This document shows positions 1 through 64,000 of a DNA stretch of 64,000 nucleotides, in pieces (position 1 is the stretch's first letter; each line of letters opens with the position of its first letter). A program made the translations under genes and the position numbers. The DNA comes from Bacteroidota bacterium. GTDB taxonomy: Bacteria; Bacteroidota; Ignavibacteria; Ignavibacteriales; Melioribacteraceae. Below the pieces are notes generated by a model that saw only the letters and a program-made list of their open reading frames with translations, ran no database searches and was not told the origin of the DNA. The stretch is from contig JAHISP010000068.1 in NCBI GenBank assembly GCA_018818165.1, positions 1 to 64,000 of the forward strand. The letters are read 5' to 3'.

Positions 1-43
1 ACTGTTAGTGATATTTTATTAGTTAAAAATAATCATAAATTGT

Positions 44-577
44 TTAAGACAATTTTGCAGCATGGATACCTTTTTTATTTTTAAACATACAATCTCCCCA
101 TCCACTGCTTAAAGATTGCTGCCAAGGCACATAAACTGGCTGTGGATCAGACCAAGTTTCACCACTTTTTATTGAAGACCAGAAATTACCTGAATAACCA
201 TTTGTTCGATCAGAAATAAAAATTACTTTATTGTCGTTATCAAAGAAAGAAGGAGCTGCATCAGTATCTCTACTAAATGGACTGGAAAAAGGAGCTGAAG
301 CAGGAGCTGTCCAAACTCCATTAATCAATTTTATATTTCTGAGTCTAATTTTATCTTCTGCTTGACTATATACGTCTAAAAACATTTCTGTTCCGTCAGA
401 CAAAAACTCGAGCCTTCCATGCCACCACCAACTAGAAGTTGATTTTAAACTATTTGGGACAAAAAGTTTTGGCATTGGCCCTGGAGGAATTTGTCCTAAA
501 TATGGCCCGCTTTGAGCGGATGAAGTAGTTGCTAAAAACAACAGAAAAATTATAAATACGTCAAATATTTTTTTCAT
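44..577 (-). CDS. Secreted PD40-like protein, possibly truncated
   Basis: A 177-residue protein with a clear signal peptide (MKKIFDVFIIFLLFLATTSSA) followed by a segment typical of WD40-like (PD40) beta-propeller proteins. A PD40-like strand pattern is visible around DAAPSFFDNDNKVIFISDR, and the WHGRLEFLSDGTEMF segment has the 'mature start' pattern of this family. Family members are normally about 280-330 residues with several blades. This one stops after about two and its last residues (KGIHAAKLS) do not resemble a blade, so a truncation or frameshift near position 60 is likely. It lies divergent to the LytS-like kinase. The function of such proteins is not established. The window edge prevents checking whether the remainder continues outside. 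Confidence 0.6.
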   Translation of the reverse strand: MKKIFDVFIIFLLFLATTSSAQSGPYLGQIPPGPMPKLFVPNSLKSTSSWWWHGRLEFLSDGTEMFLDVYSQAEDKIRLRNIKLINGVWTAPASAPFSSPFSRDTDAAPSFFDNDNKVIFISDRTNGYSGNFWSSIKSGETWSDPQPVYVPWQQSLSSGWGDCMFKNKKGIHAAKLS

Positions 578-662
578 TTTGTTAATATCTCAATTTAATT
601 ATAAAATCGTTTTTTGGACGAAAAAATACTGCATTAGTTTTAATAAATGGGAAACTGTTTCC

Positions 663-696
663 TAAGTGGTTAAATTCTTTCGTAAGCGGTTAAATT
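663..696. promoter_or_regulatory. Two direct repeats 20 bp apart ahead of the LytS/LytTR pair
   Basis: The sequence TAAGYGGTTAAATT occurs at 663-676 and again at 683-696, exactly 20 bp apart start to start, with one mismatch. A further GTT lies at 657-659. LytTR-domain regulators are known to bind imperfect direct repeats spaced by about two helical turns, and a LytTR regulator is encoded directly downstream. An autoregulatory operator is therefore a reasonable inference, although the exact published consensus is not matched. Confidence 0.4.
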
Positions 697-778
697 TCTG
701 GATAATTCTTTAAATAAATTGAGGAATAATTTATACTTTTACATCAATATTAAAACAAATATTTTTTTGGAAAAAGGA

Positions 779-1858
779 ATGAAGTTTCCCAGATTTATTG
801 AGATGATTTTAGCAAAACGCAATGTTCAATTTTGGATGACTCATTCCATATTTTGGCTAATTATTATTATTGAAAGTTGGATTATAAATGCCGAAAATAT
901 TCCAAATTTAGAGGTCTTTTTCAAAAATGTTTTTTTTATAAACTTTGTTGGATTTCTATTAACCTCGTTGCTTCGTTTTTTCTACAAAAAATTTTCGGTT
1001 TATAAATTCAAATTGCTTCCATTAACGCTTATTGTTTTGCTATTTTCTTCGTTCACAGCTTTAATTTGGACATACTTTTTCCTAATTCCTACTTTTTTTA
1101 TGGATAGCCAACCAAATCTTGTTCCATTATTCGTAATTACCCACTTATTCGAAATTAACGTTATTTCCGTTTTACTTTGGAGCAGTCTTTATATCGGCTA
1201 CAAGATTTGGGAGGAATGGAATAGTCAAAAATTTGAATTGGAAAAAGAGCGCGCATTATTAAAATCATCACAATTGGAATTGCTTAAATATCAGCTAAAT
1301 CCTCATTTTCTTTTTAACACATTAAGTTCTTTGCGTGGACTTATTTCTGTTGAGCCGATAAAGGCAAAAGAAATGGTAACTCAAATTTCGGAATTTTTGC
1401 GATATTCACTACTTGAAGGAAAGAACAATGAAGTAAATCTTATCTCCGAAATTGAGATAATTAAGCAATATTTGAATATTGAAAAAACTAGATTTGATGA
1501 AGATTTATTGGTTGAATTTGATATTTCTCCAGCAACAGAGGAATTTATGATTCCTATTTTTCTAATTCATCCTTTGGTTGAAAATGCAGTTAAGCATGGA
1601 ATGCAAACAAGTCCATTGCCTTTAAATATTTCAATTGTATCTAAAATAATTGATAATAATTTGATAATAGAAGTAAAGAATTCTGGCAAATGGGTTGAAA
1701 ATAATTCCCAAAACAATTCAATTAGCACTGGAATTGGGTTACGAAATATTCAGAAACGTTTAGAACATCACTTTCCAAATAAACACTCTTTTGAAATTCA
1801 GAAAGAGAGCGATTTCGTTTTGGCTAGAATAACAATCAATTTCAATGGAATTAAATGA
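779..1858 (+). CDS. LytS-type membrane sensor histidine kinase
   Basis: A sensor kinase of the His_kinase (PF06580)/HATPase class that should phosphorylate the LytTR regulator immediately downstream. From ATG 779 it has 359 residues. Four hydrophobic helices fill roughly residues 20-150, then comes a charged helical linker. The phosphoacceptor motif NPHFLFNTLSSLR puts the acceptor at about His176, the N-box is HPLVENAVKHGM near residue 267, and the glycine-rich GIGLRNIQKRL lies near residue 318. There is no periplasmic sensor domain, so the signal is probably read in the membrane. The reading frame is open back to a TTG at 719; ATG 779 starts closer to the first membrane helix and has AAGGA just upstream. 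It overlaps the regulator gene by 4 bp (ATGA), implying translational coupling. Confidence 0.9.
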   Translation: MKFPRFIEMILAKRNVQFWMTHSIFWLIIIIESWIINAENIPNLEVFFKNVFFINFVGFLLTSLLRFFYKKFSVYKFKLLPLTLIVLLFSSFTALIWTYFFLIPTFFMDSQPNLVPLFVITHLFEINVISVLLWSSLYIGYKIWEEWNSQKFELEKERALLKSSQLELLKYQLNPHFLFNTLSSLRGLISVEPIKAKEMVTQISEFLRYSLLEGKNNEVNLISEIEIIKQYLNIEKTRFDEDLLVEFDISPATEEFMIPIFLIHPLVENAVKHGMQTSPLPLNISIVSKIIDNNLIIEVKNSGKWVENNSQNNSISTGIGLRNIQKRLEHHFPNKHSFEIQKESDFVLARITINFNGIK

Positions 1859-2589
1859 ATAGAATATTCCAAACTTTAGTAGTAGATGACGAAAAATATG
1901 CAAGATCTGATTTAATAGATATTCTTTCGGTTTATCCAAACATAAAGGTGGTTGGAGAAGCAAAAAATATTAAATCCGCAATTGAAGCTATCGAAAAGTA
2001 CAATCCCGATTTAATTTTTCTGGATATTCAATTCCCCGGCGAAACCGGTTTTGATTTATTTGACAAGATAAATATAAAAGCTAAAGTAATTTTTGTAACT
2101 GCATTTGATGAATATGCTTTGCGAGCTTTTGATGTAAATGCTTGCGATTATTTTTTAAAACCCGTAAATCCCGAAAGATTAAAAGTTGCGGTAAATCGTC
2201 TTGAAGAAAATGCAGAACCGACAATTAAGAAGGAATATTTGCTAACAAATCAAGATTCAATTTATCTTCAAATAAATTATAGATATTATTTTGTAAAAGT
2301 TGATTCAATAATTAAAATAACGGCTTCTGGGCATTATACAGAAATTATTACAAATAAAGGTTTGCGAGGTTTAACAAACAAACACCTTTGGGAATGGGAA
2401 AAATGCCTTCCAAATGATTTTTTTATTCAAGTAAGCAGATCGATAATTGTAAATACAAATTTTATTGAACACGTTGAAAAAGGACCAAATTATTCATCCA
2501 AAATTATCATGAAAAATATTGACGAGAAAATTCAAATAAGTCGCCGATTTGCATCGCATCTGAAAAAGAACAATGATTTATTTGGCTAA
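1855..2589 (+). CDS. LytTR-family response regulator
   Basis: A two-domain regulator of 244 residues. The N-terminal receiver domain has the acidic pair Asp11-Asp12, phosphoacceptor Asp57 in LIFLDIQFPG, the switch Thr in VIFVTAFDEYA and the conserved Lys in DYFLKPV. The C-terminal LytTR DNA-binding domain (about residues 135-240) shows the family's 'KVDSIIKITASGHYTEI' and 'FFIQVSRSIIVNTNFIE' patterns. It is encoded in a 4-bp overlap with the upstream LytS-type kinase and is almost certainly its partner. Targets are unknown; the direct repeats at 663-696 are a candidate autoregulatory site. Confidence 0.93.
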   Translation: MNRIFQTLVVDDEKYARSDLIDILSVYPNIKVVGEAKNIKSAIEAIEKYNPDLIFLDIQFPGETGFDLFDKINIKAKVIFVTAFDEYALRAFDVNACDYFLKPVNPERLKVAVNRLEENAEPTIKKEYLLTNQDSIYLQINYRYYFVKVDSIIKITASGHYTEIITNKGLRGLTNKHLWEWEKCLPNDFFIQVSRSIIVNTNFIEHVEKGPNYSSKIIMKNIDEKIQISRRFASHLKKNNDLFG

Positions 2590-2895
2590 ACTTTTAATTT
2601 TTATCTAAATAAAATCATTAGGAGTATAAAATATTTTTCAAACTCACTGTGTCGAAGAACTATTAAGATTTTTTTGAAAAATAAAATCAGAATAATTTTA
2701 TTAAAGGGAGAGTTGTTGATACTTTATATTTTAATAAATCTCACAAAAATGTACCTAAGGGAATAAAGGTGAGAAAACAAAATAATTTTAATCAACTTTT
2801 TTGTTCGATGTACGTCAAATTGTGATGATAAATTATTGAATTATTGCAATACAAAAAATAAATCAATTTTATTAACAACATTAAAAGGAACCAAA
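2590..2895. other. Intergenic stretch without recognisable feature
   Basis: About 300 bp of very AT-rich sequence between the response regulator and the M3 peptidase. I see no ORF, tRNA, clear hairpin terminator or repeat. It presumably contains the promoter of the peptidase gene, but no -35/-10 pair stands out. Confidence 0.5.
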
Positions 2896-5013
2896 ATGAA
2901 ATTACTATTTGCAGTTTTTTTATTACCATTTTTTATTATTTCTGCTCAAACAGATCAAAATCAAAATTCAAATCCATTTTTTAATGAATGGAAAACACCA
3001 TTCGGAGCTCCTCCGTTTGATTTAATTAAAAACGAACATTTTAAGCCAGCCTTTATTGAGGCAATGAAACTTCACAAAGAAGAAATTAATGTAATTATTA
3101 ATAACCCAGAAGAGCCAACTTTTGAAAACACTATTGTTGCTCTTGAAAAAAGTGGCGCTATGATAAATAAAGTAGCTGGGACTTTTTACCATTTATCCAG
3201 CGCAAATACAAATTCGGAATTACAAAAGACTTACGCAGAAGTTGCTCCTCTTCTTTCTCAGCATGGCGATGATATAAATTTTAATCTGAAACTTTTTGAA
3301 AGGATAAAAATTTTATATAACAAAAAGGAAAAGCTAAATTTAAATGCAGAACAAAAAACATTGCTTGATAAATCATATCGCGATTTTGTTAAAAGTGGTG
3401 CTAATTTAAATGATGCTGACAAAGATAAGTTAAGAAAAATGAATGAAGAACTTTCGATGCTTTCATTAAAGTTCCGCGATAATTTATTGAAAGAAACAAA
3501 TGCCTTTATTCTTGAAATATCTGACGAAAAGGAGCTTGCAGGTTTGCCCGAAAATATTATAAAATCCGCTAAAGATGACGCTGAAAGAAAAGGCATTACT
3601 GACAAATGGGTTTTTACTCTTCAACAACCAAGTTATATTCCTTTTATGACTTATAGCGATAAACGTGATTTACGTGAAAAAATGTTCAAAGCACGCACTT
3701 TGCGGGGAAATAATGATAACGAAAATGATAATAAAGAAATTGTAAAACAGATGGTTTTATTGCGACTTAAAAAAGCCAACCTTCTTGGATATAAATCTCA
3801 TGCGGATTTTATTCAAGAAGAATATATGTCAAAAAATCCTAAAGCTGTTTATAAATTCCTAATGGATTTATGGGAACCAGCTCAAAAAGTTGCAAAAAAA
3901 GAAGCCGAAGAACTTCAAAAGTTAGCTGAAAGAGATGGAGCAAATTTCAAAATTCAACCATGGGATTGGTCTTATTATGCCGAAAAACTCAAAAAAGAGA
4001 AATATGATTTAGATGAACAAATGCTACGTCCATATTTCAAATTGGAAAACGTAATTGAAGGCTTATTGACTGTTGTTAACAAACTTTATGGTTTCCAATT
4101 GGTAGCAAGAAATGAAATTCCCGTTTATCATCCAGATGTGAAAGTATTTGAACTAAAAGAAGCAGATGGAAAACATATCGGAATTATTTATACAGATTAT
4201 TTTCCTCGAGATTCAAAACGTGGTGGGGCTTGGTCAAGTGCATTTAGATCACAATCAAATATTGATGGTGAATTTATTACTCCAATAATTTACAATACTG
4301 GAAATTTTAGCAAACCAACATCTGATTCTCCTGCATTATTAACTTTAGATGAAGTTCAAACTCTTTTCCACGAATTTGGTCATGCTCTTCATGGATTATT
4401 ATCAAATTTAACTTATCCTTCTTTAAGCGGAACTAATGTGGCTTGGGATTTTGTTGAACTTCCTTCTCAAATAATGGAAAATTGGGTTACAGAACCTGAA
4501 GTTTTAAGACTTTTTGCAAAGCATTATGAAACAGGCGAAATTATGCCAGATGAGCTAATTGCAAAAGTTCAAAATGCACAGAAATTTAATCAAGGATTTG
4601 CAACAGTTTCTTATTTAACAGCAACATTATTAGATATGGATTATCATTCAATTACTGAAGAGAAAAATATTGATGTTCCTCAAATTGAAAAACAACTTGC
4701 TGAAAGAATCGGCGTACTTCCAGAAATAGGAGTTCGTTATAGAAGTACAGTATTTCAGCATATTTTCGCTGGAGGTTATTCAGCTGGTTATTACAGCTAT
4801 ATTTGGGCTGAAGTTCTTGATTCAGACGCTTTCCAGGCATTTAAGGAAAAAGGATTATTCGACAAAGCAACAGCAGCATCTTTCCGCGAAAATATTCTTT
4901 CAAAAGGCGGAAGCGATGACCCTATGAATTTATATGTAAATTTCAGAGGTAAAAAACCGAGTATCGAAGCACTTTTGGAAAAAAGAGGATTAAATATAAT
5001 CTCCGACAATTGA
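2896..5013 (+). CDS. dcp: Dcp-type M3 peptidyl-dipeptidase, secreted
   Basis: A zinc metallopeptidase of family M3, about 705 residues. The zinc site is FHEFGHALHGLLS with His492, Glu493 and His496, followed by the Dcp-type block SLSGTNVAWDFVELPSQIMENW (read in two parts), which supplies the third ligand Glu about 25 residues on. Length matches bacterial peptidyl-dipeptidases and oligopeptidase A; the DFVELPSQ segment favours Dcp. An N-terminal signal peptide (MKLLFAVFLLPFFIISA) indicates export to the periplasm, where it would cut dipeptides from peptide C-termini. The frame is open from TTG 2836, but ATG 2896 has AAGGA six bases upstream and starts the signal peptide, so it is preferred. 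It is single-gene, followed by a hairpin terminator. Confidence 0.92.
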   Translation: MKLLFAVFLLPFFIISAQTDQNQNSNPFFNEWKTPFGAPPFDLIKNEHFKPAFIEAMKLHKEEINVIINNPEEPTFENTIVALEKSGAMINKVAGTFYHLSSANTNSELQKTYAEVAPLLSQHGDDINFNLKLFERIKILYNKKEKLNLNAEQKTLLDKSYRDFVKSGANLNDADKDKLRKMNEELSMLSLKFRDNLLKETNAFILEISDEKELAGLPENIIKSAKDDAERKGITDKWVFTLQQPSYIPFMTYSDKRDLREKMFKARTLRGNNDNENDNKEIVKQMVLLRLKKANLLGYKSHADFIQEEYMSKNPKAVYKFLMDLWEPAQKVAKKEAEELQKLAERDGANFKIQPWDWSYYAEKLKKEKYDLDEQMLRPYFKLENVIEGLLTVVNKLYGFQLVARNEIPVYHPDVKVFELKEADGKHIGIIYTDYFPRDSKRGGAWSSAFRSQSNIDGEFITPIIYNTGNFSKPTSDSPALLTLDEVQTLFHEFGHALHGLLSNLTYPSLSGTNVAWDFVELPSQIMENWVTEPEVLRLFAKHYETGEIMPDELIAKVQNAQKFNQGFATVSYLTATLLDMDYHSITEEKNIDVPQIEKQLAERIGVLPEIGVRYRSTVFQHIFAGGYSAGYYSYIWAEVLDSDAFQAFKEKGLFDKATAASFRENILSKGGSDDPMNLYVNFRGKKPSIEALLEKRGLNIISDN

Positions 5014-5033
5014 AAATTTAAGCTAAGATAAAT

Positions 5034-5100
5034 AAACCTTACTTTTTAATAATTTAATCTGATTATCTATTTAATTAGTAAAGAAAAAGTAAGGTTTTTT
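5034..5100 (+). terminator. Intrinsic terminator after dcp
   Basis: The 14-bp arm AAACCTTACTTTTT (5034-5047) is perfectly complementary to 5084-5097, with a loop of about 36 nt and a run of T ending at 5100. Its position 20 bp after the dcp stop fits a rho-independent terminator, though the loop is long. Confidence 0.7.
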
Positions 5101-5192
5101 GAAAATTCGCAAAATCTGTGAAATTCGTGTCAATTTACGATAGATGCGTGTAAAAAAAGATTTTACCGCGAAGACACAAAAACAATTTTTCA

Positions 5193-5573
5193 TGTTTTCC
5201 ATACAATTTTTTAGAAAAGGCTGAAATTTGTTTATTTTGCAAAGATATTTACAAAAATGGATGTCCCAAATTAATTTGTAAGCGTATTTATGATAAAGGA
5301 AAAATATATATTGAAAGTATTTTAGTACAGATTATCTCAAAATAATATGGGCAAATAAAGAATCCAAGACAATTGGTTTTTTTGATAAAAAAGACAAGAT
5401 AGATTCGTTATATTAATTTTTGTAGTGTGAATAGCAAACTAGTAAATGGTAAAGATCTCGAATCAGCGATTCGAGCTAAAATCTAGGGCGATTCGTGGAA
5501 TTGTAAAGCTGATACTGACAAACTTGTAAAACTGTATTAGAAATCGGCTAAATTACAACAATATTCTTAAAAG
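5193..5573. repeat. Dispersed hairpin-containing repeat, copy 1
   Basis: Positions 5193-5282 and 5425-5573 are clearly similar to 45987-46223 elsewhere in the window, including the shared words TGCAAAGATATTT, TGTCCCAA, ACTAGTAAATG and GGCTAAATTACAACAAT. Between the two matching blocks this copy holds about 140 bp that the other copy lacks. A perfect stem CTCGAATC-AGC-GATTCGAG sits at 5457-5475. A second hairpin seen in the other copy is degenerate here. No intact ORF crosses the element. It ends about 20 bp before the transposase remnant, so it may be IS-associated debris or a REP/MITE-like element. Confidence 0.7.
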
Positions 5574-5594
5574 TTGAGGCGTCCCAATACTGAA

Positions 5595-5966
5595 AACAGG
5601 AGAGCTGATGCAGAGAACCGTATAAAAGAAATTAAATATGACTTTGGAGCGGAGAGTTTTAATATGAAAAGTTCTTGACAACAGAGGCAACATTAAATTT
5701 TGTAATGCTTACCATAATTTGATGAGTTTATTTAGGCAAGCAATATTAGAAACAAAAGTTCAGCATTTTATGAAACGTTAAGGTTTAAGGTCTGTGCAAT
5801 TGGCGGGTATATGATAAAAGATGGAAACAAGAGTATACTGAAACTTGCTTTAGCGATGAAACAAAGAGAGTGGTTTATTGGACTTTGGGGTTCTAATAAA
5901 TTGATGTCGTGGACTTTTGTCGTTGATTCTTTATTCTCTAATGACGGTTTTGGGATAATTATATAA
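5595..5966 (+). pseudogene. Decayed IS1380-type transposase C-terminus
   Basis: Translating this stretch across frames recovers the C-terminal part of an IS1380/DDE_Tnp_1-type transposase. The pieces are RADAENRIKEIKYDFGAES, then NAYHNLMSLFRQAILETKVQ, then LRFKVCAIGGYMIKDGNK and LKLALAMKQREWFIGLWG. These are joined only after at least two small frameshifts and in-frame stops (TGA after MKSS, TAA after MKR). The upstream catalytic region is missing or unrecognisable. This is an old, inactive insertion-sequence remnant and the only transposase trace I find in the window. Confidence 0.8.
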
Positions 5967-6227
5967 CTATGAGATTGGTCTATATTATGCTTCTATTATC
6001 AGATACTCCGCTAGGAGTTTAATTTTATCCCAAGTTCGCTTCTATATTGATTAATTTTTTTTCTAAAATTGTTAATTTTAATCCTATTGCATTTTCCAGG
6101 TTTATTAGCTTTTTTACAACGCAAAACAAGAACCAGTCTTCGTTCAATTTTTTCTTGTCCAAATAAAGCAAAATATAAAATTGAATTGAATATTTACATC
6201 AGACGAAAATTTAATGTTTCATAAATC
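5967..6227. other. Non-coding stretch downstream of the export operon
   Basis: AT-rich sequence between the transposase remnant and the end of the export operon. It contains a small palindrome ACTCC-GCT-AGGAGT near 6004-6019. On the minus strand an open frame of about 50 codons exists here, but it has no start codon or recognisable motif. I cannot assign a clear terminator for the operon. Confidence 0.4.
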
Positions 6228-6953
6228 TCACATAAATTTTTCACGTTTCTGTAAGTAAAACAATCCTGCAAGCAAACAAATTATTGTACCAGAAAGTAGA
6301 TAAAGTCTGTTGTTAAAAATCACTGTTTCCCAAATTGCTTCACTCATACTATTGGGAATATCAAAAGGATTCAAAAATATATTCCAAGCACTTTCTTGCA
6401 ATATTCCTGCTGAAATCCAAAATATTAATCCAATAACTACCATAATTACTGCTGTACCGTTTCCGTTTCTTACAATTGTTGAAAGAGCGAAAGCCAGGCT
6501 GCCCAAAAAGAAAATTGGGAACATTAATTCATAAACCATCGAGAAGATTGGAACAGAAACCAGAATAACTGAACTAATAACCGCAAGAATTAACAGCATT
6601 ATATAAACTATAAGATATATCATTACTAATCTTGGTAACCAAACTTTATATCGATAATTTGGAATTGCAAAAATATTTTCTAACATACGGGAATCTTCGT
6701 CATTCTGAATTCCAAAAGTGGTTGGATAAAATATTAGTAAAATTCCCGGGAAAAGTAATATGTAAAAAGTATTAAAAACTTGGGCATTTGAATTTGATAA
6801 AAAGTTAATTACAGTAACCAATAGAAAGAATATTACTGCGGCTCCGGTAAAATAGATAAACTTATTAGCAAAAATTATTTTTAATGAATAACTAAATTGT
6901 TTGAGAATTAACTCATAAAAATTGACAATATTTTTTTTCTTATCTGTATGCAT
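6228..6953 (-). CDS. ABC-2-type transporter permease (export locus, gene 7)
   Basis: A 241-residue membrane protein with six predicted helices (for example YFTGAAVIFFLLVTVINFL, TFYILLFPGILLIFYPTTFG, GTAVIMVVIGLIFWISAGIL), typical of ABC-2-type permeases, with a short cytoplasmic N-terminus. Its ATG immediately follows the TAG stop of the RND-ABC fusion gene with no spacer, so translation is coupled. No free ATPase gene adjoins it, and the natural partner is the ATPase domain carried at the end of that fusion protein. It is the last gene of the seven-gene minus-strand locus. The substrate cannot be deduced. Confidence 0.85.
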   Translation of the reverse strand: MHTDKKKNIVNFYELILKQFSYSLKIIFANKFIYFTGAAVIFFLLVTVINFLSNSNAQVFNTFYILLFPGILLIFYPTTFGIQNDEDSRMLENIFAIPNYRYKVWLPRLVMIYLIVYIMLLILAVISSVILVSVPIFSMVYELMFPIFFLGSLAFALSTIVRNGNGTAVIMVVIGLIFWISAGILQESAWNIFLNPFDIPNSMSEAIWETVIFNNRLYLLSGTIICLLAGLFYLQKREKFM

Positions 6954-9900
6954 CTATTTAAATATACTCGTATTATTTTGTTTTTGTAAATATAAATATG
7001 CGTCCTCAAGCGAAGCTCTAACTTTAGTTGCTCCTTCAATATCAAGATGGTCTGCAATACAGCGGACTCTTATTTTATCGCCATCACGCATGTGATTTAC
7101 TATCAATAACTCATTCTGCATTTCATCAAATTGCTCTTTTGTTAAATGTGCTTGCCAGACTTTACCCTCTGCAATACTAGTCATGTTTGCCGGATCACCA
7201 AGGTATTTTACTTCTCCTTGATTCATCACTGCAACACGATTACATGAGCTTGAAATATCTTCAATAATATGTGTTGAAAAAATTACAATTCTTTCTCTAC
7301 TTAAATGAACAAGTAAATTTCTGAACCGAATTCTTTCTCTTGGATCAAGTCCAGCAGTTGGTTCATCAACAACCAATATTTTAGGAAGATGAATTAGAAT
7401 TTGTGCAATTCCAATACGCTGCTTCATTCCGCCCGAAAAGGAGCCAATTTTATCGTTTCGTTTTTCAAACATGTTTACAGAATTAAGAATTGTTTTCAAT
7501 CTTTCTGTGCGTGTTTCTTTGTCAATAAGTCCTTTCAACATTGCTTGATAATCTAGGAATTCATATGCAGTCATATTTTCATACATTCCAAAATCCTGTG
7601 GAAGATATCCAATAAGTCCCTGCAGTTCTTCACGATATTCGTTACGGTCAATTCCATTGATTGTAATTTTTCCATAACTCTGTTCCAGAATACCGCAAAT
7701 AATTCTCATTATTGTTGTCTTTCCAGCACCGTTTGGTCCAAGTAATCCAAACATTCCATTGCCAATTTCAATACTTACTTTATCTAATGCTTTAAATGGC
7801 ACACGTTTCTTCCCTACAAAAGGAATTGAAGAAATTGCATTATAAATTTTTCGTCTAATATTTTTAAATTTGCCTGTCAATTCATCCGTATCAAAACTAG
7901 AATCATTTAACTTATCTACTAAAGATTTAAATGTTAGAGACAAATACCAAATGACAAAAATGAAAAATACGAGCCCAATGTTTTCCCATTTGAAATAGAA
8001 ATAAACAATATTAATAATTGGAAATAACCACAAAAATATCTTTGAAAATGATTGAACTAATTTTCGTAAAAATAACTTGTTTATTGTTGTTAGATTAATG
8101 CTTACAAATATAGATTTGTAAGTAAAATGGATTACAAAATATAGAATTAGAACAAATATAAAATTCCAGAAACTACTTTCTAGATAGAAATACGTGTAAT
8201 AAATCAAGAAGCCAATAAATGGTAATTGCCATACTAAGTTTTCAATTATATTGGACTTTTGAGATTTAGAATTATTTCGCTTTTTACCTTTGTTCCATTC
8301 GCGTGAAAACCTTGATGGTTGATCATAAATTTTAACAACATTTTTAATTTTAATAATTATTTCTTCATTGTCCTTAATTAATTCTGTTTTAGCTTGTCGT
8401 AAACTATTCATAATAAAGTAAGTAATTCCTGGAATAGCGACAATTATGACAAACAAATTTACAAGCTGCCAGATAAAACTATCTATATCAAAATAAATTA
8501 GAAGCGATAGCCCAATGAAACTAATACTTTGTAATACTTTAACCTTCCAATTTAAATCATGAAGCCATTTTAACGATGAATAAAGTCCAGAATAAAATGT
8601 TGGGATAAAAACAAGAGTAAACAAAGTACTTACTGATAATCCACCAATAACGGTAATTGCAAAAGGAGCGCCAATACTTTGAACATATTCCATATCGCCA
8701 AGCGCAAGTGGAAGCATTGCAACAATTGTTGTTATTGCCGTAATTAATATTGGGCGAACTCTGGCAAGACCAGCAACAATTAGAGCACGCTGATTTGAAT
8801 AGCCTCGTTTTTTTAAAATATTTGTGAAGTCAATAAGTATAATTCCATTATTAACAACAACTCCAAGTAATATTAAAAAACCAGTAAGTGTATTTGTATT
8901 TATCAGCGAATTGCCCGTAAGTATTAAAGCAATTAATGATCCAATAGCAGCGAGAGGGATTGAAAACATTAGTATCAGCGGAGTTATAAGTGACTCAAAA
9001 ACTGACGCAAGAATAAAGTAAATAAATAATATTGCTACAAAAATTAGAAAATAATATTCATCATACTGATTATCTTCGTGAACAACTTCCACCGCAATTC
9101 CTGGTAAAATAGGAATAGCGGCAATCATTTCATCAATTTCTATTCGCGCTTGATCAAGTAATGCTTTAGAATCGTTTACCTCAGAAAGGAGCCTATATGT
9201 TACTTCTACTTGTTTTTCTTGATTTACGCGTTTAATGGAAGATAACCCTTTAGTGTAAACTAATCGGCTAAACTCTTGAAGTTCGTGGAGTGAGTTTTTT
9301 GAATTGGCTATTTTCAAAGTACGTAAATCATCTATGGATTTATCTTTATTTTCTTCTTCACCTTCAACTCGAATTGTTATGTCGTATTCTTCAGTTCCCT
9401 CTTTGAATGTAGTATTGGAAGAAAATTGACTTCTAAATGTTGCTAATTCTTGAGCAACTTGCGTTGGTGTAATATCATATTCACTCATCAAAAGTGGGTC
9501 GAAATACATTCCAACCTCAGGACGCTGACCAGACGTAGAAACTTGAGCACTTTGAACAGAGGATAAGTTTTCTAGATAAAATTTTATATCCCCAGCTGTT
9601 TTGACCATTTGCTCATAGCTTGTCCCCTTTATTGTAACTTGTTCAGTTTGAGCTCCAATTCCTAACATGCTTTGAAAACGGCTTCCCATTTGCGGACCAC
9701 CACCACCTCGAAATCTATCACTATTCTGTGGCTCGTCAAAACTAATTTCAGTACTACCAGTATTTCCAATTCTGGATAAAATATCTTCTTTTATTTTTGT
9801 GATATCACGATTATCAATCTCTTTGAAATTGTCTTTTAATTTCAACGTAATGGTAGATTGATCTTCATACACCTTGCTTATAACATCTTTAATTTCAGCA

Positions 9901-11663
9901 ACATCAGTTAATCGTTCTTCAACCATTTTTGCAGTTTCATCAGAATTATCAAGCGATGAGCCTTGTGGCATTTGCACGTATAAATTAAAAGTATCAGTAT
10001 CCACTTCTTCCGATACATTTGCACTAATTGCCAATGCTATAAAAACACTAGTAAAAAACAAAATAACAGCGCCAATAATTGTCCTTGCGGGAAATCGCAT
10101 ACATGATTTAAGAAATATCAAATATATTTGAAGAAGACGATTATCCAAACCAAGTTGTTTGAATGAATAATTTTTTGAGCTTTTATTTCGCAACATAACG
10201 TGTGTCATCATTGGAATTAATACAAGAGATAGAACCAACGAAACAAGTAGAGTTGAAATAATTGAAACCCCAATGTGTGTTCCAAATGTACTAATTAAAT
10301 AACTTTCCGAAAATACAAATGGAAGAAATACAGTTACAGTGGTTAAAGTAGCTGCAATTATTGAACGGCTAACTTCCTTAGTTCCATTAACAACCGCATT
10401 TATTCTACTTTCACCTTTTGAATATAGCCTATAAATATTTTCAAGCACAACCACACTATTATCTAGCAACATACCAACAGCGAGGGCTATACCTATTAAT
10501 GTGAGGCTATTAATTGATATATCATACGCATAGAAGAAATTGAATGCGGTAAAAATAGAAATTGGAATAGCTAACCCAATTGCTAAAACAAGTTTTATTT
10601 TTTTTAGAAAAAGCCATAAAACAATCATGGCAAGTAAACCGCCGGTAAGAGCCAGATTAATAATAGAATCAATATTCTCTTCCATTGTTTGGGCTTGATT
10701 TTGCTGAACCACAATTTCTGCATCGCTAGTTGATAAATCTGAATTTAGATAGTCAATAATTTTTAGGACATTGTGAGATAAGTCAATCAAATTTGCTTGT
10801 GAATCTTTCGTTAATCTTATTGTAACAGACGACTTTCCATTAACACGGCTGTATGTATCTTCCTCTTTTGCTCCAAAATAAATTTTGGCAATATCTTTTA
10901 GTCTAACAGGACCACTGGTTCTTACTACAATATTTTCCAGGTCAGAGAGTTTTGTATTTTCGGCTGTTAAATTTACAAAATACTCCGTTTTGTTTTCTTT
11001 TGCTTGTCCAACAAAAACTCTTTGTTGATTATTGGATGCAACTAAACTACTTACTTGAGCAGGTGTAATTCCATAAGCTTCAGAAGCATCTTTGTCTAAA
11101 ATAATTTCAATAGACTTTTGTCTTCCACCAAAAACTTCAACATTGGCAATGCCATCAATATTACTAAGCTGATCAACAATTCTTTCATCCGTAATATTTC
11201 TCACTCTATCAACATCGCCACTACCGCGAACTTGCAAATCCATAAATTGATTTGTTATTTGCTCTGTATCAATTTTTAGAATATTTATTATAAACTCATC
11301 GTCTAGGCTAGATTTAATGCTATTAATTCGCTCTTCCAGTTTTAGATAAGCATATTTTAAGTCAACATCCGATTTATAAGAGATATAAATTATACCCGAG
11401 CGATAATTGACATATGAGTCAATGCTTTCAATACCTTCAAGTAATCCAATTACTCCTTCTATTGGAATAATTGCATTACGTTCCATATAATCTGGATTAA
11501 CATCACTCCGTGAATTAACTTGAACAAACATCATTGGGAGTTCAACATTTGGGAATAATTCCACAGGAAGGTTTTTGTATGAAATATATCCAAGCCCAGT
11601 TAGTGCTATAAAAAACATACTAACAAAAACTTTTCTCATTACAATATTTCTGAATAAACTCAT
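6954..11663 (-). CDS. RND efflux permease fused to an ABC ATPase (export locus, gene 6)
   Basis: A single open frame of about 1569 residues. Residues 1 to about 1015 are a complete RND pump: N-terminal helix, porter domains, helix-4 motif GIALAVGMLLDNSVVVLENI and a second six-helix bundle. Two extra helices follow. Then comes IIIKIKNVVKIYD (about 1101-1113), which aligns with the first strand of an ABC ATPase, and after it about 170 residues with roughly four membrane helices. The ATPase then resumes: FKALDKVSIEIGNG, Walker A GLLGPNGAGKTT (about 1306-1316), signature FSGGMKQRIG, Walker B ILVVDEPTAGLD and the switch His in STHIIEDIS. All catalytic motifs look intact. ATG 11663 has GAGGA upstream and is preferred to the TTG at 11681. 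It lies 7 bp after the preceding RND gene. The predicted role is envelope export powered by both proton flux and ATP, which is inference. Confidence 0.9.
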   Translation of the reverse strand: MSLFRNIVMRKVFVSMFFIALTGLGYISYKNLPVELFPNVELPMMFVQVNSRSDVNPDYMERNAIIPIEGVIGLLEGIESIDSYVNYRSGIIYISYKSDVDLKYAYLKLEERINSIKSSLDDEFIINILKIDTEQITNQFMDLQVRGSGDVDRVRNITDERIVDQLSNIDGIANVEVFGGRQKSIEIILDKDASEAYGITPAQVSSLVASNNQQRVFVGQAKENKTEYFVNLTAENTKLSDLENIVVRTSGPVRLKDIAKIYFGAKEEDTYSRVNGKSSVTIRLTKDSQANLIDLSHNVLKIIDYLNSDLSTSDAEIVVQQNQAQTMEENIDSIINLALTGGLLAMIVLWLFLKKIKLVLAIGLAIPISIFTAFNFFYAYDISINSLTLIGIALAVGMLLDNSVVVLENIYRLYSKGESRINAVVNGTKEVSRSIIAATLTTVTVFLPFVFSESYLISTFGTHIGVSIISTLLVSLVLSLVLIPMMTHVMLRNKSSKNYSFKQLGLDNRLLQIYLIFLKSCMRFPARTIIGAVILFFTSVFIALAISANVSEEVDTDTFNLYVQMPQGSSLDNSDETAKMVEERLTDVAEIKDVISKVYEDQSTITLKLKDNFKEIDNRDITKIKEDILSRIGNTGSTEISFDEPQNSDRFRGGGGPQMGSRFQSMLGIGAQTEQVTIKGTSYEQMVKTAGDIKFYLENLSSVQSAQVSTSGQRPEVGMYFDPLLMSEYDITPTQVAQELATFRSQFSSNTTFKEGTEEYDITIRVEGEEENKDKSIDDLRTLKIANSKNSLHELQEFSRLVYTKGLSSIKRVNQEKQVEVTYRLLSEVNDSKALLDQARIEIDEMIAAIPILPGIAVEVVHEDNQYDEYYFLIFVAILFIYFILASVFESLITPLILMFSIPLAAIGSLIALILTGNSLINTNTLTGFLILLGVVVNNGIILIDFTNILKKRGYSNQRALIVAGLARVRPILITAITTIVAMLPLALGDMEYVQSIGAPFAITVIGGLSVSTLFTLVFIPTFYSGLYSSLKWLHDLNWKVKVLQSISFIGLSLLIYFDIDSFIWQLVNLFVIIVAIPGITYFIMNSLRQAKTELIKDNEEIIIKIKNVVKIYDQPSRFSREWNKGKKRNNSKSQKSNIIENLVWQLPFIGFLIYYTYFYLESSFWNFIFVLILYFVIHFTYKSIFVSINLTTINKLFLRKLVQSFSKIFLWLFPIINIVYFYFKWENIGLVFFIFVIWYLSLTFKSLVDKLNDSSFDTDELTGKFKNIRRKIYNAISSIPFVGKKRVPFKALDKVSIEIGNGMFGLLGPNGAGKTTIMRIICGILEQSYGKITINGIDRNEYREELQGLIGYLPQDFGMYENMTAYEFLDYQAMLKGLIDKETRTERLKTILNSVNMFEKRNDKIGSFSGGMKQRIGIAQILIHLPKILVVDEPTAGLDPRERIRFRNLLVHLSRERIVIFSTHIIEDISSSCNRVAVMNQGEVKYLGDPANMTSIAEGKVWQAHLTKEQFDEMQNELLIVNHMRDGDKIRVRCIADHLDIEGATKVRASLEDAYLYLQKQNNTSIFK

Positions 11664-11670
11664 GTAATAA

Positions 11671-14600
11671 TTATTCCTCAATCACACTTGAAGAGCTTTT
11701 GAATTTACTTACAAAACTTTCAAATATGTAATAAACACAAGGGATTACAATAAGAGTTAATAAAGTTGAAGTAACTAGCCCACCAATAACTGCATAAGCC
11801 ATAGGCGAACGTAATGAAGCACTTTCCCCAAATCCAAATGTTAATGGAAGCAAAGCTAAAATAGTTGTCAAGCTTGTCATAATAATTGGTCTAATTCTTT
11901 TTTCACCTGCAAGTATAATTGAATTTTTTAAACTCATTCCCTCATTTTTCAATTGATTAATTGCGTCAACTAAAATAATTGAATCGTTTACCGCAATTCC
12001 GCTCAGCATTATTATTCCTATGAATGCCATAATATTAAGCGACATTCCAACAATGAAAAATATTAAAATTGCACCAACACCAGCTAATGGTATTGTAAGC
12101 AAAATTGTAAATGGATGAACAAGCGATTCAAACTGTGAAGCAAGTGCCATATAAACTAAAATAATTGATAACACCAAAGCAAATGTGAGATTAGACATCG
12201 ATTCCTTTCGCATCAATTCTTCACCAGTAATTTGAACTTTGTAATCAGGTGGAAATTCAATTTTTGCTAATTGAGTGTTAATTTCATTTACAATTTTGTC
12301 AAGAGATTTATCCCCAACAATTTGTGCTGTCACTTTGCCAATTCTAATTTGGTTACTTCTGTATATTTCTTTTGGAGCTGTTGTTTTTATAATTGTTGCT
12401 AACTCAGATAATCTATATTTGGATTGACCATTCACAATTATCAAATTTTCAAGCTGCTTAATTGAAACATCAGGCAATTTTAGAGTAATATTATTCATCT
12501 CGCCATCGTAATCCCAAGACCCAGAATTTTTACCCATAAGTTTATCTTGCAATTGTGTTGTTATTTGTTGAATTCCAATATTATAAAGACCAGTTGTAAG
12601 TCTATTAATTTCTATCTCAATTACTGGAGTTCCTTCTGAGAAACTGGATTCAATATTTACTAAAGAACTTATGTTTGAAATATTTTTGTGAACTTCATTT
12701 GTTAAACTTTCTATTACATCCAGTTCTTCACCAGAAATTTCCACAATAATTGGAAAATCCTCAGTTCCCAATATTTGTGCAAGAGGTGTTTCACTCTGAG
12801 TAAATTTATATTCTAGCTCTGGAATATTTCCAAGAATATTTTCAATTTGTGAATGGGCTTGTAGAGATGAATTAGTAGAATGTTCCTTTAACTGAATGCG
12901 AATTGAGCCTGTGTTATTATCCTCATCAAAAGATTCCTCCGAATTACTTATGCCAGTGCTAGGACCTGCTTGAGAATATATTGTTTCAATTAGATTTCCC
13001 ATTTGCTCCATAAGGATTTTCTCAATTGAAATAATTGTTCCCGAAGTTCTTTCCAATTCTGTTCCAACTGGTAATTTAATTCCAATAGTAATTTCAGATG
13101 TATTTGTTTGTGGCATAAATTCGCTGCCAACAAAAGGAAAAATAAAAACTGTAGCTACTAAAAGAAAAACACTAAATAAAATCACTTTCCAACGATTATC
13201 AATTACTCTGCCTAAAAACTTTGGATAAGCCTTCATGAATTTGAATGTATGTTTACTTGTTGATTTTATATTCTTGAGAAATTTTGTACTCAACATTGGA
13301 ATTAAAAATATTGCAACAAAAAGTGATGATATTAATGAAAATGCAACAGTCCAAGCTTGGTCCTTAAACAATTCACCCGATGCACCTTGAAGATAAACTA
13401 TTGGCAGAAATACAATAATTGTTGTTATTGTTGAAGCCGTAATAGCACCACCAACCTGTGCTGTACCCTCAATTGCAGCTTGCTTAAGCGGCATACCTTC
13501 TTCTAATAATCGAAATATATTTTCAACAACAACTATTGAATTATCCACAAGCATACCAGCACCTAACGCAAGTCCTCCAAGTGTCATAATATTTAGCGAC
13601 AAATTATTGAAGTACATTAAGTTAAAAGTGGCTACAATTGAAATTGGAATTGCAGCACTAATTATTGCCGTAACTCCAAAGCGACGTAAAAATACAAAAA
13701 GCACAATAACTGCAAGCACTATACCCATCATTGCAGTTTCTTCAACTTCATCAATGGAAGTAGAAATAAACTTTCCTTGATTTTGAACAACAGTAAATTC
13801 ATAACCTGGCAAAGCTTTACCAATCTTAATTAAATCTTCGTTTAATTCTTCAACTGTTTTTATTGTGTTGAATTTGTTCTCTTTATAAATTGAAAGTCCA
13901 ATACACCTTTTCCCATTTATATGAACAATATTTTTGGGTTCAGCATTAGAAAAAGAAACCTCCGCAACGTCACTAAGGTAAACTGGCGCTTTAACAATTG
14001 AATCATTTTCAACTGTTTGTGTGTACTTAACAATAGTGTTCTTAAAATCATTTAACTCTTGAAATGTACTAAAGCCTTTAATTGTATAGTTAGTTCCCAA
14101 TTCAACAATGGAACCACCAGATAAATTGCGATTAAATTTGTTAATCTGTGTATTCAAATCATCCAGAGTTAAACCATATGCTTCAAGAATATAAGATGTT
14201 GATTTTATTAAAACTTCTTTTTCTTCTGAGCCGCTAATTTCAACATCTGCAACGCCTTCAAGCCTTATTAGCTCATTCCTAATATAGTTTTCTGCAGTTT
14301 TGCGCAAACTATTCATGTCAGTAATTGAGCTATTAAACATTGCCACAATCATTACTGGACTTGAATTTGGGTCGTATTGTGAAATAGTTAAATCATCAAT
14401 ATCCCAATTTTGAGACGCCGAATTTATAGATTTTTGCAAATCCAAAAATGCGGCATCCATATCTTTGTCCCAAGCATATTCAACCGTAATTTGAGCTGCA
14501 CCAACTTTTGAAATTGAAGATATTTGAACTACTCCACTTTGACGCATAGAAAGTGATTCAAGATTATCAGTGAAATTTTTCTCAATTTCTTCCGGTGGTT

Positions 14601-14763
14601 TTTCTCCAGCCTCTAAAAGGATATATAGTTTAGGATTATTTAAATCTGGGAATAAATCAACACCCAGTCTTTCAAACGAAATATATCCCATTAACAAAAT
14701 TGCTAAAACAATCATCAATATTGTAACAGGATATTTTACAGAAAATTCTGCTAATTTTTTCAT
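11671..14763 (-). CDS. RND efflux transporter permease (export locus, gene 5)
   Basis: A 1030-residue RND (HAE1/AcrB-like) inner-membrane pump of standard length. It has a first helix near residues 10-28 and two large periplasmic porter/docking regions. The helix-4 motif GALGLGAGMLVDNSIVVVEN-type (observed GAGMLVDNSIVVVENIFRL) carries one Asp and an Asn where AcrB has two Asp. A second bundle near the C-terminus includes GIAVNDSIILVDAI. It pairs with the adaptor and TolC-like genes just upstream and with the RND-ABC fusion just downstream, so the two RND chains may form a hetero-oligomer as in MdtBC. ATG 14763 is chosen over TTG 14769, 16 bp after the adaptor stop. Confidence 0.93.
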   Translation of the reverse strand: MKKLAEFSVKYPVTILMIVLAILLMGYISFERLGVDLFPDLNNPKLYILLEAGEKPPEEIEKNFTDNLESLSMRQSGVVQISSISKVGAAQITVEYAWDKDMDAAFLDLQKSINSASQNWDIDDLTISQYDPNSSPVMIVAMFNSSITDMNSLRKTAENYIRNELIRLEGVADVEISGSEEKEVLIKSTSYILEAYGLTLDDLNTQINKFNRNLSGGSIVELGTNYTIKGFSTFQELNDFKNTIVKYTQTVENDSIVKAPVYLSDVAEVSFSNAEPKNIVHINGKRCIGLSIYKENKFNTIKTVEELNEDLIKIGKALPGYEFTVVQNQGKFISTSIDEVEETAMMGIVLAVIVLFVFLRRFGVTAIISAAIPISIVATFNLMYFNNLSLNIMTLGGLALGAGMLVDNSIVVVENIFRLLEEGMPLKQAAIEGTAQVGGAITASTITTIIVFLPIVYLQGASGELFKDQAWTVAFSLISSLFVAIFLIPMLSTKFLKNIKSTSKHTFKFMKAYPKFLGRVIDNRWKVILFSVFLLVATVFIFPFVGSEFMPQTNTSEITIGIKLPVGTELERTSGTIISIEKILMEQMGNLIETIYSQAGPSTGISNSEESFDEDNNTGSIRIQLKEHSTNSSLQAHSQIENILGNIPELEYKFTQSETPLAQILGTEDFPIIVEISGEELDVIESLTNEVHKNISNISSLVNIESSFSEGTPVIEIEINRLTTGLYNIGIQQITTQLQDKLMGKNSGSWDYDGEMNNITLKLPDVSIKQLENLIIVNGQSKYRLSELATIIKTTAPKEIYRSNQIRIGKVTAQIVGDKSLDKIVNEINTQLAKIEFPPDYKVQITGEELMRKESMSNLTFALVLSIILVYMALASQFESLVHPFTILLTIPLAGVGAILIFFIVGMSLNIMAFIGIIMLSGIAVNDSIILVDAINQLKNEGMSLKNSIILAGEKRIRPIIMTSLTTILALLPLTFGFGESASLRSPMAYAVIGGLVTSTLLTLIVIPCVYYIFESFVSKFKSSSSVIEE

Positions 14764-14779
14764 AAACAATCTTTAATAT

Positions 14780-15829
14780 TTACTTGATGATTTTAACTTT
14801 TTGTCTATTTCTTAATGTCTCAAAGCCTTTGGTTACAAGGCGATCATTAACTTCTAGCCCATTTATAACTTCTATCGATTCTGGATTTTCTAATCCTGTA
14901 GTAATTACTCTTTCTTCCGAAGCACCTTTTACCACAACAAAAACTGTTTTTCCGCGCTTCCTAGATAGAATAATATTTTTTGCAATTACAACAGCCTTGT
15001 CTTTACTAGCCGTTACAAGTTCTGCTTTCACAAACATTCCAGGACGTAGCTTCCATTTTGGGTTATCTATTTGTAGTACCGCTTTGAATGTTCTTGTTCC
15101 TTCATCAATTGCCGGGGATATTTGAGTGACCAACCCTTTTAACGTATCATCAGGCAACGAGTAATTCATTATTCTGGCTACGGTGTTCAATTTCAAAACA
15201 TTCAATTGTTTTTCGGGTAAATTTATTTCCAAAAACAATTTACTATAATTCATTATTCCAACTAAAGCAGTATTTGCAGATATTTTTGTTCCATCGGTAA
15301 AGTATGGCAAACTTACTATCACTCCTTCAAAAGGAGCTACTACTTTCATTTTGTTAAGTTCAATTTGTGCAGCTTTATAAGAATATTCCTGATTGATAAA
15401 ATCCAGCTCAGCTGATTTTAATTCGGTCTGCGTAACTCCACCTTTATCATAAAGTGATTTTTGTTTTTCAAACGTGCTCTTTTTTTGCTCAAGTTGTAGT
15501 TTTTGATAATCGATACGGATATTGTTTTCATATTCCGCATCTTCAATATGGATAATTACTTCGCCTTTTTTTACCTTATCTCCAAGCTTGTATAATTTAC
15601 TAGTAATTGGATTTATTTTTAGATGATATTTACCAGATATTTCTGCTCGTAACGTTGCATCCATTGAGGCATAAACAGTTCCTGTGGCATCAACAAATTC
15701 TTCTATCGGTTTAAGTTTTACATCTTCAACAGAAACGGGAATAGTAATTTCGTTATCATTGTTGAAATCGTTGTTCCCGCATGAATAAAGAAGAACGCCA
15801 CTTAGTAATAAAAATAAATATTTTTTCAA
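14780..15829 (-). CDS. RND periplasmic adaptor lipoprotein (export locus, gene 4)
   Basis: A membrane-fusion/adaptor protein of about 349 residues linking the inner-membrane pumps to the TolC-like channel. It begins with a lipoprotein signal (KKYLFLLLSGVLLYSCG, lipid on the Cys). The usual beta-barrel, lipoyl and hairpin order follows: 'VYASMDATLRAEISG', a coiled-coil hairpin around residues 95-150, then VVAPFEGVIVSLPYF closing the lipoyl domain, and a barrel with PGMFVKAEL. The frame opens at GTG 15841, but GGAG stands six bases before TTG 15829, which also begins the signal directly, so TTG is the likelier start. It is the only adaptor in the locus and may serve both RND chains. Confidence 0.9.
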   Translation of the reverse strand: MKKYLFLLLSGVLLYSCGNNDFNNDNEITIPVSVEDVKLKPIEEFVDATGTVYASMDATLRAEISGKYHLKINPITSKLYKLGDKVKKGEVIIHIEDAEYENNIRIDYQKLQLEQKKSTFEKQKSLYDKGGVTQTELKSAELDFINQEYSYKAAQIELNKMKVVAPFEGVIVSLPYFTDGTKISANTALVGIMNYSKLFLEINLPEKQLNVLKLNTVARIMNYSLPDDTLKGLVTQISPAIDEGTRTFKAVLQIDNPKWKLRPGMFVKAELVTASKDKAVVIAKNIILSRKRGKTVFVVVKGASEERVITTGLENPESIEVINGLEVNDRLVTKGFETLRNRQKVKIIK

Positions 15830-15849
15830 TTTTAACTCCACTTAAAAAA

Positions 15850-17322
15850 TTACTCTTTTATATATTTAATATCTGAGACAACCGGACTATTTTTTTCAAA
15901 ATCATAAAGTGATTGAATTTTCATATTCAACAATTCTAATTTATAATTTATTAAAGATTGTACTTTTGTCATTTTGGCTTCGGATAGTTGTTGCTGAAAT
16001 CCTTGTAAATCAATGCTGGTTAAATCACCATTGGAGTATCTTTCCAAATTAATATCGTATGAAAGCTGTGCATTACGCTGACTTATTTCAGATATTTTTA
16101 TTTGATTTTCCATGTTTTGAATATTACGATAAACACTTCTAATGCTTACCAGTATTGAGTTTTTTTGATCATCAAAATTTATCTTTGATGATTCTATTGT
16201 CTTTTCTGAAGCTTTTATTCTTGAACTGCGCTCTCCCCAATCGAACAATGGAATGCTGAATGTCATTGAAAAATCTTGATTATTTGTTGGTGTATCATAA
16301 ATGTTCGCTAAATCCGAATCTGTTCCTATAAGACCAACTGCTAATCTTAAATTGCCATAAAATTCATTTGTGGCAGAAGTCTTTATAAGATTGAACTGAG
16401 AATTTTCAACATCAATTTCTCGTTGACGTAGTTCCATTCTTTTAGTAATTCCACTTTGGATTGCTTTTGTTAAATCAACATCGTAATGGCGATATGAAAT
16501 ATCAGCAATAATATCAATTTCTTCATCAATAGGAATTCCAACTAATTGCTTAAATTGATCATACTGATTTTGCAATGTTACTTCAGCATTTTTCAAACTC
16601 ATTTCACTGTTTAGCATATTTAATTCAGCTTGGTAACGTTCGTCCTGTGAAAGGATTCCTGCATCAACTTTGTTTTGAGTAAGTGCATAATTTGATTTTT
16701 GGCTTTCATATTCTTCGTTTGCAATTTGTAAACTAAGTCTTTGACGAAAAAGTGAGTAAAAACTTTCAGATACATTTTTTTCAATATTCAATTTTTGAAT
16801 GGCATAACTTAATGAGGAATTCTCTAGATCAAGTTCTAGTTCACTAAGTGCAATTTTTGTTCTGTTATACGTAAACAAGGGTTGATCAAAGCGTAAATAG
16901 AGATTGTTGGAAAATGATTTTGAATTGTCGCTATTATTATCGCTGTACGAATCACGATATTCAAAATTATTATTTATAGAAAGAGTTCCATCTGTCCAAA
17001 CAATTGGCTGAACAATACTAAATGTTCCACCAGATGTTTTATTTTCAGAAGTGTACCAAGAAGATGTGAAATCAAAAAATTGTCTGTTCTTGGAATATTC
17101 AAATGGAGCCAAATCAAGTTGGAATTTTGATTTTAGCGCTGCGTTCTGAGCGTTTAACGATTCTTGACTTCTCTCTAAATTTAGAATAGAACGTCTTATA
17201 TCTGGACTATTTTCAAAAGCGGTTTTAATTGCTTCATCAATTGTTAAAACTGTTTGCGCTTTTAGAGACACAAAACAAGTTAACATAATAAATAAAATTT
17301 TTGTTCTGCTTTTTAGCATCAT
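15850..17322 (-). CDS. TolC-like outer-membrane efflux protein (export locus, gene 3)
   Basis: A 490-residue outer-membrane channel of the OEP/TolC family. A signal peptide (KILFIMLTCFVSLKAQ) is followed by 'TIDEAIKTAFENSPDIRRS', the standard family opening. Long alpha-helical coiled-coil segments (about residues 150-280 and 350-470) are present in the usual internally duplicated arrangement, with beta segments between. AGGA lies five to six bases before ATG 17322. It is 20 bp upstream of the adaptor gene and provides the exit duct for the tripartite pump. Confidence 0.92.
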   Translation of the reverse strand: MMLKSRTKILFIMLTCFVSLKAQTVLTIDEAIKTAFENSPDIRRSILNLERSQESLNAQNAALKSKFQLDLAPFEYSKNRQFFDFTSSWYTSENKTSGGTFSIVQPIVWTDGTLSINNNFEYRDSYSDNNSDNSKSFSNNLYLRFDQPLFTYNRTKIALSELELDLENSSLSYAIQKLNIEKNVSESFYSLFRQRLSLQIANEEYESQKSNYALTQNKVDAGILSQDERYQAELNMLNSEMSLKNAEVTLQNQYDQFKQLVGIPIDEEIDIIADISYRHYDVDLTKAIQSGITKRMELRQREIDVENSQFNLIKTSATNEFYGNLRLAVGLIGTDSDLANIYDTPTNNQDFSMTFSIPLFDWGERSSRIKASEKTIESSKINFDDQKNSILVSIRSVYRNIQNMENQIKISEISQRNAQLSYDINLERYSNGDLTSIDLQGFQQQLSEAKMTKVQSLINYKLELLNMKIQSLYDFEKNSPVVSDIKYIKE

Positions 17323-17351
17323 GAAATTCCTAAATTAAAATCATTTTTAAA

Positions 17352-20300
17352 CTAATTTCTTTCAACCCACTTTATTGCGTCTGCAAAAACAACACTATTT
17401 TCCGACTCATTATTCAGCGAAACCTTTGCCTCACCTGCAGAAAGATAAAAACTTCCTAGCAAATTCCAACCAACTTCAGAATTATTAAAATCAAGATTTA
17501 TTTCTTCGTCGCCATCATCATGACTAACGATGTAGTGATATTCCCTTTTTTTACTATCTGATTCTTCATCTCGCCTTCTAAATCCTGCGTTTGGTTTTAT
17601 TATATGTGTATAAATATCGTAATACCCGCTTTTCTCTATATTCACTTTCCAATTAACAACAGCTTTTCCTTCACCAGATTTAGCAAAATGAGCTGAATGA
17701 ATAAATTTTCCATATGTGTCAGAATTAATAGTCGCACGCCAAGCTTCAGGTAAACTCCACGGTCTAACTCCAATATATTTGGTTGTATCCGAATCTTCCA
17801 TATTTAGAAATTTCTTTAACCAGCTACTTTGTTGAGGATTATTAGCTACAAAACCGGAATCCTCATTATCCACAATATATTCATAAGGTGATGAAAATTT
17901 ATCAAGTTCATTTAATACAACCTTTTCAACAATTGGTTTTGCCTTTTTATTTTCACCGAATTCTTGAAAATTAACTTGCTGTTGTAGTGGTAAATTTTGA
18001 GAAAGAAAAGTGTTCATTATTAAACTGCCTGGCTCTTCATCTAGCACGGTTGAGTATGACAGTGTTTTACCGAGAGGAATTTTTACAAATTCTTCAAAAA
18101 TTGTTTCTTCTTCAGAATTGTCGCGACCAAAGAATCCACCACCTCTTTCACGGCGTGGATTAAATGTTAATTTAATAAATCCATCAGTTTCGCTTGGATT
18201 AGATATATTCATTTTAATCTGATATCTTTCCCGTTCGTTATCAACAATTTTATAATTTTGGATGTTTGTAAAATAAAATCCAGGTAATTTTTTATTATTG
18301 CTCCAACTATCTACTTGATTTTTAATATCTAATTCATATTTTCTAAAATAATTCTCAAAGTCTTGCATATCAATTGAACTAAATTTACTCTCATTAAGAA
18401 ATTGTATAATTATTTCAGAAAGATTTTCCTTGCCAATTTCATTTGCAAGAGCTACAAAAAAATATTTCGATTTTAGTTTTACTATACTATTTAAATAACG
18501 GTTAAATGTTGTATCACTAACTATTTCTGCAAGACTTTTGGATGATAATTTCATTGCAGCACTTTCATCAGGTGTAACACCTAAAATATTTCTAGCAAAC
18601 CCTACACTGCTATTATCTTCGGCAATGCTCAAATAATTTTCAATAGCAATATTAATTGCTGGATATTTTTTTGAATTTATATGATTTGTGAAATAATAAA
18701 AATTTGAGAATATAGAATATGGTTTTTCATCAATCTCGTTTGGATTAGCATTAAATCTGAATCTAATTCTTGAACTTTTATCCAGCAGAGTTCCATTCAC
18801 AAAATTTTTGAAATTATTTGATTGGTTTTCAATTGGCAATACAACCTGATTACTTCTATTCCCAAATCTGGATTGCATTCTTTCTCGCAATTTGAAATCT
18901 GCTTCCGAAAGTTGTATAGCATTTTCTGGCAAAAATACAATTTGAGGTTGAACATACTCATAACCAGTTTTCCAAAATCGTCTATATGAAGTAAATTGAA
19001 TTGGAACTTCAACGAGATTTAGTTTATTATATGGATAGCTAATGTTCAGCTCTCTTTCATAGTCTTGTTTTAATTCTCTTATCAATGGTTTTAATGTGTC
19101 ACCAAGTTCATTTGAATATTCTTCATAATAATTGTGGTTTGCTAATGTGTAAAGCGAATAGTTAACAGAATCTACGCTCAAAGTTTTTTCTACGTAATTA
19201 CCAATTGTCAATGAAATCTGTGGAAGTGGATTATCATTTACAAAAACAAAATTAGCCTCGTTTGTTTCTAATTTAATTCCTTGAGAAATTGCTGTTAAGT
19301 TATTCTCTTTATTAATAGTAAGTTGAAATTTTGTAAAATCGAATGGTTGACTTAACTGATTTTCAAAAGAATAAGATATTCCAGAAGTTGGATACCACAT
19401 ACATTCTTGAGTTAAGAGTACGAAGCTTGGAGTAATAAAAGAAAATTGATTTGTAGCAGCAAACAGCCAAATCCTTTTGGGTTTATTAAGCATTTCATCT
19501 GTCTGATCTAAATAACATGCAAAATCATAGATTTCACCAGAATACTCAAATTTCAAATTGATTTTTCCATTTGTAATTATTGAATTCTTAAAAGACAAGA
19601 TTACTAAATGTTCTTTTCTGGTAAAATCTATTTCAGCGTTATTTGATGTTATTTTTGTTATTTCCAAACCTGGATTCAATTTTAATGTTGCTTGTTTTAG
19701 AGATTGAGTATTATTATTTACAGCATCTATTTCTGAAACAACTGAAATAGAATTTCCGTTGTGCACAAGATTTATTTTATTCTCGGTAAATGTAAGGCGT
19801 GGAAGCAAAGCATATTCATTGTTCAACTTTTTCATCGAAACACGAATATCGGCTGAGCTTACAAAACTATTTACGTAGCTAAATCCTGTAACCAAGCCAA
19901 TTCCAAGAAAAACAAATGCAAGAACAATAGTAACCTTTTGCAACAAAGGAGATTGAGGTAATCTTTTGAAAAGAACTGTTGTGAAGAAAATAAACGAGAT
20001 TCCAAGTGAAAAATAAAGAGTTCGCAAGAGTAAAAGACTAGTAAAATTTCCAAACCCAATAAAATCGGAGTATAAAAATGGTAAGTAAATTCCGGTATAA
20101 TCAAAAAGGTTGTAGAATTTACTCCCAATATAAAACAATGTTACTGCAATATATCCTAGAAGTAGAATAAAAGTAATAGCTTGATTTTTGATTATTGTCA
20201 TTATTAAGAATGACAATCCCGTAATAAATATAATTGTTGGAACGCTTATCAGAAAAAAGTAATAGAGATAAGCTGAAGGCAAAATATTATTATTTTGAGC

Positions 20301-20711
20301 AAATAAATTAAATCCAAATGAAATTAAAATTACAATAAGATTTAGTATTAAAAATACTAGGAATAGTGCAAGCGCTTTACCGAAAACATACTCGACATTT
20401 GTCATTGATCTAATGTAGATCACTTCGCTAGTATCAAGTTTTTTATCGCGTTTAAGAAAATCGGAAGCTAAAAAAACAGCAATTACAGCAGCACCAATGT
20501 TAAACAGCAAAATATTAGTATACGGAATAGAAGATGTCATTCCGTACATATCTCGCGGTATAAATGATTGGAAAGTTTCAGTAAAAGCTGTAAGATTGTA
20601 AAGAAATAAAATTACAAGAATAATTCCGGAAAATATTCTAAAAAACCAACTTCTTAAAAGTGTTTTTACTTCATACTTAACGATAGTTAAAATATTATAA
20701 AGAGATAACAT
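17352..20711 (-). CDS. ABC permease fused to degenerate M1-like and golvesin-like domains (export locus, gene 2)
   Basis: About 1119 residues. The first ~300 form an ABC-2-type permease with about six helices (for example YTNILLFNIGAAVIAVFLAS). A periplasmic region of about 500 residues follows, resembling the M1-aminopeptidase-like part of Bacteroidota 'ABC permease/M1 peptidase' proteins. I find no HEXXH zinc motif in it, so it is probably a non-catalytic relative. The C-terminal ~130 residues (GYYDIYTHIIKPNAG, later WNLLGSFYLSAGEAKVSL and VVFADAIKWVER) match the golvesin/Xly-type beta-sandwich. The frame is open from GTG 20756, but ATG 20711 has GAGGG upstream and sits 19 bp after the ATPase stop. 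It likely partners that ATPase. Confidence 0.85.
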   Translation of the reverse strand: MLSLYNILTIVKYEVKTLLRSWFFRIFSGIILVILFLYNLTAFTETFQSFIPRDMYGMTSSIPYTNILLFNIGAAVIAVFLASDFLKRDKKLDTSEVIYIRSMTNVEYVFGKALALFLVFLILNLIVILISFGFNLFAQNNNILPSAYLYYFFLISVPTIIFITGLSFLIMTIIKNQAITFILLLGYIAVTLFYIGSKFYNLFDYTGIYLPFLYSDFIGFGNFTSLLLLRTLYFSLGISFIFFTTVLFKRLPQSPLLQKVTIVLAFVFLGIGLVTGFSYVNSFVSSADIRVSMKKLNNEYALLPRLTFTENKINLVHNGNSISVVSEIDAVNNNTQSLKQATLKLNPGLEITKITSNNAEIDFTRKEHLVILSFKNSIITNGKINLKFEYSGEIYDFACYLDQTDEMLNKPKRIWLFAATNQFSFITPSFVLLTQECMWYPTSGISYSFENQLSQPFDFTKFQLTINKENNLTAISQGIKLETNEANFVFVNDNPLPQISLTIGNYVEKTLSVDSVNYSLYTLANHNYYEEYSNELGDTLKPLIRELKQDYERELNISYPYNKLNLVEVPIQFTSYRRFWKTGYEYVQPQIVFLPENAIQLSEADFKLRERMQSRFGNRSNQVVLPIENQSNNFKNFVNGTLLDKSSRIRFRFNANPNEIDEKPYSIFSNFYYFTNHINSKKYPAINIAIENYLSIAEDNSSVGFARNILGVTPDESAAMKLSSKSLAEIVSDTTFNRYLNSIVKLKSKYFFVALANEIGKENLSEIIIQFLNESKFSSIDMQDFENYFRKYELDIKNQVDSWSNNKKLPGFYFTNIQNYKIVDNERERYQIKMNISNPSETDGFIKLTFNPRRERGGGFFGRDNSEEETIFEEFVKIPLGKTLSYSTVLDEEPGSLIMNTFLSQNLPLQQQVNFQEFGENKKAKPIVEKVVLNELDKFSSPYEYIVDNEDSGFVANNPQQSSWLKKFLNMEDSDTTKYIGVRPWSLPEAWRATINSDTYGKFIHSAHFAKSGEGKAVVNWKVNIEKSGYYDIYTHIIKPNAGFRRRDEESDSKKREYHYIVSHDDGDEEINLDFNNSEVGWNLLGSFYLSAGEAKVSLNNESENSVVFADAIKWVERN

Positions 20712-20730
20712 TGTTTCCCTCAAGATTAGA

Positions 20731-21642
20731 TTACCAATTAGAATTATTTCTTTCACTAGTCATTTCAGGCAAAAGATATTCAACAAAATATATATATGCA
20801 TGTTCAAGATTTGGAGCTATTTCCTTACCTTCGTATCCATTAAGATTATCTGCAACTAACTCAACTTCCCAAGAATCGTCAACTGGAATTGTTGATATTA
20901 CTGGATATTTCTCCTTTAAAAGATTTAAATCGGAATCATAAGCCATTATTCGGAAAACATGTCCTTTTGCTTTTTCAACAAGAGAATTTGGCGTTCCCTG
21001 AAACATTAATTCTCCATTTTGGAGTAATGCCATTTTGCTGCATGTGCTTGAAATATCACCAACAATGTGAGTTGAAAGAATAATTATTATCTCTTCCCTG
21101 CTCATGTCTGAAAGCAAATTTCTAAATCTGATTCTCTCTTCCGGATCAAGCCCGGTTGTTGGTTCATCCACTATTACAATTTTTGGATCACCAATTAATG
21201 CTTGTGCAATTCCAAGTCGTCTCTTCATTCCACCAGATAATTTATTTGCTAATCTATCACGGAATTTAAAAAGACCAACACTTTGAAGCATTTTTTCTAC
21301 TTCATCACTGCGCTTACTTTTCTTTTTTAATCCGGCAAGACTTGCAGAATAGTCTAAAAATTCCCAAGTAGTTAATTTTGAGAAACTTCCAAAATCTTGT
21401 GGAAGGTAGCCAAGCATAGTTCTAATTTCTTTTCTGTGTTTAACTAAATCAAAATCATTTACTGTTACTTTGCCAGAACTAGGAAGCATAAGTGTAGCCA
21501 TAATTCTCATCAACGTCGATTTTCCAGCCCCGTTTGGCCCTAAAAGTCCAAGCATTCCGCTTTCAATTTCAAGATTAATGTTATTTAGTGCCTTGTTGCC
21601 ATTACTGTATACTTTGGATAAGTCAGATATTTTTATATTCAT
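20731..21642 (-). CDS. ABC transporter ATPase (export locus, gene 1)
   Basis: A 303-residue ABC-2-type ATPase with an intact Walker A (GLLGPNGAGKST), Q-loop (YLPQDFG), signature (LSGGMKRRLG), Walker B (IVIVDEPTTGLD) and switch His (STHIVGDIS). After the nucleotide-binding domain comes a small C-terminal domain ending LEHAYIYFVEY. It is very similar, segment by segment, to the ATPase part of the RND-ABC fusion encoded downstream (shared RIRFRNLL, STHI.DISS.C and LE.AY.Y), which suggests duplication within the locus. The frame is open to 21711, but the domain begins at ATG 21642. It is the first gene of the operon; 187 bp separate it from the cyclase gene upstream, so the operon promoter is probably there. 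Confidence 0.93.
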   Translation of the reverse strand: MNIKISDLSKVYSNGNKALNNINLEIESGMLGLLGPNGAGKSTLMRIMATLMLPSSGKVTVNDFDLVKHRKEIRTMLGYLPQDFGSFSKLTTWEFLDYSASLAGLKKKSKRSDEVEKMLQSVGLFKFRDRLANKLSGGMKRRLGIAQALIGDPKIVIVDEPTTGLDPEERIRFRNLLSDMSREEIIIILSTHIVGDISSTCSKMALLQNGELMFQGTPNSLVEKAKGHVFRIMAYDSDLNLLKEKYPVISTIPVDDSWEVELVADNLNGYEGKEIAPNLEHAYIYFVEYLLPEMTSERNNSNW

Positions 21643-21829
21643 AAAGTTTTTGGTTAATGATATACAATTAATAAAAATAGCAATTTTATGTCTTAGACGT
21701 TTTGAAAACAAATAAGGTTTAAACTATAAGATTATTAAGAATTAAACTAATTCTGTAGCGCTTTCTGCAATTTTAATTCACACAAAAAGTCCATTTCCAT
21801 CTCAGGTTTTACTGTACAAACCAAATAAC

Positions 21830-24046
21830 TTACTTACTTTCCATTTTAAAAACACCACTCCAATTTATAGGTGGAATTAAATTAAAACTTTCAATCTTTT
21901 GATTTAAAGAAATTGCCACTAAATCCGAACTATAAATTTCTAAATAATTTCCAAGATTTTCATTTGCCAATTTCCAATTACCAGAATAGTAATTCTGTAA
22001 AATAATATTAAACTGATTAAATTGGATTTTAATATTAGCAAGCTCATTTTCTTTTAAATTAAAAACCAAATCAATTAACTCAAAAATTCTTACGCCCTTT
22101 TCCTTCCCTTTAACAGCCACATTATCTATTTCACGATAAATAAATTCATCACTAAGTTCATTCCTAGTAGCTTCCGAGATTAATATTTCTGAATTATAGT
22201 ATTTATTTAGAGCTTCAAGTCTGGCAGCTAGATTCATATTGTCACCAATACCAGTATAGTCAAATAACTGCTCAGAGCCCATATTCCCAGTAATCATATC
22301 GCCAGTATTTATTCCAATTCTTGTAATCAAATTTTTGAAGTGTTCAATATTTGAAAATTTATCAGATATTTTGTGCGACAGTTTTCTCATTTCAATTGCG
22401 GCAATACAAGCTTTTTGAGCATGGTTTTCCAAATCCAATGGAACGCCAAATAATGCAACTATTGCATCACCAATATATTTATCAAGCATTCCTTCATTTT
22501 TGAAAACAGAAGATGTTAACTCAGTCATATATTCTTTCAGAAATTTAGTAAGCTCGCTCGGTTCAACATTTTCAGAAATGCTGGTAAACCCTTTAATATC
22601 AGTAAAAAGAGCTGTTACATTTTTATATTCACCACCGAGTTTTAATTTTTCGGGATTGTTTAACATCTCATTCATAATTGATGAAGGAAGATAATGCCCA
22701 AATGTCTTTTTTATTTTCATTTTTTCTTGCAATTCTGTTTTGTAGCGATATAAAACTATTGCAATAAAAGAGGTAGTTGAAAAATATATTACTAATCCAA
22801 AATTTATGAGTAAATGAAATGATGAAAATATCAAATAATCACCAATGAACGCAACAAATAAAATTATTGGATAGAGAAGCACAGTCCAAGTTATATTAAA
22901 GCGACTAAAGAGATAGAACGATATTAACACCAAAATGACAAGTACTATAATTTGTAATTCTGTATTAATTGGTCTAATAAACTCGTTATGCAAGGCATTA
23001 TGGACAAAAGTTGCATGAAGTTCAACACCAGGATAATTTTGATCTATTGGAATAGTTTTTAAATCGTGCAAACCTATTGCAGAAGAGCCGACAAATACAA
23101 TTTTATCCTTAAAATATTTTTGAGGAATTCTCTTCTGTATAATATCCGAGAACGAAATATATCTGAAAGTCTTTTTTACACCATAAAAATTTAGATATGT
23201 TCGTCCCTCTTCATCAATTGGAATATTAATTTTTTCATCACTTTTGGAATAAAGTTTACAATAACTTTCAGTAAACGAAATTGAATCAATTTCCAAAGCA
23301 TCAAGCACTAATTGAAAACTGAAATTTGCAACTAACAAAGAATCGTAGATAAACATTGGCTCATAATGCCTTGTTGTTCCATCATCATCTGGAGAAATAT
23401 GCCCGAAACCTATGCTGTTTGCATTATCACTAAGAGATTTAATTGGCAGATTTGGGTTTGTAATTTTTTTTATTTTAGGCAAATACGGAAAAGAATTAAT
23501 AGGTATTTGCAGCATATTTTTAGGAAGTGTTATTAAATTTAATTCATCTCTAAAATAATTATCAAATGCTCCGAGAGTAGTAATTTTTGAGTTGTGTAAA
23601 GCGTCAGCAAATATCTTTTCAGTATTTAGAGATTTAATTACTGAAAATATTTTTTCTTTATCTAGATTTATCTTTTTTGAAACATCATCAGTGTAATAGC
23701 TAACAATTTCTGCACTTAAACTATCAGCTTCTGTGAAGAACATATCAAAAGCAATTGCTTTGGCTCCACCTTCTGAAATATAATTTACAACTTCTCCATA
23801 ATATGCAATAGGCCAACTTGAATATCTTCCAAGTTTTTGTATGCTTTTTTCATCTAGATCAATAATTACAATATCATTTATTTTCTTTTTTTCTCTACCA
23901 GCTATACTAATGTTGAATTTTAAATCATAAATAAATTTATTAATTCTATTAATGGAACCGCTAACTGGAGCCAATTGGAGAAATAGAACTGAAACTACTG
24001 TATAGATAATTATCAATCCGTAGACTAAAAGATATTTCCCTTTCAT
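21830..24046 (-). CDS. CHASE2-domain adenylate cyclase
   Basis: A 738-residue membrane sensor cyclase. After an N-terminal helix (residues 6-24) comes an extracytoplasmic CHASE2 domain (about 30-340) with the family patterns IVIIDLDEKSIQKLG, AIAFDMFF and IVFVGSSAIGLHD. Three closely spaced helices lie at about 350-420, then a class III cyclase domain (about 465-660). This has the metal-binding Asp in LFTDIKGFTS and in DKYIGDAIVALFG, and the TGIGDNMNLAARLEALN segment that favours ATP over GTP. A helical tail ends the protein. It should make cAMP in response to an envelope signal. It is the last gene of a three-gene minus-strand operon with the FecR-domain and NHL/TPR proteins. Confidence 0.92.
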   Translation of the reverse strand: MKGKYLLVYGLIIIYTVVSVLFLQLAPVSGSINRINKFIYDLKFNISIAGREKKKINDIVIIDLDEKSIQKLGRYSSWPIAYYGEVVNYISEGGAKAIAFDMFFTEADSLSAEIVSYYTDDVSKKINLDKEKIFSVIKSLNTEKIFADALHNSKITTLGAFDNYFRDELNLITLPKNMLQIPINSFPYLPKIKKITNPNLPIKSLSDNANSIGFGHISPDDDGTTRHYEPMFIYDSLLVANFSFQLVLDALEIDSISFTESYCKLYSKSDEKINIPIDEEGRTYLNFYGVKKTFRYISFSDIIQKRIPQKYFKDKIVFVGSSAIGLHDLKTIPIDQNYPGVELHATFVHNALHNEFIRPINTELQIIVLVILVLISFYLFSRFNITWTVLLYPIILFVAFIGDYLIFSSFHLLINFGLVIYFSTTSFIAIVLYRYKTELQEKMKIKKTFGHYLPSSIMNEMLNNPEKLKLGGEYKNVTALFTDIKGFTSISENVEPSELTKFLKEYMTELTSSVFKNEGMLDKYIGDAIVALFGVPLDLENHAQKACIAAIEMRKLSHKISDKFSNIEHFKNLITRIGINTGDMITGNMGSEQLFDYTGIGDNMNLAARLEALNKYYNSEILISEATRNELSDEFIYREIDNVAVKGKEKGVRIFELIDLVFNLKENELANIKIQFNQFNIILQNYYSGNWKLANENLGNYLEIYSSDLVAISLNQKIESFNLIPPINWSGVFKMESK

Positions 24047-24084
24047 ATTTTAACTTATAATGTTATAAATTTATGAGACATAGA

Positions 24085-24756
24085 TTACTTGTTCTCATTA
24101 AGCACATTTAACAAATCACTATTTGGAAAATCCCTTAAAAATATTTTCAAATGTTCATCAGCTTTTTCTTTATTATTTTTTTGGCTGTAAATAGCAATTA
24201 AAGAACTGCGAGCTATTTCACCTTTTTTTGTTAATGGCTCTTGTAATACAACTTGCTCAAAAATTGTAATTGCTTTATCGTAATCACCGTTTTGAAAAGC
24301 ACTATATCCATCATTAAAATTACTAACTATTGGCTCAGCCCAATAGATTGAATCTTCTTTTTCAATTGTTACTTCTGTACGTCTAATTCCAGCAACACCT
24401 TGAACTTTTGACGCCTCGTTTTGAGTGAACATAACATCAATTTTATTTTTCATTTTATCTAACCAATCGGTTTCCAGATTAGCTTTTTTCATTAAGTCTA
24501 TCACTTTTACAGAATTTAATTCGCTTATTTCACTAATAATACCATTATCCCATGTAATTTCAATTTCGGCATCTTTTGTTCCACGTATAACCCAATTTGA
24601 AAGAACATTCATTCCAACATCCAATGGTTTCCATTCAGCAACTCCCTCAACACTATATTCCACTGCTCCTAATAAGAAACTAATTTGCCCAACTTTAGTT
24701 TGAGCTAAAAGTGTACAACTTAACATTATTAAGAAAACAAATAATTTAATTTTCAT
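24085..24756 (-). CDS. Secreted FecR-domain protein with TPR-like tail
   Basis: A 223-residue exported protein. The signal peptide (KLFVFLIMLSCTLLAQ) is followed by a FecR-type domain (about residues 22-110) with the hallmark segments GQISFLLGAVEYS, WKPLDVGMNVLSNWVIRG and DAEIEITWDNG. About 90 residues at the C-terminus form a TPR-like helical region (AFQNGDYDKAITIFEQVVLQ). The frame extends upstream, but ATG 24756 has GAGG six bases ahead and starts the signal peptide. It lies 10 bp after the NHL/TPR gene and 38 bp before the CHASE2 cyclase gene. FecR domains next to CHASE2 cyclases suggest a shared periplasmic sensing role, which is inference. Confidence 0.88.
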   Translation of the reverse strand: MKIKLFVFLIMLSCTLLAQTKVGQISFLLGAVEYSVEGVAEWKPLDVGMNVLSNWVIRGTKDAEIEITWDNGIISEISELNSVKVIDLMKKANLETDWLDKMKNKIDVMFTQNEASKVQGVAGIRRTEVTIEKEDSIYWAEPIVSNFNDGYSAFQNGDYDKAITIFEQVVLQEPLTKKGEIARSSLIAIYSQKNNKEKADEHLKIFLRDFPNSDLLNVLNENK

Positions 24757-24766
24757 TGTTGCCTCA

Positions 24767-27700
24767 CTAATTTTTTTTAATTTCTTTAATCTTTTTTGCA
24801 TAATCGGGATTAATTTGTTCAATCTTCTGATAGTAATCAATTGCAGCTTGTGTTTTATTTTGTTTTAAATTGCATCTAACAAGATTACCCAAAATACCTA
24901 CATTTTGTTGGTCATATTTTAAAGCACTTAAATACTTGCGTTCAGCATAGTCATAATCTTTTCTCAAAAATCCTAAATTTCCAAGATTAGTTAGTGCAAC
25001 AACATTTTCTTTTTCATATTGTAATGTTCGCGTAAAGTAAACTTCTGCACTTTCATAATTCCTTTTTTTTGCATAATAAACACCAAGTTTATTAAAAGTA
25101 AAAATATTATTTGGATATGAATTTAGTACCTTTAATAATTCATCTTCATAAGTTTTATCACTTGTTAATTTAAAGCTCTTCAAATCCTTTTCAAGTTCTG
25201 CTTTTACAACTTGAACATCCACGTTGTTAACAATTGGTGCTGGGTTTGGAAATGTAATTGGCGGATAAGTGATTGCTGCATTTTGAATTTCAACTAATTC
25301 AATTGGGCTGTTTGATTCTCTTTCTTTTGTATATCTGTCAGTGGCATATTTCCAACTTTCAACAAAAGAGTTTTTTCCAATAACTGTAGATTCAAGAGGC
25401 AGCCAAACTTTATTGTATTTGATTATTACTTGAGCATCCGAAAGTCCATTCTCCTCAATCTCACTGGGAATAATTCCGGTATTTAATGCCAGGAAGACAT
25501 GCCCTGGTACATCAATATATGCTGTTTCAATTCCAAGCACTTCAAATAAATTTGAAAGAAGTGAGACCAAATCATCACAATCTCCAACTTTTTTAATTAA
25601 AGTTTGGTTCGGAAACTGAACATAATCAATTGAGTTTAACTTTGAAACTATCTCATAAGATGTAGTGGGGTCTTGAACATAATTTAAATTCATTTGGCGT
25701 AAATATTCCCAAATTTGTGCAGCTTGCAAAATTGGTTTAGGAATTTTATTAAACCGATTATCATTAAAACTTGTTTTTGCAATTATTTCTGAAGTAACAA
25801 AACTTCTTAATTTCTCATCTCTCGAATTAATAAAACTAGCTAAATGTTTTTTATCTTCCCAAGAAATTGAATTTAGTTGATATACTTTTATTACTGTTTT
25901 CTTTTCAATTTTTTCCACTTTGCTTTCTTTAATATACGAAGCCGTTACAGTAACATCATAAGATTTATCTTCCACAAGAGAATTAGTAATAAGAGAATTA
26001 TCCAATTGCAGATAAACCAAGTTTTCGCTTACTTCATTTGGATAAATTATTGGGACTATAATTGTAGCTGGTGATGTAACTAAACCTGGAGCATTTATCT
26101 CAATTGAAATATCATCAAAGACTTCATTTTTAGTATTAAAAATTGTAACCGAACCAATTGGTTGTGAAGAATAATAACCTAAATAAGATGGAAATATATC
26201 ATCAAAATCTATAACCGTAATTTCAATTGGAGGACGGCTTTTATTATATTTTTCTCTAGCTAATAGAGCATTTCCCAACTCTGATTCAATCTCCTTGCTA
26301 TCAGGAAATAATTTATTTGCTGTAGTTAAATGTTTAACTGCTAAATCCAAATTCTTTAATCGCGCATAAATTCTTCCAAGATTAAATGCAGCTTCCACAC
26401 TTGTTGTATTTAATTCAAGCGCCCTTTCATAAGCAGTAATTGCATCTTCATAATTATTAAGTTTTACTAAATCAGCCCCATAATCTAAAAGTACCTTATA
26501 ATTAGTATTATCTAATTTAATTGATCTATCATATGCTTCTATAGCTGCTTTCATATTTCTTTTTTTCGAATTTGCCAGAGCAAGATAATAGTAAGTCTCT
26601 GCATTTGTATTGTCAAGTTTAATAGATTTTTCTATTTGAAATTCAGCATTTGCAAAATCTCCTTTTTCAATTAATGCTTTTCCTCTTGCTGCAAAAAGTT
26701 TAGCTCCTTCAATTCCATTATTTTCTGCAAGTTGATAAAAATTAATTGCATCCTCAATTAAATTGCTTTCAACAAGTAAATTACCAGCTTTTATGTAATA
26801 ATCCTCATTGCTATATTTAATTGCAAGATTTTTATATATGCTGCTTGCCTCAAAATACTTGTTTAGTTTTGAATAACTTTCTGCCAAGCTTACAAGCAAT
26901 TTTTCATCATCGGGAAATAAACTAAGTGCGGATTTGCACGATATTTCAGCACCTTGATAATCTTTTGCCAATAATTTTAAGCGTATAAGCTGCGACCATA
27001 TTTTAAGTTTATCAGGAATAAGAGCTACGCATTCTTCCAATTTTTGAACACCCTCACTAAATTTCATTAATTTTTTATATTGATTACTTTCCTCCAAATA
27101 AATAGTTGGTTCTAACGGACTAATTTTTTTCATTTCATCGTAATACTTTAAAACTAAGTCATAATTATTTTCATTATTTGCTACCCTTATTACTGTGGAA
27201 TATATATTTATTATCTCATTATTAATAGCTTTTTCATTAAGAGCTTTTACCGAAAGCAATTTCTCAATACTCTGCTTTGCATCTGTTTCTTTCAATTTTA
27301 AATAATATGAATATTCATCAACAACACTTTTTGAGAAATCACTTTTAAAACTATCTGCGGAAACTGATTGAACCACATATTCGAAAATGAAATTTGAATT
27401 TTTGTAATTAATATTGTAGCTATTATTGTTTGTTTCACTTAGGGGAATAAATTTTTCATCATTAGGCTTTTTTCGAGAAATAATATACGATGCACTATTA
27501 ACATCGTCGTTACTCCAAGTTAAAACGCCTTGCCCAGCATCGTTAACTATCATTTTAATATTTGTTGGAATTTTAGGAGCAATTGAAAATTTTATTGTTT
27601 GCTGTTGCTGTGTTTTATTATCATAAAAAACAATTTTGTTTTTATTTTTGTCAAATTCCAAATTGGATACATTCATAATTGTTTCAGAATCATTCCCTTT

Positions 27701-29308
27701 GGAAATAAATTGAGCAAATAATTTTTCATTTTTAAGTAAATATGCACTTCCATCATTTTCGTTAAAAAATAACAGAAATCCACCATTAAACGATTCAATT
27801 GATAAAAGCTTCGGTTCTGGAACTATTTGCGAAAGTGGATATGCAATAAACTTATTATCAGTTGTATTATTTACAAATATTTGCTCTTTGTTTTCGGATA
27901 ATATATAGAGTTTGCTATCGCTAAATGATAGTTTAAAAGGTTTGATATTTGTTAATTTTATTTCATTTTTAAAAATGCCATCATGTGTGTAAACATTAAC
28001 TCTTTCATTATCTGCATCAGCAATGTAAATATTTCCTTCTGAATCGGAGACTAAGTCTGTTGGTGAATCAAATTTGCCTGGTGTACTCCCCGATTCTCCA
28101 AACGCAAATGAATAACTTCCATTACTTGCATCAAAGACAAAAATTTTATTTTCGTCTTTATCAAGAACGTATAACATGCCATTAAACATTGTTAAAGCAA
28201 CAGGTTCCGAAAGTTTAATACTGCTTTGGGAAGCGCTTTGCGGTGTAATGGTATATTTTGGTTCACCATTTTCAGTGCAAATAATGCTATTATTTGTTGA
28301 AATTGTAAATTCGGCAGATTTATCAAAATAAATATCAACTGCCGGAATACGTTTTACATCTTTTACTATTTTCAAATCATATTTTGGAAGTACTGGTTTT
28401 ATTTCATTTCTTGGTTTATCACTAGTTACTGTAAAACTCTGTAATTCCCCAAAATCATTATCCATTATATAAATTACATCTTCGGTGGCATTTTGCGATT
28501 TGGAAATAATTCGAGTTGGTTTACTAAATTGTTGTCTACCTTTATTTGAACTTTTTACACCAATGGTATTTGTTAATGCTTTTCCAGTACTATCAAGATA
28601 AGCAGCATTTCCACTTTCAACATCAATAATATAGTATTCATTAAATGAGTTAATAGAAAAGTGGTTTGCTTTTTCCATTTTTGCTAGATTAATATTTTTT
28701 TTCTTTTCAAAATTTTCACTATAAACTTCAATTACATAATTGTAATCTGTTTTTGTTAAAACATGAACATTTCCGCGTAAATCAACATCAACAGAAATTG
28801 GATTTTTTATCTTAATTCCGCCTCTAAAAAGTCCTTCCGAACTAAATCTTAGTAGATAATCGTTTCCTTCATCAACTATATAAATATTAGAATTATTGCC
28901 CAAAGCCATATCAATTGGAGATTTAAAACTCCCTAAATACCCATCAGAATTTCCAAAAAATTTAATAAAATTACCTTCGGCATCGTAAATTAAAACCTTT
29001 TTAATGCTCTGATCTAAAACGTAAATATTATTATTTTTTGCTATTTCAATTGAAATTGGTTCTTTTAAATAATTTCCTTTTAATTGTGCTTTATTTGCTT
29101 GTAATTTTCCTTCTTTATCAAAACAAAAGATTTTTGCTAAACCATCATCTAAGAAATAAATATTTCCTTCGCTATCCACAGTAAAATCAACAAGGTTATC
29201 AAATTTAATTGTCTCACCACTAGATGGTATAGTAATATTAAATTTTATGTTGTAGGTTGGAAATGCTTGACTGGTAATGAACAAAAATAAAAACAAAACC
29301 CTTTTCAT
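24767..29308 (-). CDS. Giant secreted NHL-propeller, TPR and transglutaminase-like protein
   Basis: A 1513-residue exported protein, first gene of the cyclase operon. Signal peptide residues 1-16. NHL/6-bladed propeller repeats span about residues 25-480 (for example GKFDSPTDLVSDSEGNIYIA). A fibronectin-III-like sandwich follows (PTNIKMIVNDAGQGVLTWSN, about 590-675). A TPR array spans about 700-1010, then a beta domain. A transglutaminase-like domain follows, with catalytic Cys at about 1244 in KVGDCDDLVSLLSN and His in DVPGHVFLAL near 1269. A further TPR set closes the protein (about 1400-1510). The apparent Cys/His pair suggests peptidase or crosslinking activity, but the substrate is unknown. 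The architecture looks like a large periplasmic or surface scaffold feeding the FecR/cyclase module. Confidence 0.85.
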   Translation of the reverse strand: MKRVLFLFLFITSQAFPTYNIKFNITIPSSGETIKFDNLVDFTVDSEGNIYFLDDGLAKIFCFDKEGKLQANKAQLKGNYLKEPISIEIAKNNNIYVLDQSIKKVLIYDAEGNFIKFFGNSDGYLGSFKSPIDMALGNNSNIYIVDEGNDYLLRFSSEGLFRGGIKIKNPISVDVDLRGNVHVLTKTDYNYVIEVYSENFEKKKNINLAKMEKANHFSINSFNEYYIIDVESGNAAYLDSTGKALTNTIGVKSSNKGRQQFSKPTRIISKSQNATEDVIYIMDNDFGELQSFTVTSDKPRNEIKPVLPKYDLKIVKDVKRIPAVDIYFDKSAEFTISTNNSIICTENGEPKYTITPQSASQSSIKLSEPVALTMFNGMLYVLDKDENKIFVFDASNGSYSFAFGESGSTPGKFDSPTDLVSDSEGNIYIADADNERVNVYTHDGIFKNEIKLTNIKPFKLSFSDSKLYILSENKEQIFVNNTTDNKFIAYPLSQIVPEPKLLSIESFNGGFLLFFNENDGSAYLLKNEKLFAQFISKGNDSETIMNVSNLEFDKNKNKIVFYDNKTQQQQTIKFSIAPKIPTNIKMIVNDAGQGVLTWSNDDVNSASYIISRKKPNDEKFIPLSETNNNSYNINYKNSNFIFEYVVQSVSADSFKSDFSKSVVDEYSYYLKLKETDAKQSIEKLLSVKALNEKAINNEIINIYSTVIRVANNENNYDLVLKYYDEMKKISPLEPTIYLEESNQYKKLMKFSEGVQKLEECVALIPDKLKIWSQLIRLKLLAKDYQGAEISCKSALSLFPDDEKLLVSLAESYSKLNKYFEASSIYKNLAIKYSNEDYYIKAGNLLVESNLIEDAINFYQLAENNGIEGAKLFAARGKALIEKGDFANAEFQIEKSIKLDNTNAETYYYLALANSKKRNMKAAIEAYDRSIKLDNTNYKVLLDYGADLVKLNNYEDAITAYERALELNTTSVEAAFNLGRIYARLKNLDLAVKHLTTANKLFPDSKEIESELGNALLAREKYNKSRPPIEITVIDFDDIFPSYLGYYSSQPIGSVTIFNTKNEVFDDISIEINAPGLVTSPATIIVPIIYPNEVSENLVYLQLDNSLITNSLVEDKSYDVTVTASYIKESKVEKIEKKTVIKVYQLNSISWEDKKHLASFINSRDEKLRSFVTSEIIAKTSFNDNRFNKIPKPILQAAQIWEYLRQMNLNYVQDPTTSYEIVSKLNSIDYVQFPNQTLIKKVGDCDDLVSLLSNLFEVLGIETAYIDVPGHVFLALNTGIIPSEIEENGLSDAQVIIKYNKVWLPLESTVIGKNSFVESWKYATDRYTKERESNSPIELVEIQNAAITYPPITFPNPAPIVNNVDVQVVKAELEKDLKSFKLTSDKTYEDELLKVLNSYPNNIFTFNKLGVYYAKKRNYESAEVYFTRTLQYEKENVVALTNLGNLGFLRKDYDYAERKYLSALKYDQQNVGILGNLVRCNLKQNKTQAAIDYYQKIEQINPDYAKKIKEIKKN

Positions 29309-29636
29309 ATCAATCCAATTTTATTAAAAAATAATTCAAATTAACTTATTATTTTTAAAGAAATACTTAAAATATATTCTTTCATTCGATGGTAATTCTT
29401 ACTAAGAACATAAGCCAAATATAGCAATTTCTATATAAGAAATCAGATTAACTGCAAAAGATTATCAATAAAAATAACTTATAACTAAAAATTCTTAGTT
29501 ATAAACTTTCACAATAATAATGTAAAGATTGTTTTTAGTTTAGTGTTAAGATGATTTTAAGATTTGTAATTTTTAAAATGTAAGATTATTTGGGGCAAAG
29601 TAACTGGACTTCTGAAAATTAGAAGTCCAATAAATG
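29309..29636. other. Intergenic region with two perfect hairpins
   Basis: About 330 bp between the lysine-catabolism genes and the cyclase operon. It has no ORF. It contains the hairpin at 29479-29504 (10-bp arms TTATAACTAA / TTAGTTATAA) and the terminator-like hairpin at 29605-29629. The first 170 bp ahead of the NHL/TPR gene are AT-rich and presumably hold its promoter; no clear -35/-10 is visible. Confidence 0.5.
29605..29629 (-). terminator. Hairpin after the lysine-catabolism pair
   Basis: A perfect 9-bp stem TGGACTTCT / AGAAGTCCA with a 7-nt loop lies 8 bp after the stop of the lysine-ketoglutarate reductase-like gene (read on the minus strand). The tract after the stem is only moderately T-rich (GTTACTTTG), so it may be a weak or factor-assisted terminator. 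Confidence 0.5.
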
Positions 29637-30938
29637 TTAAATATTACTATTAAGTGACTTTTCTAAATATTTATATTTAGGAGTTAATTTTCCGTTATAA
29701 ACAATTACGGCACTTGCAATTTCTGGAGGATATCCCGCTTCTTCAAATAATTTTGTCTTATCAGCATTTACAATTCCCGGAATAAATTGATTTAATGATT
29801 CTGAAAATTCAATTGATGAATTTCGAGGTAATTCTGTTGGAAGATTATCCACGGCTATATCAACTATTCCATTACCACTATAACCGTCAGTTATTGAATC
29901 ATCTTTAGGGTTATAAACATAAGCTGGATTATCGGAAGGAGTTGATTTAACCGTAAACTCAACAGCACCTTCTATATCACAAGTTATGTCGCAAATTACA
30001 TCAAGTTTATGCTCATCTTTTGACTTAAAATATTCTTTGGTTAAAAATACTGGCGACTGTTTAGTCCAGTAAATTGCATTTACAATTAGACTTAAATAAG
30101 GTATATATTCATCAAATTTTGATTTGTATTTTTCAGGATGTGCAAAATAATCCATCAATTCAAATTTATCATCTTTGTTTACTGGCTTTACTAAATGTTC
30201 TTCTTTAAAGACAACTTTGTAAATTAAGTAATTGTTCTTATCATTCAAGTTCTTTAATTCATCAGGTTCTATAGTCTTATGTGGAAGCAAATCAAATATT
30301 TCTTGAGCACCATGAGAAACATTTCCATAACCCATAAATCCAAAAACAAAAGGAGCTTTATTAAAATTAATTCCATTTTCGTTAATTTCTTTACCAATTT
30401 TAACAATTTCAATTTTTGCTTCTTCTACTGATGTATATTCATAAGCTGGTTTTAAATTTAGAAAAGGAGTTTCGTAACCAAGATTTTTTAATCTAATTCC
30501 ATAACCGTGAAGTGCGTCAATCATTCCAGCAAGACCAGCATATTTTCCGAAGAAAACTAATCGCTTGCCCTTTTCATTAATAATAGCTTCGTAATCTATA
30601 AGAGTACAATTTAAATTCATTAACTTTTGAAGTAATGGCATGTTATATTTTTGCCCTTTTAGTGTATGAGAAAAGAAAATATAGGTCTTATCATTTTGCA
30701 AAAGGTTTATTGGAATTTCTTTAACTGCAAAAACAACAGGGGCTTCGGATAAATCCTCTTTTACAGTAATTCCAGCATTTGTAAACTCATTATCTAAAAA
30801 TGCTCGTCTTTCAAAAGGCTGAATTATCGTGTCAATTCCAAAATCATTTTTCAATTTCTCTAAATGTTCTGGAATTAGTGGAACACGGCGTTCCCAAATA
30901 TTTTTATCTTCTCTTCTAATTCCAATCAATTTTTTCAT
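29637..30938 (-). CDS. Lysine-ketoglutarate reductase-like enzyme (saccharopine-forming)
   Basis: A 433-residue protein of the alanine dehydrogenase/LOR fold. It matches the lysine-ketoglutarate reductase half of eukaryotic aminoadipic semialdehyde synthase: opening IGIRREDKNIWERRVPLIP, then FFSHTLKGQKYNMPLLQKL, LIDYEAIINEKGKRLVFFG and FAGLAGMIDALHG-type (observed KYAGLAGMIDALHGYG), with GFMGYGNVSHGAQEIF as the nucleotide-binding loop. It would join lysine and 2-oxoglutarate to saccharopine in the cytoplasm. The saccharopine dehydrogenase half is absent and no separate gene for it is in the window. AAGGA stands just ahead of ATG 30938. It is 150 bp after the ALDH7-type gene and shares the lysine pathway with it. 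Confidence 0.85.
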   Translation of the reverse strand: MKKLIGIRREDKNIWERRVPLIPEHLEKLKNDFGIDTIIQPFERRAFLDNEFTNAGITVKEDLSEAPVVFAVKEIPINLLQNDKTYIFFSHTLKGQKYNMPLLQKLMNLNCTLIDYEAIINEKGKRLVFFGKYAGLAGMIDALHGYGIRLKNLGYETPFLNLKPAYEYTSVEEAKIEIVKIGKEINENGINFNKAPFVFGFMGYGNVSHGAQEIFDLLPHKTIEPDELKNLNDKNNYLIYKVVFKEEHLVKPVNKDDKFELMDYFAHPEKYKSKFDEYIPYLSLIVNAIYWTKQSPVFLTKEYFKSKDEHKLDVICDITCDIEGAVEFTVKSTPSDNPAYVYNPKDDSITDGYSGNGIVDIAVDNLPTELPRNSSIEFSESLNQFIPGIVNADKTKLFEEAGYPPEIASAVIVYNGKLTPKYKYLEKSLNSNI

Positions 30939-30987
30939 ATTCTTCCTTAATTTAGATTCTATACATAAAACTTAATCAATTCAAAAA

Positions 30988-31008
30988 AGACGATGCACCG
31001 CATCGTCT
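30988..31008. repeat. Perfect short palindrome
   Basis: AGACGATGC-ACC-GCATCGTCT: nine-bp arms with a 3-nt loop in the spacer between the two lysine-catabolism genes. It resembles the GAGACG...CGTCTC palindromic repeats common in intergenic DNA of Bacteroidota and cyanobacteria. It could act as an attenuating or mRNA-stabilising hairpin within the transcript. Confidence 0.7.
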
Positions 31009-31036
31009 CTATAATTTTGAATTCTGCTAAGTAAGA

Positions 31037-31075
31037 GTCATTGCGAAAGAGTCCGAAAAATTGGGTTCGAATGAC
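31037..31075. repeat. GTCATTGCGA-type dispersed repeat fragment
   Basis: GTCATTGCGA at 31037-31046 is followed 20 bases later by the near-complement TCGAATGAC (31067-31075). The same word pair bounds the intergenic elements at 40077-40312 and 41740-41867 and occurs in partial form at 32702-32728. Confidence 0.5.
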
Positions 31076-31088
31076 ACTTACAATTAAA

Positions 31089-32621
31089 TTAAATGTCGAA
31101 TTTAATTCCTTGAGCAAGTGGAAGATCTTTTCCAAAATTAATTGTATTAGTTTGTCTTCTCATGTATGCTTTCCAAGAATCGGAACCAGATTCACGTCCA
31201 CCGCCAGTTTCTTTTTCACCACCAAAAGCACCGCCAATTTCAGCACCAGATGTACCAATATTAACATTTGCAATTCCGCAATCACTTCCCCAATGAGAAA
31301 GAAATGTTTCAGCTTCTTGCATATTATCAGTAAATATTGACGAAGAAAGACCTTGAACTACATCATTTTGAATTTCAATTGCATCCTCAACATTTCCTTT
31401 GTACTTAAGAATATAAAGTATTGGAGCAAATGTTTCTTCTTGAACAATTGAATAATGATTTTCAGCTTCTATAATTGCAGGCTGAACGTAACATCCAGAT
31501 TCATAGCCTTTTCCAGAAAGAACATTTCCACCAAATAAAACATTTCCACCTTCTTTTTTAGCCAATTCAATTGCTAATTTGAAATCTTCAACCGACGATT
31601 TATCAATTAATGGTCCAACATGGTTTTTCAAATCCATTGGAGAACCAATTTTTAAGCCTTTATATGCTTTAACTAAAATTTCTTTTACGTTATCATAAAT
31701 TGATTCGTGAATAATTAAACGACGAGTTGATGTACATCTTTGTCCAGCAGTACCAACAGCACCAAATACAATTGCTGGCAAAGCTAATTTAAGATTTGCA
31801 TCTGGAGTTAAAATTATTGCATTGTTTCCACCAAGTTCCAAAATTGATCTGCCAAAACGTGCTGCAATTTTTTGTGCTGCTTTTCTACCAACACCAGTTG
31901 AGCCAGTAATTGATACAAGAGGAATTCGTTTATCATTTATTAGTTTTTCACCAACGGAAGAACCTTTACCAATTACAAGAGAAAATAAACCTTCTGGTAA
32001 TTTGTGTTTTTTAATTACTTGTCCAACAATATTTTGAACAGCAATGGCGGTTAAAGGAACTTTAGATGAAGGTTTCCATAAATTTGTGTCACCGCAAACC
32101 GTTGCTAACATTGCATTCCAAGACCAAACAGCAACAGGAAAGTTAAATGCTGAAATTGTTCCCACTACACCAAGTGGATGATATTGATCATACATTCTGT
32201 GATTAGGTCTTTCTGAATGCATGGTTGAACCATAAAGCATGCGCGACTGTCCAACAGCAAAATCGCAAATATCTATCATTTCTTGAACTTCGCCCCAACC
32301 TTCTTGAAGTGATTTTCCCATTTCATAAGTAACCAATTTACCTAGTGGATCTTTATATTCGCGTAATTTATTGCCTATTTCTCTAACAATATTACCACGC
32401 AATGGTGCTGGAATTTTTTTCCATGCCATAAAAGCTTCGTGCGATTTTGCAATTACTTTTTCGTAATCTTTTTCATTTGCTTGATAAACTGAAGCTAAAT
32501 ATTTTCCATTAATTGGAGAATATATTTTTAGTTCATCATTACTTTCTGAACCGTACCATTTAAGTCCAGTAGAAGCGCCAAGGTTTTTCTTTTTGATTCC
32601 TAGTTTTTTTAAGAATTCCAT
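31089..32621 (-). CDS. ALDH7-type aminoadipate semialdehyde dehydrogenase
   Basis: A 510-residue NAD(P)-dependent aldehyde dehydrogenase. The family-7 (antiquitin) type is recognisable from [20 protein letters not shown] and [13 protein letters not shown] near the C-terminus. The catalytic Cys is in [13 protein letters not shown] and the general-base Glu in [11 protein letters not shown]. It oxidises 2-aminoadipate 6-semialdehyde (or its cyclic form, piperideine-6-carboxylate) to 2-aminoadipate. GGAG lies seven bases before ATG 32621. Its position upstream of the lysine-ketoglutarate reductase-like gene supports a role in the saccharopine route of lysine breakdown. An Rrf2-type regulator precedes it on the same strand. 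Confidence 0.9.
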
Positions 32622-32701
32622 TTTGTACTCCGTTTTTATTTAAACTAATTTTACCTAATAACTTTAAAGATCGCTTTAACTCAATAAGATTCCAAATTTC
32701 A

Positions 32702-32728
32702 CAATGACAGCATTAATTTGCGTCATTG
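32702..32728. repeat. CAATGAC/GTCATTG inverted repeat
   Basis: CAATGAC at 32702-32708 and GTCATTG at 32722-32728 form 7-bp arms around a 13-nt loop in the spacer between the Rrf2-type regulator and the aldehyde dehydrogenase. The arms are the core of the GTCATTGCGA repeat family seen at 31037, 40077 and 41740. Confidence 0.45.
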
Positions 32729-32796
32729 CAATTATTCCGCTCTATGAACGACATTTTACTCCATTTTTACAGAGGCAATCTTTTAATAATACTTTA

Positions 32797-33219
32797 TTAA
32801 AAATTTGATTTCATTTTTAAGTAATTCATTATTGATTGTATTGAAATTTTTGTCATCTTATTTTCAATATCTACCTGAATACTGGAAAATAAATTATTAA
32901 AATATCCTAAATAATCGTATTCATCTTTTCCAATTATATCTGAAACATCCAAATGGAAAGCTTTTCTATCTTCAATTGAACAATAAATTTCCTGAAGATT
33001 TATATCCTTTGGTGATTTCAATAACTGAAATCCGCCTTTTGTCCCTTGATTACTTACCACAATTTTGCTTTTGCAAAGTAAGGAAAGTAGTTTTCGAAGC
33101 TTTGAAGCATTAATGCCTGTATTCTCGGCAATTTCTTTGCTTGTTTTAGCTGTTGGATAACTTTCGGCAAGAAAACAGATTGCCTTAACAGATGATGATA
33201 ATTTTGTTGATGCTGACAT
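32797..33219 (-). CDS. Rrf2-family transcriptional regulator
   Basis: A 140-residue winged-helix regulator. The N-terminal half shows the Rrf2 pattern: LSSSVKAICFLAESYPTAKTS, helix-turn-helix EIAENTGINASKLRKLLSLL, then the wing SNQGTKGGFQLLKSPKDINL. The three clustered cysteines used by IscR/NsrR members to bind an Fe-S cluster are absent (a single Cys in EIYCSIED), so it is more likely a cluster-free member. It sits 175 bp upstream of the aldehyde dehydrogenase gene on the same strand and divergent from rsmI. Control of the lysine-catabolism genes is possible but unproven. Confidence 0.85.
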   Translation of the reverse strand: MSASTKLSSSVKAICFLAESYPTAKTSKEIAENTGINASKLRKLLSLLCKSKIVVSNQGTKGGFQLLKSPKDINLQEIYCSIEDRKAFHLDVSDIIGKDEYDYLGYFNNLFSSIQVDIENKMTKISIQSIMNYLKMKSNF

Positions 33220-33464
33220 AAAACTCTTTAATTGTTATAGTAAGTGTAACATTTTTTCAATTTAATGGCAAAATATTTTTATTAGTAAATTACATTGAAT
33301 AATACGTCGTTAAAATATTATAAAATAAATTTATAAGAAACTGAATTTTCAAAAAGGTAATTATTAATTATTTTTAAAGAGCAAAAACATTTTATCAAAA
33401 CTCTATATCACAATTGTATTTATAATTCCCTATTTTTTGATTTCAATTTTTAATGAGATAACTA

Positions 33465-34142
33465 ATGCTATACGTTGTTGCAACACCAATTGGTAATTTT
33501 AATGATATTACAATTAGAGCTTTGGAAGTATTAAAAGATGTTAGTTTTATTCTTTGCGAGGACACAAGAACATCTGGGAATTTGCTAAAACATTTTGATT
33601 TACATAAAGAATTAGTCTCATTTAATGCCAGAATGGAAGAAAAAAAAATTGATACTGTAATTAAAAGACTCCGTGCCGGTGAAACATGTGCTCTCATTTC
33701 TGATGCCGGAACACCAGCTATTTCAGATCCTGGAGTTCGCTTAGTAAATGCTGCGCAAAAAAATGGAATTGAAGTAGTAGGAATTCCTGGTGCAAACGCA
33801 GCAATTTTGGCATTAAGTATTGCAGGATTGCCAACCGACTCTTTCATTTTTGAAGGATTTCTGCCACAAAAAAAAGGAAGACAAAAACTACTTAAAAAAT
33901 TAGCTGAAGAAGATAGAACAATTGTGCTTTATGAATCTATGTATAGAATTGAAAAATTAATAAATGAATTAAATGAATTTATGCCAAATAGAATTATTGC
34001 AATTGGACGTGAATTAACAAAAAAATTTGAAGAAATTTGGCGCGGTCTCCCAAGTGAAATATTGGAATCATTATCAGAACATACACTTAAAGGAGAATTT
34101 GTGGTAATAATTGCGCCAATAAATTGGAAAGATGTAATTTAA
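33465..34142 (+). CDS. rsmI: 16S rRNA 2'-O-ribose C1402 methyltransferase RsmI
   Basis: A 225-residue SAM-dependent methyltransferase of the tetrapyrrole-methylase fold that modifies C1402 of 16S rRNA. Family motifs are clear: YVVATPIGNFNDITIRAL at the start, CEDTRTSGNLLKHF, then LISDAGTPAISDPG and VVGIPGANAAILALSIAGLP, followed by FEGFLPQKKGRQ and RELTKKFEEIWRG. Length matches the family, slightly short at the C-terminus. ATG 33465 follows GAG at a suitable distance. It stands alone on the plus strand between two minus-strand groups; its 245-bp upstream spacer is shared with the divergent Rrf2 gene. Confidence 0.96.
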   Translation: MLYVVATPIGNFNDITIRALEVLKDVSFILCEDTRTSGNLLKHFDLHKELVSFNARMEEKKIDTVIKRLRAGETCALISDAGTPAISDPGVRLVNAAQKNGIEVVGIPGANAAILALSIAGLPTDSFIFEGFLPQKKGRQKLLKKLAEEDRTIVLYESMYRIEKLINELNEFMPNRIIAIGRELTKKFEEIWRGLPSEILESLSEHTLKGEFVVIIAPINWKDVI

Positions 34143-34177
34143 TATTTGTTATTTTTGCAATATGAATTGTCCAATTA

Positions 34178-35107
34178 TTAGAATTTGTAAGTAAGTACTA
34201 AAAATGACGAAATACCAATTAATATCCAGAGTAATACGCCAAGAATAAAACTTTTTACTCCCGCTTCTTTTACTTCAAAAATAGAAATATTTGAACCAAT
34301 TAAAAACAGTGCAATCACCATTCCTTTATTTCCTAACCAATGAAGATGATTATATGTATCCTGCCATTGTGGTAATAAATAAGCAACAATAATAGCAATT
34401 ATAAAAATACCAATAAACCATGGAATTTTTATTTTACTACTTATTTTGTCTTTTTGAAAAATTGCAATACTAATTGATAGAGGAATAATCCACAGAGCAC
34501 GAATTAACTTAACTGTTGTAGCTATTTCAAGTGCTTTTGCTCCATATGTTGCTCCTGCTCCAACAACCGAACTAGTATCGTGAATAGCAATTGCAGACCA
34601 ATATCCAAAAGTTTCCTGGCTAAGATTGAAATAATGCCCTATTGATGGAAAAATAATTAGAGCTATTGCATTCAAAATAAATATAACAACTAATGAAAAT
34701 GATATCTGAAAATTCTTAGCATTAATTACAGGTGCAACGGCTGCAATTGCACTACCTCCACAGATGGCAGTTCCAGAAGCAATAAGCAAACTAATTTTTG
34801 AATCAACTTTAAGTACTCGTCCTATTAGAATTCCTGATAATAATACAAAGAAAACAGATATTGCAGTAGCAAAAAATCCAGTTTTAGATGCACTAATTAC
34901 TTGAGTTAGATTCATCCCAAATCCCATTAGTACAATGGATGCTTGTAAGGCAATTGAAGTATACTTTGCAATATTTTCATGTTTAATTCCTATTAGAGAA
35001 AAAAACAAACCAATTAAAAGTGCTAATACAGGAGATAGGAAAGGCATAAATGCTAGAAATATTACTGCCGCATATATTAAACTAACTTTCTTTTGAACTA
35101 AAACCAT
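34178..35107 (-). CDS. YeiH/UPF0324-type membrane exporter
   Basis: A 309-residue membrane protein with about ten helices, of the Cons_hypoth698 (PF03601, YeiH) family, often annotated as putative sulfate exporter. Recognisable blocks are VLMGFGMNL, ASGTAICGGSAIAAVAPVI and IAIHDTSSVVGAGATYGA, plus the C-terminal NKGMVIALFLIGSNIS. It is encoded 92 bp downstream of a LysR-type regulator on the same strand, a pairing also known for YeiE/YeiH in enterobacteria. The substrate has not been settled for most members. Confidence 0.88.
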   Translation of the reverse strand: MVLVQKKVSLIYAAVIFLAFMPFLSPVLALLIGLFFSLIGIKHENIAKYTSIALQASIVLMGFGMNLTQVISASKTGFFATAISVFFVLLSGILIGRVLKVDSKISLLIASGTAICGGSAIAAVAPVINAKNFQISFSLVVIFILNAIALIIFPSIGHYFNLSQETFGYWSAIAIHDTSSVVGAGATYGAKALEIATTVKLIRALWIIPLSISIAIFQKDKISSKIKIPWFIGIFIIAIIVAYLLPQWQDTYNHLHWLGNKGMVIALFLIGSNISIFEVKEAGVKSFILGVLLWILIGISSFLVLTYKF

Positions 35108-35199
35108 TATCTATTTTCCATTATAATTTGAAATAACTTTGGAACAAAATTATGTATCAGCTATAATTGAAACAAATAGTATATTGTTCTTAATTATAA

Positions 35200-36087
35200 C
35201 TATAAATTATAATGACATAAAAAATCTATAAATAATTTAGGTAATAAAATATCGGGACCTTGTTGAAGTGCAATTCTAAATTTACGTTTAATAGATAAAT
35301 TCTTAATTGATAATTTTACAATTTCTTTTAAGATTATCTCTTTTGCAACTGATTTTTCTGACACCATAGCAATTCCATCAAAATCAGATAAGAAATTTTT
35401 AATTGCCTCTGTACTCCCAAGATGTATTAAAATATTAAGTTTATCAATATTTATTTTTTGTATTAATAGAGATTTCCTAATCACATCCAATGTGCCTGAT
35501 CCTTTTTCTCGGAGTACAATAGGAATATTTAGTAAGTCTGAAATGGACAAAAAATTAAGTTTTGCATATATACTGTTATTTCCCGTACAAGCAATAATTT
35601 CATCATCAAGAAAATCAATGTATTTGATATTTGATTGTGAAGATTCATTCTCAACCAAAGCCAAGTCAATTTCATTTTTCAATAATTTTTGTTCCATTTC
35701 AAAGGAATTTCCGTTAAATAGATAAAATTTTATTTCTGGATATCGTTTATGAAATTTAGCAATAACCGAGGGGATTAAATACTGAGATATAGTTGAACTT
35801 GCACCAATACGAAGCGTTCCCTTAAATGTATCATTTAATCTTCCAAGCTCATATTCAAGCTCTCTGTATTGTTTCTTAATTTTCTTTAAATGTTCATAAG
35901 TCAGTTCACCAGCTTTAGTTAAATATATTTTATTACCTTTTCTTTCAAAAATTGCAATATTTAGTCTACTTTCCAACTCCTTGATGTGTTTTGTTACAGC
36001 AGGTTGACTAATAAACAAATCCTTTGCAGCTTTAGAGAAGCTCAAATTTTCTGCTACTGATAAAAATACTTCGTCTCTGTAATCCAT
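35200..36087 (-). CDS. LysR-type transcriptional regulator
   Basis: A 295-residue LysR-family regulator. The N-terminal winged helix (residues 1-60) has the family pattern VAENLSFSKAAKDLFISQPA followed by VTKHIKELESRLNIAIFER, then a linker helix and a periplasmic-binding-like effector domain (about 90-290). LRIGASSTISQYLIPSVIA starts the effector domain and is close to the CysB/CysR/YeiE subgroup. The downstream gene encodes a YeiH-type exporter, so control of that exporter is likely. It lies 41 bp after apt and may be partly cotranscribed with it. Confidence 0.92.
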   Translation of the reverse strand: MDYRDEVFLSVAENLSFSKAAKDLFISQPAVTKHIKELESRLNIAIFERKGNKIYLTKAGELTYEHLKKIKKQYRELEYELGRLNDTFKGTLRIGASSTISQYLIPSVIAKFHKRYPEIKFYLFNGNSFEMEQKLLKNEIDLALVENESSQSNIKYIDFLDDEIIACTGNNSIYAKLNFLSISDLLNIPIVLREKGSGTLDVIRKSLLIQKINIDKLNILIHLGSTEAIKNFLSDFDGIAMVSEKSVAKEIILKEIVKLSIKNLSIKRKFRIALQQGPDILLPKLFIDFLCHYNL

Positions 36088-36128
36088 ATTACATAATTTC
36101 TCTTATACTGTTAAATATTGAATAAAAA

Positions 36129-36650
36129 TTATTCAGCATCAAATTCCATCAAAGAATGAACTTCGTATCCCTTTAACTTTTCTTTTCCGTTCAAAAATGT
36201 TAAATCTATTAAAAAAGAAATTTGAACAATTTCTGCTCCCAATTTTTCAACTAACTTACAAGCTGCTTCCATTGTGCCACCGGTGGCAAGTAAATCATCG
36301 TGAAGTAAAATTTTGTCCCCGTGCTCCAAAGCATCCTTATGAATTTCTATAACATCAGTTCCATATTCCAATTCATAACTTTCTTTAACAGTCTCCGCAG
36401 GTAATTTACCAGGTTTTCTTATTGGAATAAATCCTGCTCCCAGCTTTTCTGCTAATGCTCCACCAAATATAAATCCTCTAGATTCAATTCCAACAACCTT
36501 AGTTATCCCCTTGTTTTTAGATAAGTTATAAAGTTTATCTAAAGTTTCGGAATAGCCTTTAGGATCTTTCAAAAGTGTTGTAATATCTTTGAAAATAATT
36601 CCCTCAATTGGAAAGTTTGGTACATCTCGTATCAGTTTTTTTAAGTCCAT
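36129..36650 (-). CDS. apt: Adenine phosphoribosyltransferase
   Basis: A 173-residue purine-salvage enzyme converting adenine and PRPP to AMP. The PRPP-binding loop is ILLHDDLLATGGTMEAA, and VVGIESRGFIFGGALAEKLG and FIPIRKPGKLPAET are family blocks. Length is standard for Apt. The frame runs upstream to 36701, but ATG 36650 has GAGG five bases ahead and begins at the usual family position, so it is the start. It lies 67 bp after the PolX-like gene in a minus-strand run from dusB to the YeiH-type gene. Confidence 0.96.
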   Translation of the reverse strand: MDLKKLIRDVPNFPIEGIIFKDITTLLKDPKGYSETLDKLYNLSKNKGITKVVGIESRGFIFGGALAEKLGAGFIPIRKPGKLPAETVKESYELEYGTDVIEIHKDALEHGDKILLHDDLLATGGTMEAACKLVEKLGAEIVQISFLIDLTFLNGKEKLKGYEVHSLMEFDAE

Positions 36651-36717
36651 TTTTACCTCAATATTATCTTTTAAACTTATGTGAAAGATAATGCCACGCA
36701 TTACTTCAGTTAAATTA

Positions 36718-38394
36718 CTAAATATCTCTTACTATTTTTCTTTTTAAATACATTTCAAATTCATTTTCCGAATAACAATTTATAACTTCTTCCTTTTGGA
36801 TTCCACCTTTTCTAGCAATATTGATCCCATATATTGTATCCATAATTCCATTAACAGAATGTGCATCTGGATTAATAGCAAACTTGCATCCAAGTTCTCT
36901 AGCATAATAAATATTTCGCCAATCCAAATCCAAGCGATGCGGTGAAGCATTAATCTCGATTGTAACATCATTTGCGGAACATGCTTCTATTACTTTTTTA
37001 ATGTTTAATTTATACGAATCGCGAGCAAGCAATAATCTTCCAGTTGGATGTCCTAAAACGTCTGTATAAGGATTTTCAATTGCTTTAATTATTCTACTTG
37101 TCATTTCATCTTCTGAAAGTGAAAAAATGGAATGAATTGAAGCAACAACAAAATCAAAATTTTTCATAAATTCATCAGAATAATCCAGACTTCCATCTTT
37201 CAAAATATCCGATTCAATACCATGAAATATTCTAATTCCAAGTTTATTTGAAACGGAATTTATTTCACCTTTTTGTTTAATCACTCTCTCTTCAATTAAT
37301 CCATTTGCATAAAAAGCTGATTTACTGTGATCACAAACTGCAAGATATTTGTAACCAAAATCCAATGCTCCAACTGCCATTTCAAGAAGTGTATTTGCTC
37401 CATCGGATTGAGTTGTGTGGAAATGGAGCATGCCATTAAAATCAGTTTTAAATAAATTTGAATTAGTTCTAAGATGCTCAGGAGCATACAAGAATTCAAT
37501 TTCTCTAACTTCTGGGAGCATAAATGGAAATCCTTTTATTTCAAATATTTTCTCCTCATTCTCAAAATATTTACCCTCAGCAATCTCTAATTTCTCTAAA
37601 TATTTATGTGATCCCGTACTATTAAACAATATTGAATAGTAGTTTTTATCATCTGTTACAAAAATTTGAGCTGGAATGTTTAATCCAAGTTCTAATTGCA
37701 TTATTTTATATGAGGCACATTCCTCTAACTCATTATATTTATATAGTTTAACAAGTTCTGACTTAAAGTTTTCCATATCACTTACAGAGCAAATTATTTC
37801 AATTTTAGAAATAATTTCCATTTTGCGCCTAATTTCACCAGTAAAATCAACTTTTGTGCATGATTTTAACTCTAAAAGTCTTTCAATTAATTGTGCTCCC
37901 GTATGCTCCGCATGATGAAACAGCATAAATGGTTTGTTTTTACGTTGTTTTTCAATTTCTTCTAGAATATCATATTCTGATTTTATTGTAAATCCTTTTA
38001 TGCTTGAAAGTTGATTATTTAGACATACTTCGGCTAAATCTTTAATATCATTTACTCCGAGTGACTCATGAATTAGCTTAACTTTTTTAACTCCTAAACC
38101 TCTAATCTGTAGAATATCAATAATTCCTTTTGGTATGCTCCCAATTAAATCTTCAAATTCTTTTACAACTCCATTATCTAATAACTCATAAAGAAATGAT
38201 TGTATTCCCTTTCCAATTCCTTTTTCCTGTGTTATGCTCCCCTCTTGGAGCATTTGTTCTAAATCACCTTCAATTCCTCTAAGTGTATTTGATGCTCCCT
38301 TAAATGCATTTATTTTAAACTTATTTGCTCCCACAAATTCTAACAAACCGGCATAAAGATTTAATTTTTCTATGGCTTCTTTTCTAAATGACAT
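36718..38394 (-). CDS. polX: PolX-family protein, PHP domain intact, polymerase site degenerate
   Basis: A 558-residue bacterial PolX: helix-hairpin-helix 8-kDa and fingers region (about 1-165), palm (about 170-300) and C-terminal PHP phosphoesterase (about 320-545). PHP metal ligands are present: LHFHTTQSDG, AVCDHS, GIESDIL, VASIHSIF, LGHPTGRLL and INPDAH. In the palm, the place normally holding the G-S-x-R-R...D-x-D signature reads GEIRRKMEIISKIEIICS, with Lys and Glu replacing the two catalytic Asp. The third Asp position reads IPAQIF instead of V-D-L-R-type. The polymerase is therefore probably inactive, and the protein may act as a nuclease or phosphoesterase. It lies 3 bp after the PAP2-like gene. 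Confidence 0.85.
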   Translation of the reverse strand: MSFRKEAIEKLNLYAGLLEFVGANKFKINAFKGASNTLRGIEGDLEQMLQEGSITQEKGIGKGIQSFLYELLDNGVVKEFEDLIGSIPKGIIDILQIRGLGVKKVKLIHESLGVNDIKDLAEVCLNNQLSSIKGFTIKSEYDILEEIEKQRKNKPFMLFHHAEHTGAQLIERLLELKSCTKVDFTGEIRRKMEIISKIEIICSVSDMENFKSELVKLYKYNELEECASYKIMQLELGLNIPAQIFVTDDKNYYSILFNSTGSHKYLEKLEIAEGKYFENEEKIFEIKGFPFMLPEVREIEFLYAPEHLRTNSNLFKTDFNGMLHFHTTQSDGANTLLEMAVGALDFGYKYLAVCDHSKSAFYANGLIEERVIKQKGEINSVSNKLGIRIFHGIESDILKDGSLDYSDEFMKNFDFVVASIHSIFSLSEDEMTSRIIKAIENPYTDVLGHPTGRLLLARDSYKLNIKKVIEACSANDVTIEINASPHRLDLDWRNIYYARELGCKFAINPDAHSVNGIMDTIYGINIARKGGIQKEEVINCYSENEFEMYLKRKIVRDI

Positions 38395-38397
38395 AAT

Positions 38398-38985
38398 TTA
38401 AAATAATTTAATTGCTTTTAGCAAGATGAAATAAGTTGGAATTGTTCCTAGTAAAAATCCTACAATAACTTGCATTGAAGTGTGAACTTTTAATGTTAAT
38501 CTTGCCCATCCAATAATTATTGGAATAATTAAAACATAAAAGTAGTCAGTTTGAAAAAGGAAAATAAATGTAGCATAAGAAATACCAATTCCAACCATAT
38601 GTGCACTAATTTTCCATGATAAATTTGTTAAAATTACCACAATTTGAATAAGGATATAAGCAATCCATAAACCTAAAATTAATGGATGCAATTCATAAAA
38701 GTAGGATAATATTAATGCAGTAAAAGCTAATCCAATTCCAATCAAAAACGGAACTGTTCTTTCTTCTTTTCGTGTTGCATCGTCGTTTATAATTTTACCC
38801 ATTTTTCGAAATATTAGAAAAACAATTATCGGTAAAATTGTACCAAAAGTTGATGCAATTAGTAGGGTTTTTGTTGTATATGAATAATCGGCATAAATTT
38901 GATTAGCAAGAATAATAAAAATAATTATAAGACTAATTGGTGGAATAAATGCATACGATATTAATTTTGCCAAATATATTTTCAT
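38398..38985 (-). CDS. PAP2-like membrane phosphatase
   Basis: A 195-residue membrane protein with about six helices. Relaxed versions of the three PAP2 phosphatase motifs appear in order: TRKEERTVPF (K-x6-RP type), WKISAHMVGIG (PSGH type, with SAH) and WARLTLKVHTSMQVIVGF (SR-x5-H-x3-D type, with Gln for the Asp region). It could dephosphorylate a lipid such as undecaprenyl pyrophosphate or phosphatidylglycerophosphate; the substrate is undetermined. A GGGA ribosome site precedes ATG 38985. The gene lies between dusB and polX with a 3-bp gap to polX. Confidence 0.75.
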   Translation of the reverse strand: MKIYLAKLISYAFIPPISLIIIFIILANQIYADYSYTTKTLLIASTFGTILPIIVFLIFRKMGKIINDDATRKEERTVPFLIGIGLAFTALILSYFYELHPLILGLWIAYILIQIVVILTNLSWKISAHMVGIGISYATFIFLFQTDYFYVLIIPIIIGWARLTLKVHTSMQVIVGFLLGTIPTYFILLKAIKLF

Positions 38986-39029
38986 TTTTCCCTTTAATTT
39001 TTACTTTTCTAAAATAATAAAAACAAAAT

Positions 39030-40016
39030 TTATTCATCTTCAATATTATTTAATTCTTCTAAATAATTTAATAGAAGTTCTTCTATTGGTTCATAATCAA
39101 TATATTTCATTAATTCTTGCCTAATCTTTGATGAATGATGCAGACCTTTTAAATAACCAGTATAGTATTTTCTAAATGGAATGATTGCCTGGCGAGGTTC
39201 ATCTTTATATTCTATTTCGTATTTCAGATGCTTCAAAGCTGTTTGAATTCGGTCATCTGCATTTACTTCTGGAAGCAATTCACCAGTTGTAATTAAATGT
39301 TTTGATTCTTTAAAAATCCAAGGATGATTAATAGCACCTCGTGCAATCATAACTCCATCTGCACCAGTTTCATCGAATGCTCGCTTTGTATCTTCTGCTG
39401 TAAAAACTCCTCCATTTAGCACAACTGGAATATCAACAACATCTTTAATTTTAGAAATATATGACCAATCTGGCTCACCTGCATGTCCTTGTCGGCTATG
39501 ACGACAATGGATTGTTAATTGTCTTGCGCCAACATCTTCCAAACGTTTTGCAATTTCACAAATCATGATTGATTCTGCATCCCAACCAATACGAGTTTTT
39601 ACTGTAACTGGAATTTTAACCGCATCAACAATTGCTTTAACCATTTCTTGCATATAATCTGGATCTTTTAGCAAACCAGAGCCTGCACCGCGTTTTACTA
39701 CCTTTTTTACCCAGCAACCAGCATTTATATCAATTATATCTGGATTTAACTCCTCAGCCATTTTAGCGGCTTCTACCATTGAATCTATATCGGCACCATA
39801 AATCTGAATTCCAACTGGACGTTCTTCTTCACGGATTTCCATTTTTTTTGCTGTTTTTAAATTCTTCCTTATCAAACCATCTGAATTAACAAATTCTGTA
39901 TAAACAATATCAGCGCCAAGTTCTTTGCAAAGTTTTCTGAAACCAAGTCCAGTTACATCTTCCATTGGAGCTAAAAGAAGTGGTTTTTCAAATTCTATTT
40001 TATCTATTTTGAACAT
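39030..40016 (-). CDS. dusB: tRNA-dihydrouridine synthase
   Basis: A 328-residue flavoprotein reducing uridines in the tRNA D-loop. The TIM-barrel opening LLLAPMEDVTGLGFRKLC and the block PVGIQIYGADIDSM are typical. The catalytic Cys101 lies in DINAGCWVKKVVKRGAGSG, where most Dus enzymes have Cys-Pro, so Trp102 is a variant. TVKTRIGWD, LTIHCRHSRQGHAG and VLNGGVF with GVMIARGAI follow as in DusB. AGGA lies eight bases before ATG 40016. It heads the minus-strand run PAP2-like, polX, apt, lysR, yeiH. Confidence 0.94.
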   Translation of the reverse strand: MFKIDKIEFEKPLLLAPMEDVTGLGFRKLCKELGADIVYTEFVNSDGLIRKNLKTAKKMEIREEERPVGIQIYGADIDSMVEAAKMAEELNPDIIDINAGCWVKKVVKRGAGSGLLKDPDYMQEMVKAIVDAVKIPVTVKTRIGWDAESIMICEIAKRLEDVGARQLTIHCRHSRQGHAGEPDWSYISKIKDVVDIPVVLNGGVFTAEDTKRAFDETGADGVMIARGAINHPWIFKESKHLITTGELLPEVNADDRIQTALKHLKYEIEYKDEPRQAIIPFRKYYTGYLKGLHHSSKIRQELMKYIDYEPIEELLLNYLEELNNIEDE

Positions 40017-40076
40017 TAATATTTCCTGTCATCATAATTTCATTGAAAGATTGCAACCCATAAAAAAAATAACTTC

Positions 40077-40312
40077 GCGCAATGACTTATTTTTTGATTG
40101 TCATTGCGAGTGCTTTTTTACGAATCAATCTAACACATTACTAAAATATCTCATTAGCTAAATCATTCCAAGCAGAATTAATTGAATTTATCAACTCTAC
40201 TTTTTTCTTTCTAGAACCAGCATTTTTTCGTTCGCCATTACGAAAATCGGCGCAAATCCAAAAATACTACAACTATGACAGATTGCTTCTGGATGAAACA
40301 CCTCGCAATGAC
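40077..40312. repeat. GTCATTGCGA-type repeat element
   Basis: CGCAATGAC (40078-40086) and GTCATTGCG (40100-40108) form a perfect 9-bp stem, and a second TCGCAATGAC closes at 40303-40312 after GATTGCTTC. The element is a two-part, inverted-repeat-bounded sequence with no supported coding capacity in the dusB/MFS spacer. The same words occur at 31037, 32702 and 41740. Such GTCATTGCGAG...GCAATGAC elements are a widespread class of bacterial intergenic repeats. Confidence 0.6.
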
Positions 40313-40330
40313 AAAATTTCTTTTGGACAA

Positions 40331-40440
40331 TCTGTTTATCTTTTATCAATTGTCTTTTGCTTTTTATCTTTTATCTTTGATCTTTTATCTTTTATCTTTG
40401 GTCTATTGTCTAATATCTATTGTCTTTTGTCTATTATCTA
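40331..40440. repeat. Degenerate heptanucleotide tandem repeat
   Basis: A run of about fifteen imperfect heptamers of the form TCTWWTR (TCTTTTA, TCTTTGA, TCTATTG, TCTAATA and so on) between the repeat element and the 3' end of the MFS gene. Copies toward the MFS gene are mostly TCTATTG/TCTTTTG, those further away TCTTTTA. The last heptamers touch the MFS stop region. No protein use is supported. Confidence 0.75.
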
Positions 40441-41622
40441 ATTTATATTCAATTTTTTTGTTTTAATTAAATACCAAGTTCCTAGTAAAGTAAAAAATGT
40501 GAAAACAGCACCCGTAATAAATGGTGCTTCATAACCTAAAAACTGAAATGCAAATCCACCCCAAAGTGGACCTAAAACGCGTGCAAGCGAACCCATAGAG
40601 GAATTAAAGCCTAAAATTGTACCTTGACTATCTTCTGGCGAATACTTTGAAACAAAGCTAATAATTGTTGGTTGAAGAATTCCTGTTCCAACAGACAAAA
40701 CTGCCGAGATAATTGCTACTCCCCAAAAGTTAATACCATATGGAATTAGTGCTAGTCCAACAATCATTGGAATAAGTCCGGTAAAAAGCAACGCTCTTTC
40801 ACTCAATTTAACGGATAATCTTTTCATTAATCCACCTTGTATAATTGCACCTACAATACCCATTATCCCAAAAAGGTAACCATTTTCACGGTCACTAAAT
40901 CCATAAAATTTATGGCCCAAAAGTGCAAAAGTGCCATAAATATTTGCAACCGAAAAAATAATAATGAAAAAGAGAAACACAAAAATTCCAATATTTGGAA
41001 TTTTTACAATTTTCTTCACATCTTGAAAATTAAATAGTTTTACTGAAAAACCCGACATAGTTTTTTTCTGTTTAACTGATTCTGGTAGCATAAAAAATGC
41101 AAACAAAAATGCTAAAAATGAAAAAGATGCACTTGCAAATCCAACATATTCATATCCATAATGCGCAAGAAAACCACCCATAATTGGTCCAAAAACAAAC
41201 CCTAAACCAAAAGCAGCCCCAATCATTCCCATTCCTTTTGCTCTATTTTCTCGTGATGTAATATCCGCTATGTAAGCTTGTGCTGTGCCAATGTTACTAC
41301 CGCCAACCCCAGCTAAAATTCTTGAAAAAAGAAGTAGAAAAAATGTAGTTGAAAAAGAAAAAACTATGTACGAAATACTAGTTATTAAAAGCGAAGTTAA
41401 AATAACAGGTCTTCTGCCAATCCTATCAGATATTTTACCCACAATAGGATTAAGAAGAAATTGCATTAATGAGTAAACTCCTACTACAAAACCTATTCCA
41501 AAATCGGAAATACCAATTTGTGAGCTGGCAAATGTTGGCAAAATTGGGATTAGGATTCCAAAACCAAGTAAATCTATAAAAACGGTAATAAATATTATAA
41601 ATAAAGCATTTTTATTTTTCAT
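40438..41622 (-). CDS. MFS drug-efflux-type transporter
   Basis: A 394-residue major facilitator with about 12 helices, closest in style to TetA/DHA1 drug:H+ antiporters. Helix 1 carries FIDLLGFGILIPILP, loop 2-3 has GKISDRIGRRPVIL, and helix 4-5 has RILAGVGGSNIGTAQAYIAD. The conserved GMIGAAFGLGFVFGPIMGG is the antiporter C motif region. The substrate is unknown and could be drugs or metabolites. No regulator adjoins it. Its downstream side runs into the heptamer repeat. Confidence 0.9.
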   Translation of the reverse strand: MKNKNALFIIFITVFIDLLGFGILIPILPTFASSQIGISDFGIGFVVGVYSLMQFLLNPIVGKISDRIGRRPVILTSLLITSISYIVFSFSTTFFLLLFSRILAGVGGSNIGTAQAYIADITSRENRAKGMGMIGAAFGLGFVFGPIMGGFLAHYGYEYVGFASASFSFLAFLFAFFMLPESVKQKKTMSGFSVKLFNFQDVKKIVKIPNIGIFVFLFFIIIFSVANIYGTFALLGHKFYGFSDRENGYLFGIMGIVGAIIQGGLMKRLSVKLSERALLFTGLIPMIVGLALIPYGINFWGVAIISAVLSVGTGILQPTIISFVSKYSPEDSQGTILGFNSSMGSLARVLGPLWGGFAFQFLGYEAPFITGAVFTFFTLLGTWYLIKTKKLNIN

Positions 41623-41739
41623 ATAACCAAATAATTTTTGTGAGGTGCAAATATAAGAAATTATATCAACTATCTTTTGATGTTCAAAGCCTCGGTATTA
41701 AAAAGTAAATTTCTCTGACTGATTGAAACTTTTTTACAT

Positions 41740-41867
41740 GTCATTGCGAATCCAACAGGTTTTTGTTGGATGAAGTTCTGCAAGAATGCCTATGGAACAA
41801 TTTTTCAAAATATTAGGCTTTTGCGATTTTAGCAGATTGTTTCGTGGTAGATTCCCCTCGCAAAGAC
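41740..41867. repeat. Repeat element bounded by GTCATTGCGA and a near-inverted copy
   Basis: GTCATTGCGA (41740-41749) and TCGCAAAGAC (41858-41867) are inverted with one mismatch and enclose 128 bp. Inside, ATCCAACA-GGTTTT-TGTTGGAT (41750-41771) is a perfect 8-bp hairpin. Positions 41771-41803 (GAAGTTCTGCAAGAATGCC then TATGGAACAATTTT) resemble 46228-46260, linking this element to the second repeat family. It lies in the roughly 390-bp spacer (41623-42015) between two diverging genes, in which I see no other feature. Confidence 0.6.
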
Positions 41868-42015
41868 TGAAAAAAAGCAGAACTTCACACAATTACGTAA
41901 AAGTGGTTTTCTAATGACCTCCTATCCTTTCCTTTTTAAAGTAAACATTATTTTTAACCTTGTTATTTTTAATTATGCTAGGTATTTTAACCTTGTATTT
42001 TTAAAGGTTATTGTC

Positions 42016-43338
42016 ATGCAAAGGATAATTGAAGAAAAGCTAGTTGAATGGAAAAATGATCAATTCAGAAAACCATTAATTGTTAGTGGTGCGCGCCAAG
42101 TTGGAAAAACTTATTCAATAAAAGAATTTGGGCAAAAATATTATAATAAATTTCACTTATTAGATTTAGAGCGAAATCCAGAATTAAATAATATTTTCAA
42201 GCAAGATAAAAATCCTAAAAGAATTATTTCTGAGTTAGAATTATTTCTTAATGACAATATTTCTATTGAAAGTGATTTATTATTTTTTGATGAAGTACAA
42301 AACTCACCAGAGGCATTGGCTTCACTACGTTATTTTTTTGAAGAAATTCCAAAGCTTAATTTAATAGTTGCAGGTTCTCTAATAGAATTTGCATTAAAAG
42401 ATATTTCCTTTCCAGTTGGTAGAGTTGAAACTTTAACAATTCACCCAATGAATTTTTTTGAATTTCTTAATGCAACGAATAGCTCATTTTTGTCTAACAA
42501 TCTGTTTAAGCCTTTTGATGAAATTCCAAATAACTTTCATTCAATAATCCTTGAGGAACTTAAAAAGTACTTTATTGTTGGAGGAATGCCTGAAGCTGTT
42601 AACACATATATAAAAACTAATAGCTTTATTGATGTTATTAAAATTCAGAAAAATTTACTGAATACTTATGTTCAAGATTTTTCTAAATATGCAGGTAAAT
42701 CGGATAAAAACTGTTTGTTAGAGGTACTTTTTTCAACCGCAAAAAATGTTGGAAATCAAACACAATACTCAAAATTAGCAGATGGCTTTTCTAACCAAAC
42801 AATAAAAAATGCATACAATTTATTATTATCTGCAAAAATAATTAGCAAAATACAATCAATAGATCCATCTGGAACACCGTTAGGAGCTTCCGCCAAAAAT
42901 AAAAAATTTAAGACAATTTTTATTGATATTGGCTTAATGAATGTTGCTTGCGAATTAAACCAAAGTAACGAATTGTTGAACTATAATATTATGAATATTT
43001 ATAAAGGTGCTCTTGCCGAACAGTTTGTTGGACAGGAATTTATTTCTTCAAATATTGATTCACTCTACTATTGGGCAAGGGAATCAAAAAGTAGCACTGC
43101 GGAAGTTGACTATGTCTTTTCTAAAAATGGGAAAATATTCCCTATTGAAGTTAAAAGTGGTCCTTCTGGTCGATTGAAAAGTATGCACTTACTTTTAGAA
43201 AAGTATAACAATATAAAATTAGGATATGTTTTATCTACAGCCGAGTATTCCATATTGGCAGAACAAAAGTTGATTTTTCTTCCAATTTATTTTGCCAACA
43301 GGTTTTCAACATTTGGTGCTAACTTACACGAAGACTAA
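42016..43338 (+). CDS. AAA ATPase with DUF4143 C-terminal domain
   Basis: A 440-residue protein of the AAA_14/DUF4143 family. Walker A is VSGARQVGKTYSI (residues 24-33) and Walker B is LLFFDEVQNSPEALASLRYF near residue 95. The arginine-containing LIVAGSLIEFAL and GRVETLTIHPMNFFEFL blocks are typical. The C-terminal part contains EVDYVFSKNGKIFPIEVKSG, an E-x-K core reminiscent of restriction-type nucleases. Such proteins are common and accessory; their function is unsettled. The frame is open to ATG 41914, but ATG 42016 has AGG upstream and starts at the family position. Confidence 0.88.
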   Translation: MQRIIEEKLVEWKNDQFRKPLIVSGARQVGKTYSIKEFGQKYYNKFHLLDLERNPELNNIFKQDKNPKRIISELELFLNDNISIESDLLFFDEVQNSPEALASLRYFFEEIPKLNLIVAGSLIEFALKDISFPVGRVETLTIHPMNFFEFLNATNSSFLSNNLFKPFDEIPNNFHSIILEELKKYFIVGGMPEAVNTYIKTNSFIDVIKIQKNLLNTYVQDFSKYAGKSDKNCLLEVLFSTAKNVGNQTQYSKLADGFSNQTIKNAYNLLLSAKIISKIQSIDPSGTPLGASAKNKKFKTIFIDIGLMNVACELNQSNELLNYNIMNIYKGALAEQFVGQEFISSNIDSLYYWARESKSSTAEVDYVFSKNGKIFPIEVKSGPSGRLKSMHLLLEKYNNIKLGYVLSTAEYSILAEQKLIFLPIYFANRFSTFGANLHED

Positions 43339-43393
43339 TTAATAATTTTTAATTCCCATTTCATTAAATTGCATATTAAATATTGGAGAATTG

Positions 43394-45238
43394 ATGAAAA
43401 AAATATTTTTTTGGTTTTTACTAATTACAACCACATTTTTTGCACAACAAAAATTTGCTTGGATTACCGACACTCACATTGGTTTTGATAGTGCGGATGT
43501 TGAACTTAAAAAAATTGTTGAACAAATTAATTCAATTAAAGATGTTGATTTTATACTTGCAACTGGTGATATAACTGAAAAATCAAAAAACTCAGAGTTT
43601 GACCAAGCAAAGCAAATTTTGGATAATCTTGAAAAACCATTATTAATTATTCCAGGTAATCACGATACTAAATGGAGTAACAGTGGCGGTTCAAAATTCA
43701 CTGAAATTTGGGATGATGATAAATTTATTTACAAAAAAAATAAGACTGTTTTTATTGGTATTAGCAGTGCAATTCCATTAGTTGGCGGTGGCGGTCATAT
43801 TAAACCAGGCGATATTAAATGGTTAAATGAAGAACTTGCCAGAATTGATTCATCATATGAGATAATTTTTGCAACTCACCATCCTTTAAATAGTGAAATT
43901 GATAACTGGTTTGAGGTAACTAACATTTTAAGAAATTATAAAATAAAAGCAATTTTATATGGGCACGGTCATAAAACTGAAAAAAATAATTTCAATGGAA
44001 TTCCAGCTGTGATGGCGCGAGCAACTATTAGTAAAAATCAAAAAAGCTACGGTTTTATGTTGGTTGAAAATCTAAAAGATAAAATCAATTTTTTTGAAGT
44101 TGATGACACAAATATTCCTCAATTTTGGGGTGAAATAAATAAAAATGAACTGCTTAAAATTCCTTTAATTGATTCAACCCAATTTATTAATTACAATACG
44201 GAAATATTATTTCAAAAAAATATAAAAACAACTTTGGTCGCGCCCCCTTTATTTTGGAATGATAAAGTTTATGTAGCTGATTATACTGGACTTGTAAGCT
44301 GCTTTAATTTAAAAGGGAAACTTATTTGGGATTATGACACATTTGGAGATATAACTGCAAAACCAATAATAATTGAGGATAAATTAGTTGTTACAACAGT
44401 TCAAGGTGAACTAACTATCTTTGACGCAGTTTCTGGAGAACAAATAGAAACAATAGGATTTGATGATTACATAGTTGCACCACCAGTATTTTTTAATCAC
44501 ACAGGTGTTAAAAATTTAATTCTTCCGAAACAGACAAGCTCAAGCACTGCAATTATTATTGCAACTGCATCTGGTAAAATTTATTGTTACGATTTTGAAA
44601 CATTACAAGAAATATGGACAAATAAAGAAGCCAAAGACATGATTGAAACTGCTCCTTTAGTTATTGGAAATCAAATAATTTTTGGAAGTTGGGATACAAA
44701 TATTTACTCAATTGATGCAAATAATGGTTCAACAATTTGGAAATGGAAAGGAAATAAATCTTTCTATTATTCTCCAGCTGCTTGTCAATTACTTACTGAT
44801 GGACAGTTTTTATATTTCACGTCACCAGATAAATTAGTTCACGCTATTGATTTACGTCTCGGAACTACTAAATGGGAGAAAAAAGATTATAATGCTTGGG
44901 AATCTATTGGAATATCCAAAAACAAGAAAGAGCTTTATATTAAAAGTGTTGAAGATAAATTATTTGTTATTTCTGCAAAAAATGGAAGTCAAATTAAAAC
45001 CATAAATGTTGGATTTGGATTAGATACTATGCCAACTGAGCCTATTGAATGGAATAATAAAATTGTTTTCTCTTCACAAAATGGAAATATTTATAGAATT
45101 AATGAGAAGCTAAAGTACAAATCAGTACTTTTTCTTGGCAATGCAAGAGTACATTCTGTTCAAATAATTGATGATAAAAGACTAATGGCATCTAATATGG
45201 ATGGCAATATTGTAATATTTAATATTGTTAGCGATTGA
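43394..45238 (+). CDS. Secreted metallophosphoesterase with PQQ-type propeller
   Basis: A 614-residue exported protein. A signal peptide (KKIFFWFLLITTTFFAQ) leads to a calcineurin-like phosphoesterase domain (about 20-240) with metal motifs ITDTHIG, ATGDITEKS, IPGNHDTKW, THHPLNS and YGHGHK. The rest (about 270-610) is a PQQ/outer-membrane-assembly-type beta-propeller with repeats such as GLVSCFNLKGKLIWDYDTFG and TNIYSIDANNGSTIWKW. It may cut a phosphorylated substrate at the cell surface; the propeller probably binds partners. The TTG at 43391 is not used: ATG 43394 has GGAG six bases upstream. It lies just downstream of the DUF4143 ATPase gene. Confidence 0.88.
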   Translation: MKKIFFWFLLITTTFFAQQKFAWITDTHIGFDSADVELKKIVEQINSIKDVDFILATGDITEKSKNSEFDQAKQILDNLEKPLLIIPGNHDTKWSNSGGSKFTEIWDDDKFIYKKNKTVFIGISSAIPLVGGGGHIKPGDIKWLNEELARIDSSYEIIFATHHPLNSEIDNWFEVTNILRNYKIKAILYGHGHKTEKNNFNGIPAVMARATISKNQKSYGFMLVENLKDKINFFEVDDTNIPQFWGEINKNELLKIPLIDSTQFINYNTEILFQKNIKTTLVAPPLFWNDKVYVADYTGLVSCFNLKGKLIWDYDTFGDITAKPIIIEDKLVVTTVQGELTIFDAVSGEQIETIGFDDYIVAPPVFFNHTGVKNLILPKQTSSSTAIIIATASGKIYCYDFETLQEIWTNKEAKDMIETAPLVIGNQIIFGSWDTNIYSIDANNGSTIWKWKGNKSFYYSPAACQLLTDGQFLYFTSPDKLVHAIDLRLGTTKWEKKDYNAWESIGISKNKKELYIKSVEDKLFVISAKNGSQIKTINVGFGLDTMPTEPIEWNNKIVFSSQNGNIYRINEKLKYKSVLFLGNARVHSVQIIDDKRLMASNMDGNIVIFNIVSD

Positions 45239-45322
45239 TAAATATATACGTAAATTCATTCATGTTCTTATTAACATTTAGAACAGTTAAAAACAAAGAA
45301 TATTTTAATTTTGAGGAACTAT

Positions 45323-45964
45323 TTGAACAAATTTGATGGTATTATTTTCGACATTGATGGAACAATTGTTCAATCCAATGAACTGATTTTTGCTACATTT
45401 AATCATGTAACTGAAAAATTTTTAGGGAAAACTACTTCACCTGATGAGATTATTGCATTATTTGGTCCTACTGAAGCTGTTATAATTAAGCAATTATTTA
45501 GTGATAATTTCGAAAATGTGATGAATGATTATTATCAATTCTATAGACAGAATCACAATAAAATGGCTAAAGTTTTTGATGGAATTACTACATTAATTGA
45601 TGAACTAAAAAGTAGGAATATTCTGTTATCAATTTATACAGGCAAAGGAAAAGGTTCCACTGAAATTACTTTGGAAGAATTAGGTATTAGAGATAAATTT
45701 GACATGATTGTAACTGGAGATGATATTGAGGATCATAAACCATCACCCGAAGGAGTTGATGTTTTTGTAAATAAGTACAATCTTAATCGCGATAGAGTTT
45801 TAATGATAGGCGACGCACCTCCTGATGTTAAAGCTGCAAAAGCTACTGGAATTAAAATTGCATCAGTACTTTGGGACTCTTATGCAAAAGAAGAAGTTTT
45901 ATCAATGGGCAGTGATTACTATTTTGAATCTGTAAAAGATTTATCCGATTTCTTGCTAAATTGA
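45323..45964 (+). CDS. HAD-superfamily phosphatase (phosphoglycolate phosphatase-like)
   Basis: A 213-residue haloacid dehalogenase phosphatase. Motif I is IIFDIDGTIVQSNE with nucleophile and acid Asp, motif II is the Thr in SIYTGKGKGS, the Lys is in DHKPSPEGV, and motif IV is MIGDAPPDVKAAKATG. A helical cap of about 60 residues sits between motif I and II, as in Gph/PpaX-type enzymes. The likely substrate is a small phosphate ester such as phosphoglycolate or a nucleotide. The frame opens at TTG 45311, but GAGGA at 45313-45317 is correctly spaced for TTG 45323, which is preferred. Confidence 0.88.
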   Translation: MNKFDGIIFDIDGTIVQSNELIFATFNHVTEKFLGKTTSPDEIIALFGPTEAVIIKQLFSDNFENVMNDYYQFYRQNHNKMAKVFDGITTLIDELKSRNILLSIYTGKGKGSTEITLEELGIRDKFDMIVTGDDIEDHKPSPEGVDVFVNKYNLNRDRVLMIGDAPPDVKAAKATGIKIASVLWDSYAKEEVLSMGSDYYFESVKDLSDFLLN

Positions 45965-45986
45965 GTTTGTAAAAGAAGCTCTCTCC

Positions 45987-46260
45987 TGTTTTCCGCACAA
46001 TTTTTAAAAAGGCAGAAAATAGTTTAATTTGCAAAGATATTTCAAAAAATGGGTGTCCCAAGTTAATTTTTAAGTGTGAACGCATACTAGTAAATGTCAA
46101 AGCTCTCGAATCAGAGATTCGAGCTACAATGTAGTGCGATTCGCTGAATCGCAAAGTCCCGATACTGATAAACTTGTAAAAATGTATTAGAAATAGGCTA
46201 AATTACAACAATGTTCTTAAAAAGCTGAAGTTCGGCAAGAATCGCTTTGAAACAATTTAG
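45987..46260. repeat. Dispersed hairpin-containing repeat, copy 2
   Basis: Positions 45987-46223 match 5193-5282 plus 5425-5573, without the extra 140 bp found in copy 1. Two perfect hairpins stand side by side: CTCGAATC-AGA-GATTCGAG at 46105-46123 and TGCGATTC-GCT-GAATCGCA at 46135-46153, both with 8-bp arms and 3-nt loops. The tail at 46226-46260 (GAAGTTCGGCAAGAATCG) resembles 41771-41803. No ORF crosses it. It fills most of the 45965-46290 spacer between two genes that converge. Confidence 0.7.
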
Positions 46261-46290
46261 TTAAATAAGCTTTTAAGACATTCAATTGCT

Positions 46291-47985
46291 TTACTTTTCG
46301 TAAAGCAGAGTTACACCATACATCTGTGGATTATCTGGAGCAGGTGAATTCCAGTCTTCAAAGGAGTGAGAATCATCCGTTTTATAATGAAGTTTATATT
46401 TACCAGAATCAAGATTTATTACATCATTATATAATCTATTTTTCTGCGATCCGCCAGCATGCGTTGTTTCTCTATATTTCATTTTCCAAACTGTTTTTCC
46501 ATTATTGTCTGTAATCCAAGCGTAATCCGCTAAGTCGGTGCCGTCACTTTCACCAATAGCAATAATACGGATTTTAGCGCTGCCACTGATTAAAAATGTT
46601 TTTTCTAATTCCTGATCATCATATACTTTTGTAATTTCGGTAATAGTATTTTTATTTACAAATTTTTTAGCATCAAATAGCTTCACTAAATCTTTGTCAT
46701 CATTATTCATTGTATAAATACTGATTCCCCACTTATCCTCTTCAAAAGGAGGTTTTTCATTCCAATCCCTAAAATTATGCGAATCATCTGTAACATAGTA
46801 AGCAATATAATTTCCTGGTTCAAACGTTATTATTTCATCTACTATTCTATTTTTTTTAGCACCGCCAGCATAACTAGTATTTCTATAATTCATTTTCCAA
46901 ACAATTTCTTTTGTATTAGCATTTTCTATCCAACCATAATCAACTAATTCTTTGTACCCTTCTCCAACTGCTAATATTCTTAATTCAAGATTTTTTGACA
47001 ACGTAAATCCTTGCGACACAAATGCATCATCTTCAACTTTAGTAAGTTCAATAACTGGACTTACAATGTCTTTTTTATTAAAAGGAATAATATTTTTTTT
47101 CTCATTCTGATCTAAAAATGAAATAACAATTCCCCAGTATTGTGGATCATCTGGAGGTAAAACATTCCATTCATCAAACGAGTGAGAGTCGTCAGATCTA
47201 TATCTAACTTCGTAACTGCCTTTTGGTAAAGTTATTTCTGCCCTTTCTTGAACATTTTTTTTACCACCGCCAGCATATTTGCCATCGGAGCTATTGAACA
47301 TCCAGACTCTTTTATTTTTAGTTAAATCATATATGTACCCAAAATCATAGAATTCATTATTTATACCTTCTCCAATTCCATAAATGCTAATTTTTGTATC
47401 CCCTTTAAGAGAAAATTCTTTTTTGAGATTTTCTGAATCACCAACTCTGCTAAATGAAGCTAATGCATTTTTGTTTCTATCATTAACTAAAAGAAAAGCG
47501 TCCACAGACTTTAATAAATTTTTCTCATCAGAAATTGTAACAAAAAAACTTTTCTTAAATTTTTTAATATCCGACTTTCTAGAATCAAAAAGTCCCTCAA
47601 TCATTCCCAATCCTCTTACAATAAATTTATCTCGCTCATATCCTGCAGCGAAATAAACTTCATAATTGCCAGCTTTTAATTTCACTTCTGAGTCAAAATC
47701 ATATTCACCATCATTTTTGGAATAATCATCACACTCTTCACTTCGCCAAACAACATTTCTAGTTTCTGTGTCCAAAATCCAAGCATAATAATTTAAATAA
47801 TTGTCCCACTCATCAAATGAAGCTCCTTCACCACTAATTTTAATTGTAACATCCTTACTAAGATTGAATCCTCCCAGTTCAACCTCGCCAGGATATACAT
47901 TTCCAACTTTAATTGTCTTTTGTGCAAAAGTTAAAGTTGAAGAAATTAGCAGCAATAAAAGCAAATTATATTTCAAGTTCTTCAT
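46291..47985 (-). CDS. Secreted protein with four homologous repeats
   Basis: A 564-residue exported protein of no family I recognise. After a signal peptide (KYNLLLLLLISSTLTFAQ) come four related units of about 120-130 residues. Units 2-4 share a pattern: G-E-G/S, then DYGWI or DFGYI, VWKM-type, YAGG(A/G)KKN and then TDDSHSF-DWN with PP and WGI. The first unit is diverged (FDEWDNYLNYYAWILDTE). This looks like a beta-sandwich repeat protein for envelope or surface use. There is no NPFNPST-type sorting domain. The frame is open from 48000; ATG 47985 begins the signal peptide. Neighbours are a repeat element downstream and a SPOR protein gene upstream on the same strand. Confidence 0.75.
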   Translation of the reverse strand: MKNLKYNLLLLLLISSTLTFAQKTIKVGNVYPGEVELGGFNLSKDVTIKISGEGASFDEWDNYLNYYAWILDTETRNVVWRSEECDDYSKNDGEYDFDSEVKLKAGNYEVYFAAGYERDKFIVRGLGMIEGLFDSRKSDIKKFKKSFFVTISDEKNLLKSVDAFLLVNDRNKNALASFSRVGDSENLKKEFSLKGDTKISIYGIGEGINNEFYDFGYIYDLTKNKRVWMFNSSDGKYAGGGKKNVQERAEITLPKGSYEVRYRSDDSHSFDEWNVLPPDDPQYWGIVISFLDQNEKKNIIPFNKKDIVSPVIELTKVEDDAFVSQGFTLSKNLELRILAVGEGYKELVDYGWIENANTKEIVWKMNYRNTSYAGGAKKNRIVDEIITFEPGNYIAYYVTDDSHNFRDWNEKPPFEEDKWGISIYTMNNDDKDLVKLFDAKKFVNKNTITEITKVYDDQELEKTFLISGSAKIRIIAIGESDGTDLADYAWITDNNGKTVWKMKYRETTHAGGSQKNRLYNDVINLDSGKYKLHYKTDDSHSFEDWNSPAPDNPQMYGVTLLYEK

Positions 47986-48091
47986 TATCTCTAAATCCAA
48001 TTGTTTTGCTGTGTAAGACGTATTATTTAATAAATAGTTTTATTTATCAAATATTTTATTCATAAATGGGGCAATATTAAACGAAATGAAA

Positions 48092-49165
48092 TTATTTTTT
48101 ACTTATTTCTCTTTGTACGTTTTTTGCTTCTTGAAGGGATTTAAAATAACCAACTCTAACTCTGTGCCAAATACTATTTTTATTTTTGGGTTTTACTGAA
48201 ACAATAATTGCATTAAAACCATTACTTTTAAGTTTATTTAGCTCTTTATCTGCATAAGCTTTAGTTTTCCAAGATGAAACTTGGAAGCAATATAATTTGC
48301 CATCGGAGAATATTGATTTATCAACTTCGCTTTCACTATCTTGATTATATTCAATTTTAGGAATTTTAATATTTGGGAAATCAGAAATTGCCACTTTTTG
48401 TATTTGTTTTACATTTGTTTGGCTTTTAGCAATACCTGATTGATCCATTATTTCTGATATTAAAGGCTCAACTATATTTTGCTCTATATCTTCTTCGCGT
48501 TTTTCTTCAACTGTAGTTTTTTCATCTTTCTTTTCTTCTACTTTGGGAAGTTCTACTTCTATGATGTTTTTATTAGTATCATCGTTTTCGGAGGCACTTT
48601 TATCAGCAATCCTTTTCCGAGGTAATTCTAAATTACTTTCTATAACTACATTTTGTGATAAATCATTACCATCATTTTTAGTACTATCAGAACTGCTATT
48701 AATATCAGTTGAACTAATTAAAGAAAAACTTCCTGTTATTAGATATGAAATAACTTCATTATATATTATTTCACAATTAGGATTAGATGAAATTGGAGTT
48801 AAAAATGCAGAGGGTGCACCACTAAGATTCGATTTTGAAGATCTATTTACAATACCACCTTTAAAATCGTAATAAATAATTCCAATTTCTGCATAACGCT
48901 TTTTCATTTTATTAAAAAGATAATGTGTTTTAATTGAATAAACCTCTTCGCCATTATCTTCTTTTTGTGCTTCTTTTAACTTTTCTAAAGCCCAAACAGA
49001 TATTTCATTTCCATACTGCACAATCTTAGTTGGCTCAATAAAAATATCTGAATATTCATCAGTTTTAATAAGTTGCCAGTTGTCAGATAGGTTTTGTGAA
49101 AATAGCGAAGTAAAGCTAATAATGAAAAGTATGGTTAGATATTTTTTTATTTTATTTTGCGTCAT
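48092..49165 (-). CDS. Secreted SPOR-domain protein
   Basis: A 357-residue exported protein: signal peptide (TILFIISFTSLFSQ), a mixed N-terminal domain of about 110 residues, a low-complexity acidic/Lys-rich linker (about 150-230) and a C-terminal SPOR domain (about 285-355). The SPOR domain reads CFQVSSWKTKAYADKELN and IWHRVRVGYFKSLQEA. SPOR domains bind peptidoglycan lacking stem peptides, usually at division sites. The N-terminal part (ISVWALEKLKE, YAEIGIIYYD) resembles surface-adhesin E/'SapE'-like proteins but is not certain. ATG 49165 is chosen although the ribosome site is weak. Confidence 0.75.
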   Translation of the reverse strand: MTQNKIKKYLTILFIISFTSLFSQNLSDNWQLIKTDEYSDIFIEPTKIVQYGNEISVWALEKLKEAQKEDNGEEVYSIKTHYLFNKMKKRYAEIGIIYYDFKGGIVNRSSKSNLSGAPSAFLTPISSNPNCEIIYNEVISYLITGSFSLISSTDINSSSDSTKNDGNDLSQNVVIESNLELPRKRIADKSASENDDTNKNIIEVELPKVEEKKDEKTTVEEKREEDIEQNIVEPLISEIMDQSGIAKSQTNVKQIQKVAISDFPNIKIPKIEYNQDSESEVDKSIFSDGKLYCFQVSSWKTKAYADKELNKLKSNGFNAIIVSVKPKNKNSIWHRVRVGYFKSLQEAKNVQREISKK

Positions 49166-49238
49166 CAACAATTGAAATTTTTGTATTCCTAATTTACATA
49201 TCTTTATAAGAATATTTTTTAAAATTGTTCAGATAAAC

Positions 49239-50153
49239 TTGCAAGAAAAACAATATACTAATAGAAATTTACTACAATCAAATTTACCACTTAGCTATAC
49301 TTTAACGGCAGGGATAAATGAAGTATCCGCAATTAAAATTGGAAGAAATAGTTTATGGTTAAATGGTGGCAATTTTTCCAACATTGATAACTTTATATCC
49401 TCAATAAAAACAATCTCAAGAAATAATAAAATTATAATTAGAGGATGTAATAAATCCACTTCAAAAAAATTAAACAAAAATGGATTTAATGAAATTTTAT
49501 TTGCAAAAGAAGCCATAATTGAACTTGATAAAAATATTTCAATTACAAAAAAGTTATTGAGAAGAATATCTAGTCTTTTAAAAAGAGGAAATGTAAAAGA
49601 GATTGTTTTTTCAGATGAAAACACAGAAATCTTTAATGAATTCCTAAAAACAACGTTTCATTGGGGTAAACCTCAATTAAGGAATTTGTTTCTTGATAGA
49701 TTTAGTGAAAGCACAAGATTGTTTGTCTATGAAATTTCACCTAATAAGTGGGAAGGTGCAATATTAGTTTCGCAAAATTCAAAATCAAAAATGCAAGGTG
49801 AACAATTTTTTAGAAAAAAGATTGGAATGAATGGAGTTATGGATACATTGGTCTATTCAATATGCCATATTTTGGAAAATGAAGGTTACGCAGAGTTTTC
49901 ACTTGGTGAAGTTCCGTTTACCATAAGTGAAAATACATCTTTCTTTTCAAAAGCAAATTTTCTTAACTTAATTGGTAGTAAAATAAAATTCGCATATAAT
50001 TATAAAGGGCTATACAATTTTAAGAATAAATTTGTTACACGCTGGGATGACATTTTTATTTGTACAAATAATAGGTGGTTATTTCTAGATTTACTTAGAA
50101 TTGCAAAAAAATCGAACTTATTAGCTTTAGCACTTTACAAAATATTTAATTAA
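49239..50153 (+). CDS. DUF2156/MprF-type GNAT-like protein
   Basis: A 304-residue protein resembling the tandem-GNAT domain of lysylphosphatidylglycerol synthases and DUF2156. The C-terminal LGEVPFT...NYKGLYNFKNKFVTRWD layout is the recognisable part. It lacks any membrane domain, so it is a soluble form that may transfer an aminoacyl group or another acyl group. The start is TTG 49239; no ATG is available in the first 180 codons. Its 3' end overlaps the convergent radical SAM gene by 8 bp. The function is not established; the neighbourhood suggests the two could act together. Confidence 0.65.
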   Translation: MQEKQYTNRNLLQSNLPLSYTLTAGINEVSAIKIGRNSLWLNGGNFSNIDNFISSIKTISRNNKIIIRGCNKSTSKKLNKNGFNEILFAKEAIIELDKNISITKKLLRRISSLLKRGNVKEIVFSDENTEIFNEFLKTTFHWGKPQLRNLFLDRFSESTRLFVYEISPNKWEGAILVSQNSKSKMQGEQFFRKKIGMNGVMDTLVYSICHILENEGYAEFSLGEVPFTISENTSFFSKANFLNLIGSKIKFAYNYKGLYNFKNKFVTRWDDIFICTNNRWLFLDLLRIAKKSNLLALALYKIFN

Positions 50154-50952
50154 TTAAATCATTAAGTCTAACATTTGTATCAGCATTTACTATTTGCGAT
50201 ACTTCAATTCCCCTTCTAATAAATTCTTCACTATCAATATCATCATGAACACTTCTAACAGAATTGAAATGGCAAAAATCGACATAATTTAAATTAAGTT
50301 TTTTTACAAAATAAATATCTTCTGCTAAATCACTACAAGTCTGGTTTGGAAGACCAATTATACTTCCTGAACCAACATTATATCCAAGTTTTTTAAGTTC
50401 TGCAATATGCTCAACACGATTTTCAAATGAGTTCCAAGAATTTGTCTCATTATAAAGATTATTGTTCTTTGAAATAATATTTAAATAATACGAATCAGCC
50501 CCAGCTATTTTCCATTCTTTATATTCTTCCAACTCGCGTAAGCCAAAACTTAGAATAATTTTTATTTTGGCAATTTGTTTTATTGAATAAATTATATACG
50601 CAATTCTATCAGTATTGTAGTAATTATCATAACCTGAATGGAGCAAAATTGAATTACACCCATTTTTGTGAAGTTCTATTGCTTTTTTAATTATCTCTTC
50701 CCTATTTAATCTAAATCTATTAATTTTATTGTTACTATTTCTAGATTTACAAAAAAGACAATCCGCATTACAATAATTAGAAATATCTATCCTTTGTTCC
50801 AAACTATGATAATCTTTAGGAATTATGGAAATAATGCTTGCTGAAGCTTTTTGGATTATTGCCCTTTTTTCTACATCATTTTCGCTTAAAAGATAAGTAA
50901 TATCTTCTTTGGATAATTTTGATTTATTTAATATTTCTAATAATTTTTCCAT
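50146..50952 (-). CDS. HydE/BioB-like radical SAM protein
   Basis: A 268-residue radical SAM enzyme with the C-x3-C-x2-C motif at Cys61, Cys65 and Cys68 (RIDISNYCNADCLFCKSRN) binding a 4Fe-4S cluster. The following segments (GCNSILLHSGYDNYYNTDRI, FGLRELEEYKEWKIAGADSY, SFENRVEHIAELKKLGYNVG and IGLPNQTCSDLAEDI) match the HydE/PylB/BioB branch, closest to HydE. It is shorter than typical HydE (about 350), ending soon after the barrel. No hydrogenase gene is in the window, so hydrogenase maturation is not supported. It lies convergent with the GNAT-like gene. A weak ribosome site precedes ATG 50952. Confidence 0.8.
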   Translation of the reverse strand: MEKLLEILNKSKLSKEDITYLLSENDVEKRAIIQKASASIISIIPKDYHSLEQRIDISNYCNADCLFCKSRNSNNKINRFRLNREEIIKKAIELHKNGCNSILLHSGYDNYYNTDRIAYIIYSIKQIAKIKIILSFGLRELEEYKEWKIAGADSYYLNIISKNNNLYNETNSWNSFENRVEHIAELKKLGYNVGSGSIIGLPNQTCSDLAEDIYFVKKLNLNYVDFCHFNSVRSVHDDIDSEEFIRRGIEVSQIVNADTNVRLNDLIN

Positions 50953-51218
50953 GATTTAGTTTTCTGAACAATAAATATACCAAGTGAAAATATTCTATTA
51001 TTGGACTATATAGGCATTAAATAAAAACATAGAACATCTTATTTCTTAATTTCAAGAAAACATTTTTATTCTTGCTAATCTAAAGTTTATTAATTTTAAA
51101 TTTAAGAAATGTTTTTACGGATTAATTATCTAAATTATAATAGTTAGGTAATTAAATTGTCATTAAACAATTATCAAATTGTATTTGTAAAAGAGATTAA
51201 AAGAGAAAATTTTAAGTA

Positions 51219-51986
51219 CTACTTTGAATAAATCTCAAGTTTTAAAATGGATTTTTCTTTTTTCAAAAATATTTTTCTTAAACCTTCAATTTCCAAAATT
51301 TCCAACCCGTTTTTATTTTCTCTTATATTCCATTGTTTTTTGAGGCAAACTTTAAGTTGTTCAGAAATGGTTTTAAATATATCATCTTTATTATCCAAAA
51401 TTAATGTTACTCTCGAAATACCATTTTTTGTTATAACACTGCCACTTTTATAAAGATTTTGTGTCATTAACCTAAGTACCCATTCTCCGTCAGATTTGCT
51501 AAAATGATCATCCTTGAAATAAAAGAATCCAGTTTTTGCATGAGACAAAAAGAATTGGACTAGCGAGCAATAATTAGCATTTTTAGGCAATTTGCGGCTA
51601 TCTTGCGAAACATAGAACAGTTGCAATGAATGTGGGCCAATATCTGTGCTATCACCAGCAATATAAATCTGCCATAATCCAGATTCATCAATTTGCTGCT
51701 CAAATACAACTTCTGACTTTTCATCATTGGGGAATGCAACTTTGTATTCATTTGAAGGAGCTACAATTGTTAGAAGGGGAAAAAATGAAGATTTCAATTT
51801 CATAACTAAGAAATCACCTTCTTCCATTTGTAATTCATAAGCATCAAATCTGCCAAAATCAGTTTCAAAGATATCATCTTTGGTCAACTCTCCTTTTAAT
51901 ATAGAAGAATGAGTATCAAAATTGTATTCTTGAGCTTGAACATTTAAAAGGAAGAGAAATACTAAAATTATTACTCTATGTAGCAT
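51219..51986 (-). CDS. Secreted protein with PPC-like domain, function unknown
   Basis: A 255-residue exported protein. After the signal peptide (VIILVFLFLLNVQA) comes a bacterial pre-peptidase-type (PPC-like) beta-sandwich (about residues 25-125) with DDIFETDFGRFDAYELQMEE and YIAGDSTDIGPHSLQLF. The second half is a mixed domain with no family I know (FSKSDGEWVLRLMTQNLYK, IFKTISEQLKVCLKK). AGGA precedes ATG 51986 by seven bases. A 266-bp AT-rich spacer downstream holds nothing I can name. A function cannot be given. Confidence 0.65.
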   Translation of the reverse strand: MLHRVIILVFLFLLNVQAQEYNFDTHSSILKGELTKDDIFETDFGRFDAYELQMEEGDFLVMKLKSSFFPLLTIVAPSNEYKVAFPNDEKSEVVFEQQIDESGLWQIYIAGDSTDIGPHSLQLFYVSQDSRKLPKNANYCSLVQFFLSHAKTGFFYFKDDHFSKSDGEWVLRLMTQNLYKSGSVITKNGISRVTLILDNKDDIFKTISEQLKVCLKKQWNIRENKNGLEILEIEGLRKIFLKKEKSILKLEIYSK

Positions 51987-52054
51987 CGTTTTTCCTGTTA
52001 GAAAAGTTTATATTAACTATGTTAAATATAATGCTTGCAATCCTAATAATCATT

Positions 52055-52717
52055 ATGAAATTTATTTATTCATTTATCATCCTTTTAATTTTTACAAATT
52101 TTGTGACTGCGCAAATTTTTGTGGAAAATAATTTAGAAGACGGTATAAATTATATTGTTGAGTACATTAATTCAGATGATTTTGCTCAACTAAAAAAGAC
52201 TGAACCTGATTTGACCCTTATCGATTCAATTTATTTGCGTGCAAAGAAATTTCAAAAAGATGATATATCCGAAACGCTTTTAACATTAACTTTTGCCACG
52301 CTTCCCTTCCAAAAAATGCCTTTAAATATTCCTTATACTGGAATAATTTTTAATGTGAAACTGCCTTCAGGCGATCCAAATTTAATCAATCTTAAAATAC
52401 AGAACTTACCAAAGCAACTTTTTGAAGATTCACCAAATACAAATTTTGGCGACAAAGACAAAACTGCCCATTTTTTTGGGAATGCATATTTTTCCTATTC
52501 AGTTTCTTTATTCAATGTTTCAAAATTTCTAAGTATTTTTGTAGAGTTGTTTGAAGACGCATTCAAAGTGGAAGGCGGTATTGATAATCGTGATTTTGTT
52601 GCAAACCATCTTGGTTATGAGTTTGGGAATGATTTGCTTAAGAATTCTGACTTGCTACCTTCAGAGGTGTTAAAGAAATATCCACTATTTATAAAATATT
52701 TTGAAGTGAAAAAATGA
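52055..52717 (+). CDS. Secreted protein overlapping an NtrC-type regulator gene
   Basis: A 220-residue exported protein (232 if ATG 52019 is used) beginning with a signal peptide (KFIYSFIILLIFTNFVTA). It has a helical N-terminal half, then a segment KDKTAHFFGNAYFSYSVSLF and later GGIDNRDFVANHLGYEFGND. The D-K-x-x-H-F plus N-x-L-G pattern is faintly reminiscent of YfiM/DUF2279-type lipoproteins. The stop overlaps the start of the regulator gene by 4 bp, so they are translationally coupled and probably functionally linked. No clear ribosome site decides between the two starts. Confidence 0.65.
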   Translation: MKFIYSFIILLIFTNFVTAQIFVENNLEDGINYIVEYINSDDFAQLKKTEPDLTLIDSIYLRAKKFQKDDISETLLTLTFATLPFQKMPLNIPYTGIIFNVKLPSGDPNLINLKIQNLPKQLFEDSPNTNFGDKDKTAHFFGNAYFSYSVSLFNVSKFLSIFVELFEDAFKVEGGIDNRDFVANHLGYEFGNDLLKNSDLLPSEVLKKYPLFIKYFEVKK

Positions 52718-54066
52718 GCAAAGTTATAATAATTGATGATGAAGTTGAAATTTGTGAAAGCATTAAAATGATTCTTGAATATGAGGATTATGAGGTTGAT
52801 TTTTTTACAGATGCAAAAAAAGGTGTTGAGCATTTAAGAGAAAATAATTATTCCGTTTTACTCCTTGATATTCAAATGCCACAAATTACTGGATTTGAAG
52901 TGCTTAATACAATAAGTCATTTTCAATTCAAACCTAATGTAATAATGATTTCAGCTCACGGAAGTCTTGAAAATGCAATTAAAGCTACAAAACTGGGTGC
53001 GTTTGATTTTATAGAAAAACCAATTGATAGGGACAAACTGCTTATAAGCGTTCGTAATGCTGGTGAAAGAGCAAAACTTCTTTCAGAAAACCAAAAATTA
53101 CGGAAGGAATTGGATGTTGAATATTCAATGGTTGGCAATAGCGCAGCATTAGTTCTGGTTCAAAATACGATTGCCCGCGTTGCTCCTTCTGATGCACGAG
53201 TTTTGATAACCGGCGAAAATGGTACTGGAAAAGAACTTGCAGCTCGTGAAATTCACAACAAAAGCAATAGAAATGATAAACCATTTGTTGAAGTTAATTG
53301 TGCCGCAATTCCAAATGAGTTGATTGAATCAGAATTATTTGGACATGAAAGAGGATCATTTACTGGAGCAAATCAACAACGAATTGGCAAATTTGAAGCT
53401 GCAAATAAGGGAACAATCTTTTTGGATGAAATTGGTGATATGTCTCTTCAGGCTCAAGCAAAAGTTTTAAGAGCAATTGAGGATGGAAAAATAGAGCGAG
53501 TTGGTGGGAATAAAAAAATTGATGTTGATGTGAGAATAATTTCAGCAACTAATAAAAATCTTGAAAAAGAAATTGAAGATGGAAATTTTAGAGAGGATTT
53601 ATATCACAGATTAAACGTAATTCCAATTACAATTCCCCCACTTCGCGAAAGAAAGGAAGATATTGTTGAATTAACTAATCATTTTTCCAAAATCATTTGC
53701 GAAAAGAATAAATTTCCGCAAGTCCAATTTGATAAAAATGCTCTTGAATTGCTTAAAGCAAATAATTGGAGTGGGAATATAAGAGAACTTAAAAATATTG
53801 TTGAACGCATTATAATAATGGTTCCAAAAAATCAAATTTCAGCAAATGACATTGTTCATCTTCTTCCTAATTCTAAAACTAAAAATGATGATTTGTTAAA
53901 CATTTCAAATTCATTTCAAGAATTTAAAGAAGTTACCGAGCGTGCGTTTATATTAAAACAATTGGAATTAAATGATTGGAATATTAGTAAAACAGCCGAA
54001 ATATTGGATATTCAAAGAAGCCATCTCTACAACAAAATGAAAAAATATAATATTGAAAAAGGGTAA
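52714..54066 (+). CDS. NtrC-type sigma-54-dependent response regulator
   Basis: A 450-residue three-domain regulator. The receiver domain has the acidic pair in IIIDDEVE, phosphoacceptor Asp52 in LLLDIQMPQ and Lys in DFIEKPID. The AAA+ sigma-54-activating domain (about 140-370) has Walker A GENGTGKE near 167, GSFTGA (residues 214-219, in place of GAFTGA) for contact with sigma-54, and Walker B GTIFLDEIGDMS. A Fis-type helix-turn-helix ends it (NISKTAEILDIQRSHLYNK). No histidine kinase adjoins it. The upstream gene overlaps by 4 bp. Targets would carry -24/-12 promoters, none of which I see clearly in this window. Confidence 0.94.
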   Translation: MSKVIIIDDEVEICESIKMILEYEDYEVDFFTDAKKGVEHLRENNYSVLLLDIQMPQITGFEVLNTISHFQFKPNVIMISAHGSLENAIKATKLGAFDFIEKPIDRDKLLISVRNAGERAKLLSENQKLRKELDVEYSMVGNSAALVLVQNTIARVAPSDARVLITGENGTGKELAAREIHNKSNRNDKPFVEVNCAAIPNELIESELFGHERGSFTGANQQRIGKFEAANKGTIFLDEIGDMSLQAQAKVLRAIEDGKIERVGGNKKIDVDVRIISATNKNLEKEIEDGNFREDLYHRLNVIPITIPPLRERKEDIVELTNHFSKIICEKNKFPQVQFDKNALELLKANNWSGNIRELKNIVERIIIMVPKNQISANDIVHLLPNSKTKNDDLLNISNSFQEFKEVTERAFILKQLELNDWNISKTAEILDIQRSHLYNKMKKYNIEKG

Positions 54067-54073
54067 ATAAGAA

Positions 54074-54093
54074 GAGCTACCTATTGGTAGCTC
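54074..54093. terminator. Bidirectional hairpin terminator
   Basis: A perfect 8-bp stem GAGCTACC-TATT-GGTAGCTC between the convergent regulator and outer-membrane protein genes. The minus-strand read-through is T-rich (TTCTTATTT), so it is best placed to terminate the outer-membrane protein gene, and it can also serve the regulator gene. Confidence 0.7.
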
Positions 54094-54108
54094 CTTTCCA
54101 TAAGCTTA

Positions 54109-54723
54109 TTAATTTAGACCAAAACGAAATCCTACATGAATTGCCCAGTTATTAGCAGTCATTTTACTACTGTCACCTTCTTCCATATCTTCATTATTTA
54201 CGTCTAACTCTCTATCCACAATGTGATAAACAAATTCAACAAAAAGACCATTGTTCCCACTAATATTCATTTCTGCACCAGCACCAACATTAAATCCAAA
54301 TGCGTTTTTGAAATCCATTTTTACATCATCAAATCCAAATTCATTAATTTCGTCTGTAAAATCATATTCGATAGTCCCAGTATACATTCCAGCTCCAGCA
54401 CGAAGATATGGCCATATTCCTCTACCAGTTCCAAATTTGAATTTTGCCAAAGCACCATAATAAAGTTGGTTTATTTTCATATCGCCAATGTCACCCTTAG
54501 AAAAAATAAAAGGAACAACAGCATAGTTCACTTCAACACCAAATTCAAAGTTACCTCCAGAACCAAACAAAAGTTGAGCACCAACAGGTATATAATTTGA
54601 TTCTTCGTCAACATCATCACCAAATGCAGAAGAACCATAGCCTGCAAATGCACCAATTGATTGTGAATACGCGGTTCCGCTAGCCAATAAAAGCAATAAT
54701 AAAATTAGTCCAAGTTTTTTCAT
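54109..54723 (-). CDS. Outer-membrane beta-barrel protein (porin-family)
   Basis: A 204-residue exported protein of the small OmpA/OmpW-like beta-barrel (porin-family) type. It has a signal peptide (KKLGLILLLLLLASGTAYS), alternating hydrophobic strands such as FEFGVEVNYAVVPF and WPYLRAGAGMYTG, and a terminal strand NWAIHVGFRFGLN ending in an aromatic-rich pattern. The glycine-rich strands and length of about 200 residues are typical. Starts are available at 54735 and 54723; GGAG lies six bases before 54723, which also opens the signal. The function (ion passage or adhesion) is unknown. It is followed by a hairpin terminator and preceded by the first Por-secreted gene. Confidence 0.8.
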   Translation of the reverse strand: MKKLGLILLLLLLASGTAYSQSIGAFAGYGSSAFGDDVDEESNYIPVGAQLLFGSGGNFEFGVEVNYAVVPFIFSKGDIGDMKINQLYYGALAKFKFGTGRGIWPYLRAGAGMYTGTIEYDFTDEINEFGFDDVKMDFKNAFGFNVGAGAEMNISGNNGLFVEFVYHIVDRELDVNNEDMEEGDSSKMTANNWAIHVGFRFGLN

Positions 54724-54750
54724 TTTTAACTCCATGTTGTTGAATAATAA

Positions 54751-56604
54751 TTATTTGAGTAAAAGCATTTTATTAGTTTGAGTAAAATTACCCGTTGTAA
54801 TTCTATAAAAATAAATTCCGCTGGATAAATTTGTTGCATTAAAATTAACTGAATGATATCCCATTATCAACTCATTATTTATTAATTCTACAACTTCTTC
54901 TCCAATGCTATTATATACTTTTAGACTAACATTTGCCTTCTGAGGTAATGCAAATTCTATTGTTGTACTTGGGTTAAATGGATTTGGGAAATTTTGAGAT
55001 AGCTTATATTCTAGTGGTAATTCACTTGTAACTGTAACTATTTCAGAATATTCAAAAGAACCGTCAGTATCAATTTGCTTTAATCTATAGGATATTATAT
55101 TTCCTAAAGGGTTATCATCTACAAATGAATAATCTTTTGGTGAGTTACTGTTTCCATGTCCGTCAATAAATCCAATATTTTCCCAATTGTCATTTGCTTT
55201 GCGCTCAATCTCAAAGCCATAATTGTTTATTTCTGTTGCTGTTTGCCAATTGAGAATAATTGTATTTTCTGATAATTTAGCTGAAAAAGATTGCAGTTCG
55301 ACTGGTGTTGGAGAGGTAGCATTGTTTATTTTTGCTACACAAAAATCTCTATACGAAATAGATATTGATGGAATACCGTAACCTGCCATAATAATATCAC
55401 CACCTGGTTCTTGAATCATATCTTTACATTTACTATCATAAATATAATTTTCTACACTATTGAAATTAAATTGCGTTTTTCCAGTTGAATTAAAAGTATT
55501 GTCAAAAGTTCCGATATTGTTAAATCTAGCAACTGCAAAATCAAATACTGTGCTATAAAAGCTACTATAATAGCGACTAACTGTTCCAGCTGCAATAATT
55601 TTTCCATCAGTCTGAATGCTGATAGAATTAATATAATCTGATGTTTGTCCTGTACTTAACTTTGTGGTTAATTTTCCATCTGTATCAAAAGAATTATCCA
55701 TACTTCCATTTGAAATGGAAAACTTTGCAATACTCCATCCAGGCATTGCTCCACCTCCAGCATAGACAGATGTGCCATCATTAGTAAGAGAATAACACAT
55801 TTCACTAGATGCACCAAAATTGATAACTAACAGACCACCAGTAGCAAATAAATTATCAATAGTACCTTGGGAATCCAACTTTATAATGCCAAAATCATGT
55901 CCACTTGCTCCCCCAAGAAAAATAATTCCATTATCTGTAATGTCGATACAATACGCTGTACCAGCCGAGCCAATATAAATACCTGAGGTCGCGAAATCAG
56001 TATCAAGTATTCCTCCACTAGTATATCTTACTGCAACAAAATTACCATCTCCATATCCCGTTACAATAATTTTATCATCAGCTTGAATAGCAAGTGCATT
56101 AGCATAATCTGTCTTCCCACTGACATCTGTTACTGTATATCCATTATTACCAAAACCAATTACATCCAAAGCGCCAGTATTAGTAAACTGAAAAATATAA
56201 AAATCTTCATAAGTTGCACCAGATTTATAACCGTGACCACATAAAACAATTTTACCATCTGATTTAATTCCAACATCGGTAATGTATATGTTATATAAGG
56301 CGGTTCCAGTTAAATCTGGTCTCAATATACTAACCTTGCCAGATGTTCCAAAAGTATTATCAAGAGAACCATCAGAATTATATCTTGCAATTAAAATTTG
56401 ACCTTGGTCATAATCAGTATACCCTGCCACAATAATTTTCCCATCCGATTGGATGCTAACTCCAACACCATAATCGTCAGCATTTGAAACAAAATTGGTA
56501 GTTAGTTTACCATCAGTATCAAAAGACGTATTAAGAGTACCATCATCCTGCGCATAAAAACTTGTGGATAGAATTATAATGAATAAGACAATTTTCAATT
56601 TCAT
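54751..56604 (-). CDS. Por-secreted delta-60-repeat protein
   Basis: A 617-residue secreted protein. A signal peptide precedes seven or more delta-60 repeats (TIGR02608-type) such as GVSIQSDGKIIVAGYTD, then a beta-sandwich like those before Por sorting domains (WQTATEINNYGFEIERK). It ends with a type-A sorting domain (SQNFPNPFNPSTTIEFALP ... KMLLLK). The sorting domain predicts export by the type IX/Por secretion system and anchoring at or release from the surface. Its ligand is unknown. It is the last of three large secreted genes in a row on this strand. Confidence 0.88.
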   Translation of the reverse strand: MKLKIVLFIIILSTSFYAQDDGTLNTSFDTDGKLTTNFVSNADDYGVGVSIQSDGKIIVAGYTDYDQGQILIARYNSDGSLDNTFGTSGKVSILRPDLTGTALYNIYITDVGIKSDGKIVLCGHGYKSGATYEDFYIFQFTNTGALDVIGFGNNGYTVTDVSGKTDYANALAIQADDKIIVTGYGDGNFVAVRYTSGGILDTDFATSGIYIGSAGTAYCIDITDNGIIFLGGASGHDFGIIKLDSQGTIDNLFATGGLLVINFGASSEMCYSLTNDGTSVYAGGGAMPGWSIAKFSISNGSMDNSFDTDGKLTTKLSTGQTSDYINSISIQTDGKIIAAGTVSRYYSSFYSTVFDFAVARFNNIGTFDNTFNSTGKTQFNFNSVENYIYDSKCKDMIQEPGGDIIMAGYGIPSISISYRDFCVAKINNATSPTPVELQSFSAKLSENTIILNWQTATEINNYGFEIERKANDNWENIGFIDGHGNSNSPKDYSFVDDNPLGNIISYRLKQIDTDGSFEYSEIVTVTSELPLEYKLSQNFPNPFNPSTTIEFALPQKANVSLKVYNSIGEEVVELINNELIMGYHSVNFNATNLSSGIYFYRITTGNFTQTNKMLLLK

Positions 56605-56633
56605 AGTATCCTCATAATTAATATTTATTCAAC

Positions 56634-58778
56634 CTATTTTATCAGTATCATTTTAGCTGTCTTTATAAAACTACCTGCTGTTATTCTGTAAAAATAAATT
56701 CCGCTTGATAATTGATATTTGGCACTTGAAAATTGATAATTATAATTGCCTGCTGACATTTCTTCGTTTATTAATACTGCAACTTCCTGTCCAAGTGAGT
56801 TAAAGACACTTAGTTTAACATTTCCATTTGTTGGTAATGCAAATTCAATTACTGTACTTGGGTTAAATGGATTTGGATAATTTTGAGAAAGTGAATACTC
56901 TACAGGAATTGAATTATTATTATCATCTACTGATACTGCAATTGTATCAACCAAACCATAGTTTTGCATTGTGTACATATTTCTTTGACTACAAAAAAGT
57001 CCTTCAGTACTTGAAATAAAATCAATGGCCCAATCAGTATATCGGAGAGAACTTTTACTTAAACTAGCCCAATTTTCACCACCATCTTCAGTTAAATAAA
57101 CACCATCTGTATATATATTGGTATTATCTAAATAGCCAAAACCAACTCCTAAATTCTTTGTTTTAAAGTAAATCTGTGTAAAGTCTAATTCTGAATCTAT
57201 CCATGTTTGACCTTGATCAGTACTTTTCATTACCTTAGTCCCAAAAACAGCCCAGACACAATCTTCAGCAACAAAATAAACTGAACTAGCATTTTCAGTA
57301 GCCGTACTGCTCCATCCCACCCCACCATTTGTCGTTTTCATTAAAGTCTGGTTGCCATAGTTTGGAATTGCAAAACCAGTATTTCCTATAAAATCAGTTT
57401 GTGTGAAAGAAGCTCCACTATAATCAGTTGAATCTATACTCCAATTTAATCCTGTATTAACAGATGTAATAATTCTTCCTGTACTTTTCACAAAATACTT
57501 ACCATCTGAAAAATCAGCTGATTCAATAAAAGTTCCATAAGGTTCATTAACATCAAGAACAACTTCCCAATTTTCACCAAAATCACTTGTTCTAGCTATA
57601 TAACCATTTGTATATTGAGAATTAGTTGGATAATACCAACCAACTGCAATACCTACGCCACCATCACCGAAACAAAGATCTTCAATTCTGTATTTTCCGT
57701 ACAAATCGAAATTTATCGTCCATGTTTTTCCACCATCATTAGAATACATAATTGCCCCATTATAAGAAGATGCTATAATTCTAAGATTGTCAGCAAATGT
57801 AACATCCGAGAATTCCATATCTGGGAAAACTGTAAATGAAGTATCCATTTTATTTTCAATTTTTGTTAAAGCTCTATTTTGAAAAGACCAACCATTATCT
57901 GCATTATAAAAACTAGATAAACCTATTGAACCAGAAATAGATTCCCATGTGTTTCCACCGTCCTTTGTATAGAAACCAAAACCACCACTAACTGCTAAAC
58001 CATATTGATTGTCGATCATTTCAATTCTGCTATTATTTCCCAAAGCGATGTCTGAAGAAATTTTAGACCAGGTCTCACCACTATTTGAAGAGAAATATAC
58101 ACCATCAGCACCAACCCAAAGATTTTCACCAATTAAATCAAAACCATAATGATAAGTAACCCCTGTATTTAATTTATTCCAGGTTACTCCTCCATCAATT
58201 GATTTATAGATGCCTCCTGTAGTGTAGTAGTATCCTATTGATTCATTGATAAACCTAATTTTATAAATATTTCCAAGATCTTCACTTAAAATTTCCCAGG
58301 TAATTCCGCCATCAGAGGTTTTTGCAATATCGCTGAAGTTAAATCTTGCATAACCAACTTGTTCATTAAGAAATGTAAGATGAGTAACATCATTAATTGT
58401 AACTCCGTCAATCTTAATCTCTCTCATTTCCCAAGAATCACCGCCGTTTATTGTTTTGTATAAATAGTGTTTAAGAGCGTTATCATACTTTGTAAAGTAA
58501 CCAACGCTCTGATTTAAAAAATCTACATCATTTGTAAAGTTGTCGTCGAAGTAATCCCCATCTCTATCAAAAGTTAACTGAATAGTCCATGACAATCCAC
58601 CATTCTGCGTTTTCTTAATATAATCTCCAGTAACTATCCATCCAACATTTTCGCTGACAAATTCCATATATGAACTATATGCATTAGTCTCACCGTGGAT
58701 TTTATATAACCCCGATTGAGCGTTTTGAATTTGCACTAATACAAAAAGAGTAACTATAATTATTCCGAATTTTTTCAT
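56634..58778 (-). CDS. Por-secreted YCF48/BNR-repeat protein
   Basis: A 714-residue secreted protein made of Asp-box/YCF48-type propeller blades, each with the S-x-D/N-G-G-x-T/S-W pattern (YKSIDGGVTWNKL, YTKDGGNTWESI, SNDGGKTWTI and others, about eight to ten). It ends in a type-A Por sorting domain (SQNYPNPFNPSTVIEFALP). The GGAG site is five to six bases before ATG 58778; an upstream ATG at 58796 is less likely. Its C-terminal ~95 codons are about 90% identical in DNA to those of the gene just upstream. The ligand is unknown. Confidence 0.88.
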   Translation of the reverse strand: MKKFGIIIVTLFVLVQIQNAQSGLYKIHGETNAYSSYMEFVSENVGWIVTGDYIKKTQNGGLSWTIQLTFDRDGDYFDDNFTNDVDFLNQSVGYFTKYDNALKHYLYKTINGGDSWEMREIKIDGVTINDVTHLTFLNEQVGYARFNFSDIAKTSDGGITWEILSEDLGNIYKIRFINESIGYYYTTGGIYKSIDGGVTWNKLNTGVTYHYGFDLIGENLWVGADGVYFSSNSGETWSKISSDIALGNNSRIEMIDNQYGLAVSGGFGFYTKDGGNTWESISGSIGLSSFYNADNGWSFQNRALTKIENKMDTSFTVFPDMEFSDVTFADNLRIIASSYNGAIMYSNDGGKTWTINFDLYGKYRIEDLCFGDGGVGIAVGWYYPTNSQYTNGYIARTSDFGENWEVVLDVNEPYGTFIESADFSDGKYFVKSTGRIITSVNTGLNWSIDSTDYSGASFTQTDFIGNTGFAIPNYGNQTLMKTTNGGVGWSSTATENASSVYFVAEDCVWAVFGTKVMKSTDQGQTWIDSELDFTQIYFKTKNLGVGFGYLDNTNIYTDGVYLTEDGGENWASLSKSSLRYTDWAIDFISSTEGLFCSQRNMYTMQNYGLVDTIAVSVDDNNNSIPVEYSLSQNYPNPFNPSTVIEFALPTNGNVKLSVFNSLGQEVAVLINEEMSAGNYNYQFSSAKYQLSSGIYFYRITAGSFIKTAKMILIK
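56637..56915 (-). repeat. Duplicated Por sorting-domain module, copy 1
   Basis: Roughly 280 bp encoding the C-terminal sorting domain of the YCF48-type protein, close to 90% identical by eye to 58802-59078 in the neighbouring gene, including synonymous positions. Such identity between otherwise unrelated proteins indicates recent gene conversion or module shuffling. Confidence 0.75.
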
Positions 58779-58798
58779 TTTTTCTCCATCTAACATTA

Positions 58799-61480
58799 TT
58801 ATTTTACCAATATCATTTTATTGGTTTTAATAAAACTACCTGCTGTAATTCTGTAAAAATAAATTCCGCTTGATAATTGATAATTGGCACTCGTAAATTG
58901 ATAATTATAATTACCTGCTAACATTTCTTCGTTTATTAATACTGCAACTTCCTGTCCAAGTGAGTTAAAAATACTTAATTTTACATTCCCATTTGTTGGT
59001 AATGCAAATTCAATTACAGTACTTGGATTAAATGGATTTGGATAATTTTGAGAAAGTGAATACTCTACAGGAATTGAGTTTTCCTTTTCAATACCAACAA
59101 GCACATTTATTTCATCTGAAAAATCACTTTCTTGTCCTGCTAAATCAGTTGCAGTAATTTTATACTGAATATTTCCATCAAGAACTTCATCATCTATATA
59201 AGTAGTATCAATAGTAGTTGCCAGAAATTCACCGTACTTATAAACAGTATAAAAACTAATATCTGATTCTTTATTTTTGTCCCATTTTAATTGTGCATCC
59301 AACCCACTATATGGCACATAAGATAATAATCCAGTTGGTTTCGCTGGCGGTAGATCTCCTGCTATAAACATGAATTCTTCTGAACGAATATTATTTACCC
59401 ATCCTTCATCATTTTGGTCAATAATAAAATAATATGTTGAACCAAAATTTAGAGTATCAAGAATAAGAGTGTGTTCAAGAACTAAACCAGATTCTTCTAT
59501 TACTTCATATGGATATCCATTTGTTGCATCATTTTCTGCATAGAAAATAAATCCAGTAGCTGGGACTGTTGTTTTCCATGTAACTTTTGTTTGTGTATCA
59601 TTGAGAATTGTAATAATAATATCTGTAATTTCAAAAGCTGATGGTTCTTCTTTTCCAATGTATATTTTTCGAGATGGATTTCCATCGACCAAACATTGAT
59701 AAACACCATTGTTTGATGAATTTAAACCATTATTAAAATTAAATAATTGAGAATTTGCATCTGGAATATCAACTCCATCTTTTTGCCATTGGAAATTTGT
59801 TCCCGTTAACATTGCATCTAAAACAACTTTCCCAGTCCATGAAGAATCATTTGGAATTAAAATATTTTGGTCATCAATGCCATTTAGTTTTGTTTCAATG
59901 TTTGACCATTGATTTCCATTATGTAAAACATTTCCAGTTATAGATAAATACAATGTACCTGATTGTGAATTGATAATATTTCCATAGTTTTCAATATCAC
60001 CTAGAATTGATATGCTATCAGAACCAGAATATGAGAGCAGATTTCCATTATCGATTACAATAGTACCTCCTGATAAAACAGTGCTTTCATCACAAGTTAA
60101 ATATCTTATTTTTGCATTATTTATCGTTGTATTTTCCCCTACATGAGCAAATGCTATTTCTGAATTATTTGCATTCACATTTATATTTTTTAACAGATTG
60201 TACCATTGATATGTTGTATAAAATAAACTGTTTGAGGCCAAATTTAGTAAGCCTGTATTAAAATCTACGGTAACTGTTCTATCCTTAAAAATTAAATCCC
60301 CTTTGGTTATATTCACAACTGTATTTGAATCTGTGGCTTTAAATTGTGTTGTTGAAATAGAATCAGACACTGAAAAATTGCATGTCCCAGAAAAAATAAT
60401 TGCTTTATTATTCAATTTTCCATTGCTAATAAATGTACTATTATCTTTTTGATTAAGAAATAAACCATTATCTGTAGTTGCATCATAAATATTTCCATTA
60501 TTTGTAAATGTTCCGTCAATAAATATTCCTCTATCACCATTGTACCAAATACTTCCACTGTACCAATCCACTAAGTTTCCCTCAAATGTTGTTTCTCCTT
60601 CAAATATTACAAGGTTTTCACCTCCATTATCAGTGGGATCACCACCAGATACAAAGGTGCCTATTAGATTTGCATTTGATATTATTGTATTTTTTGCTCC
60701 TCCAAGATAATTTCCCAAATAACCAATGGAACCAGATTGAGTGCTAATTATATTGTTGTTAACTTCTATTTTACCAGAAAGTATTTGGGCATTAACTAAA
60801 ACCAAATTATTTGGATAGGGATTTGATGATGGCAATATTAGTTTTGAACCAGCTAAATTTATTTGTCCACTTACTATTGCAAGACTATCAACAATTAAAC
60901 TACCCAAATCATCCAAAAACCTTGTTTCACCAAGATACAAGGTGCTATCATTCAAAGATCTAATATGGTGTGAATGCTCAGCTTTATTTGGATTCCAATC
61001 CATATCAGAAAATGAAGTATGTGTAAAATGAAATGAGCCATTATTAATAATATCACCCATAATGTATAATCTTTGATATTGCGAAATATAATGACTTTTA
61101 GTAGTACCATTATTATAAAAATCCCCCCCAATTTCTAACCAAAAATCATGTGAGGGACTAATAGTTCCATTGTTAATTAAATCATTTTTAATTCTAATTG
61201 AGCCACTAACTACAGCACTGCCGTAATTGTCCAAAACCCCACCAGTGCTTATTGTTAAATTTAAACATTCTGCGTCAACATAAGTACCAGAACTCGCAAT
61301 CACATAATGTGATATAGTAACATTTGAGTTTGAATCTGGAATTGCAGTTGCATTTGGATCTGCTGACCAAGTTAAAGGGTCGTTCCAATTACCATCTTTA
61401 ACAGAAATAAACTGAGCGTTTATTTCATTAATCGTAATTATCAAAAATAAAACTAAAAAATAAGAAGTATACTTTTTCAT
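58799..61480 (-). CDS. Por-secreted beta-helix/G8-like protein with FN3 domain
   Basis: An 893-residue secreted protein. After the signal peptide comes a G8/beta-helix-like opening (VKDGNWNDPLTWSADPNA), then about 400 residues of irregular beta-helix-type repeats (patterns such as NNGTISPSHDFW, NNGSFHFTHT). Two fibronectin-III/Ig-like regions follow (for example PTGLLSYVPYSGLDAQLKW), and then the type-A Por sorting domain. The GGAG site precedes ATG 61480. A polysaccharide-binding or structural surface role is inferred from the architecture. It is the first of the three secreted genes. Confidence 0.82.
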   Translation of the reverse strand: MKKYTSYFLVLFLIITINEINAQFISVKDGNWNDPLTWSADPNATAIPDSNSNVTISHYVIASSGTYVDAECLNLTISTGGVLDNYGSAVVSGSIRIKNDLINNGTISPSHDFWLEIGGDFYNNGTTKSHYISQYQRLYIMGDIINNGSFHFTHTSFSDMDWNPNKAEHSHHIRSLNDSTLYLGETRFLDDLGSLIVDSLAIVSGQINLAGSKLILPSSNPYPNNLVLVNAQILSGKIEVNNNIISTQSGSIGYLGNYLGGAKNTIISNANLIGTFVSGGDPTDNGGENLVIFEGETTFEGNLVDWYSGSIWYNGDRGIFIDGTFTNNGNIYDATTDNGLFLNQKDNSTFISNGKLNNKAIIFSGTCNFSVSDSISTTQFKATDSNTVVNITKGDLIFKDRTVTVDFNTGLLNLASNSLFYTTYQWYNLLKNINVNANNSEIAFAHVGENTTINNAKIRYLTCDESTVLSGGTIVIDNGNLLSYSGSDSISILGDIENYGNIINSQSGTLYLSITGNVLHNGNQWSNIETKLNGIDDQNILIPNDSSWTGKVVLDAMLTGTNFQWQKDGVDIPDANSQLFNFNNGLNSSNNGVYQCLVDGNPSRKIYIGKEEPSAFEITDIIITILNDTQTKVTWKTTVPATGFIFYAENDATNGYPYEVIEESGLVLEHTLILDTLNFGSTYYFIIDQNDEGWVNNIRSEEFMFIAGDLPPAKPTGLLSYVPYSGLDAQLKWDKNKESDISFYTVYKYGEFLATTIDTTYIDDEVLDGNIQYKITATDLAGQESDFSDEINVLVGIEKENSIPVEYSLSQNYPNPFNPSTVIEFALPTNGNVKLSIFNSLGQEVAVLINEEMLAGNYNYQFTSANYQLSSGIYFYRITAGSFIKTNKMILVK
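58802..59078 (-). repeat. Duplicated Por sorting-domain module, copy 2
   Basis: Partner of 56637-56915, at the end of the beta-helix/FN3 protein gene. The two copies differ by scattered substitutions without obvious gaps. Confidence 0.75.
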
Positions 61481-61979
61481 TTTTTCTCCATAAAACATAA
61501 TTAATAGTGTTTTAAATACTAGCTTAAAAAAGTTTTATCAGATTATTACAAGCTAAAGAATAAGTTCTATCTCCTATTTTATTAGAACAATAATTCCCCA
61601 ATTTTAACAAGACAATTGGGCTTCTTAAATATGGCACTAATATCTTATTAACAAAGTTTGTACCAAATAAACTAATAAGAATCTGGTACAGAAACAACTA
61701 GCATTCGATACAAATCACAATAAATGTATTTCTAATTATCAACATTGATGACCTAACAGGCAACACACTGCAAATGCTAAATTTATTTAAACCTGTCTAT
61801 TTAACTTATTAAAAATTGTTTCACAAAACCTAAAAAAACAATATTCGCTAGCATTTTTTTAACAAGTGCTTAAGAATAAGAAGAATTTGTACATTTATAT
61901 TTTTATTATTGTTATTAAAATAATTGGTTTGATTAGTTAAAAAATTATTTAACATTTTATTAAATTAATATAATTGTAG
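61481..61979. other. Divergent intergenic region without gene
   Basis: About 500 bp of AT-rich DNA between divergent genes, so both promoters must lie here. A 7-bp hairpin CCCAATT/AATTGGG is at 61597-61620, in the likely leader of the secreted genes. I see no ORF, RNA gene or clear operator. Confidence 0.5.
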
Positions 61980-63890
61980 ATGAACATTATAAATACAACT
62001 CTCCAGGTTTTTTTTACGCTTTTCATAATTCAAATTTTTACTCTGCAACATGCAAAAGCTCAACATACTTTAAGTGACACTTTAATTATTAATAGCCTTA
62101 TTAAAGATGCTGATTCAGTTATGGTAAATAATCCAAAACTTGCTATAAGTTTAGCGGATAGTGCATCTGTAATTGCGAATGAACTAAATGTTGAAAAATT
62201 TAACAATTTATGTTTGCGAAAATTAACTGAATCGTATTATGCCCTTGGAAAATATCAAAAAGTAATAAATAATTTATTCATATTATTGAAAGTATATGAA
62301 GCAAATAAAGATAGTGCCCAAATAGCTTTGTGTAATAATGATATAGGTACTGCTTATACTGACTTACAAGAATACTCACTAGCTTTATCATATTTATATA
62401 AAGCTATGGTTTATTATGAAAATAAAGTAGACGACAAAGATAAAGCTACTACAATAAGTAATATTGGATATACTTACTTATCAATGAAGGATTATGACGA
62501 TGCCCTTCCTTATTTTCAAAAAGTTTTGCCAATTTTTACAAAATTGGATTATCAAATTGGTGTATATACTACAAATAATAACATTGGTAGAACTTTGGTG
62601 GGTCAAAAAAGGTATACTGAGGCAATACCCTATTTCAAAACTGCTTTAAGTATTAATACAAAACTAAATCAAAAAGACGGCATGGCAATGACAATTAATC
62701 ATTTAGGGTTAATTGACTATTATTTAAAAAATTATGATGAGGCAATAGTTTATTTTCAAAAAGCTGCAAAAATTCGAAAAGAGATTGGCAACATGAATGC
62801 TTATTTTTATTCGATGAACAATATAGCTTACATCACAAATCTAAAAGGAAAACCGAAGAAAGCTATTGAAATATATGAAAATCTGCTTGCTGAGACAGAT
62901 CCAGAAAATGATAGCGATGCAATTATAATGCTATTAACAAATATGAATAAGAATTATGCTTCCATTGGTGAATATGACAAGGCATATGAAACCCTTCTTA
63001 AATGTACTGAATTAAAAGATAAGTATTTCGACATAGAAAAGAACAAACAAATTGAAGAACTTAAAGTTGAATTTGAAACGGAGCAACACATTTCTGAGAT
63101 TAATAACTTAAAAGAATTAACCAGCATTCAAGAGGAATCACTTAATCGGAAACAAATGATAATTTTGCTGTTAATTGGTTCATTCCTTTTAGTTGCGGGA
63201 CTTGGTTACTTAGGAATTACGCGATACCAATTAAAAACAAAGCAAAAGTCAATGGAATTAGAGCAAAAATTACTCCGCTCGCAAATGAATCCACATTTTA
63301 TTTTCAATTCCCTATCGGTAATTCAAGGATATATTTTTAAAGGATCTGCAAATGAAGCTGTAACTTATCTATCAAATTTTGGAAAATTAATGCGTAACAT
63401 TTTAGAAAATTCACGTGAAGAATTTGTTTTACTCGAAAAAGAAATTGAAACATTAAAACATTATCTCAAACTTCAGAATTTAAGACATGATGGCATAATC
63501 AACTACACAATTGAAATAGATGAAAATTTGGGATTAGATTCTGTGCGTGTTCCACCAATGCTTGCTCAACCATTTATTGAAAACTCAATTAAACATGGAA
63601 TGAATGAAGAAAACAAATTTAATATTCAAATAAAGTACACCAAAAAAGATGACAAAATGAAATTAGTAATTGAAGATGATGGAATTGGAATTAACAAAAT
63701 TGATAATAATAAGTCTTCACTTAATAAGCATCAATCTTTGGCAATAACAATTACGCAAAGCCGCTTGCAATTGTTGAGTAAACGAAAAAAAGGAAAATTT
63801 AATTTACTTTTAATAGATTTAAGTACAGAAAATACTGATAAATCTGGAACAAGAATTGAACTGGATTTACCATACTTGGAAGAATTTTAA
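61980..63890 (+). CDS. TPR-containing LytS-type sensor histidine kinase
   Basis: A 636-residue sensor. A signal peptide or N-terminal helix is followed by a periplasmic tetratricopeptide array (about 60-350; for example YSLALSYLYKAMVYYENK, TEAIPYFKTALSINTKL) and a coiled coil. A single helix spans about 392-412 (MIILLLIGSFLLVAGLGYL). The His_kinase domain has the acceptor near His439 in NPHFIFNSLSVIQ, and the HATPase part carries PPMLAQPFIENSIKHGMN and IEDDGIGINKI. The TPR-plus-LytS layout is common in Bacteroidota. It senses a periplasmic or protein signal and should pass phosphate to the response regulator 14 bp downstream. Confidence 0.93.
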   Translation: MNIINTTLQVFFTLFIIQIFTLQHAKAQHTLSDTLIINSLIKDADSVMVNNPKLAISLADSASVIANELNVEKFNNLCLRKLTESYYALGKYQKVINNLFILLKVYEANKDSAQIALCNNDIGTAYTDLQEYSLALSYLYKAMVYYENKVDDKDKATTISNIGYTYLSMKDYDDALPYFQKVLPIFTKLDYQIGVYTTNNNIGRTLVGQKRYTEAIPYFKTALSINTKLNQKDGMAMTINHLGLIDYYLKNYDEAIVYFQKAAKIRKEIGNMNAYFYSMNNIAYITNLKGKPKKAIEIYENLLAETDPENDSDAIIMLLTNMNKNYASIGEYDKAYETLLKCTELKDKYFDIEKNKQIEELKVEFETEQHISEINNLKELTSIQEESLNRKQMIILLLIGSFLLVAGLGYLGITRYQLKTKQKSMELEQKLLRSQMNPHFIFNSLSVIQGYIFKGSANEAVTYLSNFGKLMRNILENSREEFVLLEKEIETLKHYLKLQNLRHDGIINYTIEIDENLGLDSVRVPPMLAQPFIENSIKHGMNEENKFNIQIKYTKKDDKMKLVIEDDGIGINKIDNNKSSLNKHQSLAITITQSRLQLLSKRKKGKFNLLLIDLSTENTDKSGTRIELDLPYLEEF

Positions 63891-63904
63891 TTAGGAAATA
63901 TATT

Positions 63905-64000
63905 ATGCTGAAAATTTTGATTGTGGAAGATGAAAAAATGACAAGTGAGATGATTGCCCAAATGGTTTCTAGCTCCTTTCCTGATGCTTTAATTGTTGGG
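63905..64000 (+). CDS. Response regulator, start only (cut by window end)
   Basis: The first 32 codons of a receiver domain: MLKILIVEDEKMTSEMIAQM, with acidic residues after VEDE. AGGA stands ahead of ATG 63905, and the gene begins 14 bp after the TPR kinase. It is probably a LytTR-type regulator, as in the pair at the other end of the window, but the output domain lies outside. Confidence 0.85.
   Translation, partial: MLKILIVEDEKMTSEMIAQMVSSSFPDALIVG

Follow-up and report, generated by a model that had tools for sequence, protein, structure and literature searches.

A single-chain fusion of an RND permease and an ABC ATPase domain divided by predicted membrane helices, in a conserved seven-gene cluster of Melioribacteraceae and other bacteria

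The gene cluster and the fusion gene

The window analyzed here is a stretch of 64,000 nucleotides from a Bacteroidota bacterium of the family Melioribacteraceae (GenBank assembly GCA_018818165.1, contig JAHISP010000068.1, positions 1 to 64,000 of the forward strand). Positions 6228-21639 carry seven genes arranged head to tail, all on the minus strand and with gaps of 0-29 bases (start codons as chosen). In the order of reading they are a standalone ABC ATPase with an uninterrupted domain (20731..21639), a large ABC-2-like permease of 1119 aa (17352..20711), an outer-membrane efflux channel (OEP, 15850..17322), a periplasmic adaptor (HlyD_D23, 14780..15841), a partner RND permease of 1032 aa without an ATPase (11671..14769), the RND-ABC fusion (6954..11663) and a small ABC-2-like permease of 241 aa (6228..6953). 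The genes for an inner-membrane pump, an adaptor and an outer-membrane channel, that is, for a tripartite efflux system, are therefore found together.

The fusion gene is a single uninterrupted frame of 1569 aa with the start ATG at 11663 and the stop at 6954-6956. Its RND permease part (residues 7-1025, 8589..11645) matches ACR_tran of Pfam near end to end (profile positions 5-1018 of 1021, E 3e-168), which is a full-length match of the kind given by RND (HAE-1) permeases, and ABC_tran of Pfam matches residues 1295-1437 (E 3e-28). The features that follow the RND part, all on the minus strand like the gene itself, are two added membrane helices, TM13-14, placed by alignment-averaged hydropathy (residues ~1043-1085, 8409..8537); a separated, predicted strand-1/A-loop segment of the ATPase including Tyr1113, placed by an A-loop matrix and by a profile on ABCA1 (residues 1101-1114, 8322..8363), of which residues 1102-1114 are IIIKIKNVVKIYD; a conserved tail with the consensus RF.REW (residues 1115-1127, 8283..8321); a four-helix membrane insertion, TM15-18, placed by hydropathy and charge counts (residues ~1145-1247, 7923..8231); and a basic stretch before strand 2 (residues 1248-1289, 7797..7922). 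The ATPase domain resumes at residue 1290 with FKALDKVSIEIGNG (residues 1290-1303), and the remainder of this domain and the C-terminal part extend over residues 1290-1569 (6957..7796). Walker A (GPNGAGKT, residues 1309-1316, 7716..7739), the ABC signature (FSGGMKQR, residues 1409-1416, 7416..7439), Walker B (ILVVDEP, residues 1429-1435, 7359..7379) and the switch histidine 1465 (7269..7271), which together mark an ABC ATPase, are all present.

The large and the small permease are called ABC-2-like only, because neither of them matches an ABC-2 membrane family over the cut-off. The large permease consists of seven hydropathy peaks near the start, an M1-like domain and a C-terminal Golvesin_C domain, and its best ABC-2 model in Pfam is ABC2_membrane_3 (E 0.0018, 17.9 bits against a cut-off of 31.6). 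Its Peptidase_M1 match is below the cut-off and HExxH is missing in 7/7 proteins, so an active peptidase was rejected; the M1-like domain is likely a pseudo-peptidase. The small permease has six hydropathy peaks, no Pfam match over the cut-off and no ABC-2 model match, and its comparison with the PDB gave one weak match only (TMH4C4, E 0.01). It has a conserved charged loop, Q.D.D....E..F..P.YRYK, which is invariant in 27 aligned proteins and which we take to be of the kind found in ABC-2 proteins. The seven-gene unit with its two ABC-2-like permeases was not part of the original prediction, which had been made from the letters of the window.

Distribution and conservation

In a scan of 84,980 species genomes with a profile of the linker, which would pass over any fusion lacking the insertion, 348 pattern matches and, among these, 250 confirmed relatives were obtained, and the best 80 were read. 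Two of them (L052 and L055) are contigs of genomes G140 and G342 again, and consequently 78 + 7 = 85 distinct fusions were compared, the seven being that of the window and those of six genomes from genome searches. Among the best 80 of the 250 scan loci, 71 have complete frames of 1158-1828 residues (median 1577) and nine are cut by contig ends. In all 85 distinct fusions, the reading frame stays open from the RND part through linker and A-loop Tyr to Walker A, and the ABC signature is found in 84/85, Walker B in 82/85 and the switch histidine in 82/85. The sole fusion without a readable signature, L076, is cut by the contig end; Walker B is missed in L056 and L076 (contig-end cuts) and in L083 (unread bases), and the switch histidine is unreadable in the same three. 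The prediction of a single frame with a full RND pump and an ABC ATPase with intact motifs is thus borne out by the 85 fusions, the 1569-aa chain of the window among them.

The taxa found among the best 80 of the 250 loci are Melioribacteraceae, Prolixibacteraceae, Marinifilum, Carboxylicivirga and Chlorobiota, and furthermore Krumholzibacteriota, KSB1, Calditrichota and a Deferribacteres MAG. Strain-named carriers exist in Marinifilum, Prolixibacter, Sunxiuqinia, Carboxylicivirga and Mangrovibacterium, so experiments are possible. A quick tree of 77/85 fusions, with SH-aLRT as its only support and with some long branches, broadly follows families and has the window among the Melioribacteraceae. 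The architecture is stable and is kept across several phyla. At a closer range, the linker profile was searched in 391 genomes of the class and 395 of the phylum, with the own genome in both, and matched in 5/391 class genomes (4 full fusions) and 8/395 phylum genomes (6 full fusions); G215 (L050) and G606 (L051) were rejected as fusions, being weak linker matches only. A search with a full-length profile, as had been suggested together with the prediction, gave the same 6/395 phylum genomes at E 1e-200. The four other genomes of the same genus have no match at E 1e-100, and therefore the distribution is patchy. In addition, two records of a plasmid search matched in part, neither with a fusion, and an unfused forerunner operon was not seen in the phylum genomes at E 1e-200 for the fusion and E 1e-40 for the large permease, which is a weak result because two candidates per genome only were scored.

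The neighbouring genes were counted in the 78 scan loci, each gene where there was enough sequence by the limits chosen, and these loci stop short of the standalone ATPase. The small permease is downstream of the fusion in 71/74 loci with room, and upstream of it are the partner RND permease in 68/68, the adaptor in 61/61, the channel in 58/59 (missed in L081) and the large permease in 54/56 (missed in L082 and L115). As for the three misses of the small permease, in L073 a longer frame overlaps and covers it, and the sequence of L068 and L093 runs out within 700 bases. The standalone ATPase is next to the large permease in 6/6 genomes and is present as a cut frame in a further one, G342, and the motifs of both ATPases are canonical. 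In 7/7 genomes where the whole cluster was examined, it contains a pair each of RND proteins, ATPase domains and ABC-2-like permeases. Moreover, the large permease (E 1e-40) and the fusion occur in the same 6/395 phylum genomes, a co-occurrence that is not independent of their linkage. The fusion belongs to a conserved cluster of seven genes.

Selection was estimated in eight closely related pairs, and dN/dS was 0.00-0.14 in 36/40 segment values, the other four being not computable because synonymous sites were saturated. An assembly or frame artefact that joined neighbouring genes is refuted by the 85 distinct fusions, because the junction is the same in 85 distinct contigs of many assemblies, cultured strains included, and because purifying selection acts on both sides of the junction and in the linker. 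The gene is a real and selectively kept single-chain fusion of an RND permease and an ATPase domain of the ABC-2-exporter type. The fusion frame is broken in three MAGs (L083, L086 and L094), each time in the RND part and never at the ATPase junction, and L125 has a full-length fusion frame with a short second frame over the start; these irregularities may be decay or sequencing error.

The divided ATPase domain and the added helices

The position of strand 1 was sought with an A-loop matrix, for which the strand-1/A-loop stretches of 22 other ATPases encoded in this genome were used (29 loci inspected, 23 ATPase frames and 22 motifs, the standalone ATPase of the operon being among the 22). 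Within the 300 residues before Walker A, the best place of the matrix is the segment described above in 85/85 fusions, and the same place is best in 85/85 when the whole chain up to strand 2 is scanned. The segment scores 20.2 bits on average (lowest, 13.2) and the best rival site in the linker 2.5 bits (highest, 9.7), and the segment of the window has 22.5 bits against a maximum of 21.1 in 2000 shuffled linkers. The matrix is limited in specificity: residue 252 of the window protein also reaches 13.6 bits, and the 22 true ATPases themselves, each left out in turn, obtain scores between -4.5 and 25.6. All 85 fusions have the A-loop Tyr. It is not ~20-30 residues before Walker A, where strand 1 and the A-loop aromatic residue are placed in an ABC ATPase, but 189-230 residues away (203 in 52/85); in ordinary ATPases of the own genome the distance is 22-29 residues in 22/23, and the 23rd has none in the sought range of 20-36. 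The gap between the segment at 1102-1114 and the resumption of the domain at 1290 is 175 residues, in agreement with the earlier estimates of ~1101-1113 for the segment and ~170 residues for the gap.

In an unweighted alignment of 87 rows, two doubles included, column conservation is 0.74 in the A-loop segment, 0.54 in the preceding helices and 0.52 in the insertion, and among the seven segments compared beyond residue 1025 the ATPase part ranks highest (0.83). When a profile of 82 sequences was compared with PDB sequences by HMMER, the strand-1 positions were put on ABCA1 917-931 and the remainder from 936; the strand-1 piece alone is below zero bits against ABCA1, so its placement alone counts. 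The linker profile was also compared with the standalone ATPase, where it found the correct place with a negligible probability. This standalone ATPase has the same pattern unbroken, K.Y.NGN.A and then GM.GLLGPNGAGK, and because the pattern is here in one piece, the insertion lies at the short turn that links the A-loop to strand 2.

It might be objected that the motif is short and that residue 252 is a rival site of 13.6 bits, so residues 1102-1114 would be a mere look-alike and the fused domain would simply be without strand 1. This is very unlikely, however, because the segment has rank-one placement and the Tyr in 85/85 fusions and is conserved above both flanks, because HMMER puts it just before the point of ABCA1 where the rest aligns, and because strand-1-like sequence directly before FKAL is absent in the seven sequences aligned.

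The topology was derived from a simple hydropathy and charge count averaged over the 85 fusions, not from a trained topology predictor. Two added peaks follow the RND part (1052 and 1076) and four are inside the insertion of 1114-1290 (1152, 1173, 1214 and 1238); two peaks before 1102 and four after 1114 therefore make six added helices in total. The four insertion helices had been claimed from the start, and the two before 1102 had not been named. The mean number of Lys + Arg is 2.6 in 1024-1046, 13.0 in 1085-1144, 5.8 in 1183-1207 and 11.0 in 1247-1289, and it is 0.1 and 1.2 in the loops 1160-1163 and 1223-1229, respectively. This distribution places both the A-loop segment and the ATPase domain in the cytoplasm. 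The inserted helices have no match near the cut-off in Pfam, nothing convincing among PDB sequences (best E 3, ribosomal) and no match to the small permease.

The alignments, the matrix, the hydropathy and the profile placement all support the prediction that membrane helices separate the strand-1/A-loop segment from the remainder of the ATPase domain; the segment, which by sequence evidence would pack as strand 1 in the fold, is parted from strand 2 by four predicted membrane helices. UvrA, SMC and Rad50 are discontinuous ABC ATPases with large soluble insertions after Walker A. The fusion resembles them in having a large insertion inside the ABC ATPase domain, whereas its insertion is membrane-spanning by prediction and is located before Walker A. 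We know of no precedent for a membrane insertion at that place, and the present case suggests that the ABC fold tolerates one before Walker A. As to its family, the fused domain is closest to the GldA and DrrA models of NCBIfam, both below the cut-off, and its profile is nearest to ABCA1/3/4/7 and NosF chains in the PDB. ATPases of the GldA/DrrA/NosF/ABCA type pair with ABC-2-type permeases.

The energy source and the proposed exporter

The proton relay of the AcrB type is taken here to be Asp-Asp in TM4 and Lys in TM10 (AcrB numbering and role). The first TM4 Asp is kept in 80/80 fusions reaching that position. The second is replaced by Asn in 79/80 and by Ser in the remaining one, and where the alignment has the TM10 Lys, 85/85 have Asn. 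The AcrB-type proton relay of RND (HAE-1) permeases is consequently not found in the fusions; the pattern is common to unfused RND relatives, so membership of the RND family is not excluded. Both RND proteins of the window (11671-14769 and 6954-11663) have Asp-Asn in TM4 and Asn at the position of the relay Lys. In the unfused RND proteins of related genomes in which both motifs are readable, Asp-Asp goes with Lys and Asp-Asn with Asn, and the partner RND proteins have Asp-Asn in TM4 in 62/63, with seven TM10 motifs not read by the pattern and one Ser. The relay change was rejected as a fusion-specific feature, since RND proteins that are not fused have it too in related genomes (L016, L020 and L023, for example, show the Asp-Asn and Asn-Asn pattern). 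Therefore, the single-chain RND-ABC fusion and the membrane-split ATPase domain of the original prediction stand, but its description of the RND part as proton-driven is not secured, as the relay Lys and the second Asp are replaced by Asn in 85/85 and 79/80, respectively.

The same replacements, together with the location of the ATPase on the RND chain itself, would agree with a fused ATPase that drives the RND trimer, replacing or assisting an ion gradient, with the permeases as separate clients. We regard this as unlikely, because the identical Asp-Asn/Asn pattern occurs in unfused RND relatives, so the fusion is not singled out by the relay change, and because a second ATPase and two ABC-2-like permeases accompany the fusion.

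The anatomy of the fusion is well supported, and from it and the gene content we infer how the exporter may work. The cluster probably encodes one tripartite exporter of hybrid build, with an ABC-2-type exporter fastened to a heteromeric RND pump. The two RND proteins would form a heteromeric trimer like MdtB and MdtC, the fused ATPase domain and the standalone ATPase would be the two-site pair of an ABC-2-type exporter, and the small and large permeases would be its membrane halves. The use of ATP would shift the substrate across or out of the inner membrane to the RND trimer, and the trimer would pass it via the adaptor and the channel to the outside. With the ATPase joined to one RND subunit, the ABC exporter would stay next to the pump, and the helices placed in the A-loop hairpin would keep the nucleotide site at the membrane and might pass on its movement. 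In ABC exporters this hairpin faces the membrane, which makes an insertion of helices at that point sterically plausible. As for stoichiometry, one subunit of the heteromeric RND trimer would be the fusion, and the ABC-2-type exporter next to it would use the fused ATPase together with a free one; the gene content of two RND proteins, of which one has an ATPase, one further ATPase and two half permeases would fit this well. In the case of other pumps, ABC exporters often hand cargo to RND pumps through the periplasm, which is given as their usual route (PMC5979437); in the present system the exporter and the pump would be physically linked.

Alternatively, the fused ATPase domain may be a tether or a regulator that anchors the ABC exporter to the RND complex, its own ATP turnover being dispensable, since the standalone ATPase could supply a homodimer and the small permease gene is directly after the fusion gene. 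This is improbable in view of the catalytic motifs, which are kept in every fusion where they can be read, and of the ATPase part being the most conserved of the segments compared. If the hybrid tripartite exporter is taken further, it may perhaps represent a new exporter class in which one complex runs on two engines: a heteromeric RND pump would be covalently joined to an ABC-2-type exporter, and the membrane domain inserted at the A-loop hairpin would carry nucleotide-driven movement into the membrane and the RND trimer; this extension is tentative.

Among known systems, the MdtABC-type HAE-1 pump likewise has two RND genes in tandem and an adaptor, and MdtB is the best solved-structure match of the RND part of the fusion (9lyq_B, E 1.4e-71). 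MdtBC is mentioned as a heterotrimer (PMC8277102). The present cluster departs from MdtABC in that one RND protein carries six extra helices and an ABC ATPase, that Asn takes the position of the relay Lys, and that it also contains the channel gene and genes of an ABC exporter. ABC-2 exporters of the GldA/DrrA/NosF/ABCA type are alike in the profile of the ATPase domain and in the ABC-2-like permeases of the cluster, but here the ATPase is covalently on an RND pump and is interrupted between the A-loop and strand 2. MacAB-TolC is an ABC engine working with an adaptor and an outer-membrane channel, and is similar to the present system in this respect, whereas the ABC exporter here is ABC-2-like and tied to an RND pump. 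MacB bears the ATPase on its own permease (PMC8277102), and 'split NBD' in PMC5979437 refers to dimeric transporters such as MacB. No description of an RND-ABC chain or of a membrane-split ABC domain was found in the literature searched, which included the available parts of PMC10872679, PMC8277102 and PMC5979437 and had subscription papers and preprints outside its scope. The parts belong to known families and their covalent and genetic arrangement is new. By their energy source, RND and ABC exporters are assigned to different classes; a conserved chain with both of them, in a conserved gene set, makes it testable whether, and in what way, ATP and ion-gradient export are coupled by bacteria in one machine.

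Two neighbours of the operon were named by eye. A LytS/LytR-like sensor kinase and response regulator (719-2589, other strand) are near the end of the operon and are a possible regulator, and a cyclase-like protein with a long extracytoplasmic part (21830-24046, same strand) is directly upstream.
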